NCBI RefSeq assembly: GCF_008802405.1
Contig: NZ_VZDO01000012.1
Span: 62,001 to 126,000 of the forward strand
Length of the DNA stretch: 64,000 nucleotides
From: Plantimonas leprariae
GTDB lineage: Bacteria; Pseudomonadota; Alphaproteobacteria; Rhizobiales; Rhizobiaceae
Direction: 5' to 3'
Part shown: piece after piece, positions 1-64,000 of the stretch
Position numbering within the stretch: position 1 is the stretch's first letter
Layout: each line of letters opens with the position of its first letter
Translations under genes and position numbers: made by a program
Notes under the pieces: model-generated
What the model saw: the letters and a program-made list of their open reading frames with translations, nothing else
Database searches by the model: none
Told to the model about the DNA's origin: nothing

Positions 1-714
1 GGCATTTACGGATTTGGTCGACGGATTTTTCAAATCCTGAACGACCTCATCGCAGGGGCGCTCTCATCGGTCTCGCACGCGCTTTTGTCGTCGTTGCAGG
101 CCGAGCGGGAGAAGTTACAGCGAGTCTTCCTTGTTGCAACCTTCATGTCTGCGGCGGTAGCGTTTCCAGTATTTAGCGGGCTTGCCGCAGTGGCCGAAGA
201 CGGCGTTCCGATTGTCTTCGGCCCACAGTGGGTACCGGCGATACCGAGCGTCCAGTTATTCTGTATCCTTGGACTGATTAGCAGCGTCGGCTTCATTCAA
301 ATCGGAATGATCAAGGCGCGTGGCGCTGCGGACTGGTGGTTCTGGTACCAGACAGTGAAAAAAGCAGTACTCACCGTTTCCGTCTTCGTATCATTCTCCT
401 TCGGCGTAACCGCTGTAGTTGCAGCGGCCGTTATCGGTGCACTTCTGCTCTTTCCGGCACCGATCTGGAAAAGTGCTCAGTTGATCGAAATTCGGCTTTC
501 GACATACGTTTGGCAATTCGTCCCTCCGACGATCGCTTCCACGATGATGGCTGCCACCGTCTGGTTATTCCGCGATCTGGGACCGGAGATGGATCGAACG
601 ATACGTTTGATCGCGTCGATCTGCATCGGCGGATGCATCTATTGCGTCACGCTCGCTGTCATGTCGCATGGACGACTGCGGGAAATCCTGACGCTCGTTC
701 GAAGAGGTCGATAA
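1..714 (+). CDS. Polysaccharide/O-antigen flippase (Wzx/MOP-like), 5'-truncated by window edge
   Basis: The frame is open from the first base, so only the C-terminal ~237 residues are visible. They contain repeated hydrophobic segments and the FGPQWVPAIP-type stretch seen in the C-terminal half of MOP-superfamily polysaccharide exporters (Wzx/RfbX), which flip undecaprenyl-linked oligosaccharides across the inner membrane. The protein ends in a short basic tail. Base composition is unusual for the window: the first 60 bases are about half G+C, whereas the genes from 1.2 kb onward are strongly GC-rich. Together with the tRNA fragment just downstream, this suggests horizontally acquired surface-polysaccharide DNA. 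Membrane exporter is a firm call; the exact subfamily is not. Confidence 0.75.
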   Translation, partial: GIYGFGRRIFQILNDLIAGALSSVSHALLSSLQAEREKLQRVFLVATFMSAAVAFPVFSGLAAVAEDGVPIVFGPQWVPAIPSVQLFCILGLISSVGFIQIGMIKARGAADWWFWYQTVKKAVLTVSVFVSFSFGVTAVVAAAVIGALLLFPAPIWKSAQLIEIRLSTYVWQFVPPTIASTMMAATVWLFRDLGPEMDRTIRLIASICIGGCIYCVTLAVMSHGRLREILTLVRRGR

Positions 715-1198
715 GCAAACCAGCACGTTGAACCGGTCGAGATACCATATTTCGAACCAGGCATCGGCGGTGCTCGACATCGTGCCGTATGTAGTTCCCT
801 TAGGTCCGGTGAACCTCCGATCGCGTACGCAACAGGGACATGATGCCGGAAATGCCCTGCTGCGAAGCGCTCTCTTCCTGAAACAGTAGAGCATTCCACC
901 TCAACCCGAACGTTGACATCGTGAGGGTCACAGGTTCAATCCCTGTCACGCCCACCATCCGATCAGCCGCCGGGCGGCTCCGCCTCGCTTGAGGCGATGG
1001 CTGGACCCAGGTCGCGGCGAAGAGGTTTCGCCTCCGGCTTCGATCCTTTTGCAATCCGGTTTCCACGGAAAACACGTCGCTCGATGGCTTGCGCTTTCGG
1101 CGTTCCCGCGAAACGGTTTCAAGCCGGTGATGAGGATACCGGCTTGGTCTGCCGGGATATCGAAGCTTTTCGATGCGGCGGAAACGGCGGAGGCGGAC
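715..1198. other. Gene-poor junction between low-GC island DNA and GC-rich backbone
   Basis: No convincing gene is seen in this 484-bp stretch. It contains the 3' part of a tRNA-Val at 911-957 and, directly after it, a small GC-rich dyad at 965-979 (AGCCGCC/GGCGGCT) without a T-tract. Composition shifts from moderate to high G+C across the tRNA fragment. Reading frames on the minus strand through the tRNA fragment are long but have the typical spurious look of translated tRNA. Confidence 0.6.
911..957 (+). tRNA. tRNA-Val(GAC) 3' fragment, probable island attachment site
   Basis: The anticodon loop TTGACAT (913-919, anticodon GAC at 915-917) is followed by a perfect T-arm (ACAGG 930-934, TTCAATC loop 935-941, CCTGT 942-946), a 3' acceptor strand CACGCCC (947-953), discriminator A (954) and encoded CCA (955-957). 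The matching 5' acceptor strand GGGCGTG and the D-arm are absent upstream, and the anticodon stem pairs only next to the loop. This is therefore a partial copy, not a functional tRNA. A tRNA 3' end beside low-GC DNA is the usual scar of tyrosine-recombinase integration. The intact tRNA would be expected at the other end of the island, outside the window. Confidence 0.75.
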
Positions 1199-2470
1199 AT
1201 GACGGCCAACGATGCGGCAGATGCCCGTTCTTTCCTTGCCGGGCTGTTCCGGGCGGCCGTCGCGGCTGCCGATCCGCTGCGGGGCATCGCGGCGCACCTG
1301 CCGGCGAAGCCGAAGGGCCGCACGGTCGTGGTCGGCGCCGGCAAGGGCGCGGCGCAGATGGCGCGGGCGCTGGAAGGCGTCTGGGGCGAACCGCTCGAGG
1401 GTCTCGTCGTCACGCGCTACGGTTACTCGTGCGACACGAAGGCGATCCGGATCGTCGAGGCTTCGCATCCCGTGCCGGACGCAGCGGGCCTCGCCGCCGC
1501 GGGTCGGTTGATGGAACTGGTGAAAGACCTCGGCGAGGACGATCTGGTGATCGCCCTCGTCTGCGGCGGCGGTTCGGCGCTTCTGCCGGCACCGCCGCCC
1601 GGCCTGACGCTCGCCGACGAGATCGCCGTCAACGAGGCGCTGCTGGCGTCCGGCGCGCCGATCGCGGCGATGAATCGGGTGCGCAAGCACGTTTCCGCCA
1701 TCAAGGGCGGCCGGCTCGCCGCGGCGACGAAAGCACGGATGGTGAGCCTGATCGTCTCCGACATTCCCGGCGACGATCCGGCGCAGGTCGCCTCCGGCCC
1801 GACCGTGCCGGACGCCTCGACACGCCACGAGGCGATCGAGATCGTCCGCCGATACGGGCTGAAGCTGCCAGAGGCGGTGCATGAGCATCTCGCCTCCGCG
1901 GCGGCCGACGCGCCGCGCCCGGCCGATCCGATCTTCACCCGGCACGAGCGGCACGTCGTCGCCTCGGCCGGCGTCTCGCTGGAAGCGGCGGCGAACACGG
2001 CTCGCGCGGCGGGCGTCGAAGCCGCGATCCTGTCCGACGCGATCGAGGGCGAGGCGCGCGACGTCGCGCTGGTGCATGCTGCCATCGCCCGCGAGGTGCT
2101 CGGCCGCGACCGCCCGTTCGCCAAGCCGGTGGTGCTCCTGTCCGGCGGCGAGACGACGGTGACGCTGCGGGCTCGCGGCGGCAAGGGTGGCCGCAACGGC
2201 GAGTTCGCCCTCGCCGCGGCGCTCGCGCTCGACGGGCTTGACATCCACCTCCTCGCCGCCGACACGGACGGCATCGACGGCTCGGAGACGAATGCCGGCG
2301 CCTTCGCGGACGGCGGCACGGTCCGGCGACTGCTGGCGGCGGGACACGATCCCCGGCGCATGCTCGACCGCAACGACAGCCATTCCGCCTTCGCCGCCAT
2401 CGGCGACCTGTTCACCACGGGACCGACCGGCACCAACGTCAACGACTTCCGGGCGATCCTCGTTCGCTAG
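1199..2470 (+). CDS. ttuD: Glycerate 2-kinase (TtuD/MOFRL family)
   Basis: The product is 423 aa, the normal size for the family once annotated as hydroxypyruvate reductase TtuD and now known as ATP-dependent glycerate 2-kinase. It phosphorylates D-glycerate to 2-phosphoglycerate. Visible are the N-terminal glycerate-kinase segment with VVVGAGKGAAQMA, the VCGGGSALLPAP loop, and the C-terminal MOFRL part with LSGGETTVTLR, GGRNGEFALAAAL and DTDGIDG. The ATG at 1199 was chosen because GGAGG at 1189-1193 sits at good spacing; in-frame sequence upstream is not protein-like and runs into the tRNA-flanking DNA. It is followed at 120 bp by the MFS gene. No glyoxylate or tartrate gene is adjacent, so its pathway is unspecified. 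Confidence 0.9.
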   Translation: MTANDAADARSFLAGLFRAAVAAADPLRGIAAHLPAKPKGRTVVVGAGKGAAQMARALEGVWGEPLEGLVVTRYGYSCDTKAIRIVEASHPVPDAAGLAAAGRLMELVKDLGEDDLVIALVCGGGSALLPAPPPGLTLADEIAVNEALLASGAPIAAMNRVRKHVSAIKGGRLAAATKARMVSLIVSDIPGDDPAQVASGPTVPDASTRHEAIEIVRRYGLKLPEAVHEHLASAAADAPRPADPIFTRHERHVVASAGVSLEAAANTARAAGVEAAILSDAIEGEARDVALVHAAIAREVLGRDRPFAKPVVLLSGGETTVTLRARGGKGGRNGEFALAAALALDGLDIHLLAADTDGIDGSETNAGAFADGGTVRRLLAAGHDPRRMLDRNDSHSAFAAIGDLFTTGPTGTNVNDFRAILVR

Positions 2471-2589
2471 CGTCGGGATCGAGGCGCTTCTTTCCGGAAA
2501 TCCGAACCGCGCGATCGAGGCTCGCATCGCCATGGGCGAGGCGGCGCGAAACGATCACGCGGCGAGACGACCACGAGAGGAGATCGTGC

Positions 2590-3795
2590 ATGCAGGCGTC
2601 GCTTGCCCGCTGGGCCCTGGTGCTCGGGCTGCTTTCGGCGGTCGGCCCCTTCTCGATCGACATGTACCTGCCGGCCATGCCGGAGATCGCCTCGGCGCTC
2701 CGGTCGTCCGAGACCGAGGTGCAGTTGACCGTTACCTTCTACCTGCTCGCCTTCGGCATCAGCCAGTTCGTCTGGGGGCCGATGGCGGACGCCTATGGCA
2801 GGAAGCCGCCGCTGATCATCGGCATCTGCCTGTTCGTCGTCGGCAGCGTCGGCTGTGCGCTGGCGCCGTCGCTCGGATGGCTGCTGGCCGGGCGCTTCGT
2901 GCAGGGCGTCGGCGCGGCGGCGGTGGGCGTCGTGCCCCGCGCGGTGACGCGGGACCGCTTCACCGGCCTCGACGCGACGCGCCTCCTCGCGATGGTCATG
3001 CTGGTGATCGCGGTATCGCCGATGCTGGCGCCGCTCGCGGGATCGATCTTCCTGTCCTTCGGCGGCTGGCGGCTGATCTTCGCGGCGCTGGTCGGCGTCG
3101 GCGTGATGAGCCTGCTCGTCACCGTCTTCGCCCTGCCCGAGACGCTGGAGCGCAAGGACCGCCAGCCGATCAACCTCCGCTCGATGGCGGCAGGGTGCCG
3201 GATGCTGATGTCCGATCCCGTCTTCGTCAGCCTCAGCTTCGTCAGCGCCTTCGGCTTCGGCAGCTTCTTCGTGTTCATCGCCACCGCGTCCTTCGTCTAT
3301 ACGAGCTATTTCCACCTTTCGACGACGCAGTTCTCGCTGGCCTTCGCGGTCAACGCGCTCGGCTTCTTCGCGGCGAGCCAGCTCGCGGCGCAGGTGATGC
3401 AGCGTCTCGGCGTCATGCGCGCCGTGCGGCTGCCGCTGTTCGGCTTCGCGGGAACGACGCTCGTGCTTCTCGGCGTGACCTTTGCGGGCGCGGGAACGCT
3501 GCCGGTGATCATGGCGCTGCTGTTCGTCGCCAATGCTTTCCTCGGCCTGGTGATGCCGGTCGCCTTCGTCATGGCGTTGGAGGAGCACGGCGAGATCGCC
3601 GGCCTCGCCTCGTCGCTGAGCGGCACGCTGCAGATGGTGACGGGCAGCCTCGTGGTGACGTTCCTCGGGCCGTTCTTCGACGGCACGCCCCTGCCGATGG
3701 TGGCGGGCATCGCGGCCTGCGGCGTGCTTGCCACGGTGATCGGCGTCCTCGGCTTCAGCCGCGTGCCGACGGCCGCCGCGCCCGCGGAAGGCTGA
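2590..3795 (+). CDS. Bcr/CflA family MFS drug-efflux transporter
   Basis: The product is 401 aa with twelve predicted membrane segments. The N-terminus SAVGPFSIDMYLPAMP is diagnostic of the Bcr/CflA group (DHA1 family), followed by the MFS motif-A loop GPMADAYGRKP and motif-C-like LAPLAGS. These proton antiporters export compounds such as bicyclomycin, chloramphenicol or sulfonamides; the actual substrate cannot be read from sequence. The start is supported by a GAGGAG ribosome-binding site just upstream of ATG 2590. The gene is convergent with the following ugpB-like gene, with only 36 bp between the stops. Confidence 0.9.
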   Translation: MQASLARWALVLGLLSAVGPFSIDMYLPAMPEIASALRSSETEVQLTVTFYLLAFGISQFVWGPMADAYGRKPPLIIGICLFVVGSVGCALAPSLGWLLAGRFVQGVGAAAVGVVPRAVTRDRFTGLDATRLLAMVMLVIAVSPMLAPLAGSIFLSFGGWRLIFAALVGVGVMSLLVTVFALPETLERKDRQPINLRSMAAGCRMLMSDPVFVSLSFVSAFGFGSFFVFIATASFVYTSYFHLSTTQFSLAFAVNALGFFAASQLAAQVMQRLGVMRAVRLPLFGFAGTTLVLLGVTFAGAGTLPVIMALLFVANAFLGLVMPVAFVMALEEHGEIAGLASSLSGTLQMVTGSLVVTFLGPFFDGTPLPMVAGIAACGVLATVIGVLGFSRVPTAAAPAEG

Positions 3796-3831
3796 ACCCG
3801 GCAGCCGCCGCCGTGCTCCGGCGCCGTCCGT

Positions 3832-5145
3832 CTACTGCGCCACCGCCTCGGCGATCGCGGCGTCGGCGCGTACCTTGGCTTTCGCGAGCGCGGTCTTCGC
3901 GTCCTGTGCGCCGGCCAGCATCGCCTCGAACTCCTCGTTCTCGATGTCGCGCACCTGCGGCAGGTCGGGCAGGCGCACGCCCTTAGAATTCCCGGTCGGA
4001 GCCTTGCCCAGCATCTGCGTGATCGCCGTCTCGCGCCCCGGGTTCCTTTCGTAGAAGCCGCTCCGCTTCGTGTCCTCGTAGGCCGCGAGCGTCACCGGCA
4101 GGTAGCCGGATTTCTGGTGGAGGCGCGCCTGCACCGCGGTGCCCGACAGGAAATGGAAGAACTCGGCGATGCCTTTGTACTCCGTCTCCGTCTTGCCGCC
4201 GAAGACCCAGAGGCTGGCGCCGCCGGGAATCGTGTTCTGCGGCGCGCCGCTCGCCTTCGAATCGTAGGGAAGCTGGCCGATGCCGAAGTTCATGCCGGAC
4301 TTCACCACATCGCCGAGCCCGCCGGAGGACTCGGTCAGGATCGCGCATTCGCCGGAGAGGAAAAGCTGTCGCGCCTCCGCCGTGCGCCCGCCGTAGCGGA
4401 AAACACCTTCCTTAGCGAGATCGGCGATCGCCTGGAAATGATCGACATAGATCGGGGCGTCGATCGCGAGCCGTACGTCGGCCCCCGCGAGGCCGTTCTC
4501 GTTCGAACCGTAAGGCACGTTGTTCCAGGCCGCGAAGTTCTCCAGATGGATCCAGGGCAGCCAGGTCGAGGTATAGCCGCAGGGCGCGGCCCCGTTCGCC
4601 TTGATCCGGCGGGCATCCGCCCAGACCTCGTCCCAGGTCTTCGGAGGCGCGTTCTCGTCGAGCCCCGCCTTCCTGAAGGCGTCCCGGTCGTAGTAGAGGA
4701 TCGGCGAGGACGCGTTGTAGGGGAAGGACAGCATCGTGCCGTCCGGCTTCGAATAATAGTCCACGATGCCGGGCAGGTACTGCGACTTGTCGAACGTGTA
4801 GCCGCCCTCCTCCAGCACCTCCGCCACCGGCTTGATCGCGCCCTCGGCGCCCATCATGACGCCGGTGCCGACATCGAAGACCTGAATGATCGCCGGGGTC
4901 CGCTTCGCCCGGAAGGCGTCGATGCCGGCGTTCAGCGTTTCCGGATAGGTGCCCTTGAAGACGGGCACGACCTTGTAGTCGCGTTGGGTCTCGTTGAACT
5001 CCCTGGCGAGTTGCTCGACGACGTCGTTGTTCGCGCCGGTCATGGCGTGCCACCACTCGAGCTCGGTGACGGCATGGGCGGGTGGCGACCCGATGACGAT
5101 CATCGCGCCGACGACGACACCCTGAGCGATGGCGTTCGGTCTCAT
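3832..5145 (-). CDS. ugpB: sn-Glycerol-3-phosphate ABC transporter substrate-binding protein (orphan)
   Basis: The product is 437 aa, essentially the length of E. coli UgpB (438). It has a Sec signal peptide with cleavage predicted near PPAHA (residue 25), then the mature start TELEWWHAM and the conserved DVGTG, FPYNASSPILYYDRDAF and PGGASLWVF blocks of UgpB. The family binds sn-glycerol-3-phosphate or glycerophosphodiesters in the periplasm. ATG 5145 was chosen because it is preceded by GGGAGGGG and begins the signal peptide; longer readings add non-secretory, Arg/Pro-rich residues. No ugpA, ugpE or ugpC lies next to it: the flanking genes are a convergent MFS gene and the GAF gene of the peptide-transport operon, so it must work with permeases encoded elsewhere. 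Confidence 0.9.
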   Translation of the reverse strand: MRPNAIAQGVVVGAMIVIGSPPAHAVTELEWWHAMTGANNDVVEQLAREFNETQRDYKVVPVFKGTYPETLNAGIDAFRAKRTPAIIQVFDVGTGVMMGAEGAIKPVAEVLEEGGYTFDKSQYLPGIVDYYSKPDGTMLSFPYNASSPILYYDRDAFRKAGLDENAPPKTWDEVWADARRIKANGAAPCGYTSTWLPWIHLENFAAWNNVPYGSNENGLAGADVRLAIDAPIYVDHFQAIADLAKEGVFRYGGRTAEARQLFLSGECAILTESSGGLGDVVKSGMNFGIGQLPYDSKASGAPQNTIPGGASLWVFGGKTETEYKGIAEFFHFLSGTAVQARLHQKSGYLPVTLAAYEDTKRSGFYERNPGRETAITQMLGKAPTGNSKGVRLPDLPQVRDIENEEFEAMLAGAQDAKTALAKAKVRADAAIAEAVAQ

Positions 5146-5269
5146 GCGTCCCCTCCCGAGATATCGGTGCGGAGTCCGCTGCCCTGTGCGATCCGCAACC
5201 GGCCGGCATAAGTTTCCCGGCGGTCTTCGCCGCCTTGCCGGCACAGGGAGGCATTCAAAATGCGGGACG

Positions 5270-5785
5270 TCAAGCGCCAGGGGAGCGGGCGCGACCGTCG
5301 GCCGCCAGAAAGGCGAGCTTGGCCGGCAGCGCCAAATGTCGCGAGCGCTCCACCCGCTCCGGCGTGTAGTGGTGCTCGACGTCGAGGCAGTTCACCGTCC
5401 CGATGATTTCGCCGCCGAGGAACGCCGGCAGGTTGAGCACCGAGCCGCAGCCGAGCGAGGCGATGGTTTCGTGATCCGGGAAGACCGTCGCGATCTCCGC
5501 GATCGTGTTGGCGACGAAGGGGCGATGCTGCTCGTGCACCACCTCGAAATACCGGTCGCGATGGATCGGCTTGGTGCCGGAAACCGGATAGGCTTCGGGA
5601 TCGGAGGTGTATTCGCGCCGGACGAGGCCTTCCGCCATGTGGACGCGCGTCACCGTGAAGAGCTTCGCGCCGACGAGCTGGCGGGCGAGGTCCTGCAGCG
5701 CCGTCCAGAGCGCATCCGGCGCGACGTCCTCGGCGATGCGCCGGTCGAACGCGGCGAGGGCTTCGATGATCTCGTGCTCGGTCAT
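5270..5785 (-). CDS. GAF-domain protein, translationally coupled to a peptide ABC transporter
   Basis: The product is 171 aa, almost all of it one GAF domain, with the typical GSVLNLPAFLGG-IIGTVNCLD core around residues 110-135. There is no signal peptide, membrane segment or output domain, so it is probably a cytoplasmic small-molecule sensor or free-standing ligand-binding protein. Its ATG overlaps the stop of the upstream transporter ATPase gene by 4 nt, so it is the last gene of the dpp-like operon. Such coupling implies a function tied to the imported compound, but nothing in the sequence shows what it binds. An enzyme of the fRMsr (free methionine sulfoxide reductase) type is possible in principle, but I do not see its cysteine pattern. 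Confidence 0.75.
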   Translation of the reverse strand: MTEHEIIEALAAFDRRIAEDVAPDALWTALQDLARQLVGAKLFTVTRVHMAEGLVRREYTSDPEAYPVSGTKPIHRDRYFEVVHEQHRPFVANTIAEIATVFPDHETIASLGCGSVLNLPAFLGGEIIGTVNCLDVEHHYTPERVERSRHLALPAKLAFLAADGRARSPGA

Positions 5786-6549
5786 GGGTCCGCTTCCAGT
5801 TCCTGCCGTTCCACCGTGCGCTCGCCGCTGCGCAGCAGCTCGCGCGAATAAGGCTCCCGCAGCGCGCCCTGCCGCAGCAGCGACACGTCGGCCGTTTCGA
5901 CGATACGGCCGTGCCGCATCACCGCCAGCCGGTCGCAGAGGAAGGAGACGACCGGCAGGTTGTGCGTGACGAGGAGGTAGGTGAGGCCGCGCTCGCGCCG
6001 CAGCCGCTTGAGGAGATTGAGGACGCCCGCCTGCACCGAGACGTCGAGCGCCGAGGTCGGCTCGTCGAGCAGCAGGAGCTTCGGCTCCGGGATCAGCGCC
6101 CGGGCGATGGCGACGCGCTGGCGCTGGCCGCCGGACAGTTGGTGCGGAAAGCGGAACCGGAAGCCAGGCTCCAGCCCGACCGCTTCCAGCGTCCGCGCGA
6201 TCCGGCCGTCGCGGTCGCCGAGCCGGTGGATGGCGAGCACCTCACCGAGGGCTGCGTCGACGGTCTTTCTCGGGTGCAGCGAACCGTAGGGGTCCTGGAA
6301 CACCATCTGGCAGACCCTCGCGAAACCGGGGTCGATGCCGTGCCCGCGCGGGGTTCCGAAGGCCTCGATCGCGCCGGTCCAGTGCGGCGCGAGGCCGGCG
6401 ACGGCCTTCAGGATCGTCGACTTGCCGGAACCGCTCTCTCCGACGAGCGCGAAGCTTTCGCCCTCCGCCACCTTGATGTCGACGCCGTGGGTCACCGGCG
6501 TCGCGCCGTAGGAGACGGACAGGTTCTTCAGACGCAAGGCCGGCGTCAC
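5782..6549 (-). CDS. Dipeptide/oligopeptide ABC transporter ATPase (DppF/OppF-like)
   Basis: The product is a 255-aa nucleotide-binding subunit. Walker A GESGSGKST is at about residues 37-45, followed by the Q-loop region MVFQDPYGSLHPR, signature LSGGQRQR, Walker B LLLLDEPTSALD and switch histidine VTHN. The start is GTG 6549, inside a GTGA overlap with the stop of the preceding ATPase; longer readings would duplicate the end of that gene in another frame. At 255 aa it is shorter than classical DppF (~330 aa) and has only a trace of the C-terminal oligopeptide-transporter tail. It should pair with the 6546-7373 ATPase to power the two permeases. Confidence 0.9.
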   Translation of the reverse strand: MTPALRLKNLSVSYGATPVTHGVDIKVAEGESFALVGESGSGKSTILKAVAGLAPHWTGAIEAFGTPRGHGIDPGFARVCQMVFQDPYGSLHPRKTVDAALGEVLAIHRLGDRDGRIARTLEAVGLEPGFRFRFPHQLSGGQRQRVAIARALIPEPKLLLLDEPTSALDVSVQAGVLNLLKRLRRERGLTYLLVTHNLPVVSFLCDRLAVMRHGRIVETADVSLLRQGALREPYSRELLRSGERTVERQELEADP

Positions 6550-7373
6550 GAACGGCGCTCCAGCACCGGCAGCTCGTCGCGCGTCTCGTCGAGCCGGGGA
6601 ACGGCGGCGAGCAGCGCGCGGGTATAGGGATGCTTCGCCTCGCCCAGCGCGTCGGCGCGGCATTCCTCCACCGCCTCGCCGCCCCGCATCACGAGGATGC
6701 GGTCGCAATAGCTCGCGACGAGGTCGAGGTCGTGGCTGATCAGGATCAGGCCCATACCCCGCCGGCGTACCAGATCGTCGATCAGGCCGAGCACCTGGCG
6801 CTGCACCGAGACGTCGAGCGCCGAGGTCGGCTCGTCGGCGATGAGGAGGTCAGGCTCGGGGATCAGCATCATCGCGATCATCACGCGCTGCCCCATGCCG
6901 CCGGAAATCTCGTGCGGGTAGAGGCGCGCGACGCGGTCCGGGTCGTGGATGCGGACCGATTCCAGCATGGCGCGGACGCGGGATCCGACCTCGCGGCGCG
7001 ATAGCCGCCCCTGCCCGCGCAGCGCCTCGCCGATCTGCTCGCCGACCGTCATCACCGGGTTCAGCGAGAACTTCGGGTCCTGCATCACCATCGAGATGCG
7101 CGCGCCGCGGAGACGGCGCATGCGCCGCTCGGGCAGCGCGAGGAGATCGATGCCGTCGAAGCGAAGCCGGTCGGCCGCCACCTCGCCCGGACGCGGCACC
7201 AGCCGCAGGAGCGCGCGACCGGTCATCGACTTGCCGGAGCCGCTCTCGCCGACGATGCCGAGCCGCTCGCGCCCGAGTGCGAAGGACAGGCCGCGCACGA
7301 CCTCGACGGGCAGGCCGTTCGCCCCTCGGAAGGCGATGCGCAGGTTCTCGACTTCCAGAAGCGGCGCGCTCAA
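6546..7373 (-). CDS. Dipeptide/oligopeptide ABC transporter ATPase (DppD/OppD-like)
   Basis: The product is 275 aa with Walker A GESGSGKSM at residues 42-50, MVMQDPKFSLNPVMTVGEQ, the DppD-type signature ISGGMGQR, Walker B LLIADEPTSALD and HDLDLV. The C-terminal KHPYTRALLAAVP is the oligopeptide-transporter tail motif. The start is a TTG at 7373 that overlaps the upstream permease stop as TTGA; no ATG or GTG lies at the correct place and the protein begins exactly where homologous ATPases do. Rare starts within 4-nt overlaps (here and in the next gene) point to translational coupling in the operon. Confidence 0.9.
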   Translation of the reverse strand: MSAPLLEVENLRIAFRGANGLPVEVVRGLSFALGRERLGIVGESGSGKSMTGRALLRLVPRPGEVAADRLRFDGIDLLALPERRMRRLRGARISMVMQDPKFSLNPVMTVGEQIGEALRGQGRLSRREVGSRVRAMLESVRIHDPDRVARLYPHEISGGMGQRVMIAMMLIPEPDLLIADEPTSALDVSVQRQVLGLIDDLVRRRGMGLILISHDLDLVASYCDRILVMRGGEAVEECRADALGEAKHPYTRALLAAVPRLDETRDELPVLERRS

Positions 7374-8275
7374 GCCCCCGCCCCCGTCTTCGGGTCGAGC
7401 ACGTCGCGCAGGCCGTCGCCGAGGAAGCAGAAGCCGAGGCTGACGACGACGATCGCGAAGCCCGGCATGGTTGCGACCCACCACTGGTCGAGGATGAAGG
7501 CGCGCCCGCGCGAGATCATCGCGCCCCATTCCGGCAGCGGCGGCTGCGCACCGAGCCCGATGAAGCCGAGCCCGGCGGCGGTGAGGATGATGCCCGCCAT
7601 GTCGAGCGTGACGCGGACGATGGTGGAGGAGGCGCAGAGCGGCAGGACGTGGCCGGCGACGACCCTCAAACCCGAAGCGCCCTGCAGGCGGATCGCGTCG
7701 ATGAACTCGGCGTGGCGGATCACCTGCGTTTCCGCCCGTGCGATCCGCGCATAGGCCGGCCAGGACGTCACGGCGATGGCGATCACGGCGTTCTCGATGC
7801 CGGGGCCGAGCGCCGCGACCAGCGCCAGCGCCAGGATCAGCTTCGGCATCGACAGGAAGATGTCCGTGATCCCCATCAGGATGCGGTCCACCCAGCCGCC
7901 GGCATAGCCGGACACCGCACCGATCACGAGCCCGGCGGGGGCGGCCAGCACCGCGACGAGAAGGACGATGCCAAGCGTGATCCGCGCGCCGAAGACGGTG
8001 CGGGACCAGATGTCCCGGCCGAGTTCGTCGGTGCCCATCCAGTGCGCCGCGCCGGGTGCGGCGAGGCGGGCGGCGAGGTCCTGCGCAAGCGGATCGTGCG
8101 TCGCGATGATCGGCGCGAACGCCGCCGCGAGGATCAGCAGGAGCACGATGAGGCCCCCGAGCGCGGCGAGCGGATTACGAAGGAGCCCCTGCCCAATCCG
8201 GTAAAGGCGGATCGCTTTCGCCTGCCGCTGCGAAGCGGGGCTCTCGTCGTTTAACCAGGTGCGGAGCGTCGTCAT
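7370..8275 (-). CDS. Dipeptide/oligopeptide ABC transporter permease (DppC-like)
   Basis: The product is 301 aa. It has an N-terminal cytoplasmic segment, a first membrane span (ALGGLIVLLLILAAAFAPII), then the DppC landmarks HWMGTDELGRDIWSRTVFGAR and the EAA-like loop region ending GLGFIGLGAQPPLPEWG. It forms the inner-membrane channel with the DppB-like partner. Start ATG 8275 overlaps the stop of the upstream permease by 4 nt (ATGA). The frame is open much farther upstream, but that sequence is only the shadow of the preceding gene. Confidence 0.92.
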   Translation of the reverse strand: MTTLRTWLNDESPASQRQAKAIRLYRIGQGLLRNPLAALGGLIVLLLILAAAFAPIIATHDPLAQDLAARLAAPGAAHWMGTDELGRDIWSRTVFGARITLGIVLLVAVLAAPAGLVIGAVSGYAGGWVDRILMGITDIFLSMPKLILALALVAALGPGIENAVIAIAVTSWPAYARIARAETQVIRHAEFIDAIRLQGASGLRVVAGHVLPLCASSTIVRVTLDMAGIILTAAGLGFIGLGAQPPLPEWGAMISRGRAFILDQWWVATMPGFAIVVVSLGFCFLGDGLRDVLDPKTGAGA

Positions 8276-9243
8276 CGTGCGCGCGGGTCGAGGACGCGAT
8301 ACAGCGCGTCGGAAAGCTTGTTGATGCCGACGAACACTGCGCCGATCACCAGCGTCGCGCCGAGCACGGCGGCCATGTCGGCATTCAGCAGCGCGACCGT
8401 CAGGTAGTTGCCGATGCCGGGCCACGAGAACACCGTCTCGACCATCACCGAGCCTTCCAGCAGGCCGGCATAGGACAGCGCGCAGACGGTGAGGAGCGGC
8501 ACGCGGATCGGCCGGAACGCGTGCCGCCAGAGCACGAGCCGTTCCGGCAGGCCCTTCACCCGCGCGGTGGTGACGTATTCCTGCGCGAGTTGGTCGAGCA
8601 TGAAGGAGCGCGTCATGCGCGAGATGTAGGCGAGGCTGAAGAAGCCGAGCACCGAGGCCGGCAGCGCGAGGTGCGACAGCGCGTTCCAGAAGATCTCGCT
8701 GTCGCCCGCCAGGAGGCTGTCGACGAGAAGCAGACCCGTCACCGGCTCGACCATGCCGTCGTAGTAGACCTCCAGCCGGCCGGGCCCGCTCACCCACTGG
8801 AGCTTGGCGTAGAACAGCGCGAGGCCGACGAGGCCCAGCCAGAAAGCCGGCACCGCGTAGCCGAACAGCCCGACGATGCGGATCGCCTGATCGGTGAGGC
8901 TGCCGCGCCGGCTGGCGGCGTAGACGCCCATCGGCACGCCGAGCGCGATGCCGATGACGATGCCGAGCGTCGCCATCTCCAGCGTCGCCGGGAAGACGCG
9001 CGCCAGATCCTCCGCCACCGGGCGGCCGGTCGAGACGGAGGTGCCGAGATGGCCGGTGACGACGTCGCCCACATAGGATGCGAACTGCACGATCGCCGGG
9101 CGGTCGAGGCCGAGTTCGGCGCGGGCCGCCTCGTAGACCGCTTTGGGCGCGCGGTCGCCGACCAGCGCCAGCACCGGATCGATCGGCACGACCCGGCCGA
9201 TGAAGAAGGTGATGGCGAGAAGGCCGAGGAAGGTCAGAGCCAC
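8272..9243 (-). CDS. Dipeptide/oligopeptide ABC transporter permease (DppB-like), first gene of operon; start uncertain
   Basis: The product is at least 323 aa, with the DppB hallmarks VVPIDPVLALVGD, the HLGTSVSTGRPVAEDL loop and the EAA-type segment GLPERLVLWRHAFR. The coordinate given uses GTG 9243, the only standard start before the conserved region, but it has no ribosome-binding site and would clip the first membrane span. The frame stays open upstream to a TAA near 9369, and a CTG at 9346-9348 preceded by GGAAGG would restore a full first span (about 35 more residues). The promoter region lies between this gene and the divergent binding-protein gene. Confidence 0.88.
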   Translation of the reverse strand: MALTFLGLLAITFFIGRVVPIDPVLALVGDRAPKAVYEAARAELGLDRPAIVQFASYVGDVVTGHLGTSVSTGRPVAEDLARVFPATLEMATLGIVIGIALGVPMGVYAASRRGSLTDQAIRIVGLFGYAVPAFWLGLVGLALFYAKLQWVSGPGRLEVYYDGMVEPVTGLLLVDSLLAGDSEIFWNALSHLALPASVLGFFSLAYISRMTRSFMLDQLAQEYVTTARVKGLPERLVLWRHAFRPIRVPLLTVCALSYAGLLEGSVMVETVFSWPGIGNYLTVALLNADMAAVLGATLVIGAVFVGINKLSDALYRVLDPRAR

Positions 9244-9404
9244 CGAAACGACGAAGCCCGCGGCCGCCTTCGGATGCGCCAGCCTCGACCGCGGCCGGGC
9301 CGTCGGCGCGGCCGCGGCGGTGATGGCGGCATCGGGTTCGAAGGCCAGCGCGCGTTTCCTTCCGGCTTATCGGCTTCCCGAATCGTGCGAGGGGAAGATT
9401 TCGC

Positions 9405-9433
9405 TTGGAGCATACAAATCGCTTTGCTCTATT
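9405..9433 (+). promoter_or_regulatory. Candidate sigma-70 promoter for the peptide-binding protein gene
   Basis: TTGGAG (9405-9410) and TCTATT (9428-9433) are spaced by 17 nt in a locally AT-richer part of the divergent intergenic region. This would place the transcript start about 55 nt before the binding-protein ATG. The match is by eye and moderate. Confidence 0.35.
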
Positions 9434-9497
9434 CCAACGCATTCTCGCCGGCATCGGGATTCGACGCAGGCGAAGGCGTTCGAAAAGGAGAACGGTG

Positions 9498-11090
9498 ATG
9501 AGAATGCTGAAGGCCGCGGCGATCGCGGCGCTTTCGATCACACCGCTCCAGCTCGGTGCTGCGCTGGCCGCGACGCCCGCCTCGACACTCGTCGTCGCGC
9601 AGAACATCGACGACATCGTCAGCATCGACCCGGCGGAAGCCTACGAGTTCTCCTCCGGCGAATACGTGACGCAGACCTACGACCGGCTCGTCCAGTACGA
9701 CGCGCCCGACCTGAAGACGCTGGCGCCGGGCCTTGCCACGCAATGGCAGGCGGACGAGGCGGCGAAGACCATCACCTTCACGCTGCGCGACGGCGTTTCC
9801 TTCTCGTCAGGCAATCCGGTCCGGGCGGAGGACGTGCTCTATTCGTGGAAGCGGGTCCTCTTCCTCAACAAGTCGCCGGCCTTCCTCCTGACGCAGCTCG
9901 GCTGGACGCCGGAGAACTTCGCCTCGAAGGTGAAGGCGGAGGGCAATAAGGTGACGCTGTCCTACGAAGGCGGCCTGTCGCCGGCTTTCGTGCTGAACGT
10001 CCTCGCCTCCCGCCCCGCCTCGGTCGTCGACGAGGCGACCGTCGCCTCGCACGAGGAGAGCGGCGACATGGGCAACGCCTGGCTGAAGGCGAATTCGGCC
10101 GGCACCGGGCCGTTCGTCCTGAAGACCTACCGGCCGGCGGAACTCCTGAACCTCGCCGCGAACCCGAACTATTTCGGCGGCGCGCCGGCGCTGAAGTCGG
10201 TGATCATCCGCCACGTGGCGGAAGCCGCGACGCAGCAGCTCCTTCTGGAGAGCGGCGACGTCGACATGGCGAAGAACCTGACGCCGGACCAGATCGGCCG
10301 TATTTCGACGGAGGGCAAGTTCACCGTCGAGACCTATCCGCAGGCGGCGGTCCACTTCCTCAGCCTGAACCAGAAAAAGGAGGCGCTGACGAACCCGGCC
10401 GTCTGGGAGGCGGCGCGCTATCTCGTGAACTACAAGGGCATGACGGACAGTTTCCTGAAAGGTCAGATGCAGGTGCATCAGGCCTTCTGGCCGGCCGGCT
10501 TCCCCGGCTCGCTGGACGACAACCCGTTCACCTACGATCCCACCAAGGCGAAGAAGATCCTCGCCGATGCCGGGGTGCAGACGCCGATCGACGTGACGCT
10601 GGACGTCATCAATTCCGCCCCCTTCACCGACATGGCGCAGTCGCTGCAGGCGGGCTTCGCCGAGGCCGGCATCAACCTGAAGATCCTGCCGGGAACGGGT
10701 AGCCAGGTGATCACCAAGTATCGCGCCCGGACGCACGAGGCGATGCTGCTCTACTGGGGGCCGGACTTGATGGACCCCGATTCCAACGCCCGCGCCTTCG
10801 CCTACAACGAGGACAATTCCGACGGGAACTATCAGGCGACGACCACCTGGCGGAACGGCTGGGCGGTGCCGGACGAGATGAACAAGCAAGTCGTCGCCGC
10901 GCGGGCCGAGACCGACCCGAAGAAGCGCGACGCGATGTATGTCGACCTGCAGCGCAAGGTGCAGGCGAAGTCGCCCATCGTCGTAATGCTGCAGGCGACG
11001 ACGCAGGTGGCGATGGCGAAGAACGTCTCCGGCTACGTCAACGGCGCGGTGTCGGACTTCGTGTTCTACCGGCTCGTCAAGAAGGGCTGA
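9498..11090 (+). CDS. Peptide ABC transporter substrate-binding protein (DppA/OppA family, SBP_bac_5)
   Basis: The product is 530 aa with a Sec signal peptide cleaved near residue 24 (GAALA). The mature protein shows the family blocks YDRLVQYDAPDLKTLAPGLA, TITFTLRDGVSFSSGNPV and the AEDVLYSWKR helix, then the C-terminal lobe with QVAMAKNVSGY. It captures peptides or related compounds in the periplasm for the divergently transcribed permease/ATPase operon. The ATG at 9498 follows AGGAG at 9486-9490; in-frame codons further upstream encode an Arg-rich, non-signal stretch. The 3' end overlaps the convergent ArsB-like gene by 14 bp. Confidence 0.92.
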   Translation: MRMLKAAAIAALSITPLQLGAALAATPASTLVVAQNIDDIVSIDPAEAYEFSSGEYVTQTYDRLVQYDAPDLKTLAPGLATQWQADEAAKTITFTLRDGVSFSSGNPVRAEDVLYSWKRVLFLNKSPAFLLTQLGWTPENFASKVKAEGNKVTLSYEGGLSPAFVLNVLASRPASVVDEATVASHEESGDMGNAWLKANSAGTGPFVLKTYRPAELLNLAANPNYFGGAPALKSVIIRHVAEAATQQLLLESGDVDMAKNLTPDQIGRISTEGKFTVETYPQAAVHFLSLNQKKEALTNPAVWEAARYLVNYKGMTDSFLKGQMQVHQAFWPAGFPGSLDDNPFTYDPTKAKKILADAGVQTPIDVTLDVINSAPFTDMAQSLQAGFAEAGINLKILPGTGSQVITKYRARTHEAMLLYWGPDLMDPDSNARAFAYNEDNSDGNYQATTTWRNGWAVPDEMNKQVVAARAETDPKKRDAMYVDLQRKVQAKSPIVVMLQATTQVAMAKNVSGYVNGAVSDFVFYRLVKKG

Positions 11091-12345
11091 GCCACCCCTG
11101 GAACAGCACCGCCGCGAGCGCGGGAAGCAGCGCGGCAGGCATCACGACGAGGCCGAGCCGCAGGAAGCGCCACGCGCCGAACGACAGTCCCTCGCGCTTC
11201 AGCGCCGCGAGCCAGAGGATCGTCGCCAGCGAGCCGGTGACGGAAAGGTTCGGGCCGAGGTCGACGCCGATCAGGATCGCGTCGACCACCTGCGGCGGCA
11301 GGTGCGCCGCGGTGGTGAAGCTTCCGGCGACGAGGCCGAGCGGCAGGTTGTTCGTCAGGTTCGTGCCGACCGCCGTCGCGGCGCCGGCGAGAAGCGCGCC
11401 GAGCGAGGGCCGGGCATTGAGCGGCCCCTCGAAGGCCGCGGTCATGGCGCTTTCGAGGCCGCTGAGTTCCAGCGCGCGGACGATCACGAAGAGGCCGGCG
11501 ACGAGCACCAGCGTCGTCCAGGACACGCCCTTCAGCATCGGCCAGGGGCTCAAGCGTTCGCCGATCACCACGGCGAGCGCGGTGAGGACGCCCGCGATCG
11601 CGGTCGGCCACCCGAGATCGGAGCCGAGCGCGGAGGCCGCAAGGAGCACCACCGTCGTCGCCGCGATGCCGAAGGCGGCGATCCTGCCGCCGCGCGTGAG
11701 TTCGGGCACCTCGACGTCGAGGCTCGTCGATCCTTCCAGCTCCCGCCGCTGCGTCCAGCGAAGCGCCCAATAGGTCGCGGCGATGCTGAGGATCGAGGGG
11801 ACGCCGAACCGCATGAGCCATTCGCCGAGCGGCGGCATCGCCTCGCCGAAGAGCACGAGGTTCGCCGGGTTCGAGATCGGCAGCACGAAGGAAGCGGCGT
11901 TGGCGATGAAGGCGCAGACGAGGAGGTAGGGCACCGCCGACGGTGCCTTCGCCGCTCGCGCCACTGCCGCGACGGCCGGTGTCAGCACCACCGCCGTCGC
12001 GTCGTTGGAAAGGAACACGGTGACGACCGTCCCGACGAGGTAGACGAGCGCGAACAGCCGGCGCGGCGAGCCGCGCGCGCGCCGGGCGGCGATGGCGGCC
12101 AGGTAGTCGAACAGACCCTCCAGCCGCGCCGCTTCCGCGAGCAGCATCATGCCGGCGAGGAAGAGGTAGACGTCGGTGCCGGATGCCACGCCGCGTCCGA
12201 CCTCGGCGAGCGGCAGGAAACCTGCGAAAAACAGGGCCGCCGCGCCGGCGACCGCGAACAGCCATTCCGGCATGCGGAAGGGGCGCACGATGACGCCCGC
12301 GACGGCGGCGGCGCTCAGAAGCCAGACGGCGACGTTCGAACTCAC
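11077..12345 (-). CDS. ArsB/SLC13-like inner-membrane anion transporter
   Basis: The product is a 422-aa, very hydrophobic protein with roughly ten to eleven membrane segments. It resembles the ArsB/NhaD (ion-transporter superfamily) fold: paired re-entrant motifs are visible as FLSNDATAVVLTPAV in the first half and GTNLTNNLPLGLV in the second, each with the SND/TNN signature loops. Members export arsenite or carry dicarboxylates or Na+. No arsR, arsC or arsH is adjacent, so arsenite export is only one possibility and I leave the substrate open. The gene overlaps the end of the convergent binding-protein gene by 14 bp. Confidence 0.75.
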   Translation of the reverse strand: MSSNVAVWLLSAAAVAGVIVRPFRMPEWLFAVAGAAALFFAGFLPLAEVGRGVASGTDVYLFLAGMMLLAEAARLEGLFDYLAAIAARRARGSPRRLFALVYLVGTVVTVFLSNDATAVVLTPAVAAVARAAKAPSAVPYLLVCAFIANAASFVLPISNPANLVLFGEAMPPLGEWLMRFGVPSILSIAATYWALRWTQRRELEGSTSLDVEVPELTRGGRIAAFGIAATTVVLLAASALGSDLGWPTAIAGVLTALAVVIGERLSPWPMLKGVSWTTLVLVAGLFVIVRALELSGLESAMTAAFEGPLNARPSLGALLAGAATAVGTNLTNNLPLGLVAGSFTTAAHLPPQVVDAILIGVDLGPNLSVTGSLATILWLAALKREGLSFGAWRFLRLGLVVMPAALLPALAAVLFQGWLSPS

Positions 12346-12385
12346 GACAACAAACGCCGCCTTCGGATGGATTGGATCGGCCCGC

Positions 12386-13777
12386 TCACTCGCCCCTGCA
12401 GGCGGCGGCGACCTTCGGCGCGGATACGAGCCAGAGGACCAGACCGCAGAGCGCGAAGGCGCCGAGCGAGAGGTATGCCACCGAGAAGCCGTAGCGGGAG
12501 ACGATCACGCCGGCAATCGCGGGGCTGAGCGAAGCGCCGACGCCCTGCACGGTCATCACCGCGCCGAGGCCGGCATTGATGCGGCCCGTGCCGTTCAGGA
12601 TGCGCGCGACGAGACCCGGCACCGCGACGCCGAGCAGCCCCGCGCCGACGCCGTCGAGCATCTGCACGGGTACGAGCGCATAGGGGCTCGGCCACAGCCC
12701 GGCGATCAGACCGCGGATCGGCAGCGCGGCGAGCGCCGCGATGAGGAGCAGGAAGTAGCCGCGCCGTCCTGCGAAACCGGCGGCGAGTAGCGCCACGGGA
12801 ATCATGACGAGCTGCGCGATGATCACCGTCGCGGCCGTGTAGGAGACCGGGTCGGCGAGCAGCGTCCTCACCAGCGAAGGTTCGGCGGCGGGCCGGCCCG
12901 GCTTGGCCGTGGCGGGCGCGGGACCGGTCGCGGCGACCTCGCCCCCGGCAGCGGGCGCCGGCTGCGTGGCTTGAGCGTTGCCCTGCGTCTCGTTTATCTG
13001 CTGCGCGGCGACCTGCTGGCCGAGCAGCGGCAGCATCGCGCCGTTGCCGAAGTGGAAGAGCATCAGCGTCGCGGCCAAGATCAGCAGCGGCGTCGACAGC
13101 CAGAGCACGCTGAACCCGGGCTGTTCGGCGTCGGCTTCGCCGGCTTCGCTCCGCTCGCGCCCGCGCGCCGCGTCGTGGTCGATGTCGCCGGGCCGGATGG
13201 CGAGGACCGCGACGATCGATCCGACAGCCATCAGGGTCATCAGGACGAAGACGGCGGGCAGCCCGAACTCGTAGCCGAAGAAGCCGGCACCGGCCGCCGC
13301 GAAGACGTTGCCGCCGTGGTTCCACGCCTCGTTGCGGCCGAGCTGCTCGCTCAACCCCTTCTGGCCGACGAGCCCGAGCGTGAGGCTGGCCAGCGCCGGA
13401 CCGATCGCCGCGCCGGCGATGCCGGTGGCGATCTGCGAGGCCGCCACCAGCGGAAAGCTCGGCAGGAACAGGATGACGAGCGAGGCGACGATGGTCAGGC
13501 CGGCGCAGAATGCCACCATGAAGCGCTTGGCCTTCGAGGCGTCGGCGAGCGCCCCGAGCGGCGTCGTCGCCAGCATGCCCGCGATCCCGCCGACCGTCAT
13601 CACGAGGCCGACGGCGGCCATGTCCCAGCCTCGGCCGACCAGGAAGATGCCGAGAAACGGGCCGAGCCCGTCGCGCACGTCGGCGAGGAAAAAGTTCACA
13701 GCCCCGAGCGCACGGACCGAACGCGAGCGACGACTGGATTGCGTCGCGGCTGCGCGCGGAACGGCGATGCTGCTCAT
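12386..13777 (-). CDS. MFS transporter with a long Ala/Pro/Gln-rich central loop
   Basis: The product is 463 aa with twelve predicted helices and MFS motif GALADASKAKRF after helix 2. The six-plus-six helix halves are separated by two unusual low-complexity segments: an acidic stretch around the central loop and a roughly 60-residue Gln/Ala/Pro-rich extension following VAAQQINETQGNAQATQ. Family members of this type have unknown substrates. ATG 13777 is used; a TTG 45 nt upstream would add 15 residues, and neither has a strong ribosome-binding site. It stands alone on the minus strand, downstream of the PAS-GGDEF-EAL gene with a 114-bp gap. Confidence 0.8.
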   Translation of the reverse strand: MSSIAVPRAAATQSSRRSRSVRALGAVNFFLADVRDGLGPFLGIFLVGRGWDMAAVGLVMTVGGIAGMLATTPLGALADASKAKRFMVAFCAGLTIVASLVILFLPSFPLVAASQIATGIAGAAIGPALASLTLGLVGQKGLSEQLGRNEAWNHGGNVFAAAGAGFFGYEFGLPAVFVLMTLMAVGSIVAVLAIRPGDIDHDAARGRERSEAGEADAEQPGFSVLWLSTPLLILAATLMLFHFGNGAMLPLLGQQVAAQQINETQGNAQATQPAPAAGGEVAATGPAPATAKPGRPAAEPSLVRTLLADPVSYTAATVIIAQLVMIPVALLAAGFAGRRGYFLLLIAALAALPIRGLIAGLWPSPYALVPVQMLDGVGAGLLGVAVPGLVARILNGTGRINAGLGAVMTVQGVGASLSPAIAGVIVSRYGFSVAYLSLGAFALCGLVLWLVSAPKVAAACRGE

Positions 13778-13891
13778 GGGTTTGTCCGGCTCAGTGAGTG
13801 ATCGCCGTTCGGCTCGCGGCAAACACTCCCGGCCGGCGGAAGTTCCCGCCGGCGGCGGGAGAGGTGCTGCCTCGTCCGCGGCCGGCGAGGT

Positions 13892-16441
13892 CTAGCGAAC
13901 GGCGACCAGCGAACGGCGGGCCGTTCGTCTGGCCGGCGACTTCGCGGCACCGCGCGCTTCGGCCACGAAGGCTTCCAGGAAGTGGCGCACGCGCGACGCG
14001 GCCATCGGCTTGCCGAACACGAAGCCCTGGACGATCTCGCAGCGCGCCTTGCGCAGCATCGCGACTTCTGCCGCCGTCTCGGCGCCTTCCGCGACCGCCC
14101 CCATGCCGAGGTTGCGCGCAAGACCGATGAGCGCGCCGACGATCGCTTCCGAGCCCTTGTCCACCAGCATCTGTGAAACGAAGGAGCGGTCGATCTTGAG
14201 GTAGGACACCGGGAACCTGCGCAGGTGCGTCAAGGACGCGTATCCGGTGCCGAAATCGTCGAGCGCCAGCCGGATCCCGGCCTCGTGCAGACGGCGCAGC
14301 GACGGGCCGATGATGCTGGCGTCGTCGTCGAGGAGGGTGCGCTCCGTCACCTCGATCTCAAGCGCGGAAGCGGGCAAGGCAGCCGATCGAAGCGTCGCCA
14401 GCACGCGGTCCGCCAGATCGCGCCCTTCGCCGTCTCGGGCGAACTCGCGCGGCCCGACATTCAGCGCGACGTGCCCGAACGGCACGCCGGAGCCGCTCCA
14501 GTCCCGCATGTCGGCGACGACGCGATCCAGCATGCGCGAGCCGAGGCGCATGGCGAGATCGGGATCCTCGAAGGCCTCGGCGATCTCGCCCGGCGAGCGC
14601 AGCCCGCTGTCGTCCGTCCACCGGAGGAGCGCCTCGAAGCCGATCACCTTGCCCGAGGCCAGCGAGACCTTCGGCTGGTAGAACGGCATGACGCAGTCGC
14701 GGTCCAGGGCGTCGCGGGTGCGCTGAAGCACCTTCGTCCGCCGAACGGCCTCGACCCGCATCGAGGCATCGAAGGCGAGGCTCCGGTTCCGGCCCGCCGC
14801 CTTCGCTGCGCGGAGCGCCAGGTCGGCGTTCCTGAGGAGCGCGGCGGGATCGAGGTCGTGTTCCGGAAAGACGGCCCAGCCGAGGCTCGGCGTGCATTCG
14901 AACGTCGCTCCGGCATGAGCTACCGGATGACGAAGCAGCGGCAGGCAGGCGGTGACCGCCTCGTCCAGCGACGAGCTGCCGTTCGGCAGGGGCACGATCA
15001 TCCCGAACTCGTCGGCACCGAACCGCGCGACGGTGCCGCCCGCCGGGCAGGCCGCCTTCAGCCGATCCGCGGTCGCTCGCAGCATCGCGTCGCCGGCATC
15101 GAGCCCGAGCGTGTCGTTGATCTCCTTGAAGCGATCGAGGTCGACGAGAACCACGCCCACCGAACTTCCGTCCGCGACGGCCTTCCGGATGGCTGCCTCG
15201 AGCTCGATATGGAAAAGCGTGCGGTTCGCGGTCTGCGTGAGGTTGTCGGTGTGCGCGGCGAGCCAGGTCCGGCGCTCGGCCTGCTTCAGGTCGGTGATGT
15301 CCTGAAGCGTGCCGATATGGAGGACGACGTTTCCCGCCGCGTCGCGGAAGACGCGGTTGCGGCCTTCGATCCAGCGCTCTTCGCCGGACGGCAGAGCCAG
15401 GCGGAAAGTGCTCGGCGGCACGTCCCGCCCGGCGTTCACGGCGAGCGAGAATTCCGCCCGGATCCGCGCGCGGTCGTCGGGGTGGATCCGTTCGACGAAG
15501 GCTTCGTGCGAGGTCGAGGCATCCGGCTCGATCCGCATCATCGCGAAGAGTTCGGGCGACCAGATCTGCCGTCCGGTCACCATATCCAGTTCCCAGGTCG
15601 CGAGCCCCGTCGCCTCCACGGCGAGGCGCAGGCGCTGCTCGCTGTCGCGGACGCGCTTGTCGGCCATGCGCCGGTCGTGGATATCGGTGACGATGCCGAC
15701 CCAGTCCGAGACCGTGCCGTCCTCGCGCAGCAGCGGCGTCGCATGGTCCTCGACCCAGCGCCAGTCGCCGGACCGGTGCTGCAGCCGGTACTCGATCAGC
15801 AGGCTCTTTCCCTCGATCATGGCTCGATCGGTCGCGACCTGCGCATGCTCGCGATCGTCCGCATGGAGAAAGCCGAGCCAGTCGTCGGCGTCGTCGGCGT
15901 CGTCCTGCCGTCCGGTGAACTCGAACCAGCCCCGCCGCTCCGTGATGCCGGTCGCGACGTCGAAGTGCCAGACGATCTCGGACGTCGCCTCGATCAGCGC
16001 CTTGTTCAGCCGGGCCGACCTGTCGAGGGCGCGCGCGGCCTCGTGCTCGGCGGTGATGTTTCTTGAGGTGACGAGCAGACGCGAGGCGCCCTGCCCCGCA
16101 TGCGGAACCGGAACGATGGTGCTCCGCCAGGCCTCCAGAGCCGCGTCGCGGCCGATCCGGACGCAGGAGACCTCCGCGACGCCGGTCCGGCCTGCCACGA
16201 GAACGGCCCGCCCGGCTTCGGCCCGGCTTTCGGCCGCCCAGAGTTCGCTCCACCGGCGTCCGACGGGCGATGCCCCCGTATCGCCGAACGCGGCTTCGCA
16301 ACTCGGGTTCGCCGACAGCACGGTTCCATCGGGCGAGATGACTGAAACGCAGTCGCCGCTCGTCGCGAAGACGAGGCGCAGCACGTCTAAGCCCGGATCA
16401 GCGCGATATTCGTCGACGGACATGCCAGTTCGGTATTCCAC
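13892..16441 (-). CDS. PAS-GGDEF-EAL c-di-GMP signalling protein with GADEF variant
   Basis: The product is 849 aa with no membrane segment. Three PAS-type sensor domains (about residues 20-130, 145-260 and 265-385) are followed by a GGDEF domain (about 390-555) and an EAL domain (about 575-830). The cyclase motif reads GADEF at 475-479, a one-residue deviation from GG[DE]EF. The EAL domain keeps the catalytic pattern: EAL at 603-605, LNVGPREF, EVTE, and DDFGTGY around 716. This suggests c-di-GMP hydrolysis with a weakened or regulatory cyclase domain. The start is uncertain: GTG 16441 is given, ATG 16423 is six codons downstream, and neither has a clear ribosome-binding site. Confidence 0.88.
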   Translation of the reverse strand: MEYRTGMSVDEYRADPGLDVLRLVFATSGDCVSVISPDGTVLSANPSCEAAFGDTGASPVGRRWSELWAAESRAEAGRAVLVAGRTGVAEVSCVRIGRDAALEAWRSTIVPVPHAGQGASRLLVTSRNITAEHEAARALDRSARLNKALIEATSEIVWHFDVATGITERRGWFEFTGRQDDADDADDWLGFLHADDREHAQVATDRAMIEGKSLLIEYRLQHRSGDWRWVEDHATPLLREDGTVSDWVGIVTDIHDRRMADKRVRDSEQRLRLAVEATGLATWELDMVTGRQIWSPELFAMMRIEPDASTSHEAFVERIHPDDRARIRAEFSLAVNAGRDVPPSTFRLALPSGEERWIEGRNRVFRDAAGNVVLHIGTLQDITDLKQAERRTWLAAHTDNLTQTANRTLFHIELEAAIRKAVADGSSVGVVLVDLDRFKEINDTLGLDAGDAMLRATADRLKAACPAGGTVARFGADEFGMIVPLPNGSSSLDEAVTACLPLLRHPVAHAGATFECTPSLGWAVFPEHDLDPAALLRNADLALRAAKAAGRNRSLAFDASMRVEAVRRTKVLQRTRDALDRDCVMPFYQPKVSLASGKVIGFEALLRWTDDSGLRSPGEIAEAFEDPDLAMRLGSRMLDRVVADMRDWSGSGVPFGHVALNVGPREFARDGEGRDLADRVLATLRSAALPASALEIEVTERTLLDDDASIIGPSLRRLHEAGIRLALDDFGTGYASLTHLRRFPVSYLKIDRSFVSQMLVDKGSEAIVGALIGLARNLGMGAVAEGAETAAEVAMLRKARCEIVQGFVFGKPMAASRVRHFLEAFVAEARGAAKSPARRTARRSLVAVR

Positions 16442-16561
16442 ACATCCCGGATCTCGCCGGTGAGCACCATCATGCCGAGCAATCGTGAAGATTTCGGCTA
16501 TGGCTACGCATCCCCTTGACAGCGCAGGAGTTCCGCTGGATCGCAGTGGCGCCGGAGGGGG

Positions 16562-17590
16562 TCAGCGACCGCCCGGGCCGTCCTTGTCGACGGTGAGGAC
16601 GATCTTGCCGATATGCGAGCCTTCCTCCATGAGGACGTGCGCCTCGCCGGCGCAGGAGAGCGGCAGCACCCTGTGGATGACCGGACGCACGGCGCCAAAG
16701 TTGAGCAGCGGCCAGACCCGTTCTTCTAGCACTCTCGCGATCGCCGCCTTCTCGGCGACGCTTCGCGATCGGAGCGTCGATCCGGTGTGGACGAGGCGCT
16801 TCAGCATGATGCGCGACAGGTCGATCTCCACCTTCGGGCCCTTCAGGAAGGCGATCTGCACGATGCGCCCGTCCATGGCTGCCGCCTCGTGGTTTCGGGC
16901 GGCGTAGTCGCCGCCGACCATGTCGAGGATCACGTCGACGCCCTTGCCGCCCGTCGCGTCCCGGACGGCGGCGACGAAGTCCTCCTGCCGGTAGTCGATG
17001 GCGCGCGCCGCGCCGAGCTTCAGCATCGCGGCGCATTTTTCAGGCGAGCCGGCGGTCGCGAAGACGCGCGCGCCGAAGGCCTTGCCGAGCATGATCGCGG
17101 TGGTGCCGATGCCCGACGTGCCGCCGTGCACGAGGAGGCTTTGGCCGGGGCGAAGACCGCCGCGCTCGAATACGTTGGTCCAGACCGTGAAGAACGTCTC
17201 CGGGATCGCGGCCGCGGTCGTGAGATCCATCCCGTCCGGCACCGGCAGGGCATTCGTTTCATGGACGGTGCAGAACGGCGCATAGCCGCCGCCCGCCACC
17301 AGGGCGCAGACGGCATCGCCGACGCGCCAGCGCGAGACCCCCTCGCCGAGCAGCGCGACCCGTCCCGCGATTTCCAGGCCCGGTATGTCAGAAGCTCCGG
17401 GCGGCGGCGGATAACGGCCGAGGCGCTGCATGACGTCGGGCCGGTTCACGCCGGCCGCCGCGACCTCGACGAGCACCTCGCCGGGTCCGGGACGCGGCAC
17501 GGGCCGGCTTTGCGGAACGAGGGCGTCCGGGCCACCCGGCGCCGCGATGCCGATCGCCGTCATCGTTGCCGGCAGTTCGCCCGTCGCCAT
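16562..17590 (-). CDS. NAD(P)H quinone oxidoreductase, PIG3/zeta-crystallin-like MDR
   Basis: The product is 342 aa, from the zinc-free medium-chain dehydrogenase/reductase group. It has an N-terminal GroES-like fold with AAAGVNRPDVMQRLG, then a Rossmann domain with HGGTSGIGTTAIML as the NADPH-binding loop, and GGKGVDVILDMVGGDY. The sequence LLVHGGTSGIG together with YPPPPGASDIPGLEIAG is typical of the PIG3/quinone oxidoreductase family, which reduces quinones by one or two electrons. Structural zinc ligands are absent. ATG 17590 is used; ATG 17563 would give 333 aa and is also plausible. It is flanked by two c-di-GMP genes without evident functional link. Confidence 0.88.
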   Translation of the reverse strand: MATGELPATMTAIGIAAPGGPDALVPQSRPVPRPGPGEVLVEVAAAGVNRPDVMQRLGRYPPPPGASDIPGLEIAGRVALLGEGVSRWRVGDAVCALVAGGGYAPFCTVHETNALPVPDGMDLTTAAAIPETFFTVWTNVFERGGLRPGQSLLVHGGTSGIGTTAIMLGKAFGARVFATAGSPEKCAAMLKLGAARAIDYRQEDFVAAVRDATGGKGVDVILDMVGGDYAARNHEAAAMDGRIVQIAFLKGPKVEIDLSRIMLKRLVHTGSTLRSRSVAEKAAIARVLEERVWPLLNFGAVRPVIHRVLPLSCAGEAHVLMEEGSHIGKIVLTVDKDGPGGR

Positions 17591-17684
17591 GTCCAATTCC
17601 GATCCCGTCCGTCGCGTTCGCACCTCGACAGGAAGGGCGGCGAAAGACGACCGTCAAGGTCGGCGAGCGCTGCCGGGAGCGGGA

Positions 17685-19022
17685 TCAGGCATGCCGCCGG
17701 GTTTCCAGCGGCTGCGCGTCGCCCTCGGAATGGAACTGCACGTTGTTCCGGCCGCGATGCTTGGCGCGATACAGCGCGGCGTCGGCGGCGTCGAGCAGCG
17801 CGCCGGGGCTGGCGAAGGTGGTCTCCTCGGTCGAGGCGACGCCGATGCTGGCGGTCATGCGGATCGGGCGACGCCCCTCGCCACGCGCGACCTGTGCCGT
17901 CGCGATCGCGACCCGAAGCTTTTCGGCGAAGGCGACGGCCTCGGCGACGCTCATGTTCGGCAGCAGCACCGAGAACTCCTCGCCGCCATAGCGCGCCGCA
18001 TGGCACGCGGCGCCCTCGCAGTGCGAGCGGAGAATCCGGCCCGTCGCCTGCAGGCAGGCGTCGCCGGACTGGTGCCCGTATTCGTCGTTGATGCGCTTGA
18101 AGTGATCGAGGTCGATGATCAGCACCGCGAGCCCGGCTTCGCGGCTGCGGGCGGAGCCGAACTCGGCGTCGAGCATCGCGTCGAAGCTGCGCCGGTTGCC
18201 GATGCCGGTCAGCGCGTCCTCGACGGAAAGCGCGCGAAGCACGGAGTTCGTCTGGCTGAGCTTGGCGGAAACCTCGCCGTAGGTCTCCACCGCGGTGGAG
18301 ATCATCCGCAGCTCGACGAACAGCGGAGCAGGCGGCGCGGCGCCGCTGAAGGTTTCCGTCCCGATCGCCGTCAACCGGTCGATCGTCGCGTTGATCGGCC
18401 CTGCGACATGCGTGCGGAACATCCAGAAGATCAGCAGCGAGCCGAGCACCGGAACGGCGAGGATCGCCATCCAGAAATTGGTGATGCGGTTCGCGTTGGC
18501 CTCGATCTTGTTGGAGACGTTGTCGGCGACGAACGCGGAGTCGTTGACGAGATAGTCGGCGAGCTGCCGTGCCTTGCGGATGGCCTCGTTGTAGGTGGTG
18601 CGGAGCTGCTCGGCCGTATCGCCTCCGGCCCCGACGGCGGCCCCGCCGCGCTCGGCCGCGCGCAGCGAAGTGATCCGCTTCACGTCGTCCGCGATCGCCT
18701 TGGCCCCGTCGATCAGGACCTTGTCGTTGTCCAGGGTAAAGGTCTGCGAAAGCACCCGCAGTTCGAGCTGGACCTGGCGTTCCAGCCGCGCATCGCGCGC
18801 GAGATAGGCGGAATGCACCAGCGAGGCCAGCTTCTCGACCTTCACCGCGTTGGCGTTCTGCGCCAGGATCTTCGGTATCTGGTTTTCGCGCGTGAAGCGC
18901 GCGTCGTTCTCGATCTCGCGCATGAACGAGAACGAGAACAGCGCGGCCGCCACGACGTAGGTCACCGACGCGGCGACGAAGATGCGCCCCGCCGTGACCA
19001 GCGAAAATGGATGCCGGAACAT
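17685..19022 (-). CDS. Membrane diguanylate cyclase, paired with a periplasmic binding protein
   Basis: The product is 445 aa. Membrane span 1 is at about residues 11-33, followed by a ~160-residue periplasmic region that is mostly helical, span 2 at about 182-203, a short linker, and a GGDEF domain. The active-site motif is the canonical GGEEF at 346-350, with RINDEYGHQSGDACLQ and DADAALYRAKHRGRN-type segments, so cyclase activity is likely. The inhibitory RxxD I-site is not present (GAAC stands at that position). The gene starts 24 nt after the stop of an amino-acid-type binding protein on the same strand, implying co-transcription and possibly ligand-controlled c-di-GMP synthesis through the periplasmic domain. 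Confidence 0.9.
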   Translation of the reverse strand: MFRHPFSLVTAGRIFVAASVTYVVAAALFSFSFMREIENDARFTRENQIPKILAQNANAVKVEKLASLVHSAYLARDARLERQVQLELRVLSQTFTLDNDKVLIDGAKAIADDVKRITSLRAAERGGAAVGAGGDTAEQLRTTYNEAIRKARQLADYLVNDSAFVADNVSNKIEANANRITNFWMAILAVPVLGSLLIFWMFRTHVAGPINATIDRLTAIGTETFSGAAPPAPLFVELRMISTAVETYGEVSAKLSQTNSVLRALSVEDALTGIGNRRSFDAMLDAEFGSARSREAGLAVLIIDLDHFKRINDEYGHQSGDACLQATGRILRSHCEGAACHAARYGGEEFSVLLPNMSVAEAVAFAEKLRVAIATAQVARGEGRRPIRMTASIGVASTEETTFASPGALLDAADAALYRAKHRGRNNVQFHSEGDAQPLETRRHA

Positions 19023-19046
19023 GCCGCGGTCTCTCGCTGCCTCCCG

Positions 19047-19799
19047 TCAGTAGATGCTGAACGGGAAGTAGTTCGCGTTGATGCGGTCGTAGGTGCCGTT
19101 CAGCCGCAGCCGCTTGATCGAGGCATTCACATCGTCGATCAGCGCGGCCTGGTCCTTGCGAGCCGCGATATGCGACGAGCTCTGGAAGTACTCGCCGGTC
19201 ACCGGGTCGCCGATATAGCCGAACTTCTCGCCTTCCTGGGACTGCATCCAGTCGAGCACCTGAATGGCGTCGATGAGGGTGACGTCGGCTCTGCCGTCGA
19301 CCACCATCTGAAGAGCGTCCATCGTCCCGGGAGCTTCCAAAATCTCGCTCTTCGGATAGAAGCGGTGCACGTAGCCGGACTGCAACGTGTCCTTCTGGAC
19401 GGATATGCGCTTGCCGGCGAGCGCTTCCGGCGTCGAATCCTCGATCTTCTCCGGATCCCCGACGAAACCCGAATGCGAGCGGTAGTAGGATTCCGAGAAG
19501 GCGACCCGAGCCGCACGCTCGGGCGTGTTGGCCATGCTCGCGACGATCAGGTCGTAGTCGTTCTTTTCGAGACCGTCGATGATGTTATCCCAAGGCACCG
19601 CGACATAGGTGCATTCGTCGCCGAGATCGGCGCAGATCGCCTTCGCGAGATCGACGTCGAAGCCGCCGAGCTGGCCGTCCTTGACGTAGTTGAACGGCGG
19701 GTAGGCGCCCTCCGTGGCGATCCGGAGCTTGGCGGCTTCGGCGGCGGCGCTGCCCGCAAGAAGCACGGAAAGGGCGAAGACTGCGGACGAAAGCTTCAT
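19047..19799 (-). CDS. Periplasmic amino-acid-binding protein (SBP family 3) without a transporter
   Basis: The product is 250 aa with a Sec signal peptide (cleavage near residues 20-23). The mature protein follows the family-3 pattern: LRIATEGAYPPFNY, GQLGGFDVDLAKAIC, VPWDNIIDGLEKNDYDLIVASM, and the hinge/ligand region with GKRISVQKDTLQ. This group binds basic or other amino acids. No permease or ATPase is nearby; the only partner is the membrane diguanylate cyclase 24 nt downstream. This arrangement argues for a sensing rather than an uptake role. ATG 19799 was chosen as the start of the signal peptide, although no strong ribosome-binding site is visible. Confidence 0.9.
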   Translation of the reverse strand: MKLSSAVFALSVLLAGSAAAEAAKLRIATEGAYPPFNYVKDGQLGGFDVDLAKAICADLGDECTYVAVPWDNIIDGLEKNDYDLIVASMANTPERAARVAFSESYYRSHSGFVGDPEKIEDSTPEALAGKRISVQKDTLQSGYVHRFYPKSEILEAPGTMDALQMVVDGRADVTLIDAIQVLDWMQSQEGEKFGYIGDPVTGEYFQSSSHIAARKDQAALIDDVNASIKRLRLNGTYDRINANYFPFSIY

Positions 19800-19886
19800 G
19801 GCGAGACGACCGAGACTATTGGTTGAACCCGGCCATCCTCGCAACCACACACCAAGAGTTCGTAACCGTCGCCGGCCGGCGCGCGT

Positions 19887-20480
19887 TTATCGCCGGGATT
19901 GGTTGACCTTGCGTGAACGTTCGCCGCCGAGCCACATCCGCTCGAACACGCCGTCGCGCAGCACGAAGCGGTGCCGCAACGCGCCGGCGGCATGGAGGCC
20001 GATCAGGCACAGGAGCGCGATGGCGACGGAGCCGTGGAGCTGGAAAAGCCGATCGCTGAGATCCTCGTCCATCGGCAGGACGCTCGGCAGCGACACGATG
20101 CCGTAGAGCCGGATCGTGTCGCCGGCCGTTTCCGACGCCGCCCAGCCGAGCGCCGGCATGGCGAGAACGCAGACGTAGAGCGCGGCCTGGACGCCGCCCG
20201 CGAGAAGCCGCTCCCAGGCCGGCCGCCGCAGCGGCGGCAGCGGATGCGCCAGGCGCCATGCGAGGCGCGCCAGCACCACGAGGAACAGCGTCAGGCCGAC
20301 GGAGCGGTGGAGATCGACGAGTGTCGCGCCGAGATCGCCGGGACCGGCCTGTTCCGCCGCGAGGATCAGGCCGAACATCAGGGCGAGGAGCGCCACGGTC
20401 GTCCAGTGGAAGATGCGCGTCCCCAGCGGCAACCGCGCGACGCCGTCCGATCCGTCTTGAAGGGAGCGCGTTTCGGTCAA
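19887..20480 (-). CDS. Cytochrome b561
   Basis: The product is 197 aa with four membrane helices. Likely axial haem ligands are His25 (RIFHWTT), His58 (DLHRS), His149 (QLHGS) and His163 (GLHAAG), the arrangement of prokaryotic cytochrome b561, which moves electrons between quinol and periplasmic or small-molecule acceptors such as superoxide. The start is a TTG at 20480 with GGGAG at ideal spacing (7 nt); no ATG or GTG fits. It is transcribed away from a cupredoxin gene across a 117-bp shared intergenic region, so the two may form a redox pair. Confidence 0.9.
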   Translation of the reverse strand: MTETRSLQDGSDGVARLPLGTRIFHWTTVALLALMFGLILAAEQAGPGDLGATLVDLHRSVGLTLFLVVLARLAWRLAHPLPPLRRPAWERLLAGGVQAALYVCVLAMPALGWAASETAGDTIRLYGIVSLPSVLPMDEDLSDRLFQLHGSVAIALLCLIGLHAAGALRHRFVLRDGVFERMWLGGERSRKVNQSRR

Positions 20481-20597
20481 TGCGTTGCTCCCGCCGGCAA
20501 ACGCGCTAGGAAAGTCTCGTTCACAGTGCGCCGGAGGCCGCGGTGGCGCAAGCTGCCCGGAAACTTTCGCCGCGAACCCCTGATCGGAGAACCGTAC

Positions 20598-21047
20598 ATG
20601 CTTTCCCGTCTCACAGGCATGGCCGCCGGCCTCGCCGTTTCGGCCGCCGTTCTGGTTGCCGCCCCGTCGGCCTTCGCGGCGGAAACCGTGGCCGTCAAGC
20701 TCGTCGGCGAACGCGGCGGCAAGATGAGCATCGAGCTCGACAAGGCCTCGGTGCCGGCCGGCGAGGTCACGTTCAAGGTCGTGAACATCGCCAAGAACAC
20801 CCCGCACGAGATGGTCGTCATCAAGCTCGACTCGGCCGGGCAGAAACTGAAGGTGGATCCCGACACGAACAAGGTGGACGAATCCAAGCTGAAAAGCCTC
20901 GGCGAGGTCGAGGGCTTGAAGGCCGGCCAGAGCGGCGACCTGAAGGTTCAACTTGAACCCGGCAACTACGAACTCATCTGCAACTACAAAGGCCACGTGA
21001 TGGCCGGCATGGTCGTGCCGTTCACGGTGAAGGCCGCGTCGAGCTGA
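20598..21047 (+). CDS. Periplasmic cupredoxin (plastocyanin/azurin-like)
   Basis: The product is 149 aa. It has a Sec signal peptide (cleaved after SAFA, about residue 27) and a single cupredoxin fold. The type 1 copper ligands are all present: His70 (NTPHEM), Cys128, His133 and Met138, with the C-x4-H-x4-M spacing of blue copper proteins. It is expected to be a periplasmic electron carrier or copper-binding protein. GGAG at 20586-20589 supports ATG 20598. It lies head-to-head with the cytochrome b561 gene. Confidence 0.9.
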   Translation: MLSRLTGMAAGLAVSAAVLVAAPSAFAAETVAVKLVGERGGKMSIELDKASVPAGEVTFKVVNIAKNTPHEMVVIKLDSAGQKLKVDPDTNKVDESKLKSLGEVEGLKAGQSGDLKVQLEPGNYELICNYKGHVMAGMVVPFTVKAASS

Positions 21048-21095
21048 CGGCAGTCAAGTGCGGGGTGGCGGTGCGGAACAACGCACCGCCATTCC

Positions 21096-21578
21096 TCAAG
21101 CCTTCGCAGGCTCGTTGCCGATGGCGACGATCTCCGCCTCGCCGTTGCCCGCCTTGACGGTATCGCCGACTTCGCGTCCGACGAGGCTCCGGGCGAGCGG
21201 CGAGACGAAGGAGACGAGCCCGTCGGCGGGGTCCGCCTCGTCGATCCCGACGATCCGAAACCGCTGCTCGCGCCCGTCGTCGCGCTCGATCGTGACCAAG
21301 CTGCCGAACTGGACGGTCTCGAGGTCGGCGCGCGGCTCGGCCACCTGCGACGTCGCGCGGCGGGCGCGGAAGTAGCGCAGGTCCCGGTTGATCGTCGCCA
21401 TCGCGACCTTGTCGTCCGCGGCGCGGGCGGCATCCAGCCGGCGCGCGAGTTCGGCAATCTCGCCGTCGATCAAGGCGAGGCCGCGCACCGTCACGATGTT
21501 GGGATCCTGCCCCAGCTCGCGCTCCGGCAGGACCTCGACCTGATCCTCGTTCGGCTCCTTGACGAAAGCGACGCTCAT
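21096..21578 (-). CDS. GreA/GreB-family transcription elongation factor homolog
   Basis: The product is 160 aa. An N-terminal helical hairpin (about residues 30-75) precedes a C-terminal FKBP-like GreA/GreB domain with FGSLVTIERDDG, RIVGIDEADPADGLVSFVSPLARSLVG and VGDTVKAGNGEAEIVAIG. Gre factors stimulate RNA polymerase to cleave backtracked transcripts. The hairpin here differs from canonical GreA and the protein is likely a secondary Gre-like paralog binding in the RNA polymerase secondary channel. It is convergent with the cupredoxin gene (48-bp gap). Whether it carries the acidic hairpin tip needed for cleavage is not clear by eye. Confidence 0.85.
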   Translation of the reverse strand: MSVAFVKEPNEDQVEVLPERELGQDPNIVTVRGLALIDGEIAELARRLDAARAADDKVAMATINRDLRYFRARRATSQVAEPRADLETVQFGSLVTIERDDGREQRFRIVGIDEADPADGLVSFVSPLARSLVGREVGDTVKAGNGEAEIVAIGNEPAKA

Positions 21579-21644
21579 CGGTCTCCGATTCCTCTCATAT
21601 TCGAGGGAAATATAAGGTCGGCGGCGTCGTTTTGAAGTTCAGGC

Positions 21645-22676
21645 TTAAGTCGAGGATCTCGGCGAAACCGCCGGAAATTCCGCGGCGACCCGATCGATCA
21701 CCGGCTCGACGCCGAAGCGGATCGGGTCGACCGCGGGTAGCCCGTGCTCGCCCGCAAGCCGATCGAGATAGGTAAGCGCCTGCCCCTCTCCCAGCTTCTC
21801 GGTGTTGACGGCGATGCCGACGCAGCGCACCGCCGGGTTGACGATCCGACCTAGACGGACCGTCATGTCGATCACCTCGGCGATGGCGGGGATCGGCGCC
21901 TCGACGCCGCGCATCGCCCGCCGCGTCGGCTCGTGGCAGACGACGAAGGCGTCCGGCTGGCTGCCGTGCAGGAGGCCGAGCGTCACGCCGGAGAAGGACG
22001 GGTGGAACAGCGACCCCTGCCCTTCGACGAGGTCCCAATGATCGGGATCGGCATCGGGCGACAGCCATTCGGCCGCCCCGGCGATGAAATCGGCCACCAC
22101 CGCGTCTACCGCGACGCCCTTGCCGGAGATGAGGAGTCCCGTCTGGCCGGTGGCGCGGAAGTCCGCCTGCCAGCCGCGCCGCCGCATGGCGGCTTCGAGC
22201 GCCAGCGCCGTGAACTTCTTGCCGACCGAGCAATCCGTCCCGACGGTCAGCAGCCGGCGGCCGGAGCGCACCGTCCCCTTGCCAGTCGCGAAGGCGCGCT
22301 CGGCATGCCGCACGTCGTGCAGCGCCGCGCCGTGCTTCGCCGCGGCTTCCGCGATCTCCGGCACTGAGGCGAGGCGGACATGCAGGCCGGACGCGACGTC
22401 GAAGCCGGCTTCGATCGCCGCGACCACGTGCGGGATCCAAGACGGCGCGAGGACGCCGCCGGCATTGGCGACCGCCACCACGAAGGTACGCGCACCCTTC
22501 GCCGCCGCTTCCTCGATCGAAAGGTCCGGCACGCCGGTATCGGCGCCGCATCCGGGCAGGCGCATCTGGCCGACACACCAGTCCCGCCGCCAGTGGACGA
22601 GCCCGTGCGCGACCTTCGCTGCGAGCTGGTCGCGCACGTCGCCGAGAAAGAGAAGATACGGCTGCCTCAGTTCCAT
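21645..22676 (-). CDS. dgcN: DUF1611-family protein DgcN (P-loop, D-glutamate-associated)
   Basis: The product is 343 aa and belongs to the DUF1611 family, recently linked to D-amino-acid/D-glutamate metabolism as DgcN, a putative N-acetyltransferase-like enzyme. Visible features are an N-terminal Rossmann-like domain, then a P-loop GTDCSVGKKFTAL near the middle, VEGQGSLFHPSFSGVTLGLLHG and the C-terminal GIAVNTE strand. The usual neighbour, an enolase-superfamily dipeptide epimerase (DgcA), is absent here. ATG 22676 follows GAGAGG; a longer reading adds only Arg-rich residues. The gene stands alone between the Gre-like gene and a GGDEF-EAL gene. Confidence 0.8.
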   Translation of the reverse strand: MELRQPYLLFLGDVRDQLAAKVAHGLVHWRRDWCVGQMRLPGCGADTGVPDLSIEEAAAKGARTFVVAVANAGGVLAPSWIPHVVAAIEAGFDVASGLHVRLASVPEIAEAAAKHGAALHDVRHAERAFATGKGTVRSGRRLLTVGTDCSVGKKFTALALEAAMRRRGWQADFRATGQTGLLISGKGVAVDAVVADFIAGAAEWLSPDADPDHWDLVEGQGSLFHPSFSGVTLGLLHGSQPDAFVVCHEPTRRAMRGVEAPIPAIAEVIDMTVRLGRIVNPAVRCVGIAVNTEKLGEGQALTYLDRLAGEHGLPAVDPIRFGVEPVIDRVAAEFPAVSPRSST

Positions 22677-22761
22677 CGTCCTGCCCTCTCCACGCCTCGC
22701 GATCGCGCTTCGGGAAAAGGAATGGCGCATCCGCGCCGTCCGGCCAAGCCGGGGATCGGAT

Positions 22762-25215
22762 TCAGGCGGCGGATATCCCCGCCCGCGCCGGCCTGCCGGC
22801 CCGCTTCGCCTCGCCGCGCAGCGAGGTCGCGTAGGTTCTCATGAGCACAGCTGGGATGTCGCTCGGGGGCACCGGGCGGCTGAAGTGATAGCCCTGCATC
22901 TCCGGGCAGCCTTCCGCCTTGAGGGCGGCGTAGTGCTCCTCGGTCTCGACGCCTTCCGCGATCACGGCGATGCCGAGCGCCTCGCTGAGGTTGATCACAG
23001 ACCGGATCACGGCGAGGTTCTGCGACATCTCCATGCGGCGCACGAAGGACTGATCGATCTTCACCTTATCGAACGGATAGCGCGTCAGGTAGCCGAGCGA
23101 GGAGTAGCCGGTCCCGAAGTCGTCCATCGAGATGCGGATGCCGAGCGAGCGCAGGTCCGTCAGCGTCGCGAGGATGGCGTCGGCGTTCTCCAGCATCAGC
23201 GACTCGGTGACTTCGAGCTGCAGGCGGCTCGGCTCGATGCCGGTTTCCTCCACGATGGCGCGAATGTCCCGGAAAAGGTCGACGTTGCGGAACTGGATCG
23301 GCGAAAGGTTCACCGAGACCGTCAGGTGCTCCGGCCAGGTCATCGCCTGGAGGCAGGCCGTCCGCAGCACCCAGAGGCCGATCGGATGCATCAGCCCGAC
23401 ATCCTCGGCGATCGGAATGAACTCGCCCGGCGACACCATGCCGCCGGGACGCCGCCAGCGCAGCAGCGCCTCGAAACCCGACACCATGCCGCGATCGGCC
23501 TCGACGAAGGGCTGGTAGAACAGCTCCAGCTCGGCACCGTTCTCCACGGCCGCGCGCAGGGATATCTCCATCTCGCGCCGGCGCTGGAGCTTGTCGGTCA
23601 TCTCGCGGCGGTAGAAGCGGTAGGTGTTCTTGCCCTCGCCCTTTGCGCTGTACAGGGCGAGATCGACGCGCATCAGCATCTCGTCGGAGAGCGCGGGGTT
23701 CGCGTCGGGCGAGCTCGTCGCGATGCCGACGCTGACGCCGATCGACAGCCAGTGCCCCTCGATCTCGAACGGCTGGCCGACGACCGCGATGAATGCCTCG
23801 GCGCGCGCCGCGCAGACCTCGTCGTCGTGGGGTACAGGCAAGACCACCGCGAACTCGTCGCCGCCGATCCGCGCGACAAGTTCGCCGGGTTCCAGGCAGG
23901 CGCGCAGCCGGACGGCCACCTCCTGCAGCAGCTTGTCGCCGATCGGATGCCCGAGCGCGTCGTTCACCGTCTTGAAGCCGTCGAGATCGAGGCCGAGCAC
24001 CGTGACGCCCCGGTCGAGGAGCGCAGCCTCCAGATGCTCGCGGAAGCGCATCCGGTTCGGCAGGTCCGTCAGCGGATCGTGGCTCGCGAGGTGCCGCATC
24101 ACCTCGTCCTCGCGGAAGCGCTCGGTGACGTCCTCCATCGTCGCGACGAAGCCGCCGCCGACCACGCCGCGCCGCGACAGCGCGAGCGTCCGGCCGTCCT
24201 TCAGCGTTTCGAGGAAAGTGCCCGTGCCGTTCGCCGCGAGCGTCAGCTTCAGGATCTCGTCCTGTCGCACCTCCTCCAAGCCCATGCCGATCCGGCGCTT
24301 GCCGAACATCTCCTCGAACCGGCGGTTGACGACCACGAGGTCGCGGTCGCGATCGAACAGGCAGAGCGCCTGGGACATGTTGTCGAGCGCCGCCTGGAAC
24401 CGGGCGTTCTGGGTGGTGATGGTTTCCGTGTAGCCGCTCGCCTGCTGCAGCCGCGTCGATTCGACGTGCCGGAGCTTCTCGGCCATGCCGGACTGAACCG
24501 AGGCGAGCGCCTCGAGGAGCCCCTTGCCTTCGGCCCCTTCCACGATGTCGATCCGGTTGTGCAGCTTGCCCGAGGCAATGGCCCGCGCCAGCCGCTCGGC
24601 GCGACGCAGCGGCAACACCGCCGAACGCGTCAGCACGAGGACGCTCGCGACCGCGAGCATCAGCGTGGCGACGGCGCCCGCCATCAGTCGACGGGCGCCG
24701 TCGGCGTGGCTTCGCTTCGCCGCATCGTGCAGCGCGGCGAGGCCGGGACGGGCTTCCCGGACGGCTGCGGCGATATCGTTCGCGGTCCGGTCGAGTTCCT
24801 CGAAGAACTTGCGGCGGGACATGTCGGCGCGCGACTTCCAGGCGCGGTCGAGATGCAGCTCCGCGCCCTGCAGTTCCGCATCGATCGAGACATAGATGTC
24901 GTCGCGCGGCAGGAGGGCGCGGATCGCGGCGAGATCGGCCATCGTCGCGGCCAGCCGGTCGACGAGCTCGGGCGGCAGCGAAAGGCGCCTCTCGCCTTCC
25001 GCGATCGGCCCGGCATGCAAGGCCTCGTCGGCTTTCAGCGCGACAAGCGACAGTTCCGCGCCGCGCAGCCGGTCGAACGCCAGGACGCCGATATCCACGA
25101 CGCGCGCGGTCATCGCGTCCGCATCCCGCTGCCACGAGTGCGCCCAGCCGCCGACCGCCATGGCGACGACCGCCAGGGTCGTGCATGAGACGACAAGCTT
25201 CAGACGCAGCGACAT
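22762..25215 (-). CDS. Membrane-bound HAMP-PAS-GGDEF-EAL c-di-GMP protein
   Basis: The product is 817 aa. Span 1 is at about residues 5-25, followed by a ~155-residue helical periplasmic sensor region and span 2 at about 180-203. A HAMP-like linker leads to a PAS domain (about 265-375), a GGDEF domain with intact GGDEF at 451-455, and an EAL domain with EAL at 582-584, LSPIQF, EVTESLML and DDFGTGYSSL. Both catalytic motifs look complete, so it could synthesise and degrade c-di-GMP; an RxxD I-site is not evident. ATG 25215 begins just before span 1; longer readings add a non-conserved Arg-rich tail. It is transcribed divergently from dps. Confidence 0.9.
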   Translation of the reverse strand: MSLRLKLVVSCTTLAVVAMAVGGWAHSWQRDADAMTARVVDIGVLAFDRLRGAELSLVALKADEALHAGPIAEGERRLSLPPELVDRLAATMADLAAIRALLPRDDIYVSIDAELQGAELHLDRAWKSRADMSRRKFFEELDRTANDIAAAVREARPGLAALHDAAKRSHADGARRLMAGAVATLMLAVASVLVLTRSAVLPLRRAERLARAIASGKLHNRIDIVEGAEGKGLLEALASVQSGMAEKLRHVESTRLQQASGYTETITTQNARFQAALDNMSQALCLFDRDRDLVVVNRRFEEMFGKRRIGMGLEEVRQDEILKLTLAANGTGTFLETLKDGRTLALSRRGVVGGGFVATMEDVTERFREDEVMRHLASHDPLTDLPNRMRFREHLEAALLDRGVTVLGLDLDGFKTVNDALGHPIGDKLLQEVAVRLRACLEPGELVARIGGDEFAVVLPVPHDDEVCAARAEAFIAVVGQPFEIEGHWLSIGVSVGIATSSPDANPALSDEMLMRVDLALYSAKGEGKNTYRFYRREMTDKLQRRREMEISLRAAVENGAELELFYQPFVEADRGMVSGFEALLRWRRPGGMVSPGEFIPIAEDVGLMHPIGLWVLRTACLQAMTWPEHLTVSVNLSPIQFRNVDLFRDIRAIVEETGIEPSRLQLEVTESLMLENADAILATLTDLRSLGIRISMDDFGTGYSSLGYLTRYPFDKVKIDQSFVRRMEMSQNLAVIRSVINLSEALGIAVIAEGVETEEHYAALKAEGCPEMQGYHFSRPVPPSDIPAVLMRTYATSLRGEAKRAGRPARAGISAA

Positions 25216-25425
25216 CCGACCATCCGCGGTCACCTGTTTCGGGCGACGTGTCGCATGCCGACGGTTACCTCCCCGTGACCCCGCCGCAGCAACGGGAGCC
25301 GATTTCGGCTTCGCTCGCGTTTCGCGGTTAACGAGCCCTGTATCGTCTTGCCGCGCCGCTTCCGCAGCTTTCCGGCGGGTTCCGCAGGGATCGCGTCGCG
25401 GCTGCCGTCTCGGAGCCGCAGGGCA

Positions 25426-25450
25426 GGAACACTCCCGCCCCTCGGTCATT
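25426..25450 (+). promoter_or_regulatory. Possible EcfG-type general-stress promoter of dps
   Basis: GGAAC (25426-25430), then 16 nt, then CATT (25447-25450) approximates the alphaproteobacterial EcfG pattern GGAAC-N16/17-CGTT with one mismatch. It lies ~30 nt before the dps ATG. The only support beyond the motif is that Dps is a stress gene. Confidence 0.25.
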
Positions 25451-25478
25451 TCGAGGCAGCAAGCCCAAGGAGCGGACG

Positions 25479-26057
25479 ATGGCGAAGAAGCCCGAGAACG
25501 CGGCGCAGCCGCAGTACAAGGTCGAGTACAGGGAGATACAACCCTACGGCACGCTGAAGCGGCTTCCGCTCGCCCTCGAGGACAATGCCCGCAAGCAGAG
25601 CGTCGACATCCTGAACCAGGTGCTCGCCGACACGATGACGCTCCGCGACATGTACAAGAAGCATCACTGGCAGATGTCGGGAGCGACCTTCTACCAGCTT
25701 CACCTGCTGCTGGACGAGCACTACAAGATCCAGTCCGCGCTGGTGGATACGATCGCGGAGCGCATCATGGCGCTCGGCGGCATCTCGATCGCCATGCCGC
25801 ACGACGTCATCGAGCTGACGAAGATCCCGCGCCCGCCGAAGGGCCGTGAGGACGTGCCGACGCAGCTCGCCCGGCTCCTGGAAGCGCACGAGATCGTACT
25901 GCGCGAATGCCACGAGGGCGCGGACGCCGCCGACGAATCGGGCGACGACGGCACCAACGACCTCCTCGTCAGCGACGTGATCCGGGCCAACGAGCCGCAA
26001 GTCTGGTTCATCGCCGAGCATCTGGCGGAAACCGAACTCGTCCGCGACGACCGCTGA
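25479..26057 (+). CDS. dps: DNA starvation/stationary-phase protection protein Dps
   Basis: The product is 192 aa of the ferritin-like Dps family, which forms dodecamers that oxidise and store iron and protect DNA. The ferroxidase signature is clear: KKHHWQMSGATFYQLH with His63 and His75, then Asp79, Asp90 and Glu94 in VDTIAERIMALGG. The N-terminal ~20 residues contain several Lys, as in DNA-binding Dps proteins. AAGGAG lies just upstream of ATG 25479. It is monocistronic; the next gene follows after 162 bp. Confidence 0.95.
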   Translation: MAKKPENAAQPQYKVEYREIQPYGTLKRLPLALEDNARKQSVDILNQVLADTMTLRDMYKKHHWQMSGATFYQLHLLLDEHYKIQSALVDTIAERIMALGGISIAMPHDVIELTKIPRPPKGREDVPTQLARLLEAHEIVLRECHEGADAADESGDDGTNDLLVSDVIRANEPQVWFIAEHLAETELVRDDR

Positions 26058-26219
26058 CCGCCGTCGAGGTCCGCCGACGGGCTGCTCGCCGGAACGCGAG
26101 CGGCCCTTCTGGTGCGAGCAATTGTTCCGTCCGTGAGCAGAAATCCGATTTCGGGCGTGTTTCCGCCCGGAGATGCGTTATCTATTCTCCCCGATTCGAG
26201 CCGGGAGGAGCCGAGCGCC

Positions 26220-27701
26220 ATGTCGACCAAACTGTCCCTGCAAACCTTGTCCGCGCTCGGCGACAAGGTCGCGGTGCCGAAATACGATCGCGCCGATCTG
26301 AAGGCCGGCATCGTCCACTTCGGCATCGGCAATTTCCACCGCGCCCATCAGGCCGTCTACCTGCACGAACTGTTCGATCAGGGCCGCGATCTCGACTTCG
26401 CAATCGTCGGCGCGGGCGTGCTTCCGTCCGATGAGGCAATGAAGAGCCGGCTCGCGGCGCAGGATTACCTCTGCACCGTGGTCGAGCAGGACCGCAACCG
26501 CAACTCGGCGGCCGTCACCGGCGTCCTCGTCGACTTCCTGTCGCCCGACGACCCGGCCACGACGATCGCGAAGCTCGCCGATCCCGCGATCCGCATCGTG
26601 TCGCTGACGATCACCGAAGGCGGCTACTTCATCAATCCCGCGACCGGCGTCTTCGACCCGGCCCATCCCGCGATGGCGGAGGACGGGAAGAACCCGAACG
26701 CGCCGAAGACGGTGTTCGGCATCATCGTCGCGGGCATCAAGGCGCGCAAGGAGGCCGGGACACAAGCCTTCACCGTGATGAGCTGCGACAACATCCCCGG
26801 CAACGGCGAGGTGACGCGGGCCGCCGTCTGCGGTCTCGCGAAGCTGTCCGATCCGGCGCTCGCCGAATGGATCGAGGCGAACGTCGCCTTCCCGAACGCG
26901 ATGGTGGACCGGATCACGCCGGCCACCAACCCCGGCCAGATCGAGTTCCTGCGGAGCGAGTTCGGGGTCGAGGACGCGGCGCCGGTGTTCTGCGAGGGCT
27001 TCCGGCAGTGGGTGGTCGAGGATCACTTCCCCGCCGGCCGGCCGGCCTTCGAGGCGGTCGGCGCGCAGTTCGTGCCGGACGTCGCGCCCTACGAGCACAT
27101 GAAGATCCGCATCCTCAACGGCGGCCACGCGGCGATCGCCTATCCGGCGGCGCTTATGGACATCGAACTCGTGCACGAGGCGATGGAGGAGCCGATCATC
27201 GACCGCTTTCTCGAGAAGCTCGAACTCGGCGAGATCGTGCCGATCGTCCCGCCTGTGCCCGAGACGAACCTCAACGACTATTTCGGCATCATCCGCTCTC
27301 GCTTCGCCAACCCGAAGGTGCGCGACACCATCCCGCGCCTCGCGCTCGACGGCTCGAACCGCCAGCCGAAATTCATCCTGCCCTCGACGCGCGACCGCCT
27401 CGCCCAAGGCCTCGACGTCGTCGGCCTCGCGCTGGTCTCGGCGCTCTGGTGCCGTTATCTCGAAGGCACGTCCGACTCCGGCAAACCGATCGAGATCATG
27501 GACGCGAACCGCGAGCGGCTGCACGCAGCGGCGCTGGCGGCGCGTGACAACCCGCTGGAGTTCCTGAAGCTCGACGACATCTTCGGCGACGTCGCGCAGT
27601 CTGAACTGTTCCAGCGCCGCTTCACCACCGCCCTCAACAGCCTGCACGAGAAGGGCGCGCGGGCGACGCTGGAAGCCTATCTCGCCGACACGCTCGGCTG
27701 A
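26220..27701 (+). CDS. Mannitol 2-dehydrogenase family polyol dehydrogenase
   Basis: The product is 493 aa, the exact length of Pseudomonas fluorescens mannitol 2-dehydrogenase, and the catalytic triad falls at the same numbers: Lys295, Asn300 and His303 in MKIRILNGGH. The N-terminal Rossmann part contains GIVHFGIGNFHRAHQA. These enzymes interconvert D-mannitol/D-fructose, D-arabinitol/xylulose or sorbitol, NAD-dependent and metal-free. The start ATG 26220 is preceded by GGGAGGAG. It lies beside a LacI regulator and a sugar ABC transporter, so a polyol or related sugar is the likely substrate. Its 3' end overlaps the convergent lacI-type gene by 25 bp. Confidence 0.92.
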   Translation: MSTKLSLQTLSALGDKVAVPKYDRADLKAGIVHFGIGNFHRAHQAVYLHELFDQGRDLDFAIVGAGVLPSDEAMKSRLAAQDYLCTVVEQDRNRNSAAVTGVLVDFLSPDDPATTIAKLADPAIRIVSLTITEGGYFINPATGVFDPAHPAMAEDGKNPNAPKTVFGIIVAGIKARKEAGTQAFTVMSCDNIPGNGEVTRAAVCGLAKLSDPALAEWIEANVAFPNAMVDRITPATNPGQIEFLRSEFGVEDAAPVFCEGFRQWVVEDHFPAGRPAFEAVGAQFVPDVAPYEHMKIRILNGGHAAIAYPAALMDIELVHEAMEEPIIDRFLEKLELGEIVPIVPPVPETNLNDYFGIIRSRFANPKVRDTIPRLALDGSNRQPKFILPSTRDRLAQGLDVVGLALVSALWCRYLEGTSDSGKPIEIMDANRERLHAAALAARDNPLEFLKLDDIFGDVAQSELFQRRFTTALNSLHEKGARATLEAYLADTLG

Positions 27702-28732
27702 CGCGAGCCGGGCAGCGGCGGCGCGGCGGTGGAGGCACCGACGCGCAACTCGCTTTGCAACACGACGGGCTCGGCCGGCGCGCTTCCGTCCCGCAGCGCG
27801 GCGAGGAGTTGCTTCGCGCCCGCCGCGCCGAGTTCGAACCGCGGCTGGCGGATCGTCGTGAGCGTCGGCGAGCAGAAATCGGCGAACTCGATGCCGTCGA
27901 AGCCGGCGACCGAAACGTCCCGCGGCACGTCGAGCCCGGCCGCCTGGACGGCCTTTATGAATCCGATCGCCATCTCGTCGCTGCAGCAGACGACCGCGGT
28001 CGGGCGCGGCCGCATGGCGAGAAAGGCGCTGGCCGCCTCGGCTCCGGACGGCATGGTGAAATCACCTGCCGCGAGGCGCAGGCGGCTGCCTTCCCAGCTG
28101 CCCAGCGAGGCTTCCAACGCCGCGCGGCGGATCGTCTCGTTGTAGTTCGCGGCGGGTCCGGTGACGTAGAGAAAGTCCCGGTGGCCGGTCCCGGCGAGGT
28201 GCGCCGCCAGCCGCGCGATGCATTCGGCCTCGTCCGTCACGACGGCCTGCGTTCCCTCCACCGCCGCGCAGATCGAGACGATCGGCAGGCCCGCCTCCAG
28301 CATGGACCGGGTTCCGTCGCTGACCGCGATGCCGGACAGGACGATCGCGCCGTCGATATGGCCGGAGAACATCATGTCGAGGATCGCCGTCCGGCGCCGG
28401 TCGCCGGTGTCGAAGTTGCCGAGGATCATCGAATAGCCGGCTTCCGCCAGCGTCGCGTCGATGCCGTTGAGGACGGCCGAGAAGAACGGCGCGCTCCAGC
28501 GCGCGCGGGTCAGGACAAGGATCGTGCGCGTGTGCCCGGCGCGCAGCGACCGCGCTGCGGCGTTCGGCGTGTAGCCGAGCGCCCGCACCGCTTCGAGCAC
28601 CCGCTCGCGCAGCGCCGGCCGCACGGACCCCGGCTCGGCGAGCGCGCGGCTGACCGTCGCGGTGGAGACGCCGGCGCGCAACGCCACGTCCTTAATGCGC
28701 GAAACCCGCTCGGATCGCAGTGAAGTCGACAC
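27677..28732 (-). CDS. LacI-family transcriptional regulator of the sugar/polyol locus
   Basis: The product is 351 aa. The N-terminal helix-turn-helix and hinge helix are canonical (RIKDVALRAGVSTATVSRAL, then PNAAARSLR), followed by a periplasmic-binding-like effector domain with DEMAIGF and VSVAGFDGIEFA. GTG 28732 is preferred; a TTG at 28774 is possible. It sits between the dehydrogenase and ABC-transporter genes and diverges from the latter. A perfect 14-bp palindrome lies in the shared promoter region, so it probably represses the transporter operon and itself until a sugar is bound. Confidence 0.92.
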   Translation of the reverse strand: MSTSLRSERVSRIKDVALRAGVSTATVSRALAEPGSVRPALRERVLEAVRALGYTPNAAARSLRAGHTRTILVLTRARWSAPFFSAVLNGIDATLAEAGYSMILGNFDTGDRRRTAILDMMFSGHIDGAIVLSGIAVSDGTRSMLEAGLPIVSICAAVEGTQAVVTDEAECIARLAAHLAGTGHRDFLYVTGPAANYNETIRRAALEASLGSWEGSRLRLAAGDFTMPSGAEAASAFLAMRPRPTAVVCCSDEMAIGFIKAVQAAGLDVPRDVSVAGFDGIEFADFCSPTLTTIRQPRFELGAAGAKQLLAALRDGSAPAEPVVLQSELRVGASTAAPPLPGSRQPSVSAR

Positions 28733-28793
28733 CGGTTCGCCCCGACCGAAACGAGCGCTTGCCACGAACGGCAAAGCGCTCTACCATCCTGAT

Positions 28794-28807
28794 TGTAATC
28801 GATTACA
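28794..28807. promoter_or_regulatory. LacI-type operator, perfect palindrome TGTAATCGATTACA
   Basis: TGTAATCGATTACA is identical on both strands and has the central CG typical of LacI-family sites. It lies 35 bp upstream of the binding-protein start and about 60 bp upstream of the divergent regulator start, in an AT-rich pocket. This position would control both transcripts. Binding by the adjacent regulator is inferred. Confidence 0.75.
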
Positions 28808-28842
28808 GATCGATAATCGAGAGTCTCTGGGAGGGGATCGCG

Positions 28843-30093
28843 ATGTTGAAGCGTTTCGGCTTCATGCTTCTGAGCGGCGCGGCGCTGGTTGCGCTGGCAT
28901 CCGGAGCGAACGCGCAGGAAAAGCAGCGTGCCGAGGTCATGCATTGGTGGACCTCCGGCGGCGAGGCTGCCGCCGTGAAGGTCTTCGCGGACCGTTTCGA
29001 CGCGGCGGGCGGCCAGTGGGTCGACAGCGCCATCGCCGGCGGCGAGGCGGCGCGCGCCGCCGCGATCAACCGCATCGTCGGCGGCAATCCGCCGGTCTCC
29101 TCGCAGTTCAACACCGGCCGCCAGTTCGACGACCTCGTCGGCCAGGACCTGCTCGCCGATCTCAGCGCCGTCGCGAACGAGGGCGGCTGGGCGAAGGTCG
29201 TGCCGCAGGCGATCGTCGACGCCGCGTCGCGCGACGGCAAGTTCTACGCCGTGCCCGTCAACATCCACGGGCAGAACTGGATGTTCTACAACACCGCCGT
29301 GCTTCAGAAGGCCGGCGTCAGCGAAGCCCCGGCCAACTGGGACGATTTCTTCGCGATGCTCGACAAGCTGAAGGCGTCGGGCGTCACGCCGATCGCCTGG
29401 GGCGGCCAGGCCTGGCAGGAAGCGCTCGTCTTCGACGCCGTGCTGTTCGGCGAAGGCGGCAAGGACCTGTTCCTCAAGGTCTACAAGGATCACGACGAGG
29501 AGGTCGTGAAGTCCGAGGGCTTCCGCAAGGCGGTCGAGGCCTTCGGCAAACTGCGCAACTACGTCGATCCGGGTGCCCCGGGGCGCAACTGGAACGATGC
29601 CACCGCCATGGTCATCACCGGCAAGGCCGGCATCCAGATCATGGGCGACTGGGCGAAGGGCGACTTCATCAACGCCAAAATGACGCCCGGCCAGGATGCC
29701 GGCTGCGCGATCCTGCCCGGCGAGCAGGGCTACATCATGGGCGGCGACGTGTTCGTGTTCCCGAAACTCGGCGGCTCGGCCGAGGCGACGCCGGTCCAGG
29801 CGCTGCTCGCCAAGACCATGCTCGACCCCGAGACGCAGATCGAGTTCAACAAGGTGAAGGGCTCGATCCCGGTCCGCACCGACGTCGACACGTCGAAGAT
29901 GGACGTCTGCGCGCAGAAGGGCGCGGCGCTGGTGAAGGACCCGGCCAAGCAGATCCCGTCCGTCAACTTCCTGATCTCCGCCGATACCGTCGGCCAGATC
30001 CAAGACGCGGTGACGAACTTCTTCTCGAACCCATCGGCCAGCACGGACGACTTCATCGAGACCTACGCCGGCATCATCGGCTCGGCGGACTGA
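28843..30093 (+). CDS. Sugar ABC transporter substrate-binding protein (CUT1, glucose-binding GtsA-like)
   Basis: The product is 416 aa with a Sec signal peptide cleaved near ANA (residue 24). The mature N-terminus VMHWWTSGGEAAAVKVF and WVDSAIAGGEAARA resembles the GtsA/glucose-mannose-binding group of CUT1 binding proteins. The VNIHGQNWMFYNTAVL and GDWAKGDF blocks are also typical. ATG 28843 follows GGGAGGGG. It is the first gene of a six-gene unit (SBP, two permeases, ATPase, isomerase, dehydrogenase). The true ligand may be glucose, a glucoside or a polyol; sequence alone does not decide. Confidence 0.92.
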   Translation: MLKRFGFMLLSGAALVALASGANAQEKQRAEVMHWWTSGGEAAAVKVFADRFDAAGGQWVDSAIAGGEAARAAAINRIVGGNPPVSSQFNTGRQFDDLVGQDLLADLSAVANEGGWAKVVPQAIVDAASRDGKFYAVPVNIHGQNWMFYNTAVLQKAGVSEAPANWDDFFAMLDKLKASGVTPIAWGGQAWQEALVFDAVLFGEGGKDLFLKVYKDHDEEVVKSEGFRKAVEAFGKLRNYVDPGAPGRNWNDATAMVITGKAGIQIMGDWAKGDFINAKMTPGQDAGCAILPGEQGYIMGGDVFVFPKLGGSAEATPVQALLAKTMLDPETQIEFNKVKGSIPVRTDVDTSKMDVCAQKGAALVKDPAKQIPSVNFLISADTVGQIQDAVTNFFSNPSASTDDFIETYAGIIGSAD

Positions 30094-30163
30094 GCCGTCG
30101 CGTCCGGCGAGGCCGTTCGGTCTCGCCGGCATTTCCCGCATGATCGGAAGGGAGATCCGATCC

Positions 30164-31054
30164 ATGGCATCCAAGCGGAAGACGGCCGTCGCGCCGCTCG
30201 TCGCCCTCCTGCCCGCGCTCGTCGTCGTCGTCTTCGCCTATGTCGGCACGATGGGCTGGACGGTGTGGATCTCGCTGACCAACTCGCGCTTGCTTCCGAC
30301 CAACAAGTTCGTCGGGTTCGACCAGTACGCGCGGCTGTTCAACGACGCGCGCTGGCTGCTGTCGCTGCAGAACCTCGTGATCTTCGGCCTCCTGTTCATC
30401 GGCTGCTGTCTGGTGCTCGGCTTCCTCCTCGCCGTCGCCATCGACCAGAAGGTGCGCGCCGAGGACGGGCTGCGCACGATCTTCCTCTACCCCTATTCGA
30501 TGAGCTTCATCGTCACCGGCCTGATCTGGCAGTGGATGATGAACCCGACGCTCGGCATCCAGAAGACCGTGCGCGACCTCGGATGGACGAGCTTCTCGTT
30601 CGACTGGAGCGTCCAGCGCGACATGGCGATCTACGCGATCGTCATCGCCGGCGTCTGGCAGGCCTGCGGCCTCGTCATGGCCCTGATGCTGGCGGGCCTG
30701 CGCGGCGTCGACGGCGAACTCTGGAAGGCGGCGCGCGTCGACGGCATCCCGGCCTGGCGCTTCTATGTCTCGGTCGTCCTGCCGCTGCTCCGCCCGATGA
30801 TCATCACCGCCGTGGTGCTGCTGTCGATCGCGGTGGTGAAGGTCTACGATCTCGTGATCGCGCTGACGAACGGCGGGCCGGGCACCGCGACCTCGATGCC
30901 GGCGACCTTCGTGATGGACTATCTCTTCACCCGCCAGAACATCGGCCTCGCCACCGCCGCCTCGTCCGTCATGCTGGTGACGGTGCTGTGCGTGCTGGCG
31001 CCGTGGCTCTATTCGGAATACTTCCGGCGCGACAAGGCGGGGGCGCACGCATGA
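30164..31054 (+). CDS. Sugar ABC transporter permease 1 (MalF/UgpA-type, CUT1)
   Basis: The product is 296 aa with six predicted spans. The EAA loop GELWKAARVDGIPAWRFYVSVVLPLLRP is conserved, as is LTNGGPGTATSMPATFVMDYLF near the C-terminus. It forms half of the membrane channel for the preceding binding protein. ATG 30164 (GGGAG upstream) is preferred over the ATG at 30140. Its end overlaps the next permease start by 4 nt. Confidence 0.92.
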   Translation: MASKRKTAVAPLVALLPALVVVVFAYVGTMGWTVWISLTNSRLLPTNKFVGFDQYARLFNDARWLLSLQNLVIFGLLFIGCCLVLGFLLAVAIDQKVRAEDGLRTIFLYPYSMSFIVTGLIWQWMMNPTLGIQKTVRDLGWTSFSFDWSVQRDMAIYAIVIAGVWQACGLVMALMLAGLRGVDGELWKAARVDGIPAWRFYVSVVLPLLRPMIITAVVLLSIAVVKVYDLVIALTNGGPGTATSMPATFVMDYLFTRQNIGLATAASSVMLVTVLCVLAPWLYSEYFRRDKAGAHA

Positions 31055-31973
31055 CCGCCGTCGCCGACACCGCCGCACCGGCGTCCAGCCGAGCCTTCCC
31101 CGTCGCGGCGCGCGGTCCGAAGCCGCGGCACCTGACGCCTGGCCGGATCGGACTCTACACGTTCCTTCTCGTCGCGGCGCTGTTCTTCCTGACGCCGCTC
31201 TACATCATGGTCGTCACCTCGCTGAAGACGATGGACGAGGTCCGCATTTCCTCGATCTTCGCCGTGCCGACCGCGGCGAGCCTGGAGGCGTGGCGCACCG
31301 CCTGGGCTAGCGCCTGCACGGGTCTTGCCTGCAACGGCATCCAGACCGGCTTCTTCAACTCGCTGAAGATCCTGATCCCGAGCGTCGTGATCTCGATCGC
31401 CGTCGGCTCCGTCACCGGCTACGCGCTGTCGCTGTGGCGGGTGCGCAGCGCGAACGCGCTGTTCGCCGTGCTGCTGCTCGGCGCGTTCATCCCCTATCAG
31501 GTCTTCATCTACCCGCTGGTCCGGATGTTCTCGGCGATCGGCATCTACGGCTCGCTGCCGGGCATCATCCTCATCCACACGACCTTCGGCCTGCCGGTGA
31601 TGACGCTCCTGTTCCGCAACTACTACGGCTCGCTGCCGGCGGAACTCTTCAAGGCGGCGCGGGTCGACGGCGCCGGCTTCTGGCAGATCTTCGCCTACGT
31701 GCTCCTGCCGATGTCGACGCCGATCCTCGTCGTCGCGGCGATCCTGCAGGTCACGGGCATCTGGAACGACTTCATCCTCGGCCTCGTCTTCGCCGGCCGC
31801 GAGAACCTGCCGATGACGGTGCAGCTCAACAACATCGTCAACTCCACCCAGGGCGAGCGGCTCTACAACGTCAACATGGCGGCGACCATCCTCACCGCCC
31901 TGCTGCCGCTCGTCGTCTACTTTGCGTCCGGCCGCTGGTTCGTGCGCGGCATCGCCGCCGGGAGCGTGAAAGG

Positions 31974-31977
<4 letters not shown>
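31051..31977 (+). CDS. Sugar ABC transporter permease 2 (MalG/UgpE-type, CUT1)
   Basis: The product is 308 aa with a ~30-residue N-terminal cytoplasmic tail and six spans. The EAA loop reads AELFKAARVDGAGFWQIFAYVLLPMS, and the C-terminus ends GRWFVRGIAAGSVKG, the classic CUT1 ending. ATG 31051 lies in an ATGA overlap with the upstream permease, and its own stop overlaps the ATPase start. It is the second half of the channel. Confidence 0.92.
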
Positions 31978-33065
<1,088 letters not shown>

Positions 33066-33092
33066 CAATTCCAACAGCATCGGAATGCCAAA

Positions 33093-33851
33093 ATGACCGA
33101 CCTCTCGATACAGCTCTATTCGGGCCGCAACTTCCCGCCCCTCGCCGACCAGCTCCGCATCGTGGCGGCCGCGGGCTACCGCGACGTCGAGCCGTTCCGC
33201 GGCCTCTACGACGACGTCGGCGCGCTGAAAGCGGCGCTCGACGAGCACGGCCTCACCGCCCGCGCCGGCCACTACAGCATGGACCTTCTGGAGAAGGAGT
33301 ACGACCGCGCCGTCGAGATCGCCCGCACTCTCGGAAGCGAGATCGTCGTCCTGCCCTACGTGATGCCGGACGACCGGCCGAAGGACGCCGAAGGCTGGAA
33401 GGGCTTCGGCCGGCGGGTCGGCTCGATCGCCAAGCGCCTGAAGGGCGACGGTCTGCGCTGCGCCTGGCACAACCACGACTTCGAGATGCGCGAGATCGAC
33501 GGCGGCTCGCGGCCGATCCAGCACATCCTCGATACCGACATGGAGATCGAGTGGGAGGCCGACGTCGCCTGGATCGTGCGCGGCGGCGAGGACCCGGCCA
33601 CCTGGCTGGAGCGCTATTCCGGCCGCGTCGCGAGCCTGCACGTCAAGGACATCGCGCCGGCCGGCGAGAAGACGGATGAGGATGGCTGGGCCGATGTCGG
33701 CGACGGCACGCTCGACTGGGCGAAACTGTTCCAGGCCGGCGAACGCGCCGGCGCGACGCTGATGATCGCCGAGCACGACAACCCGTCCGACTTCGAGCGC
33801 TTCGCGACGCGCAGCCTCAAGGCCATGCAATCCTACGCCGGAGCGAAGTGA
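33093..33851 (+). CDS. Sugar phosphate isomerase/epimerase (TIM barrel)
   Basis: The product is 252 aa, an AP-endonuclease-2-like TIM barrel (xylose-isomerase-like superfamily). Metal-site candidates lie in AWHNHDFEM, SLHVKDIA and AEHDNPSDF. These enzymes isomerise or epimerise free or oxidised sugars, commonly partnered with Gfo/Idh/MocA dehydrogenases, as here: the next gene begins within its stop codon region. It probably catalyses one step of catabolism of the imported sugar. The specific reaction is not evident. Confidence 0.85.
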   Translation: MTDLSIQLYSGRNFPPLADQLRIVAAAGYRDVEPFRGLYDDVGALKAALDEHGLTARAGHYSMDLLEKEYDRAVEIARTLGSEIVVLPYVMPDDRPKDAEGWKGFGRRVGSIAKRLKGDGLRCAWHNHDFEMREIDGGSRPIQHILDTDMEIEWEADVAWIVRGGEDPATWLERYSGRVASLHVKDIAPAGEKTDEDGWADVGDGTLDWAKLFQAGERAGATLMIAEHDNPSDFERFATRSLKAMQSYAGAK

Positions 33852-34981
33852 TGGTTCAGCGCATCGGTCTCGTCGGCTGCGGCGTCATTTCCGGCATCTA
33901 CCTGCACAACGCGCCGCTCTTCCGCGACATCGAATTCACCGCCTGCGCCGACATGCGGCCGGAAGCCGCGAAAGTGCGGGCCGACGAATATGGCATCCGG
34001 CCGCTGACGCTCGACGAGCTCTACCGGAGCGACGAGGTCGACATCGTCCTCAACCTCACCAACCCGGACGCCCATGCCGAAGTCGCCTTGAAGGCGCTGG
34101 AGCACGGCAAGCACGTCTACGGCGAGAAGCCGCTCGCGACCTCGCTGGAGGACGGCAAGGCGATCGTCGACCTCGCGGCCTCGAAGCAGCTTCGCGTTGG
34201 TTCCGCGCCGGACACCGTGCTCGGTCCCGGCGTCCAGACCTGCCGCCGGCTGATGGACGACGGCACGGTCGGCGAGGTGTTCTCCGGCGTCGCGACGATC
34301 ATGTCGCGCGGCATGGAGCACTGGCACCCCGCCCCGACCTTCTACTTCCGCGCCGGCGGCGGCCCGGTGCTTGACATGGGGCCGTACTATATCGGTGCGC
34401 TCGTCACGCTGCTCGGGCCGGTCGCGAAGGTCGTCTCCGCCGGGCGGATCGGCATCAAGGAACGGGTGGTCACGGCGGACGGGCCGAATGTCGGCCAGCG
34501 CATCACGCCGGAAGTGCCGACGACGATCCATTCGATCCTCACCTTCCGCTCCGGCGCGCAGGTGACGCTCCTGGCATCCTGGGACGTCTGGAGCCATTCG
34601 CACCTGCCGATCGAGCTGCACGGCGAGAAGGCCTCGCTCCGGGTGCCGGACCCGAACTTCATGGACGGCCGCACCGAGATCGCGACCGACCGGGAGAACT
34701 GGAACAAGGTCGATACGGGCGACAGCCTCTACACCAAGCTGAACTATCCCTTCGCGAGCCCGCGCTACGCGAACTATCGCGGGCTCGGCCTCGCCGACAT
34801 GGCGGCGGGGATCTTGTCCGGACGGCCGCACCGGGCGAACGGCGAATGGGCGTTCCATACGCTCGACGTGATGCTGTCGATCCTGCGCTCGGCGGAAGAA
34901 GAGCGTGCGGTCGTGGTGGAGTCGAGCTGCCCGATCCCGGAAGCCCTGTCGATCGAGGAAGCCAACAGCCTCCTCGCCTGA
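33851..34981 (+). CDS. Gfo/Idh/MocA family NAD(P)-dependent oxidoreductase
   Basis: The product is 376 aa. Its N-terminal Rossmann fold begins RIGLVGCGVISG (GxGxxxG), with the family motif EKPLATSLEDG at about residue 98 and an alpha/beta C-terminal domain containing GGGPVLDMGPYYIGAL. It likely oxidises a sugar, inositol or polyol derivative. ATG 33851 with GGAG at 33839-33842 is used; a GTG 3 nt earlier is also possible. It closes the operon with the ABC transporter and the isomerase; a 3-keto-sugar or ThuB-like role is conceivable. Confidence 0.9.
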   Translation: MVQRIGLVGCGVISGIYLHNAPLFRDIEFTACADMRPEAAKVRADEYGIRPLTLDELYRSDEVDIVLNLTNPDAHAEVALKALEHGKHVYGEKPLATSLEDGKAIVDLAASKQLRVGSAPDTVLGPGVQTCRRLMDDGTVGEVFSGVATIMSRGMEHWHPAPTFYFRAGGGPVLDMGPYYIGALVTLLGPVAKVVSAGRIGIKERVVTADGPNVGQRITPEVPTTIHSILTFRSGAQVTLLASWDVWSHSHLPIELHGEKASLRVPDPNFMDGRTEIATDRENWNKVDTGDSLYTKLNYPFASPRYANYRGLGLADMAAGILSGRPHRANGEWAFHTLDVMLSILRSAEEERAVVVESSCPIPEALSIEEANSLLA

Positions 34982-35074
34982 ACGGTAGCGCGGCCGCGGC
35001 TCTCGTCGCGGCCGCCCCCGCGCCCATCTTGTCTCGAAGGTGCGCGCGACGCACGCTTGCCGAGACGAGGACGA

Positions 35075-36973
35075 ATGCCCGCAGAGCCGCGGCCCGCCGA
35101 CGCCTACCAGTTCACGCTCGACGCGCTCCGCGATGCCGGCCTTGACCACGACCCGGACTTCCGCGCACGGCTCGACAGGCATTTCGCCACCCTGTTCCAC
35201 GAGTTCTCCGGCGTCTACGGCGATCATCCGGCGCTCCTGCCGGAACTCGCGCAGATCGTCGGGCTCGCCGCCCGCTCCTGGCAGGAGCGCTCCGCCGGCC
35301 TGAAGGCCCTCGACGCCGCGCGGGAGGCCGACCCCGACTGGTTCAAGTCCGAGCGGATGCTCGGCGGCGTCGCCTATGTCGACCGCTACGCCGGCACGCT
35401 GGCGGGCATCCGCGACCGGATCCCCTATTTCGAGGAACTCGGCCTCACCTACCTCCACCTGATGCCGCCGTTCCAGACGCCGGAAGGGCCGAACGACGGC
35501 GGCTATGCCGTCTCCTCCTATCGCGAGATCGACCCGAAGCTCGGCACGATGGCGGAACTGGAGACGCTGGCTGCGACCTTGCGCGAGCGCGGCATCTCAC
35601 TGACCCTCGACTTCGTCTTCAACCACACATCGAACGAGCACGAATGGGCACGCCGCGCCCTGGCGGGCGAGCCGGAATACGAGGCCTACTATCGCATCTA
35701 CCCGGACCGCGCCCTGCCCGACCGCTTCGACCGGACGACGCGCGAGATCTTCCCGGACGACCATCGCGGCTCCTTCGTGCAACTGCCGGACGGACGCTGG
35801 ATCTGGTCGACCTTCTACGGTTTTCAGTGGGACCTGAACTACGCCAACCCCGCCGTCTTCCGGGCGATGGCCGGCGAGATGCTGTTTCTCGCCAATCGCG
35901 GCGTCGAGGTGCTGCGCATGGACGCCGTCGCCTTCGTCTGGAAGGAGCTCGGCACGCCATGCGAGAGCCTGCCCCAGGTGCATCGCCTGCTGCGCGCCTT
36001 CAACGCGCTCTGCCGCATCGCCGCGCCGGCGATGGTGTTCAAGTCGGAGGCGATCGTCCACCCGGACGAGGTTGTCTCCTACGTCGACGCCGCCGAGTGC
36101 CAGATCTCCTACAACCCGCTGGTCATGGCGCTCTCGTGGGAGGCGCTCGCCACGCGCGACGCGCGCCTCCTCCAGCTCGCCTTCGAGCGGCGGCAGGCGC
36201 TTGCCCCCGGCTGCACTTGGGTGAACTACGTGCGCAGCCACGATGACATCGGCTGGACCTTCGCCGACGAGGAAGCGGCGGAACTCGGGTTGAATGGGGC
36301 GGACCACCGGCGCTTCCTGAACGCATTCTACACCGGCCGCTTTCCGGGCTCTTTCGCCAAGGGGCAGCCGTTCCAGGCAAACCCGTTCACCGGCGACTGC
36401 CGCATCGCCGGCACGACGGCATCGCTGGCGGGCCTCGGAGAAGACGAAGGGGGCGAACGTCGCGTCGTGCTCCTCCACGCGATCGCGCTGACGAGCGCCG
36501 GCATTCCGCTGCTCTACCTCGGCGACGAAGTCGGCCAGCCGAACGACGACAGCTACCTGACCCGGCCGGCGGAAGCCGACGACAGCCGCTGGCTGCACCG
36601 CCCGTTCCGGCCTGACGCTCTCTATGCCGCGCGCTGCGACGCCGCCACCGCGGCCGGCCGCATCCACGCGGCGCTCCGGCATCTCATCTCGATCCGCAAG
36701 CAGACGCCGGCCCTCGGCGGCACGGCGTCCCACGGCTTCTGGACCGGCAATCGGCACGTGCTCGGCTTCCTCCGACCGGAGCGTGGCGGCGTTCTCGTGC
36801 TGGCGAACGTCTCCGACGAGCCGCAGACGGTTTCGGCGGAACGGTTCCAGGCACTGCCGGCACTCGCGACCGACCTTGTTTCCGATGCGGCGGTGAACCT
36901 CACGCAGGACGTGACGCTCCCGGCGCACGGCTTCCTCTGGATCGCGCTCAGCCTCAATCCGTACTCGGCCTGA
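35075..36973 (+). CDS. Amylosucrase (GH13_4)
   Basis: The product is 632 aa (Neisseria polysaccharea amylosucrase has 636), full length and intact. The all-alpha N-terminal domain specific to amylosucrase is followed by VAYVDRYAGTLAG and the GH13 barrel. Catalytic residues fall at Asp283 (LRMDAVAF), Glu325 (FKSEAIVHP) and transition-state Asp390 (VRSHDDIGWTF), a constant offset of three from the Neisseria enzyme. It would split sucrose to fructose while building alpha-1,4-glucan; some relatives make trehalulose or hydrolyse sucrose. No signal peptide is present, so it is cytoplasmic. GAGGA precedes ATG 35075. It lies 93 bp after the sugar operon. Confidence 0.92.
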   Translation: MPAEPRPADAYQFTLDALRDAGLDHDPDFRARLDRHFATLFHEFSGVYGDHPALLPELAQIVGLAARSWQERSAGLKALDAAREADPDWFKSERMLGGVAYVDRYAGTLAGIRDRIPYFEELGLTYLHLMPPFQTPEGPNDGGYAVSSYREIDPKLGTMAELETLAATLRERGISLTLDFVFNHTSNEHEWARRALAGEPEYEAYYRIYPDRALPDRFDRTTREIFPDDHRGSFVQLPDGRWIWSTFYGFQWDLNYANPAVFRAMAGEMLFLANRGVEVLRMDAVAFVWKELGTPCESLPQVHRLLRAFNALCRIAAPAMVFKSEAIVHPDEVVSYVDAAECQISYNPLVMALSWEALATRDARLLQLAFERRQALAPGCTWVNYVRSHDDIGWTFADEEAAELGLNGADHRRFLNAFYTGRFPGSFAKGQPFQANPFTGDCRIAGTTASLAGLGEDEGGERRVVLLHAIALTSAGIPLLYLGDEVGQPNDDSYLTRPAEADDSRWLHRPFRPDALYAARCDAATAAGRIHAALRHLISIRKQTPALGGTASHGFWTGNRHVLGFLRPERGGVLVLANVSDEPQTVSAERFQALPALATDLVSDAAVNLTQDVTLPAHGFLWIALSLNPYSA

Positions 36974-37027
36974 GGGGTCGACCAGCCTCGCTCCCAATCC
37001 GGACGAAGCCACTCAACATACGGAAAA

Positions 37028-37050
37028 GCTTCGAGAATTTTCTTCGAAGC
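37028..37050. other. Inverted repeat between amylosucrase and efeU
   Basis: GCTTCGA (37028-37034) and TCGAAGC (37044-37050) form a perfect 7-bp dyad with a 9-nt AT-rich spacer. No T-tract follows, so it is not a standard terminator. It sits just upstream of the ICE-box and might be a second operator or a weak 3' hairpin of the amylosucrase transcript. Confidence 0.5.
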
Positions 37051-37056
37051 CGCGAA

Positions 37057-37071
37057 TTAGAAAAGTTCTAA
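37057..37071. promoter_or_regulatory. Irr-type iron control element (ICE-box) upstream of efeUOB
   Basis: TTAGAA-AAG-TTCTAA is a perfect inverted repeat with a 3-nt spacer, matching the known Irr/ICE consensus TTTAGAA-N3-TTCTAAA at all core positions. It is 105 bp upstream of the efeU ATG in an AT-rich promoter region (37000-37090). Irr is the haem-responsive iron regulator of Rhizobiales and relatives. Regulation of an iron-uptake operon fits well. Confidence 0.75.
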
Positions 37072-37176
37072 AACATTGTTATTGCTTGATTTTTTTCGAG
37101 CGTTTAAGGATCGGCCCGGCTTGCGGCGCATTCCTGCCGCGCCCGATCGTTTCATCTTGGCCCTGCCTGTCGTCCG

Positions 37177-38040
37177 ATGCTCGTTCCATTCCTCATCATG
37201 CTGCGGGAGGGGCTGGAGGCCGCGCTGATCGTCGGCATCGTCGCCGGCTACCTCGCGCGCACCGGCCGCTCGGCCTGGATGCCGGCGGTCTGGATCGGCA
37301 TCTTCCTGGCGGTCGCGCTGGCGCTTTTCGTCGGTGCGGGGCTGCAGATCGCCAGCGCCGAGTTCCCGCAGGCGACGCAGGAGCTGTTCGAAGCCGCCGT
37401 CGGCCTCGTCGCGGTGGTCGTCCTCACCTCCATGGTCCTCTGGATGCGGCAGGCGGCGCGCTCCATCAAGGCCGAACTCCAGTCGTCGATCGACGCGGCG
37501 CTGTCGGGATCGGACGGCCGCGGCCTCGCGCTGGTCGGTCTCGTGTTCTTCGCGGTGGCGCGCGAGGGACTGGAGTCCGTGTTCTTCCTGCTCGCGGTGT
37601 TCCAGCAGAGCCCCGGCGCGGCGGCCCCGCTCGGCGCGCTCGGCGGCATCGCGCTGTCGAGCCTGCTCGGCTACGCGATCTATCGCGGCGGCGTCCGGCT
37701 CGACCTCGCGCGCTTCTTCCGCTGGACCGGCATCTTCATCCTCGTCGTCGCGGCCGGCCTCCTCGCCGGCTCGCTGCGCCACCTGCACGAAGCCGGCTTG
37801 TGGAACACCCTGCAGGGCGTGGTGTTCGACTTCGCCGGCGTCCTGCCGGAGGACGGTGTCGTCGGCACGGTGCTGTCGGGCCTGTTCGGCTACATGGACG
37901 ATCCGCGGACCGGTGAGCTCCTCGTCTATGTTCTCTATCTCGGCATCGCGCTGACGCTGTTCCTGCGACCCGTTGCGCCGCGGACTGAACGGGCGCGCTC
38001 GTCCGCTTCTGCGGCCTCGCTGAAGGGCGCGACGCGATGA
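37177..38040 (+). CDS. efeU: EfeU/FTR1-family iron permease
   Basis: The product is 287 aa with seven predicted membrane helices. Both FTR1 signature motifs REGLE are present (residues 10-14 and 129-133), each in a helix, where the glutamates conduct ferric iron. It is the membrane channel of the EfeUOB elemental iron uptake system. The ATG at 37177 is downstream of the ICE-box, and the gene ends in an ATGA overlap with efeO. The C-terminal tail is Ser/Ala-rich. Confidence 0.95.
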   Translation: MLVPFLIMLREGLEAALIVGIVAGYLARTGRSAWMPAVWIGIFLAVALALFVGAGLQIASAEFPQATQELFEAAVGLVAVVVLTSMVLWMRQAARSIKAELQSSIDAALSGSDGRGLALVGLVFFAVAREGLESVFFLLAVFQQSPGAAAPLGALGGIALSSLLGYAIYRGGVRLDLARFFRWTGIFILVVAAGLLAGSLRHLHEAGLWNTLQGVVFDFAGVLPEDGVVGTVLSGLFGYMDDPRTGELLVYVLYLGIALTLFLRPVAPRTERARSSASAASLKGATR

Positions 38041-39236
38041 CGAGCACGCCCGACACCGTCTCGTCGAACCCCGGACGCCTCATGTGGTGGGGCGTCGCCG
38101 GCGCGGCGCTGCTGATGATCGCGGGCGGCGGCGCCTTCACCTACGCCTCCATGAACCGCGGCGCCGCCGGCGGCGCGGATGCCGTCACCGTGACGCTGAA
38201 GGACGGGCGCTGCGAGCCGAACGCGCTCAGCGTCCCGGCCGGCCGCTCGACCTTCCGGATCGTCAACGAGACGAGCCGCGCGGTGGAATGGGAAATCCTC
38301 GACGGCGTGATGGTGCTGGAGGAGCGCGAGAACATCGCGCCCGGCATCACGCAGACGCTCGGCGCGCGGCTTCGCGCCGGCGAGTACGCCATCACCTGCG
38401 GCCTCCTGTCGAACCCGCGCGGCACGCTCACCGTAACGCCGTCCGCCGGCCCCGGCGAGACCGAGCGTCCGGCGCTGGTGGCGTTCATCGGGCCGCTCGC
38501 CGAGTACCAGGTGTTCCTCGCCATGCAGGCGAACGAACTGGTGAAGTCGGCGACCGCGCTCGACGCCGCGGTGCAGGCCGGCGATCTCGACGAAGCGCGC
38601 CGGCTCTATCCAGCAGCGCGGCTTCCCTATCTCCGGCTCGAACCCGTCGCCTCCCGCTTCGCCGACCTCGACAACAGCATCGACCCGGTCGCCGCCTATC
38701 TGGAGAAGCGCGAGGCAGATCCCGCCTTCACCGGCTTCCATCGGATCGAATACGCCCTTTTCTCGCAGAACGATGCGGGGGCCGCGGCCTCGTTCTCGGC
38801 GAAACTCGTCGCCGATGCCGGGGCGCTGAAGGATCGCCTGCGCAACACGCGGCTCGGCCCCGACGACATGGCGAACGGCGCGCTCCGCACGCTCGCGATG
38901 TTCGCCGACACGCGGATGCCGAGCGGCGAGAACCTCTACGCGAAGACCGACCTGTCGGATTTCGAAGGCGCGATGGCAGGCGTCGCGAAGGTCGCGACGC
39001 TGCTGAAGCCGGTCGCCGTGCAGACCGCGCCGAACGAGACCGCCGAGGTCGAGAAGCGGCTCGCCGCGCTGCAGGCCGACATCGCCGCGCGCAAGGGGCC
39101 GGACGGCGCCTATCCGCCCTACGATCAGGTCGATGCCGCGACGCGCACGAAGCTCGCCGACGAGGCGCGAGCGCTCGGCGACGCGATCCGTCGCATGAGC
39201 GACGCGGTCGGCCTCGGACAGGGCGGCGCGGCGTGA
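38037..39236 (+). CDS. efeO: EfeO, periplasmic cupredoxin-M75 iron-uptake protein
   Basis: The product is 399 aa. An N-terminal membrane anchor or signal (about residues 17-40) precedes a cupredoxin-like domain (about 45-145) and an imelysin/M75 domain with the metal motif HxxE in GFHRIEYALF. EfeO binds iron in the periplasm for delivery to EfeU. The cupredoxin domain lacks an obvious complete type-1 copper site but keeps CEPNAL and ITCGLL cysteines. It is translationally coupled to efeU and efeB by 4-nt overlaps at both ends. Confidence 0.92.
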   Translation: MTSTPDTVSSNPGRLMWWGVAGAALLMIAGGGAFTYASMNRGAAGGADAVTVTLKDGRCEPNALSVPAGRSTFRIVNETSRAVEWEILDGVMVLEERENIAPGITQTLGARLRAGEYAITCGLLSNPRGTLTVTPSAGPGETERPALVAFIGPLAEYQVFLAMQANELVKSATALDAAVQAGDLDEARRLYPAARLPYLRLEPVASRFADLDNSIDPVAAYLEKREADPAFTGFHRIEYALFSQNDAGAAASFSAKLVADAGALKDRLRNTRLGPDDMANGALRTLAMFADTRMPSGENLYAKTDLSDFEGAMAGVAKVATLLKPVAVQTAPNETAEVEKRLAALQADIAARKGPDGAYPPYDQVDAATRTKLADEARALGDAIRRMSDAVGLGQGGAA

Positions 39237-40537
39237 GCGGCTCGCGCGAAACGGCCGGACCGCTCGCGACCAGCCGCCGCCGTCTCCTGTTCGGCGTCGC
39301 GGGCGGCGCTGCCGCGGCTGCGATCGGTGGGGCGATGCCCGCCTCGGCCGAAAAGCGCGCCGGTCAGGTCACCGATGCGCCCGAAAGCGATCAGGCGCGG
39401 CAGTCGCAGCCCTTCTACGGCGAGCATCAGGCCGGCGTCGTCTCCGCCCGCCCCGCCGCCGGCATGATCGCCAGCTTCGACGTGCTTGCGAAGACCCCGG
39501 CCGAGGTGGAGCGGCTGTTCCGCACGCTGACCGACCGCTTCCGCTTCCTCACCGCGGGCGGCCCGGTGCCGGAACTCGACCCGAAGCTGCCGCCCGCCGA
39601 TTCCGGCATCCTCGGCCCGGTCGTCGCGCCGGACAACCTGACGATGACCGCCTCGCTCGGCAATTCGTTCTTCGCCGATCGCGACTGGCTGAGCGCGCTG
39701 AAGCCCGCGCGGCTGCAGCGGATGACGAAGTTCCGCAACGACGCGCTCGACGCCGAACTCTGCCACGGCGACCTGTCGCTGCAGATCTGCGCCAACACGC
39801 CGGACGCGAACATCCACGCGCTGCGCGACATCATCAAGACGCTGCCCGACCTCCTGGTGATCCGCTGGAAGCAGGAGGGCACAGTGCCGATCATGGCGCC
39901 GAAGCCGGACGGCAGCACTGAAAGCGCCCGGAATTTCCTCGGCTTCCGCGACGGCTCGGCGAACCCCGATTCGCGCGACGCGGCGGCGATGAACCGGATC
40001 GTCTGGGTGGACGACGGGGACGGCGACGAGCCGCGCTGGACGAAGGGCGGCACCTACCAGGTGGTGCGGATCATCCGCAACCTCGTGGAGCGCTGGGACC
40101 GGACGCCGCTCGGCGAACAGGAGCGGATCATCGGCCGGCGGAAGGCCAGCGGCGCGCCCTTCGACGGCCGCACCGAGGCCGACGCGCCGGATTTCCGCAA
40201 GGATGCGGACGGCGCGGCGACGCCGCTCGACGCGCATATCCGCCTCGCCAATCCACGCGACGCCGCCTCGCAGCGCAATCTGATGCTGCGCCGTCCCTTC
40301 AACTTTTCGAACGGCGTCATGAAGAACGGGCAGCTCGATCAGGGCCTCCTGTTCATCGCCTACCAGGCCGATCTCGAAGCCGGCTTCATCACCGTCCAGA
40401 AGCGCCTCGATGGCGAGCCGCTGGAGGAATACATCAAGCCGATCGGGGGCGGCTATTTCTTCACCCTGCCCGGCGTCACCGGGCCCGACGATTTCCTGGG
40501 CCGCTCGCTGATCGAAGCCGCGACGGCAAAATCCTGA
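39233..40537 (+). CDS. efeB: EfeB, Tat-exported DyP-type haem peroxidase
   Basis: The product is 434 aa. It has a twin-arginine signal ([12 protein letters not shown]) with cleavage near PASA, and the DyP motif GFRDGSANP with catalytic Asp; the C-terminal half carries the haem-binding histidine region. EfeB oxidises ferrous iron or haem derivatives for the EfeUO uptake system. The start is GTG 39233, overlapping the efeO stop as GTGA. Tat export is consistent with folding with haem in the cytoplasm. Confidence 0.92.
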
Positions 40538-40551
40538 CGGAGAAAACGAAG

Positions 40552-41370
40552 ATGAAGCAGCGTCTCTTGCGGAGCGTCGCCCTCGCCGCCGTGCTGGCGC
40601 CGGGCCTCGCCATGGCCAACGTCTCGCCGCTCGACGTCGTCCAGCCGGTCGCCGAATACAAGATCTACGTGTCCGAGAAGCTGCAGCAGCTCGTCGCCGA
40701 CACCAAGACCTTCACGGAGGCGGTGAAGGCGGGCGATACGGAGAAGGCGAAGTCGCTTTTCGGCTCGACCCGCATGAGCTACGAGTCGGTGGAGCCGATC
40801 GCCGAGCTCTTCTCCGACCTCGACGCCTCAATCGATTCCCGCGCCGACGATCACGAGCAGGCCGAGAAGGACCCGGGCTTCATCGGCTTCCACAAGATCG
40901 AGCACGGCCTCTTCGCCGAGAACTCGACCAAGGGCCTGGAGCCGGTCGCCGATAAGTTGATGGCGGACGTGACCGATCTCGAGAAGCGCATCTCCGACCT
41001 CGCGCTGCCGCCGGAGAAGGTAGTGGGCGGCGCCGCCGCGCTGATGGAGGAAGTGGCGGCCACCAAGATTTCCGGCGAGGAAGACCGCTACAGCGGCACC
41101 GATCTCTGGGACTTCAAGGCCAACACCGACGGCTCGAAGAAGATCTTCGACCTCGTCCGCCCGCTGATCGAGAAGGACGACGCGGCCTTCGTCGAGAAGG
41201 TCGACACAAGCTTCAACACCGTCGACACGACGCTCGCCAAGTACAAGGCCGGCGAGGGTTACGAGCACTATTCCAAGCTGACCGACGAGGACCGGAAGGT
41301 GCTGGCCGCCAACGTCAACACGCTGGCCGAAGACCTCTCGACCCTGCGCGGCAAGCTCGGGCTGAACTGA
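40552..41370 (+). CDS. efeM: EfeM-like M75 imelysin protein lacking the cupredoxin domain
   Basis: The product is 272 aa. A Sec signal peptide (cleaved near LAMA, about residue 22) is followed by an M75/imelysin domain with HxxE at His114-Glu117 ([10 protein letters not shown]) and the conserved YxxxEP-type helices. It resembles the C-terminal half of EfeO in the same operon (the same GFH-IE motif), but without the cupredoxin part. It follows efeB by 14 nt with GGAG upstream. It is probably a second periplasmic iron-binding component. Confidence 0.88.
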
Positions 41371-41383
41371 GCCGAAGCAGCCT

Positions 41384-41406
41384 CCCTCTCCCGACGCGGG
41401 AGAGGG
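41384..41406. repeat. Perfect 10-bp hairpin after efeM (CCCTCTCCCG/CGGGAGAGGG)
   Basis: CCCTCTCCCG (41384-41393), loop ACG, CGGGAGAGGG (41397-41406). It lies 13 nt after the efeM stop. The stem is very strong, but no T-run follows. It may terminate or stabilise the efe transcript, or be one copy of a dispersed intergenic palindrome. No second copy was noticed in this window. Confidence 0.6.
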
Positions 41407-41453
41407 AACGCGGCCGACCGCGGCCACTAGCCTCGACAGCTATCCGGAAAGGC

Positions 41454-41484
41454 AAAAGCCGCCGATCTCTCGATCCGGCGGCTT
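41454..41484 (-). terminator. Rho-independent terminator of the Na+/H+ antiporter gene
   Basis: On the minus strand, AAGCCGCCGGATC and GATCGGCGGCTT form a long GC-rich stem with one bulge and loop GAGA, directly followed by TTTT. It lies ~157 nt beyond the antiporter stop. On the plus strand no T-run follows. Confidence 0.6.
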
Positions 41485-41640
41485 CCCTTCGTCCCCGACT
41501 TTCGCCTCGCCAGTACATCCGTGGTCGGACGGCATCGGGGACTGCCGCGCCCGCTCGGCCATCCGGCCGGGACGCGTTGAGACCAATATGAGCGCGCGAT
41601 TCGCATTCCGCAAGGGGCATCGCGCATCGTGGTCAAGAAC

Positions 41641-44145
41641 TTATTCCGCCGCGACGGCGTTCGTCCTCGCATTTTCGTCGAGACGGCTGCGCCCGATCTC
41701 CTCCATCCGCGCCTTCAGCTTCGGGTGGTTGGCGAGAAAGGCGTCGAAATCCACTTTCGACAGCCGCAGCATGGTCGAATAGGCGATGGCGCTGACGGTG
41801 GCGGTGCGCCGGAGGTCGAAGAGCAGCGCCATCTCGCCGAAGAAGTCGCCGCGTCCGAGCCGGTGCCGGCCGCTGCCGGTATCGATCTCGACCGCGCCGG
41901 ACGAGATGAAATAGGCCTCGGTGCCCCGCTCGCCGCGTATGATGATCGGGATGCCCGGCACCTCGAAGCTCGGCCGCAGGAGCTTCGCCAGCCCCGCCTT
42001 GTCGGACTCCGACAGCGGATCGAACAATGCGCACTGGTCGAGCAGCGCGCGGGAGTCGACGTCGAGGTCGAGGTCGGGGCTGCGCAGGGCGTCACCGCGC
42101 CGGACGTTGAGGCCCTTCAGCGCGTCGCGCTCGACCTCCTGGTTGATGAGGCCCGTCGCCCGCATCTCGGCGATCTCCGCCAGTTCCAGGGCGTGCAGCG
42201 AGCGGTCGATGATCCAGCGCTCCAGCTCGCGGACGTATTTCGGATATTGCAGCCGGACGGCGACGATCTCGCGGTCGATGCGCTCGCGCCGCTCGGAAAC
42301 CAGCGTCCGGGCGGCTTCGGCCGCTTCCTCGCCGAGGATCGGACGCAGCCCCGCGTCGGAGAATTCCAGGAGGTCGTCGAGCACCAGCGCCGTTTCCATC
42401 AGCTTCTGGAACCGGCTCGACAGCCGGCGGCCGAGGAAGCGCTGGTAACCGAAGCGGCGCTGCATGGTCACCGCGAGGCGATCCGGCCAGGTGAAGGCGG
42501 CCTCGTCCTCGGTCGCGTCGCGATAGCCGGCGACGCCCGACGCACGCACCGCGTCGAGCCGTCGTCTCGCATCGGACACCAGCCAACGCGCGATGTGCGG
42601 CGTGACGGTGCGCTGCGCGAAGTGGGTGAGGATCAGGTCGCGCTCCCGCGCCGTCAGCGAGATCAGCGCCAGCGCGGTCTTGTCTTCCGCGCCGAGGATT
42701 TCGGCGTTCGCTTCGGCTTCGGCCGCGGCGTCTGCCGCATCCCCGGCGGCATCGGGCTGCGCGCCCTCCTCGCCGCTCTTCGCACCGAAGCGCGCCGCCA
42801 TGTCGTTCGCGAGCGCCGACACGCGCGCTGCCGTCGCGTCGAGCGCGACGTCGCGGATCGCCCGGTCGACGCCGGTGAGCTCGGTCAGGCCAAGCCGCTG
42901 GATGATCCAGCGCAGCGACGTGCCCTGCAGGAACAGGGTCATCAGCGTGTAGCCGGTGGCGAGCGTCGCGACGAAAGCCGAGACCGCGGGCGGGATCGCC
43001 TCGTTCTCGGTGACGGCGAGCGCCAGCGCCAGCGTCATGGAGCCGCGCAGGCCCCCCCACAATGTCACGACGCGGAAGGGCACGGTCAGCCGCGGCGTCA
43101 AGTCGAGCCGGGCGAGCAGCGGGAAGACGCCCCAGAGGATCAGCGCCCGCGCCGTCGTCGCGGCGGCGAAGAGGATCAGAAGCAGACCGAAGTCCGCCCA
43201 CTGCGCGCCGGCGATCAGCTTCGGCACCAGGAGCGCCGTCATGAAGAAGATCAGGACCGCCGACCAGGCGGCGAGCTGCTGCCAGATGTCCTGCAGGTAG
43301 CGCCAGATCTCCGGCGTCAGCCGCCCCGGCGCGAGCGATGCGAGCGTCACGCCGGACACGACGAGCGCGATGATGCCCGAGACGTGGAACTCGTGCTCGG
43401 CCGCCCAGAAGGCGATGAACGGCACGGCGAGCGACAGGGACACGGCTGTCAGCCGGTCGTCCGGCACGAACTTCAAAACGAACAGCAGCGCCCAGGCCAT
43501 CACGAAGCCGAGCGCCGCGCCGCCGAGCGGCATGACGATGAACGAGAGGAGCGCGTTCGAGACGCGGAAGGCGCTCGGATCGACCAGCGCGCCGGTGAAG
43601 ACGAGGAACAGCGAGATCGCCGCCGCGTCGTTGAAGAGGCTCTCCCCTTCGACGAGCCGCGTCAGGCGCTCCGGCGCGCCGACATCCTTGAAGATGCCGA
43701 TCACCGCGACCGGATCGGTGGTCGCGACGAGCGCGGCGAGGATCAGGCAGGCGAGGAGCGGCATCGCTGTGAAGGGCGACAGGGCATAGGCGACGCCGAA
43801 GGTCGCGACCACCACCGCGACCAGCGCCAGGATCAGGATCGGCAGCAGGTCCTCGCGCACCCGGTGGATGTCGATCTGCAGCGCGCTCTCGAAGATCAGC
43901 GTCGGCAGGAAAAGGTAGAGGAAGAGCGACGAGCCGACCGGCAGGTTGGTGATCGTATGGGCGAACTCCTCCGGCAGCAACGCGCCGGGATGGCTGATCG
44001 AATACTGGCTGGCGAAGCCGATCAGGATGCCGACGCTCGCCAGCACCACCGAGGCCGGGAGGCGCAGCCGCGCCGCCACCGGCTGCGCGAGCGCGCCGAG
44101 CGCGACGATGGCGACGAACAGGATGACGGCGGTCGAAACGCTCAT
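41641..44145 (-). CDS. CPA1 Na+/H+ antiporter with C-terminal cyclic-nucleotide-binding domain
   Basis: The product is 834 aa. About twelve membrane helices (residues 5-400) carry the CPA1 landmarks TTDPVAVIGIFKDVG and EGESLFNDAAA (the ND ion-binding pair). A ~270-residue cytoplasmic helical region (about 400-690) follows, then a cNMP-binding domain. Its phosphate-binding cassette FGEMALLFDLRRTATV contains the Arg and Thr-Ala of nucleotide-competent domains. Na+/H+ exchange gated by cAMP or cGMP is a reasonable inference. A Rho-independent terminator lies 157 nt downstream. Few CPA1 exchangers have this tail; the bacterial function is not established to my knowledge. Confidence 0.88.
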   Translation of the reverse strand: MSVSTAVILFVAIVALGALAQPVAARLRLPASVVLASVGILIGFASQYSISHPGALLPEEFAHTITNLPVGSSLFLYLFLPTLIFESALQIDIHRVREDLLPILILALVAVVVATFGVAYALSPFTAMPLLACLILAALVATTDPVAVIGIFKDVGAPERLTRLVEGESLFNDAAAISLFLVFTGALVDPSAFRVSNALLSFIVMPLGGAALGFVMAWALLFVLKFVPDDRLTAVSLSLAVPFIAFWAAEHEFHVSGIIALVVSGVTLASLAPGRLTPEIWRYLQDIWQQLAAWSAVLIFFMTALLVPKLIAGAQWADFGLLLILFAAATTARALILWGVFPLLARLDLTPRLTVPFRVVTLWGGLRGSMTLALALAVTENEAIPPAVSAFVATLATGYTLMTLFLQGTSLRWIIQRLGLTELTGVDRAIRDVALDATAARVSALANDMAARFGAKSGEEGAQPDAAGDAADAAAEAEANAEILGAEDKTALALISLTARERDLILTHFAQRTVTPHIARWLVSDARRRLDAVRASGVAGYRDATEDEAAFTWPDRLAVTMQRRFGYQRFLGRRLSSRFQKLMETALVLDDLLEFSDAGLRPILGEEAAEAARTLVSERRERIDREIVAVRLQYPKYVRELERWIIDRSLHALELAEIAEMRATGLINQEVERDALKGLNVRRGDALRSPDLDLDVDSRALLDQCALFDPLSESDKAGLAKLLRPSFEVPGIPIIIRGERGTEAYFISSGAVEIDTGSGRHRLGRGDFFGEMALLFDLRRTATVSAIAYSTMLRLSKVDFDAFLANHPKLKARMEEIGRSRLDENARTNAVAAE

Positions 44146-44247
44146 GATGGACCGTGGCGCTGGCGGCAGCTCCGCTTTTGATACGGAAGCGCCCGGCAGG
44201 GCGCAAGATTTTCGGCCAACGCCAGCTTGCCGCCTTCGAGGCCCGTG

Positions 44248-45219
44248 CTACCCCGCCGCGAGCTGCCGCATCCGCTCGGCATAAAGCGACAGGAAAGCCG
44301 GCGCGTCGACGCCGGTCGCGACAAGATGCGCGCGCCGCCCGGCCCAGGCACCCGGCACGAACTCGCGCGTGTCGGGGCTCTGGATCGTCTGGCCCCGCGC
44401 GAAACCGTCGAGCACGGTGCGGATGGCGCCGGCGCGCGTCGTCACGAGCTCCGGCGCGGTGAGGTAGGCCGCCGCCAGCGAATCGTGCGCGAAGATGCCG
44501 TCGACACCGAGAGTGCGCCGGTAGAAGCCGGCATAGGAGCGCGTGACGTCCCAGACGAAGCGCCCGGCCTCGCCCGCCGCCTCGCGGAGCGCGGCGAGGT
44601 AGTCGGTCGACATCATCGTCTCCATGGTGGCGTCGAGGCCGATCGCCACCAGCGGCCAGTCGGCGGCGAAGACCTCGTCCGCCGCCTCCGGGTCATTCCC
44701 GATATTGGCTTCCGCCGCCGGCGTGACGTTGCCGAGATGGCCGTTAAAGCCGAAGCCGCCGCCCATGATGACGACCTCCTTCACCAGCGTCGCGAAGGCG
44801 GGGTCCTCGCGCAGCGCGAGGGCGAGGTTGGTGAGCGGCCCGACGGCGAGGAGCGTCACCTCGCCGGGCGCGGCCCGCACCGTGTCGATGATGAAGCGGT
44901 GCGCGGGGCGTGCATCGGCCTTCATCCCGATCCGCGCCGGCAGGTCGATGTCGCCGAGGCCGTTGTGCCCGTGGATGTCGGGATCGACCTCCGCCGCGCC
45001 GCCCGCGACCGGGCCGCCCGCGCCGCGAGCGACCGGACCGGCATAGCCGAACCGCTCCGCGAGATAGAGCGCGTTGCGCGTCGTGGTCTCGACTGTGGCA
45101 TTGCCCCAGACGCTGGTGATGCCGAGAAGTTCGATTTCAGGATCGGCGAGCAGGAACAGGAGCGCCGTCGCGTCGTCCACGCCGGGATCGGTATCGAATA
45201 CAACCTTACGGGTCGGCAT
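44248..45219 (-). CDS. Inosine-uridine-type nucleoside hydrolase
   Basis: The product is 323 aa, the usual size. The N-terminal Ca2+-binding motif DTDPGVDD begins at residue 9. Further family elements are LLAVGPLTNLALAL, VIMGGGFGF-GNVTPAAEANIGNDPEAADEVF, and the C-terminal HDSLAAAYL. It hydrolyses purine and/or pyrimidine ribonucleosides to base and ribose in salvage. ATG 45219 starts right before the conserved strand; ATG 45228 is three codons upstream. It is a single-gene unit, divergent from the phospholipid operon. Confidence 0.9.
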   Translation of the reverse strand: MPTRKVVFDTDPGVDDATALLFLLADPEIELLGITSVWGNATVETTTRNALYLAERFGYAGPVARGAGGPVAGGAAEVDPDIHGHNGLGDIDLPARIGMKADARPAHRFIIDTVRAAPGEVTLLAVGPLTNLALALREDPAFATLVKEVVIMGGGFGFNGHLGNVTPAAEANIGNDPEAADEVFAADWPLVAIGLDATMETMMSTDYLAALREAAGEAGRFVWDVTRSYAGFYRRTLGVDGIFAHDSLAAAYLTAPELVTTRAGAIRTVLDGFARGQTIQSPDTREFVPGAWAGRRAHLVATGVDAPAFLSLYAERMRQLAAG

Positions 45220-45351
45220 GCGGCACATCCGAATGGGTGACACGGCGGGATTATCACGGCGGGATAGCTGCGGCGACCGCGTCTTTGAAGAATCCCCGCG
45301 TCTTTGAAGAATCCGAAGACAAGCGGAAGCATGGTCGGCTAAGGGTGCGGC

Positions 45352-45984
45352 ATGACCGCCGACGCCGACCGACGCCCGCTGGCCTCCCGTTCGACAGCTT
45401 GGGCGCGAGCCGTGCTGCGCCTGCTCCTCCGCACGCCGGTCAGCGCCAATGCCATCTCGGCTTTCGGCATCCTCGCCGCGCTTGGGGGCGGCGCCGCGCT
45501 GGTCTTCGCGCCGGCCCATCCTTGGTTGTTCCTCCTCGGCGCCGCGCTGACCCAGCTTCGCCTCCTGTGCAACCTGATGGACGGCTTGGTGGCGGTGGAA
45601 GGCGGCCGCGGCTCGCCGACCGGCGCGCTATGGAACGAGGTGCCGGACCGGCTGGAAGACTCGTTCCTGCTCGTCGGCTTCGGCTACGCGGCCTTCCTGC
45701 CGGAGGCGGGCTATGCAGCGGCGATCCTCGCCGTCTTCACCACCTATCTGCGCGCGGTCGGCGTTTCGCACGGTTTGCCGCAGGATTTCCGCGGCCCGAT
45801 GGCGAAGCCGCACCGCATGGCGGCGCTGACCGCCGGCTGCGTTCTCGGCTGCCTCGAAGCCGTTTTCGTCGGCACGCACTGGCTGCCCGCCCTGACGATC
45901 CTTACTGTCGCGCTCGGCACGGTGCTTACCGCCTGGCGGCGCGCCGCGCGCATCGCGGATGCCCTGAAGGCACGCGCTGCGTGA
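45352..45984 (+). CDS. CDP-alcohol phosphatidyltransferase family protein with altered active-site motif
   Basis: The product is 210 aa with about six membrane helices. The family motif D-x2-DG-x2-AR-x8-G-x3-D-x3-D is present with exact spacing but substituted: Asn74, Asp77-Gly78, Ala81-Val82, Gly91, Asn95, Asp99. Two of four metal-binding aspartates are Asn, and the motif Arg is Val. Family members join a CDP-activated lipid and an alcohol. It is the first gene of an operon overlapping by 4 nt with a PlsC-like gene and then a CdsA-like gene, similar in content to the E. coli ynbAB region. An altered substrate or non-canonical chemistry is possible. Confidence 0.82.
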   Translation: MTADADRRPLASRSTAWARAVLRLLLRTPVSANAISAFGILAALGGGAALVFAPAHPWLFLLGAALTQLRLLCNLMDGLVAVEGGRGSPTGALWNEVPDRLEDSFLLVGFGYAAFLPEAGYAAAILAVFTTYLRAVGVSHGLPQDFRGPMAKPHRMAALTAGCVLGCLEAVFVGTHWLPALTILTVALGTVLTAWRRAARIADALKARAA

Positions 45985-46604
45985 TCGCGACCGCGCTCTT
46001 TCGCAACGCGATCATCGGCATCGCGCGGTTCCTCGTCGGCGGCCATCCGCGCTGGGTCGGCACCGAACCGACGCTCCGGCAACGCATCTATTTCGCCAAC
46101 CATTCGAGCCATCTCGATACGATCCTGCTGTGGGCCGCGCTGCCGCCGCTTCTCCGCCGCACGACGCATCCGGTCGCCGCCGCCGACTACTGGGGCGCGA
46201 CGCCGACGCGGCGCATGATCGCACTCGACGTGCTCGGCTGCGTGCTGATCGACCGCTCCCGCGCCAACCCCGCTGCCGATCCGCTGGCGCCGGCCAATGC
46301 CGTTCTGGAACAAGGGGAATCGCTGGTGATCTTTCCGGAAGGAACGCGCGGGCATGCCGACGAACCCGCGCCCTTCAAGGCCGGCCTCTACAACCTCGCC
46401 CTCGCCCACCCGGCCGCCGAGCTCGTGCCCGTCTGGCTCGACAACTTGTCGCGCGCCTTCCCGAAAGGCGCATGGCTGCCGGCCCCGATCGCCTGCACCG
46501 TCCGCTTCGGCACGCCGATCCGGGTCGAGGGCAGCGAGGCGAAGGACGCGTTCCTCGCCCGTGCGCGGGAAGCGGTGATGGCGCTCGCCAGTCCCGCCGC
46601 ATGA
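45981..46604 (+). CDS. 1-Acyl-sn-glycerol-3-phosphate acyltransferase (PlsC-like)
   Basis: The product is 207 aa. The acyltransferase HxxxxD motif is NHSSHLDT (near residue 40), and the glycerophosphate-binding motif is FPEGTRG. It should acylate a lysophospholipid or similar acceptor at the membrane. GTG 45981 overlaps the upstream stop as GTGA, and its own stop overlaps the next ATG. It is the middle gene of a lipid-synthesis trio. Confidence 0.9.
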   Translation: MIATALFRNAIIGIARFLVGGHPRWVGTEPTLRQRIYFANHSSHLDTILLWAALPPLLRRTTHPVAAADYWGATPTRRMIALDVLGCVLIDRSRANPAADPLAPANAVLEQGESLVIFPEGTRGHADEPAPFKAGLYNLALAHPAAELVPVWLDNLSRAFPKGAWLPAPIACTVRFGTPIRVEGSEAKDAFLARAREAVMALASPAA

Positions 46605-47542
46605 TCGACCGCACCGCTCTCGTCCTGTTCGTCGGCCTCTTCGCGGTGCTGGGCCTGGCCAGCATGGTGGGCTACGTCCTCGCCCGCCGCGTCGCCAGCG
46701 CGGAAGCGCGCGCCACCGTCGACAACCTCAATGCGCGGGTGAAGGCGTGGTGGGTGATGGTCGCGATCTTCGGCGCGGCCTTCCTGTTCGGGCGCGTCGT
46801 GACGCTCGTCCTCTTCGCCCTCACCTCCTTCTACTGTCTGCGCGAGTTCATTACGCTGACGCCGACGCGGCCGGCCGACCACCGCTCGGTGGCGCTCGCC
46901 TTCTATGCTTTCATCCCGCTGCAATACGTGCTGATCGGCGTCGACTGGCTGTCGCTGTTCACGATCCTGATCCCGGTCTACGCCTTCCTCGCCCTCCCCG
47001 CCCTGTCGGTGGTCGGCGGCGACACGTCGAACTTCCTGCAGCGCACCGCCAAGATCCAATGGGGCCTGATGCTGACCGTCTTCTGCATCAGCCACGCGCC
47101 GGCGCTCCTGATGCTGCGGATTCCCGGCTTCGAGGGGCGGAACTTCCTGCTGCTGTTCTTCCTGATCGCGGTCGTGCAGATGAGCGACGTGCTGCAATAC
47201 GTCTTCGGCAAGCTTTTCGGCCGCCACCGGCTCGCGCCGAACGTCTCGCCGTCGAAGACGTGGGAAGGGCTGATCGGCGGCGGGCTGGCCGCCACCCTCC
47301 TCGGCACGGCGCTGTTCTGGATCACGCCGTTCACGCCGCTGCAGGCGACCGCCCTCGCCCTTGCGGTGGTCGTGGCGGGCTTTCTTGGCGGGCTGGTGCT
47401 CTCCGCCATCAAGCGCTCGATGGGCGCGAAGGACTGGGGCACGATGATCGAAGGCCACGGCGGCGCGCTAGACCGGATGGACTCCGTCACCTTCGCCGCC
47501 CCGATCTTCTTCCACCTGACGAACTACTACTTCGCGGCCTGA
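46601..47542 (+). CDS. Phosphatidate cytidylyltransferase-like protein (CdsA family)
   Basis: The product is 313 aa with about eight helices. The CdsA signature is SAIKRSMGAKDWGTMIEGHGGALDRMD in two adjacent parts (SAIKRSMGAKD and GHGGALDRMD), with Glu in place of the usual Pro before the GHGG segment. CdsA makes CDP-diacylglycerol from phosphatidate and CTP. With the two upstream genes it would supply acylated phosphatidate, activate it and transfer it to an alcohol, a self-contained phospholipid pathway. It converges on cysA with only 9 bp between stops. Confidence 0.9.
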   Translation: MIDRTALVLFVGLFAVLGLASMVGYVLARRVASAEARATVDNLNARVKAWWVMVAIFGAAFLFGRVVTLVLFALTSFYCLREFITLTPTRPADHRSVALAFYAFIPLQYVLIGVDWLSLFTILIPVYAFLALPALSVVGGDTSNFLQRTAKIQWGLMLTVFCISHAPALLMLRIPGFEGRNFLLLFFLIAVVQMSDVLQYVFGKLFGRHRLAPNVSPSKTWEGLIGGGLAATLLGTALFWITPFTPLQATALALAVVVAGFLGGLVLSAIKRSMGAKDWGTMIEGHGGALDRMDSVTFAAPIFFHLTNYYFAA

Positions 47543-47551
47543 CCGCCGGAC

Positions 47552-48592
47552 TCACCCCGCGCCCGGGAACAGCTTCCAGCGCTTCGGCCGCACGTGGATC
47601 GTGCCCGTCAGGTGGCTGTCGTCGTCTGCCGCGACCTCGATCTCCAGCCGCGTTCGGGCGCGCCCGGCCTCGATCTCCACCAGCCGCACCGGCCCGGCGC
47701 GGCGCACCACCACGACCTCGCCCGAAATCGCGCCCTCGCCGGTTCCGACGATCTCAAGGTCGTGCGGGCGGACGAACAGGCGCGCCGGCCCGTCCGGCTC
47801 CGAGGCGTCCAGCCCAAGCGCCGAGCCGTCGAACAGCACCTGCCCGTTCGTGACCGTCACCGGCAGGGTGCTCGACTCGCCGATGAACGAGAAGACGAAG
47901 GGCGTCGCCGGCCGGTCGTAGATGTCGTCGGCGATGCCGACCTGCTCGATCCGGCCCTGGCTCATCACCACGACCCGGTCGGCGAGCTCCAGCGCCTCCT
48001 CCTGATCGTGCGTCACGAAGATGGTGGTGTGGCCGGTCTTGTCGTGCAGTTCGCGCAGCCAGCGGCGCAGGTCTTTGCGAACCTTGGCGTCGAGCGCGCC
48101 GAACGGCTCGTCGAGGAGGAGCACACGCGGCTCGATCGCCAGCGCCCGTGCCAGCGCGACGCGCTGGCGCTGGCCGCCGGACAACTGGCGCGGAAAGCGG
48201 TTTTCCAGCCCCGGCAACTGGATGAGGTCGAGGAGCTCCAGCGCGCGCCGGCGGATTTCGCCCTTCGCCGGCCGGGTGCCCTTCGGCCGCACCGACAGGC
48301 CGAAGCCGATATTGTCGGCCACCGTCATGTGGCGGAACAGTGCGTAGTGCTGGAACACGAAGCCGACGTTGCGCTCCTGTACGCTCTTGTCGGAGGCATC
48401 GTCCGCGCCGAAGAAGATCTGCCCCTCGGTCGGGAACTCCAGCCCGGCGATGAGGCGGAGCAGCGTCGTCTTGCCGGAGCCGGACGGCCCGAGCAGCGCG
48501 ATCAGCTCGCCCGAGCGAATGTCGAGCGAGACGTCGTGCAGCGCCGGATAGCGGTCGAACTCCTTGCGGACGTGTCTGACGGAGATTTCCAT
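47552..48592 (-). CDS. cysA: Sulfate/thiosulfate ABC transporter ATPase CysA
   Basis: The product is 346 aa. It begins EISVRHVRKEFDRYPALHDVSL, and carries Walker A GPSGSGKTT, VGFVFQHYALFRHMTV (CysA-type), LSGGQRQRVALARALA, LLLDEPFGALD and VTHDQEEALELADRVVVM. The C-terminal TOBE-like part follows. It is the last gene of the sbp-cysT-cysW-cysA operon, 1 nt after the cysW stop. Confidence 0.95.
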   Translation of the reverse strand: MEISVRHVRKEFDRYPALHDVSLDIRSGELIALLGPSGSGKTTLLRLIAGLEFPTEGQIFFGADDASDKSVQERNVGFVFQHYALFRHMTVADNIGFGLSVRPKGTRPAKGEIRRRALELLDLIQLPGLENRFPRQLSGGQRQRVALARALAIEPRVLLLDEPFGALDAKVRKDLRRWLRELHDKTGHTTIFVTHDQEEALELADRVVVMSQGRIEQVGIADDIYDRPATPFVFSFIGESSTLPVTVTNGQVLFDGSALGLDASEPDGPARLFVRPHDLEIVGTGEGAISGEVVVVRRAGPVRLVEIEAGRARTRLEIEVAADDDSHLTGTIHVRPKRWKLFPGAG

Positions 48593-48593
48593 A

Positions 48594-49487
48594 TCAGTGG
48601 CCCGGCTGCCCGGACGACATCTCGTCGCCGTAGCGCCATTCGAGGAAGGTCTTCAGGGCGAGCGTCAGCAGCGCGAGCAGCGCCAGGAGGGAAGCCACGG
48701 CGAAGGCGGCCGAAAGCGGGAACTCGTTCGACAGGATCTCGGTCTGCAGCGGCATCGTATTGGTCTCGCCGCGGATGCGGCCGGAAACGACGGCGACCGC
48801 GCCGAACTCCCCCATCGCCCGGGCGTTGCAGAGGAGCACGCCGTAGAGCAGGCCCCACTTCACGTTCGGCAGCGTCACGCGCCGGAAGGTCTGCCACCCG
48901 GTCGCGCCGAGCGAGACCGCCGCCTCCTCGTCGCCCGTCCCCTGCTCCTGCATCAGCGGGATCAGTTCGCGCGCGACGAAGGGAAAGGTGACGAAGATCG
49001 TCGCGATGACGATGCCGGGCAGCGCGAAGATGATCGTGATCCCGTGAGCCTGCAGCCAGGGCCCGAAGTAGCCTTGGCTGCCGAAGAGCAGCACGTAGAT
49101 CAGCCCGGCGATCACCGGCGACACCGAGAACGGCAGGTCGATCAGCGTCACGAGCAGGCTCTTGCCCTTGAACTCGAACTTCGCGACCGCCCAGGCCGCC
49201 ACCACCCCGAAGACGAGGTTCGAGGGCACCGCGATCGCCGCCACCAGCAGCGTCATGGTGATGGCGGAAAGCGTGTCCGGCTCGCGGATCGAGTCCCAGT
49301 AGGTGTCCAGCCCGTCTTTCAGAGCCTCCGCGAAGACCGAGACGAGCGGCAGGAACAGGAAGACGCCGACGAAGGCGAGCGCGATGCCGATCAGCAAGCG
49401 CCGCACGAGGGGCGGCTCCGTCGTGACGGCCGGTCGCCGGCGCGTACGAGGGGTGCCGGCAGCGCCGAGGCTCGGCTCAAGCGACAT
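48594..49487 (-). CDS. cysW: Sulfate ABC transporter permease CysW
   Basis: The product is 297 aa with six spans. The EAA-type loop [23 protein letters not shown] and [27 protein letters not shown] are characteristic of CysW. Start ATG 49487 has GGAGG at ideal spacing and overlaps the cysT 3' end by 11 nt. It forms the membrane channel with CysT. Confidence 0.95.
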
Positions 49488-50331
49488 GACCGAACCTCCG
49501 CCGGCTCCAGGTCTGGACGAGGTTGATCGCAAGCAGGATCGCGAATGAGATCAGCAGCATCAAGGTCGCGATGGCGGTGGCGGCCGGGTAGTTGAACTCC
49601 TCAAGCCGGAAGACGATCAGCAGCGGCACGATCTCCGAGACGTAGGGCTGGTTGCCGGCGATGAAGATCACCGAGCCGTATTCGCCGATCGCCCGCGCGA
49701 AGGACAGCGCGTAGCCGGTCAGCATCGCCGGCACCAGCGAGGGCAGGATGACGCGTACCACCGTCTGCAGCCGCGTCGCGCCGAGCGTTGCGGCCGCCTC
49801 CTCGTATTCGCGGTCGATCTCCTCGATCACCGGCTGCACGGTGCGCACCATGAACGGCAGCGCCACGAAGGTCAGCGCCACCACGACGCCGAGCGGCGTG
49901 TAGGCGACCTTGATACCGAGCGGCGTCAGGAGTTCGCCGACCCAGCCGTTGCGGCTGTAGAGGCCGGCGAGGGTCAGTCCGGCGACGGCGGTCGGCAGCG
50001 CGAAGGGCAGGTCGATCGCCGCGTCCACCAGCCGCCGGCCCGGAAAACGATAACGCACCAGCACCCAGGCCAGCAGGACGCCGAAGACGGCGTTGATCGT
50101 CGCGGCCGCGAAGGACGCGCCGAAGGTGAGGCGCATCGCGGCGAGCGTGCGCGGGTCGAAGGCGGTCGCGACGAAGCCCGACCAGCCAACGCCGGCCGAG
50201 CGGAGCAGCAGCGCGCCGAGCGGAATGAGGACGACGAGGCCGAGATAGGTGACGGTGAAACCGAAGGCCAGCCCGAAACCGGGAATGACGCTCGCACGCC
50301 TGAACGGGGCGAACCCCGCCGTTTTGCCCAT
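49477..50331 (-). CDS. cysT: Sulfate ABC transporter permease CysT (CysU)
   Basis: The product is 284 aa with six spans. [24 protein letters not shown] is the EAA loop, and [16 protein letters not shown] the CysT signature. ATG 50331 follows GGAGGGG. A GTG at 50388 overlapping the sbp stop would add 19 residues, but the intervening DNA is a perfect hairpin, so the shorter start is preferred. Confidence 0.93.
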
Positions 50332-50340
50332 GAAGCCCCT

Positions 50341-50369
50341 CCGGTATCGCGACGACGCCGCGATACCGG
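50341..50369 (-). other. Perfect 11-bp hairpin between sbp and cysT
   Basis: CCGGTATCGCG (50341-50351) and CGCGATACCGG (50359-50369) flank a 7-nt loop. It fills most of the 53-nt spacer between the sbp stop and the cysT ribosome-binding site. No T-tract follows, so it more likely stabilises the upstream sbp mRNA or attenuates the permease genes than fully terminates. Confidence 0.7.
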
Positions 50370-50384
50370 CAAGCGCGCCTTCGC

Positions 50385-51401
50385 TCACTTAGCGGGTTTG
50401 TATAGCTGATCGAAGATGCCGCCGTCTCCGAAATGCTGCGGCTGCGCCTTTTCCCAGCCGCCGAAGATCGGATCGCGGATCGTCACGAGATCGAGCTTCG
50501 GGAAGCGCGCCACGTCCTCCGGGTCGGCGTCCTCGGGCTTGGAGGGCCGGTAGAAGTTCTTCGCGGCGATCTTCTGGCCTTCCGGCGAGTAGAGGTACTG
50601 GAGGTAGGCCTCCGCCACCTTGCGCGTGCCCTTGGCGTCGACGTTCTTGTCGACCACCGCCACCGGCGGCTCGGCCACGATGGAGAGCGAAGGCACGACG
50701 ATGTCGAACTCGTCGTCGCCGAGCTCGTTCAGCGTCAGAAACGCCTCGTTCTCCCAGGCGATGAGCACGTCGCCGATGCCGCGCTGGGTGAAGGTCGTCG
50801 TGGCGCCCCGCGCGCCGGAGTCCAGCACCGGCACGTGGCGGAAGAGGTTCGCGACGTAGTCCTTCGTCTTCGCCTCGTCGCCGCCGTTCTGCTTCGCCGC
50901 CCAGGCCCAGGCCGCGAGATAGTTCCAGCGCGCCCCGCCGGAGGTCTTCGGGTTCGGCGTGATGACCTGGACGTCGTCCTTCACGAGGTCGCCCCAGTCC
51001 TTGATGCCCTTCGGGTTGCCTTCGCGCACGAGGAACACGATCGTCGACGTGTAGGGCGTCGAATGGTTCGGCAGGCGGTCCAGCCAGTCCGACTTGATGA
51101 TGCCATTCTTCGCGATGGCGTCGATGTCGGCCTGCAGCGCCAGCGTCACCACGTCGGCGTCTAGCCCGTCGATCACGGAGCGCGCCTGCGCGCCCGAGCC
51201 GCCATGCGACTGGCGCACCGTGACGCTCTCGCCGCCCTCTTTCTCCCAATAATTGGAAAAGGCCTTGTTGAAGGCCTTGTAGAGCTCGCGCGTCGGGTCG
51301 TACGAGACGTTGAGGATCGTCTGGTCGGCGGCGAGCGCCGGCTGGGCCACAAACAGCGCCAGCGCCGCTGCGGCGAGCAGTCTCGTTGCGATTCGTTTCA
51401 C
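50385..51401 (-). CDS. sbp: Periplasmic sulfate-binding protein (Sbp/CysP)
   Basis: The product is 338 aa with a Sec signal peptide cut near PALA (residue 24). The mature protein shows [46 protein letters not shown] and [19 protein letters not shown], all diagnostic of sulfate-binding Sbp/CysP. GTG 51401 with AGGAG at 8-nt spacing is the start. It is the first gene of the sulfate operon; two dyads lie upstream. Confidence 0.95.
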
Positions 51402-51449
51402 GTGGGGTCTCCTGAACGGTTCAGGCATCCTCGACGAGGCGACGGGAAG

Positions 51450-51496
51450 GAACCAGTTGGACTTGGTTCGAAGTCTACCGCTTTCGTAGAATTTCG
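51450..51496. promoter_or_regulatory. Two tandem dyads upstream of the sulfate operon
   Basis: Dyad 1 is GAACCA (51450-51455) / TGGTTC (51464-51469) with an 8-nt spacer. Dyad 2 is CGAA-TCTAC (51469-51478) / GTAGA-TTCG (51486-51496), slightly interrupted. They lie 49-95 nt upstream of sbp in the presumed leader. They may be operator sites or leader hairpins. The remainder of 51402-51639 shows no gene. Confidence 0.4.
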
Positions 51497-51639
51497 TATC
51501 AACGGAAAGCTAGGCGGCGAAACGAGCCGTTCCATCACCGGTCGTTCGCCGCGGAAGCGTTAGCGTCCCGATCGCGAAGCCGATATGAAACGCGTCTCGG
51601 GCCCGGCCACGAAGCCGGACACGCGCAGCGGAGGCCGGA

Positions 51640-52530
51640 ATGCGGGTCGCGTCGATCGGTGAGTGCATGGTGGAACTGCGCGAGCGGCCGGACGGCACGC
51701 TGACGCGCGGCTTCGGCGGCGACACGCTGAACACCGCCGTATACCTCGCGCGTCTCGGCATACCGGTCGACTACGTCACGGCGCTCGGCGACGACGCGTG
51801 GAGCGACGAGATGCTGGCGGCCTGGGGCGCGGAGGGCGTCAGCACGGGGTTCGTGCAGCGGTTGCCGAGCCGTCTGCCCGGCCTCTACATCATCCAGACG
51901 GACGCGAAAGGCGAGCGCCGCTTCTCTTACTGGCGCGATTCCGCGGCGGCACGCCGGCTCTTCGACCACATTGAGCCGGACGCGCTGGACCCGTTCGACC
52001 TCGTCTACGTCTCCGGCATCACGCTCTCGATCTACGATCCGCCGTCGCGGGAGAAGCTGTTCGCGATGCTGGACCGGGTGCAAAACCGCGGCGGGCGCGT
52101 CGCTTTCGACACCAACTTCCGGCCGCGCGGCTGGCCGGACAAAGCGGTCGCGGCCGAACTCTACACGCGGATGTTCCGGAGCGCCGACATCGTGCTCGCC
52201 TCCGTCGAGGACCTGACGCTGCTGCACGGCGAAGTGGGCGAGGCGGAACTATTGCGCCACGCCGTGGGCAAGGAGATCGTCCTCAAGCTCGACCAACCCG
52301 CCTGCCGGGTGTTGCACGAGGAGACCGAGGCGATGGTCGAAGCCGCGCCCGTCTCGAACGTCGTCGACACCACTGCGGCCGGCGACAGCTTCGCGGCCGC
52401 CTATCTCGCCTCCCGGCTGCGCGGGGTCCCGCCGAAGGAAGCCGCCCGCGCCGGCCACGACCTCGCCGGCATCGTCGTCGGCCATCCCGGCGCGATCGTG
52501 CCGCGCGAGGCGACGGGTGCGGTCAGGTGA
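51640..52530 (+). CDS. kdgK: 2-Dehydro-3-deoxygluconokinase (KDG kinase, PfkB family)
   Basis: The product is 296 aa. The PfkB signature is near the C-terminus (VVDTTAAGDSFAAAYL), with the catalytic Asp in AAGDS. The N-terminal RVASIGECMVELRE and FGGDTLNTAVYLARLG match bacterial KdgK. It phosphorylates KDG to KDPG, the last common step of hexuronate breakdown before aldolase. GGAGG precedes ATG 51640. Its 3' end overlaps the convergent uxaA by 8 bp. Confidence 0.92.
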   Translation: MRVASIGECMVELRERPDGTLTRGFGGDTLNTAVYLARLGIPVDYVTALGDDAWSDEMLAAWGAEGVSTGFVQRLPSRLPGLYIIQTDAKGERRFSYWRDSAAARRLFDHIEPDALDPFDLVYVSGITLSIYDPPSREKLFAMLDRVQNRGGRVAFDTNFRPRGWPDKAVAAELYTRMFRSADIVLASVEDLTLLHGEVGEAELLRHAVGKEIVLKLDQPACRVLHEETEAMVEAAPVSNVVDTTAAGDSFAAAYLASRLRGVPPKEAARAGHDLAGIVVGHPGAIVPREATGAVR

Positions 52531-54061
52531 CCGCGCCGAGCTGCCAGGGCACGAACTCATTGTCGCCGTAATCGTAGATCTCGCTTTGCGTCTTCTCGCC
52601 GGACGCGACGGCGAGGAGCTTCTCGAACATCGCCGCGCCGGCCGCTTCGATCGTCTCGCGGCCGGTGACGATGCCGCCGCAGTTGACGTCCATGTCGTCG
52701 CTCATGTGCTCGTACATGGCGTCGTTGGTCGCCACCTTGATCGTCGGCACCGGCTTCCAGCCGGAGACCGAGCCTCGGCCGGTGGTGAAGATCACCATGT
52801 TGCAGCCGCCAGCGATCTGGCCCGTCACGGCGACGGGGTCGTAGCCGGGCGTGTCCATGAACACGAAGCCGGTCTTCGTGATCGGCTCGGCATACTCGTA
52901 GACGGCTTCCAGCGGCATCGAGCCGCCCTTCGCCACCGCGCCGAGCGACTTCTCGAGGATGGTGGTGAGGCCGCCGGCCTTGTTGCCGTGCGAGGGGTTG
53001 TTGTTCAGCTCCGCCCCGTGCCGGGCGGTGTATTCGCGCCACCATTCGATCCGCCTCATCAGCTTCTCGGCGACGGCCGGCGTCACCGCGCGACGCGTCA
53101 GCAGGTGCTCCGCGCCGTAGATCTCCGGCGTCTCGGCGAGGCAGGACGTGCCGCCGTGCCGAACCAAGAGGTCGGAGCAGATCCCCAGCGCCGGGTTGGC
53201 GGAGATGCCGGAATAACCGTCCGAGCCGCCGCATTCGAGCGCGAGCTTCAGGCCGGACAGCGGCTGCGCCGTCCGCTCCGCCGCGTTCACCTGCGGCAGC
53301 ATCTCGCCGATGATCGCCGCCGCGGTCTCCACGGTCTTCCGCGTGCCGCCGAGCTGCTGGATCGTCATCGTCCGGAGCAGCGGCCCCTCGTCGAGGCCGT
53401 ATTTCTCGGTGATCGCCGAGATTTGGTTCGTCTCGCAGCCGAGCCCGATCATCAGGATCGCGCCGAAGTTCGGGTTCTTCGCGTAGCCGGAAAGCGTGCG
53501 GGTCAGGTAGGTGTAGCCCTCCGTCTGCAGCCCTAGCGCGCAGCCCTGCCCGTGCGTCAGCGCCACGACCCCGTCGACGTTCGGGAAGCCGTCGAGCCCG
53601 CCGCGCCGGTTGAAATGGTCGGCGATCGCCCGCGACACCGTCGCCGAGCAGTTCACCGACGATACGATGCCGATGTAGTTGCGCGTTCCCACCTGCCCGT
53701 CGGCGCGCAGATACCCCTGGAAGGTCCGGCGCTCGCTTTCCGGGAACAGCGGCGTCTGCCGGCCGTCGCTGGCGAAACGGTGCTCGGCCGCCGAGTCCTG
53801 CATCGCGAGGTTCTGCAGGTGGACGTGCTCGCCGGGCTCGATCACCCGCGAGGCGTGGCCGATGGCCTGCCCGTACTTCGTCACGGTCTCGTCCGGCTCG
53901 ATCCGGCGCAGCGCCACCTTGTGGCCGCTTGGGATCGCGTCCCGCGCCCGGATGCCGCCGGTACCGATCGGCTCGCCGGCCGCGATCGGCTGGCGGGCGA
54001 CGGCGACGTTGTCGTGGGGGTGGAGGCGGATGGTCGGCGAAACGGCTTCGAGCACGGACAT
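52523..54061 (-). CDS. uxaA: Altronate dehydratase
   Basis: The product is 512 aa. An N-terminal SAF domain (about residues 1-90) precedes the UxaA/GarD dehydratase domain with GYLRADGQVGTRNYIGI, LECGGSDGYSGISANPALG, and HGNKAGGLTTILEKSLGAV. It dehydrates D-altronate to KDG in the galacturonate branch. It is the last gene of the uxaC-ABC-uxuB-uxaA operon, 21 nt after the uxuB stop. Confidence 0.95.
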   Translation of the reverse strand: MSVLEAVSPTIRLHPHDNVAVARQPIAAGEPIGTGGIRARDAIPSGHKVALRRIEPDETVTKYGQAIGHASRVIEPGEHVHLQNLAMQDSAAEHRFASDGRQTPLFPESERRTFQGYLRADGQVGTRNYIGIVSSVNCSATVSRAIADHFNRRGGLDGFPNVDGVVALTHGQGCALGLQTEGYTYLTRTLSGYAKNPNFGAILMIGLGCETNQISAITEKYGLDEGPLLRTMTIQQLGGTRKTVETAAAIIGEMLPQVNAAERTAQPLSGLKLALECGGSDGYSGISANPALGICSDLLVRHGGTSCLAETPEIYGAEHLLTRRAVTPAVAEKLMRRIEWWREYTARHGAELNNNPSHGNKAGGLTTILEKSLGAVAKGGSMPLEAVYEYAEPITKTGFVFMDTPGYDPVAVTGQIAGGCNMVIFTTGRGSVSGWKPVPTIKVATNDAMYEHMSDDMDVNCGGIVTGRETIEAAGAAMFEKLLAVASGEKTQSEIYDYGDNEFVPWQLGAVT

Positions 54062-54082
54062 GGCGGTGATGGACTCCCGGCC

Positions 54083-55558
54083 TCAAGCGGCCTCGTAGGC
54101 GGTGACAGTCCGCGCGGCACCCTTCTCGCGCAAGTCATGCAGCCGGGCGAGAACGGTGCGGCGGAAAGCGTGCGACGCCGGCAGATCGGTGCCGAAGACT
54201 TGGGCGAATCCAAGATAGTTATCAAGGATGTCGCCGGGGTTTTCGAGCTGCGCCGTCGCGGCGGCGATGCGGCCGGCCAGCGGGTCGCGCACGTCGATCG
54301 CGCCGCCCTTCTCGTCGCGGCCGCGGGCGTAGATCATCCAGGCCGCGAGGCCGAGCGCCAGCCGGTCGAACGGCAGCCCCGCCTTCAGCCGGTCGCGGAT
54401 CGTGCCGAGCAGGCGCTGCGGCACCTTCTGGGAACCGTCCATCGCGATCTGCCAGGTGCGGTGGCGCAGCGCCGGATTGCGGAACCGCGCGACGAGTTCG
54501 GCCTGATAGGCGGCAAGGTCGAAGCCGGGGAGCGCGGGCAGCGTCGGGCCGGCCTCCTCCCGCATCAGCCCTTCCACCAGAGGCGCGAAGCCGGGCGCGG
54601 CCATCGTCTCCGCCACCGTCTCATAGCCGGCGAGATAGCCGAGATAGGCGAGCGTCGAGTGCGAACCGTTGAGGAGCCGAAGCTTCATCAATTCGAACGG
54701 CGCGACATCCGCGACGAAGGTCGCGCCGCTGGCCGCCCAGTCCGGCCGGCCGTTCGGGAAGCGGTCCTCGATCACCCATTGCGAGAAGGGCTCGGTCATC
54801 ACCGGCCACGCGTCCCGAACCCCGAGGGCGTTCGCGACGAGGTCGCGGTCGGCATCGGTGGTGGCCGGCACGATGCGGTCGATCATCGTGGACGGACAGG
54901 CGACCTCGCCCGCCGCATAGGCGCCGAGATCGGGGTCGCGGAGCGTCGCGAAGCGCCGGAAGACGCGCGCCAGCGTCTCGCCGTTCGCCGCGAGGTTGTC
55001 GCAGGAAAGGAGCGTCAGCGCCGGCAGGCCAGCGGCGCGGCGGCGCGCCGTCGCTTCCGCGAGGAAGCCGACCGCCGTCCGCGGCGCTCCCGGGTTCGCC
55101 AGATCGTGCTCGATGTCGGAATGGGCCTCGTCGAGTTCGCCCGTCGCCGGATGGTGGCAGTAGCCCTTCTCGGTGACGGTCAGCGAGGCGATGCGCGCTT
55201 CTGGGTCTGCGAGGGCCGCCAGCACAGCTTCAGGATTTTCCGGCGCGACGAGGCTCTGGCGGATGCCGCCGACTACCTGGAACCGGTCGCCCTCCCCGTT
55301 CCGCACCGCGACGGTGTAGAGCCCGTCCTGCGGCTCCAGCGCGTCGCGGGTGTCGGGGCTCCGCAGCGACACGCCGACCGTGCCCCAGCGCGCGTCGCCG
55401 GCTTCGAGCGAGCGTTCCGTATAGACCGTCTGATGCGCGCGGTGGAACGCGCCGAGGCCGAGATGCACGATGCCGTTCGCGAGGCCGGCCCGGTCGTAGC
55501 GCGGCCGCTCAATCGTCTCGGGCAGGTCGTGGAGCGTGGCGTCGGAAAGGCGGTCCAT
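54083..55558 (-). CDS. uxuB: Fructuronate reductase (UxuB; mannitol-dehydrogenase family)
   Basis: The product is 491 aa. The N-terminal Rossmann region has NGIVHLGLGAFHRAHQT, and the catalytic K-x4-N-x2-H motif is MKLRLLNGSH. In this operon D-fructuronate to D-mannonate is the expected reaction. Because no UxaB (tagaturonate reductase) is visible, this enzyme could also serve the altronate branch. The ATG lies 2 nt after the permease stop. It is related to, but distinct from, the mannitol-type dehydrogenase at 26.2 kb. Confidence 0.9.
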   Translation of the reverse strand: MDRLSDATLHDLPETIERPRYDRAGLANGIVHLGLGAFHRAHQTVYTERSLEAGDARWGTVGVSLRSPDTRDALEPQDGLYTVAVRNGEGDRFQVVGGIRQSLVAPENPEAVLAALADPEARIASLTVTEKGYCHHPATGELDEAHSDIEHDLANPGAPRTAVGFLAEATARRRAAGLPALTLLSCDNLAANGETLARVFRRFATLRDPDLGAYAAGEVACPSTMIDRIVPATTDADRDLVANALGVRDAWPVMTEPFSQWVIEDRFPNGRPDWAASGATFVADVAPFELMKLRLLNGSHSTLAYLGYLAGYETVAETMAAPGFAPLVEGLMREEAGPTLPALPGFDLAAYQAELVARFRNPALRHRTWQIAMDGSQKVPQRLLGTIRDRLKAGLPFDRLALGLAAWMIYARGRDEKGGAIDVRDPLAGRIAAATAQLENPGDILDNYLGFAQVFGTDLPASHAFRRTVLARLHDLREKGAARTVTAYEAA

Positions 55559-55560
55559 CG

Positions 55561-56403
55561 TCAATGTGCCGGCTCCTGCTTGGACCTCGCGACGATCTGC
55601 GTCGGGTTGACGAACTGCAGCGCCAATATCAGCCAGAACAAGGTCGTGATCATATAGACCACCGCCATCGCGTCGATCGACTGCGCCGCCCGGACGCCCG
55701 AGGCGAAGACCGCGTAGTAGAGCGAGACGACCAGCGTCTGGCTCGTCGGCCCGGCGACGAGGAAGGTCAGCTCGAACATCGCGATGGTGCGGACCAGCAC
55801 GAGCAGCAGCGCCGCCAGCATGCCCGGCACGAGGAGCGGCAGGAGGATGCGCACGAACAGGCTCCACGTTCCCGCGCCGAAGACGCGCGCTGCCGCCTCG
55901 ACCCGTGGGTCGATCTGCTCGATGAAAGGGATCATCACCAGCACCACGAAGGGGATCGAGGGCACGAGGTTGATGAGTACGACGCCGGTCAGCGTGCCGC
56001 CGAGCCCGGCCTGATAGAGCAGCGTCGCCAGCGGGATGCCGTAGGTCAGCGGCGGCACCAGCAGCGGCAGGAGGAACAGGAGCACCGCAAAGCGCTTGCC
56101 AGGGAAGTCGCGGCGCGCCAGCGCGTAGGCCGCCGTCACCCCGATGATGCCTGAGATCAGCGTCACCGCGAACACGGCTTGGAACGTGACGAAGAGCACG
56201 TCGGAAAGCTGGAACTCGCGCCAGGCGCTCGCGTACCACCGCGTCGTGTAGCCCGTCGGCAGCGCCGTACCGGACCAGCGGCGCGCAAAGGAGTTCAGCA
56301 CCACCGTCGCGACGACGCCGACGAGATTCAGGACGAAGAGCGCCGTGACCGCCCAAACGGCGAAACGCCAGAGCTTCGATAGGAGACCGGTGTTGCGGAT
56401 CAT
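55561..56403 (-). CDS. ABC transporter permease 2 of hexuronate operon (PotC-like)
   Basis: The product is 280 aa with six spans. The EAA loop ARVFGAGTWSLFVRILLPLLVPG fits spermidine/putrescine-type (PotC) permeases. ATG 56403 overlaps the upstream permease stop as ATGA. It lies between uronate enzymes, so import of a hexuronate or uronate oligomer is inferred rather than polyamines. Confidence 0.88.
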   Translation of the reverse strand: MIRNTGLLSKLWRFAVWAVTALFVLNLVGVVATVVLNSFARRWSGTALPTGYTTRWYASAWREFQLSDVLFVTFQAVFAVTLISGIIGVTAAYALARRDFPGKRFAVLLFLLPLLVPPLTYGIPLATLLYQAGLGGTLTGVVLINLVPSIPFVVLVMIPFIEQIDPRVEAAARVFGAGTWSLFVRILLPLLVPGMLAALLLVLVRTIAMFELTFLVAGPTSQTLVVSLYYAVFASGVRAAQSIDAMAVVYMITTLFWLILALQFVNPTQIVARSKQEPAH

Positions 56404-57311
56404 CCCTTCGTCCCCCCGGTCGGTCCGCGGTAGAACAGCCGCCGCAGCGCGAGCACGGCCACGACCACCAGAAGCTGCACCAGCGCCATCAGGATCGCGA
56501 TCGCGGAGCCAAAGGAATGGTCGTAGGCCTCGAAGGCCGCGCTGTAGGCGGCGATCGACATGACACGGGTCGGCCCCGCCGGTGCGCCGAGCAGCACGGC
56601 GGACGGAAACACCGCGAAGGCCTGGACGAAGCTCAGACAGAAGGTGACGGCGAGGCCCGGCACGAGGAGCGGCAGGAAGACGTGGAGGAAGCGCTTCCGC
56701 GCATTGGCGCCGAGCGTCGCGCCGGCCTGCTCGATCGCCGGATCGATGCCGGTGACGTAGGAGAGCGTCAGCAGGAACGAGAACGGGAAGCCGGTGATCA
56801 GCAGCGAGGCGAAGACGCCCCAGTAGTTGTTGGTCAGCCGAAGCGGCCGGTCGATCAGGTGGAGGAAGACGAGCGTCTGGTTGAACCAGCCGCGCGGCCC
56901 AAGGAAGTTCAGGAGGCCTTCGGCGACGAGCACGGTGCCGAGCGTGATCGGCAGGACGAGGATCGTCGTCAGAAGACGCTGTCGGCGCATCAGGCGCACG
57001 CGCATCGCGATCGGCACCGCGAGCGCGAGGTTCAACACTGTCACCGGCAGCGCGAGCCAGAGCGTCGCCGCGATCGTGTCGCGCTGGAACGGGTCGGCGA
57101 AGAAGCGCTGGTAGTTCGCGTACCACGCGCCGCCGTCCTTGGGCGTCAGCGAGTCGACGAGGCCGTACGCGAACGGGTAGATGAACAGGCCGAGGATCGC
57201 GACGAGCCCCGGCAGAAGGAGCAGCGTCGTCGCGTCGAAGCCGCGCGCGGCGAGCCGCAGCCGCAGCGACGGCGTCGCGGCGGCTTCGCCCGGATGCGCC
57301 AGCGCCGTCAT
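56400..57311 (-). CDS. ABC transporter permease 1 of hexuronate operon (PotB-like)
   Basis: The product is 303 aa with six spans after a short cytoplasmic N-terminus. The EAA loop IEQAGATLGANARKRFLHVFLPLLVPG is conserved. ATG 57311 overlaps the ATPase stop by 4 nt. It is the partner of the 55561-56403 permease in a PotABCD-type importer. Confidence 0.88.
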   Translation of the reverse strand: MTALAHPGEAAATPSLRLRLAARGFDATTLLLLPGLVAILGLFIYPFAYGLVDSLTPKDGGAWYANYQRFFADPFQRDTIAATLWLALPVTVLNLALAVPIAMRVRLMRRQRLLTTILVLPITLGTVLVAEGLLNFLGPRGWFNQTLVFLHLIDRPLRLTNNYWGVFASLLITGFPFSFLLTLSYVTGIDPAIEQAGATLGANARKRFLHVFLPLLVPGLAVTFCLSFVQAFAVFPSAVLLGAPAGPTRVMSIAAYSAAFEAYDHSFGSAIAILMALVQLLVVVAVLALRRLFYRGPTGGTKG

Positions 57312-58393
57312 GCGCCGGTCGCCGGGAAGAGCAGCGTCCGGTCGGGCGCGGGAACCAGCGTAACCGTCTCGCCGGCGCGGTGCGAGCGGTCGGAGCGGAA
57401 GTAGAGCGTCTCGCCGCCACCCGTTTCCGCCATGCCGAAGAAGGCGCGGCCGCGATATTCGGTCGAGACGACGCGCGCCGCGATCCCCTCGCCCGAACCG
57501 GCGACGAGGTCTTCCGGTCGGATCGACACCGTCACCGGCCCCTCGCCTGCGGGTCCGCGCACCGGGAAGCTCCCGCCGCCGGCTTCGACGCGGAAGCCGC
57601 CGTGCGCGGTACCGCGCAAACGATTGCGAAAGCCCATGAAGTCGGCGACGTCCGGGTCGGCCGGCCGCTCGTAGAGGTCTTCCGGCGTGCCGATCTGCCG
57701 GATGCGCCCGCCGCTCATCACGACGATCCGGTCGGCGAGCGACAGCGCCTCGTCCTGATCGTGCGTCACGTAGATCGTGGTGGAGCCGATCTTGTCGTGG
57801 ATGCCGCGGATCTCGGCGCGCATCTCGAGGCGCAGTTTCGCGTCGAGGTTCGACAGCGGCTCGTCCATCAACACAACCGGCGGTCGGATCACCACCGCCC
57901 GCGCGATCGCGACGCGCTGCTGCTGGCCGCCGGACAGTTGCCCCGGCAGCTTGTCGATCTGGTCCTCCAGCCGCACCAGCGCCAGCGCGGCGCGGATGCG
58001 CTCTTCCGCATCCGCCTTCGAGACGCCGCGCATGGCGAGGCCGAAGCCGACGTTGCGGCGGACCGACAGGTGCGGGAACAGCGCGTAGCTCTGGAACACC
58101 ATGCCGAAGCCGCGCTTCTCCGGCGTCAGCTCGTCGATGCGCCGGCCGTCGAGCCGGATTTCGCCGCCGGTCAGCGCGAGCAAGCCGGCGATGCAGTTCA
58201 GCGCCGTCGACTTGCCGCAGCCGGAGGGACCCAGCAGCGCGATGAACTCGCCTTTCCGGATCGACAGGTCGATGCCGTCCAGCGCGTTGAACGTGCCGAA
58301 GGCGCGCCGGAGCCCGACGAGTTCCAGGGCGCCCGTCGCCTTGTCCGGCACCAGCGCGGCCGGCTCCGGACGGTCCATCACCGCAGCTTCCAT
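57308..58393 (-). CDS. ABC transporter ATPase of hexuronate operon (PotA-like)
   Basis: The product is 361 aa. Walker A is GPSGCGKST, then MVFQSYALFPHLSV, LSGGQQQRVAIARA, VVLMDEPLSNLD, VTHDQDEALSLADRIVVM, and a C-terminal TOBE domain with VSIRPEDLV. GGAGAGAG precedes ATG 58393. It powers the two permeases with which it overlaps. Confidence 0.92.
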   Translation of the reverse strand: MEAAVMDRPEPAALVPDKATGALELVGLRRAFGTFNALDGIDLSIRKGEFIALLGPSGCGKSTALNCIAGLLALTGGEIRLDGRRIDELTPEKRGFGMVFQSYALFPHLSVRRNVGFGLAMRGVSKADAEERIRAALALVRLEDQIDKLPGQLSGGQQQRVAIARAVVIRPPVVLMDEPLSNLDAKLRLEMRAEIRGIHDKIGSTTIYVTHDQDEALSLADRIVVMSGGRIRQIGTPEDLYERPADPDVADFMGFRNRLRGTAHGGFRVEAGGGSFPVRGPAGEGPVTVSIRPEDLVAGSGEGIAARVVSTEYRGRAFFGMAETGGGETLYFRSDRSHRAGETVTLVPAPDRTLLFPATGA

Positions 58394-58417
58394 GCGTCTC
58401 TCTCCGCGCGCGGCGCG

Positions 58418-59593
58418 TTACTTCTTCGCCGCGCCGATCTGCTCGTCCCACATGCGGAAGGCCGTCACGATCTGGGCGGCGTCGAGCGGGGTTTCGAGCG
58501 GATTATTCGCGATCAACTGGTCGTATTCCGGCCGGCCGAACTCGCCGATCGCGTCCTGGCTGTCCTGCGGGGCCATGTCGAGCGTGACGTTCTTCACCGC
58601 CGGGCCCGGATAGAAGTAGCCCTCGTCGTAGGCATAGGCCTGCGCTTCCGGCTGCAGCATGTAGCTCATCAGGTCTAGGAGCACGCCGAGCTTCTCCTCC
58701 GAGACGCCCTTCGGCACCACCATGTAGTGGGCGTCGGTCACCCAGTGGAAGCCTTCCAGCGTGCCGATCTTCGCCTCTTCCGGCACGGTGCCGAGGACGC
58801 GCGGATTGATGTCCCAGCCGGTGGTGGTGATGACGATGTCGCGGGTGCCCTCGCCGAACTCGCGCATGGTCTGCGTCGTGCCGGTGGCGTAGTACTCGAT
58901 GTTCTCGCCGAGCGCCTTCAGGTATTCCCAGGTCTTCGCCCAGCCCTTCGCCGGGTCGCGCGGGTCGCTATCTTTCAGGATGTACGGCAGGCCCATGAGG
59001 AAGGTGCGGCCGGGGCCGGAATTGGTGGGCCGGGCGTAGATCAGCTTGTTCGGGTTCTGCTTCGTCCAGTCGAGCAGTTCCTGCGCGGTCTTCGGCGGCG
59101 TCGGCGTCCGGTCCGGCATGTATTCGATCAGCGGGCCGGACGGGTAGTAGCTGACGACGACGCCGTGGTCCTTGGCGATCGCCTGCATCTTGAACGCCTG
59201 CGGCAGGAGCACGTCAGCCAAGTTCGGCAGCTTGCCCGCCTGCGGCTTCAGGTCGGTCCAGAGGTCGAGGTCGAGACCGGCGGACAGCGCGTCCGTGCCG
59301 GTGAGGACGAGGTCGATGTCGACGCTGCCGGCCTTCTGCTGCGCCTGCAGCTTCGCCGGCAGCTCCGGCGCCGGCGCCTTGGTGAAGGCGATGCGGGCGA
59401 CCATGTCGGGTTTCGCCTTGGCGTAGGCCTCCATCGCGCCTTGCGTCAGCGCGAGGTTGCCGGCGACGTCGGCGACGGTGAGCGTCACCGGCGAGGCCGG
59501 CTTCGCGGCTTGCGCGAAGGCACGCCGCCCAATGAGGCCGGTCGCGGCGAGGCCGGCGGTGCCGGCGAGAATGCCCCTGCGGTTGATCTTCAT
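58418..59593 (-). CDS. Substrate-binding protein of hexuronate ABC transporter (PotD-like superfamily)
   Basis: The product is 391 aa. The N-terminus (MKINRRGILAGTAG, cleavage near RRAFA) resembles a Tat or Tat/Sec signal. The mature part has the two-lobe SBP architecture with IDLVLTGTDALSAG, GPLIEYMPDRTPTPPKT and EGFHWVTDAHYMVVPKG. It lies directly after uxaC and before its ATPase and permeases. This context argues for binding of glucuronate, galacturonate or an oligouronide, which would be unusual for the PotD-like group. Confidence 0.85.
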   Translation of the reverse strand: MKINRRGILAGTAGLAATGLIGRRAFAQAAKPASPVTLTVADVAGNLALTQGAMEAYAKAKPDMVARIAFTKAPAPELPAKLQAQQKAGSVDIDLVLTGTDALSAGLDLDLWTDLKPQAGKLPNLADVLLPQAFKMQAIAKDHGVVVSYYPSGPLIEYMPDRTPTPPKTAQELLDWTKQNPNKLIYARPTNSGPGRTFLMGLPYILKDSDPRDPAKGWAKTWEYLKALGENIEYYATGTTQTMREFGEGTRDIVITTTGWDINPRVLGTVPEEAKIGTLEGFHWVTDAHYMVVPKGVSEEKLGVLLDLMSYMLQPEAQAYAYDEGYFYPGPAVKNVTLDMAPQDSQDAIGEFGRPEYDQLIANNPLETPLDAAQIVTAFRMWDEQIGAAKK

Positions 59594-59633
59594 TGCATCG
59601 TCCTCCCCTGGCGCGCTCCCGGCGCCCTCTTGT

Positions 59634-61034
59634 TCAAAGCCGATAGGCGCGCTTCGCCAGCCCGTAGGCGAGGTCGCGCGCCACCTCGTGCGCCTCGTCC
59701 TCGTCCAGCCGGCCGTCGGCGACGAGCGTCGCCAGGAACGCGCAGTCGGCGCGCCGGGCCATGTCGTGCCGGGCAGGGATCGACAGGTAGGCGCGCGTGT
59801 CGTCGTTGAAGCCGACCGTATTGTAAAAGCCGGCCGTCTCGGTGGTCAGCTCGCGGAACCGGCGCATGCCCTCCGGGCTGTCGAAGAACCACCAGGGCGG
59901 ACCGAGCCTGAGCGCCGGGTAGTGGCCGGCGAGCGGCGCCAGTTCGCGTCCGTAGGACGTCTCGTCCAGCGTGAAGAGGATCACCGTCACCGCCGGGTCG
60001 TTGCCGACCTCGGCGAGCAGGGGTTTCAACGCCTCGACGTAATCCGTCGGGCGCGGGATGTCGCCGCCCTTGTCGGGGCCGAAGCCCTTGAACACCGCCG
60101 GGTTGTGGTTGCGGTCGGAGCCGGGATGGATCTGCATCACGAGCCCGTCGTCGCGGCTCATTCGTGCCATCTCGGTCAGCATCTGGGCGCGGAACAGCTC
60201 GGCGTCGGCCGGGCTCGCCTCGCCCTTCGCCACCCGCTGGAACAGTTGCCCGGCCTCGGCTTCCGACAGGTTCGCGGTCCGCGCGGAGGGGTGGCCGTGA
60301 TCGGTCGCCGTCGCACCGCGCGCCTTGAAGTATTCGCGCTTCGCCCGGTGCGCCGCGAGATAGCCGGCATAGTTCATCGCCTCGCCTGCTTCGCTGACGA
60401 ACCGCGGCAGCGCATCAGCGAAACCGGCGCGCTCGGGATCGACCACGCCGTCCGGCCGATAGGTCGGCAGGACGCGGCCCTTCCAGCCGGAGGCGTGGAT
60501 CGCGTCGTGGTACTTCAGGTCGTCCGTCGCCGCGTCGGTGGTCGAGATCGCCTCGATGCGGAAGCGCTCGTAGAGCGCGCGCGGGCGCATGTCCGCTTCG
60601 CCGAGCCGGCCGGCGATCGTGTCGTAGATACGGTCGGCGTTCGCCGGGCCGAGCCGTTCCGTCACGCCGAAGATCGTCTCCAGCGAGTATTCGAACCAGT
60701 AGCGCGTCGGCGTGCCGCGGAAGAGGTGGTAGTGCTCGGCGAAGAGACGCCAGATCGCGCGTCCGTCCGTCTCGGCGCGGCGGCCGCCTGCGTCCGGCAC
60801 GCCGAGCTGTTCCAGCGGCACGCCCTGGCTGTAGAGCATGCGGAAGACGTAGTGGTCCGGCACCACGAACAGCTCGGCCGGATCGCCGAAGGGCGCGTCC
60901 TCGGCGTACCAGCGCGGCTCGGTATGGCCGTGTGGCGAGATGATCGGCAGCGTCTCGACGCCCGCATGAAGCCGGCGGGCGAGCGTCCTCGCCTCCGGCT
61001 CGATCGGAAACAGCCGATCCGGGTTCAATGCCAT
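59634..61034 (-). CDS. uxaC: Glucuronate (uronate) isomerase UxaC
   Basis: The product is 466 aa (E. coli 470), an amidohydrolase-fold enzyme. Seen are IISPHGHTEPRWYAED near the N-terminus, RYWFEYSLETIFGV, and GLVMQIHPGSDRNHN. It isomerises D-glucuronate to D-fructuronate and D-galacturonate to D-tagaturonate. It is the first gene of the minus-strand uronate operon, divergent from the GntR regulator across a 102-bp region. Confidence 0.95.
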   Translation of the reverse strand: MALNPDRLFPIEPEARTLARRLHAGVETLPIISPHGHTEPRWYAEDAPFGDPAELFVVPDHYVFRMLYSQGVPLEQLGVPDAGGRRAETDGRAIWRLFAEHYHLFRGTPTRYWFEYSLETIFGVTERLGPANADRIYDTIAGRLGEADMRPRALYERFRIEAISTTDAATDDLKYHDAIHASGWKGRVLPTYRPDGVVDPERAGFADALPRFVSEAGEAMNYAGYLAAHRAKREYFKARGATATDHGHPSARTANLSEAEAGQLFQRVAKGEASPADAELFRAQMLTEMARMSRDDGLVMQIHPGSDRNHNPAVFKGFGPDKGGDIPRPTDYVEALKPLLAEVGNDPAVTVILFTLDETSYGRELAPLAGHYPALRLGPPWWFFDSPEGMRRFRELTTETAGFYNTVGFNDDTRAYLSIPARHDMARRADCAFLATLVADGRLDEDEAHEVARDLAYGLAKRAYRL

Positions 61035-61097
61035 GCGTGCCGTCCCGCCATGCAGCTTTCCACGGCACTTGCCGCGAAGCGTCCGCTGTCGTAACAA

Positions 61098-61109
61098 CTG
61101 GTATATTAG
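61098..61109. promoter_or_regulatory. Candidate GntR operator between uxaC and the regulator
   Basis: CTGGTATATTAG is an imperfect palindrome (8 of 12 positions symmetric), with a TGGTATA half-site like the ExuR/UxuR sites TGGTATACCA. It lies in the AT-rich centre of the divergent region, 28 bp upstream of the regulator start. Binding is inferred. Confidence 0.45.
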
Positions 61110-61136
61110 AATGTCAATCGGGAGCGCAGTGGCATC

Positions 61137-61850
61137 GTGTCGACGGTCGGGGGGAGACGACGGGTCCTGGGGCGTCCCGCGGTCGGAATGGCGCGGCCGA
61201 CGACCGGTTCGGACCGCGTCTATGCCGCGCTCCACGCCGACATCGTCGGCATGGTCCTGCCGCCCGGCGCGCTTTTGCAGGACAAGGCGCTGGCGGAGCG
61301 ATTCGGCCTCAGCCGCACCCCGATCCGCGAGGCGCTGATCCGCCTCGAGAACGCCGGTCTTGTCGAGATCTTTCCGCAGTCCGGCACCTTCGTGTCGCGC
61401 GTACCGATGGATTCGATCCCGGAAGGCGTCGCCATCCGCAAGGCGCTGGAAGGCCTCGCGGTCGAGGCGGCGGCGGCGCGCATCACGTCCGAGCGGCTCG
61501 CCGAACTCGACCGGACCATCGTGCGGCAGCGGGTCGTCGCGGCGCTCGGCGACACGCGCGAGTTCCACGAGGCCGACGAGGCCTTTCACGAAGCGCTGGC
61601 CCGCATTTCCGGCTATCCGACGGTCTGGAAGCTCGCCTGCCAGGCGAAGGTGCAGGTCGACCGCGCCCGCCGCCTGACCTTGCCGGCGCATGGGCGCATG
61701 GATCAGGTCATCGCCGAGCACCTGACGGTGCGCGACGCGATCGCGCGCGGCGATGCGGCAAGCGCCAAGGCGGCGATGGCCGACCATCTCGGCAAAGTGA
61801 TCCTCGACGTGGAGCGGCTGAGCTGCGACCACCCCGAATACTTCGTCTGA
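61137..61850 (+). CDS. GntR/FadR-subfamily (FCD) regulator of hexuronate genes
   Basis: The product is 237 aa. The winged HTH is typical (LPPGALLQDKALAERFGLSRTPIREALIRLE, read as two contiguous parts), and the C-terminal all-helical FCD ligand domain has the EADEAFHEALARISG metal/ligand-site histidine. GTG 61137 is given; ATG 61188 would remove 17 non-conserved residues. It is followed by uxuA at 11 nt, so it is co-transcribed with it. It probably represses uxaC and uxuA operons, with fructuronate or tagaturonate as likely effector. Confidence 0.88.
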   Translation: MSTVGGRRRVLGRPAVGMARPTTGSDRVYAALHADIVGMVLPPGALLQDKALAERFGLSRTPIREALIRLENAGLVEIFPQSGTFVSRVPMDSIPEGVAIRKALEGLAVEAAAARITSERLAELDRTIVRQRVVAALGDTREFHEADEAFHEALARISGYPTVWKLACQAKVQVDRARRLTLPAHGRMDQVIAEHLTVRDAIARGDAASAKAAMADHLGKVILDVERLSCDHPEYFV

Positions 61851-61861
61851 CGGAGACAGCG

Positions 61862-63046
61862 ATGCGTGAAGGCTGGAGATGGTTCGGACCGAAGGCGGGC
61901 GTGCCGCTCGACCACGTCCGGCAGGCGGGGGCGAGCGACATCGTTTCCTCGCTGCACGAGGTGCCGATCGGCGACCCCTGGACGACGGAAGCCGTTTCCG
62001 AGCGGAAGAGTCTGATCGAGAACGCGCCGGCCGGGCGCGCGCCGCTGCGCTGGAGCGTCGTCGAGAGCATCCCGATCCCCGACCGCGTGAAGCGCGAGGG
62101 CAGCGCGGCCAAGCGCGAGATCGACGCCTGGATCGCCAGCCTCGAAGCGGTCGCCGCGAACGACATCCCGATCATCTGCTACAACTTCATGCCGGTGGTG
62201 GACTGGTGCCGCACCGACCTCGACTACGAGACGCCGACCGGCTCCACCGCGATGCGCTTCGATCAGGACCGGTTCGCCGCCTTCGACCTCCATATCCTGC
62301 AGCGCGAGGGCGTGGAGGCCGACTATTCCGACGACGACCGCAGCCGAGCCCGGGCCGTGTTCGAGGCGATGGACGAGACGGCCGTCGCCGAACTCACCCG
62401 CAACATCGCGAGCGCCCTGCCCGGCTCGACCACCGAGCCGCTGACCATCCCCGCCTTCCGCGAGCGGCTGGCGATGTACCGCGATGTCGACGCCGTGCGG
62501 CTCCGCCGACACCTGATCGAGTTCCTCGAACGCGTCGCGCCGGTGGCAGAGGCGAAGGGCGTGAAGCTGACGATCCATCCTGACGATCCGCCGCGGCCGC
62601 TGTTCGGGCTGCCGCGCGTCGCCTCGACGGCGGCGGACTTCGCCGCGCTGTTCGACGCGGTCCCGTCGCCCGCCAACGGCCTCTGCTTCTGCACCGGCAG
62701 CCTCGGGGTGCGCGCCGACAACGACCTGCCGGCGATCGTCCGGCGCTTCGCGTCACGCATCCATTTCGCGCATCTCCGGGCGACGCTCAGGGAAAGCGAT
62801 CCTCGGAGCTTCCATGAATCGGCGCATCTCGACGGCGATGTCGACATGGTGGCGGTCCTGCGCGAACTCGTCGCCGAGGACCGCAAGCGCGCGGAGCCGG
62901 ACAGGATCGTCTTCCGCTCTGACCACGGCCAGCGGATGCTGGACGACCTGACGAAGACGGTGACGCCCGGCTACCCTTCGATCGGTCGGCTTCGGGGCCT
63001 CGCCGAGCTGCGCGGCGTCATCCGCGCGCTCGAACACGCGGCGTGA
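61862..63046 (+). CDS. uxuA: Mannonate dehydratase UxuA
   Basis: The product is 394 aa (E. coli UxuA 394). The N-terminus WRWFGPKAGVPLDHVRQAG and the metal-site motifs IHPDDPPRPLFGLPR, CFCTGSLG and VFRSDHGQRMLDD are diagnostic. It dehydrates D-mannonate to KDG, closing the glucuronate branch together with UxaC and UxuB of the divergent operon. GGAG precedes ATG 61862. Confidence 0.95.
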   Translation: MREGWRWFGPKAGVPLDHVRQAGASDIVSSLHEVPIGDPWTTEAVSERKSLIENAPAGRAPLRWSVVESIPIPDRVKREGSAAKREIDAWIASLEAVAANDIPIICYNFMPVVDWCRTDLDYETPTGSTAMRFDQDRFAAFDLHILQREGVEADYSDDDRSRARAVFEAMDETAVAELTRNIASALPGSTTEPLTIPAFRERLAMYRDVDAVRLRRHLIEFLERVAPVAEAKGVKLTIHPDDPPRPLFGLPRVASTAADFAALFDAVPSPANGLCFCTGSLGVRADNDLPAIVRRFASRIHFAHLRATLRESDPRSFHESAHLDGDVDMVAVLRELVAEDRKRAEPDRIVFRSDHGQRMLDDLTKTVTPGYPSIGRLRGLAELRGVIRALEHAA

Positions 63047-63058
63047 TGCGTCGGGGGA

Positions 63059-64000
63059 TCAGTAGTACGGGTCGTAATACTCGTCGTCGCGCGGCGCCGG
63101 CGCATAGCGTCTGACTGCGCGCGGCCGTCCGTCCTCGTCCGTCCATTGCGGCCGGCGGATGACGACGGGGCCGTCGTCGCGGTCGTAGCGCGTTCCCTCG
63201 TCGAGCCAGTCCGGGTCGCGGTCCTGCGCCGCCTCGCGACGCTCGACCTGCCGCGTTGCGACCCCACGATCGCGCCGCTCCGGCATCCGGTCGACGAGGA
63301 AGGACGAGTGGATCCAGCCGCTGCCGTTCGGCCCGCGGACCTCGCACCATTCGTCGCATCGGCCGACGGACACCGGGGTGCCCTGCTTGAGCGTGCCGAG
63401 CTCGCGCCCGTGCGGGCCGGCGCGCAGCGTCACGTTGCGCAGGATCACCGCGCCGCGCCCGCCCCGGTCGGCGGCGGGAGCAGCAGGCTCGTCGCGCGGT
63501 GGCTCGGGCTGCGCCGGCGGCGGGGCGAGCGAGGCGACCTGCTTCTCGTCCGACACGGCCGGCCGCGGCGGCTCCGGCCGAGGGGTCGGAACCACCGTCG
63601 CTACCTCCGGCTCCGCCGATGCTTCCGCGGCGGCGGGTGGCGCGGCTTCTTCCGCTGCCGGCGCATCCGTCACGGCCGGGGCGTCCTCTACCGCCTCGGC
63701 GGGCGCGTCGCTCGAAGCGGCTGGCGCTGGCTCGTCAGGCTTTGCAGGCTGCTTCGGCTCGACCGACGCCACCTTCACGGGCGGCTTCGCCGGCTGGGCA
63801 TCCGCTACCGTGGTGTCCGAAGCTGCAGGTTTGGCATCGGGGAGCAGCAGGTAGAGCGGCACCGCGCCGCCGACGATCACCGTGGCGCAGAGCACCGGGA
63901 TCGCCACGATCCAGACCGCCGTGCGGATCAGCGCCCGCTTCCATGGCGAGGCCTCCGCGCGTCCGCCGGAGGGTGAACGCCGCTTTCCCGTCGCATTCAT
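63059..64000 (-). CDS. Membrane-anchored SH3-domain protein with Pro/Ala/Glu-rich linker
   Basis: The product is 313 aa; its ATG coincides with the last base of the window, so an upstream alternative start cannot be judged. One membrane span (about residues 25-53) follows a short basic cytoplasmic tail. A long disordered Pro/Ala/Glu-rich segment (about 55-180) leads to a bacterial SH3 (SH3_3/SH3b) domain (about 183-235) with LRAGPHGRELGTLKQGTPV and CDEWCEVRGPNGSGWIHSSFL. An acidic/Arg/Tyr-rich tail ends in YYDPYY. This resembles periplasmic cell-wall-binding proteins; its role is unknown. Confidence 0.8.
   Translation of the reverse strand: MNATGKRRSPSGGRAEASPWKRALIRTAVWIVAIPVLCATVIVGGAVPLYLLLPDAKPAASDTTVADAQPAKPPVKVASVEPKQPAKPDEPAPAASSDAPAEAVEDAPAVTDAPAAEEAAPPAAAEASAEPEVATVVPTPRPEPPRPAVSDEKQVASLAPPPAQPEPPRDEPAAPAADRGGRGAVILRNVTLRAGPHGRELGTLKQGTPVSVGRCDEWCEVRGPNGSGWIHSSFLVDRMPERRDRGVATRQVERREAAQDRDPDWLDEGTRYDRDDGPVVIRRPQWTDEDGRPRAVRRYAPAPRDDEYYDPYY

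Follow-up and report, generated by a model that had tools for sequence, protein, structure and literature searches.

Conserved pairing of a periplasmic amino-acid-binding protein gene with a membrane diguanylate cyclase gene in Plantimonas leprariae and other Rhizobiales

Introduction

In Plantimonas leprariae, the gene for a periplasmic binding protein from a transporter family lies immediately before the gene for a membrane diguanylate cyclase, and this arrangement raises the question of whether the binding protein still serves uptake or has become the receptor half of a system that adjusts c-di-GMP. The pair lies in a stretch of 64,000 nucleotides (contig NZ_VZDO01000012.1, positions 62,001 to 126,000), hereafter the window, for which a preliminary description had proposed that an amino-acid-type receptor controls the cyclase. 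We followed up this proposal computationally, considering the locus itself, the distribution of the pair in other genomes, the features of each protein, and the systems already known in which a binding protein acts on a membrane receptor.

The gene pair in the window

Table 1. Features of the gene pair, in window positions
Feature	Position	Strand	Description
Binding-protein gene	19047..19799	minus	250 aa, ATG start; SBP_bac_3, ArtI/LAO (basic amino acid) type
Diguanylate cyclase gene	17685..19022	minus	445 aa, ATG start; TM1, predicted four-helix bundle, TM2, linker, GGDEF
Periplasmic sensor part of cyclase	18477..18923	minus	About residues 34-182; predicted helical, without Pfam family
GGEEF active-site motif of cyclase	17973..17987	minus	Residues 346-350
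Intergenic spacer between the two genes	19023..19046	minus	24 nt

The binding protein matches the SBP_bac_3 profile (PF00497) over residues 25-246 (E=8.9e-37; 126 bits against a cut-off of 26.4) and begins with what, judged by eye, is a Sec-type signal peptide of about residues 1-22 (MKLSSAVFALSVLLAGSAAAEA), in agreement with the signal peptide and family-3 fold that had been described. The cyclase carries a GGDEF domain (E=2e-41, profile search) with the metal and substrate motifs GGEEF, intact within RYGGEEF, and DLDHFKRIND. Its hydrophobic spans, at about residues 14-34 and 183-203, bear out the two-span architecture given earlier, but they leave a periplasmic part of about 145-150 residues instead of the ~160 first stated. 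A Pfam profile search found no EAL domain in the window cyclase, and the RxxD inhibition site is absent ahead of RYGGEEF. Judged by these motifs, the protein is predicted to be a diguanylate cyclase that synthesizes c-di-GMP.

The cyclase was also said to be the only operon partner of the binding protein, 24 nt downstream. The spacing is correct and both reading frames are on the minus strand, but the locus alone does not establish the word "only", since a quinone-reductase-type gene (17623-16562, same strand) starts about 60 nt past the cyclase gene and no terminator is predicted between the two. What singles out the two-gene unit is its conservation across other genomes. The reported lack of transporter genes beside the binding protein holds: permease queries gave no amino-acid permease match anywhere in the window, and all confident TIGR01726 permease matches of the genome lie on other contigs, most of them adjoining other binding-protein genes. 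No RNA families or tRNAs were found within the window. The genome has 11 SBP_bac_3 and 26 GGDEF matches in total, for which about 0.03 adjacent pairs are expected by chance (our own estimate, with ~4,500 genes assumed), and chance can be ruled out because the pairing recurs in unrelated surroundings.

Two GGDEF-EAL proteins with PAS domains, encoded at window positions 13892-16441 and 22762-25449 (minus strand), flank the pair within a few kb. A second SBP_bac_3 protein of the genome (L121, G000 C13, at about 57.8 kb) has no TIGR01726 permease nearby.

Conservation of the pair

A scan of ~85,000 species genomes with the sensor region returned 31 loci, in Rhizobium, Phyllobacterium, Ferranicluibacter, Endobacterium, and other Rhizobiales, and in all 31 a binding protein with 49-56% identity is encoded directly upstream on the same strand. 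Within the Rhizobiaceae, the sensor profile was found in 11 of 395 genomes, the window's own included, and each of the 10 other carriers (among 394 other genomes), several of which are also among the 31 loci, has the binding protein directly upstream. Separate searches of plasmid records with the two proteins ranked the same Rhizobium megaplasmids at the top, with the genes adjacent at all eight of the plasmid loci examined; there, the identity of the binding protein drops from about 53% in paired records to 41% in the next ones, and two annotated records at the 41% step lie in ABC operons. One more pair comes from a different family of the same order and shows 59% identity in the binding protein and 48% in the sensor part. 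Thus, conservation of the gene pair, on which the preliminary description had staked its proposal, is seen in each of these samples. The spacer between the genes varies from 3 to 39 nt among the relatives, and the reading frame of one gene relative to the other is not conserved.

The reverse search agrees with this picture. When 218 genomes of the family were searched from the side of the binding protein, paired-type proteins appeared solely in the sensor-carrying genomes identified before. Over all searches, no case of either partner alone was found among the limited number of candidates scored in each genome, from which rare exceptions could escape. No match came from scanning the ~85,000 species with only the binding protein, its search patterns being overly specific. 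Weak matches to the sensor profile elsewhere, partial, with E above 1e-6 and mostly covering the TM2 and linker part, were left out of the counts.

A search of 99 relatives found no sensor region, not even in the five congeners among them; the impression from this search that the pair is not conserved was overturned by the plasmid records and the search of the 395 family genomes. This patchy spread, the lack of the pair in the congeners, and the position of the closest relative in another family suggest transfer between lineages. In that closest relative (L124, G1117 C155), a draft assembly, the reading frame of the cyclase is broken at the second membrane span. Rhizobium sp. S152 (L083/L099) and isolate AFS066368 (L090/L103) each carry the pair twice, on different contigs.

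Across 35 loci, only the two genes are common to all, and the next most frequent real gene, which is GGDEF-containing, is present in 9 of the 35. Given that no third gene occurs in more than these nine loci, the two-gene unit has been kept by selection rather than passive inheritance, persisting as its neighbourhood changes. The GGDEF-containing genes near the pair, in these nine loci as in the window with its GGDEF-EAL genes, may be a mark of c-di-GMP gene clusters.

The surroundings of paired and unpaired binding proteins differ with respect to transport. No amino-acid permease was found near the paired loci, most of which were covered for 4-6 kb on each side, whereas a permease lies beside 24 of the 29 nearest unpaired relatives of the binding protein. 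The unpaired relatives with no permease match in the stretch covered are L021, L025, L034, L039, and L050.

The binding protein

The best general family for the binding protein is TIGR01096 (lysine/arginine/ornithine), followed by ArtI/ArtJ, though with scores short of their curated cut-offs, and among solved structures the protein is closest to arginine-, LAO-, and histidine-binding proteins and to reconstructed ancestors. In a maximum-likelihood tree, all 35 paired binding proteins fall on one side of a branch with support of 100/98, and they share a C-terminal FPFSIY motif.

We compared the residues of these 35 proteins with those of 36 unpaired ones. The positions that align with the LAO pocket (E30, Y33, F47, W70, S88, R95, T138, and D177) are invariant in the paired proteins, and R95 and D177 align with the contacts that LAO makes with the alpha-amino acid, where an arginine serves the carboxylate and an aspartate the amino group. 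Other positions are fixed or nearly fixed in the pairs only: R107, S108, D158, P160, S207, A213, and L233, together with H109, which is P in 28 of the 36 unpaired proteins, and H210, which is G in 33 of the 36. The simplest reading of these sequence patterns is that the paired proteins have kept the amino-acid pocket and altered a partner surface, on which the switched residues would presumably lie.

A transporter-type relative with 41% identity (L048, 5001-5687) is encoded in a guanidino-acid/arginine-related ABC operon that includes a gene for 5-guanidino-2-oxopentanoate decarboxylase, and this neighbourhood hints at an arginine-type ligand.

The sensor region of the cyclase

The GGEEF motif is intact in all 34 relatives of the cyclase, and the periplasmic part is conserved to the same degree as the catalytic domain (mean identity of 51% vs 51%). 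No Pfam family matches the segment that separates the two spans of the window protein, the relatives of the sensor gave no match to 4HB (4HB_MCP) beyond one at E=0.07, and a PDB sequence search with the region found no match. An AlphaFold model built from 31 sequences shows four long helices in order (mean pLDDT 83.6, pTM 0.56), the first and last of which are predicted to be continuous with the membrane spans. The invariant polar residues of the sensor are concentrated in helices 1-2 (residues 48-95).

Foldseek searches with this model gave weak matches only, all with E above 0.01. The best is NarQ (E=0.016), and others are QseE bound to QseG, the D-lysine-binding domain of Vc1313, and LytS bound to XylFII (5xsj_L, E=0.55). 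On the model, these matches would place the region among bundle sensors, some of which are controlled by another protein, with a likeness that appears generic.

Proposed mechanism and alternative readings

Given that the binding protein and the cyclase are encoded side by side, and never with transport genes, at every locus covered, they are very probably a dedicated sensor pair. We propose, with a probability of roughly 0.78, that the ligand-bearing binding protein docks on the four-helix bundle of the cyclase and thereby sets c-di-GMP synthesis. The exported binding protein would capture an alpha-amino acid, with arginine, lysine, ornithine, or a derivative as the likeliest candidates, and close around it; the closed form would then dock on the periplasmic bundle. 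Since the first and last helices of the bundle run into TM1 and TM2, docking would be expected to rearrange how the transmembrane helices and the GGDEF dimer pack, and synthesis would change in consequence, most simply by being switched on.

Two analyses addressed contact between the partners. The correlation of distance matrices between the two proteins is 0.94, little more than the 0.90 obtained with the GGDEF domain, so that it speaks for joint inheritance rather than for contact. An AlphaFold model of both genes read through the in-frame stop gave a pTM of 0.40 and no confident placement, and its short linker fits the topology badly, so that the model weighs neither for nor against docking. 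A point against the proposal is the lack of the sensor in the five congeners searched. The idea of a real read-through fusion, suggested by the two genes being in frame in the window, was rejected because the frame varies among the relatives and a fusion would invert the topology of the cyclase.

The binding protein might instead be an ordinary uptake component of a distant permease, with its place before the cyclase gene being incidental or regulatory only. It does belong to a transporter family, the genome encodes several amino-acid permeases on its other contigs, and in E. coli ArtI and ArtJ use one common transporter. We nevertheless regard an uptake role as highly improbable, considering that the linkage to the cyclase is invariant at all loci though the surroundings change, that permeases are missing near them, and that the paired proteins group apart in a clade of their own, in which several positions are switched. 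Somewhat less improbable, though still quite unlikely, is that the four-helix bundle itself senses a small molecule and the binding protein buffers or delivers it, or that both signals are integrated. NarQ and Vc1313 (D-lysine), which sense their ligands directly, are among the weak fold matches, and the invariant polar residues of helices 1-2 might line a pocket just as they might make up a docking face; however, no member of the sensor family turned up without a binding-protein partner, and matches with E above 0.01 reflect the common bundle fold only.

The sign of control is a question within the docking proposal itself. The empty binding protein could dock and hold the cyclase in one state until the ligand releases it, and no feature of the sequence settles the sign. 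In V. cholerae, NspS leaves MbaA in the presence of spermidine, and modelling suggests that apo-NspS can also bind MbaA (PMC8967002). On the other hand, reviews state that, in general, it is the ligand-loaded form that binds the receptor (PMC9602780), and we consider the opposite sign unlikely, but the most credible of these alternatives.

Relation to known systems

ArtI, a protein of the type discussed here, also serves as a transporter component. In Salmonella Typhimurium, according to a review (PMC8846402), ArtI is needed for the membrane cyclase STM1987 to respond to L-arginine, so that, as proposed for the window pair, an ArtI-type amino-acid-binding protein acts on a membrane cyclase. 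The sensor of STM1987 is a dCACHE_1 domain (PMC8846402), whereas that of the window cyclase is a predicted all-helical bundle without a Pfam family, and strict pairing without transporter genes, as in the window pair, is not described for ArtI-STM1987 in the text consulted (PMC8846402).

NspS-MbaA of Vibrio cholerae and Sinorhizobium meliloti, in which a binding protein relays polyamines to a c-di-GMP enzyme (PMC8967002, PMC9993111), had been put forward as a precedent, and PMC8967002 confirms it as such. As in the window, the binding-protein gene lies directly upstream of that for a two-span c-di-GMP enzyme without RxxD (PMC9993111). The components differ: NspS is of the PotD type, and MbaA combines GGDEF (as SGDEF) and EAL domains with a HAMP domain and a periplasmic part of ~230 residues (PMC9993111), while the window pair consists of an SBP_bac_3 protein and a GGDEF cyclase without EAL and with a bundle of ~145 residues.

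Other systems resemble the proposal in part. For GlnH-GlnX-PknG (Asp/Glu), found in Corynebacterium and other Actinobacteria, a comparable proposal has an SBP_bac_3 protein acting on four-helix bundles in the periplasm (PMC9769921), although GlnX has tandem bundles and the output is a Ser/Thr kinase. In the solved XylFII-LytS complex (D-xylose), a binding protein sits on the four-helix bundle of the sensor (PMC9769921), but it is of another family, the output is a histidine kinase, and the 5xsj_L match to our model is not significant. Periplasmic binding-protein-type domains also act as c-di-GMP sensors in RmcA and CdgH (PMC8846402; PMC5431781), where domain and enzyme are fused in one chain, in contrast to the separate proteins of the window pair. 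Furthermore, a review lists diguanylate cyclases and phosphodiesterases among the receptors activated by binding proteins (PMC9602780), and the adjacency of binding protein and receptor is conserved in the family of the window pair. Between them, the known systems offer a precedent for every step of the proposed mechanism.

Thus, the earlier claim of an undescribed nutrient-to-c-di-GMP system stands for the gene family, within the literature covered, and falls for the concept, given ArtI-STM1987 (PMC8846402) and PMC9602780. The principle is already known from ArtI-STM1987, NspS-MbaA, and GlnH-GlnX; the sensor family and the gene pair are new as far as the open-access literature goes, in which we found no description of either, most subscription papers lying outside it.

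Significance

The ligands of most diguanylate cyclases are unknown. In the paired system, the ligand-binding half is a soluble protein in its own right and belongs to a well-understood family, so that the signal could be found by simple ligand screening. Many of the named carriers are legume-nodule or plant isolates, and the signal may therefore be plant-derived. A broader reading, which we put forward as speculation and think unlikely to hold in full, is that in a plant-associated sensor family of rhizobia and relatives a protein once used for arginine- or opine-type uptake now serves as a dedicated part of a receptor, which would report a basic amino acid or opine-like compound of plants or microbes to c-di-GMP by way of a new sensor domain and would spread between genomes as a two-gene unit. 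The strict gene pair is also a well-defined case for testing how a binding protein gave up transport and turned into one half of a receptor.
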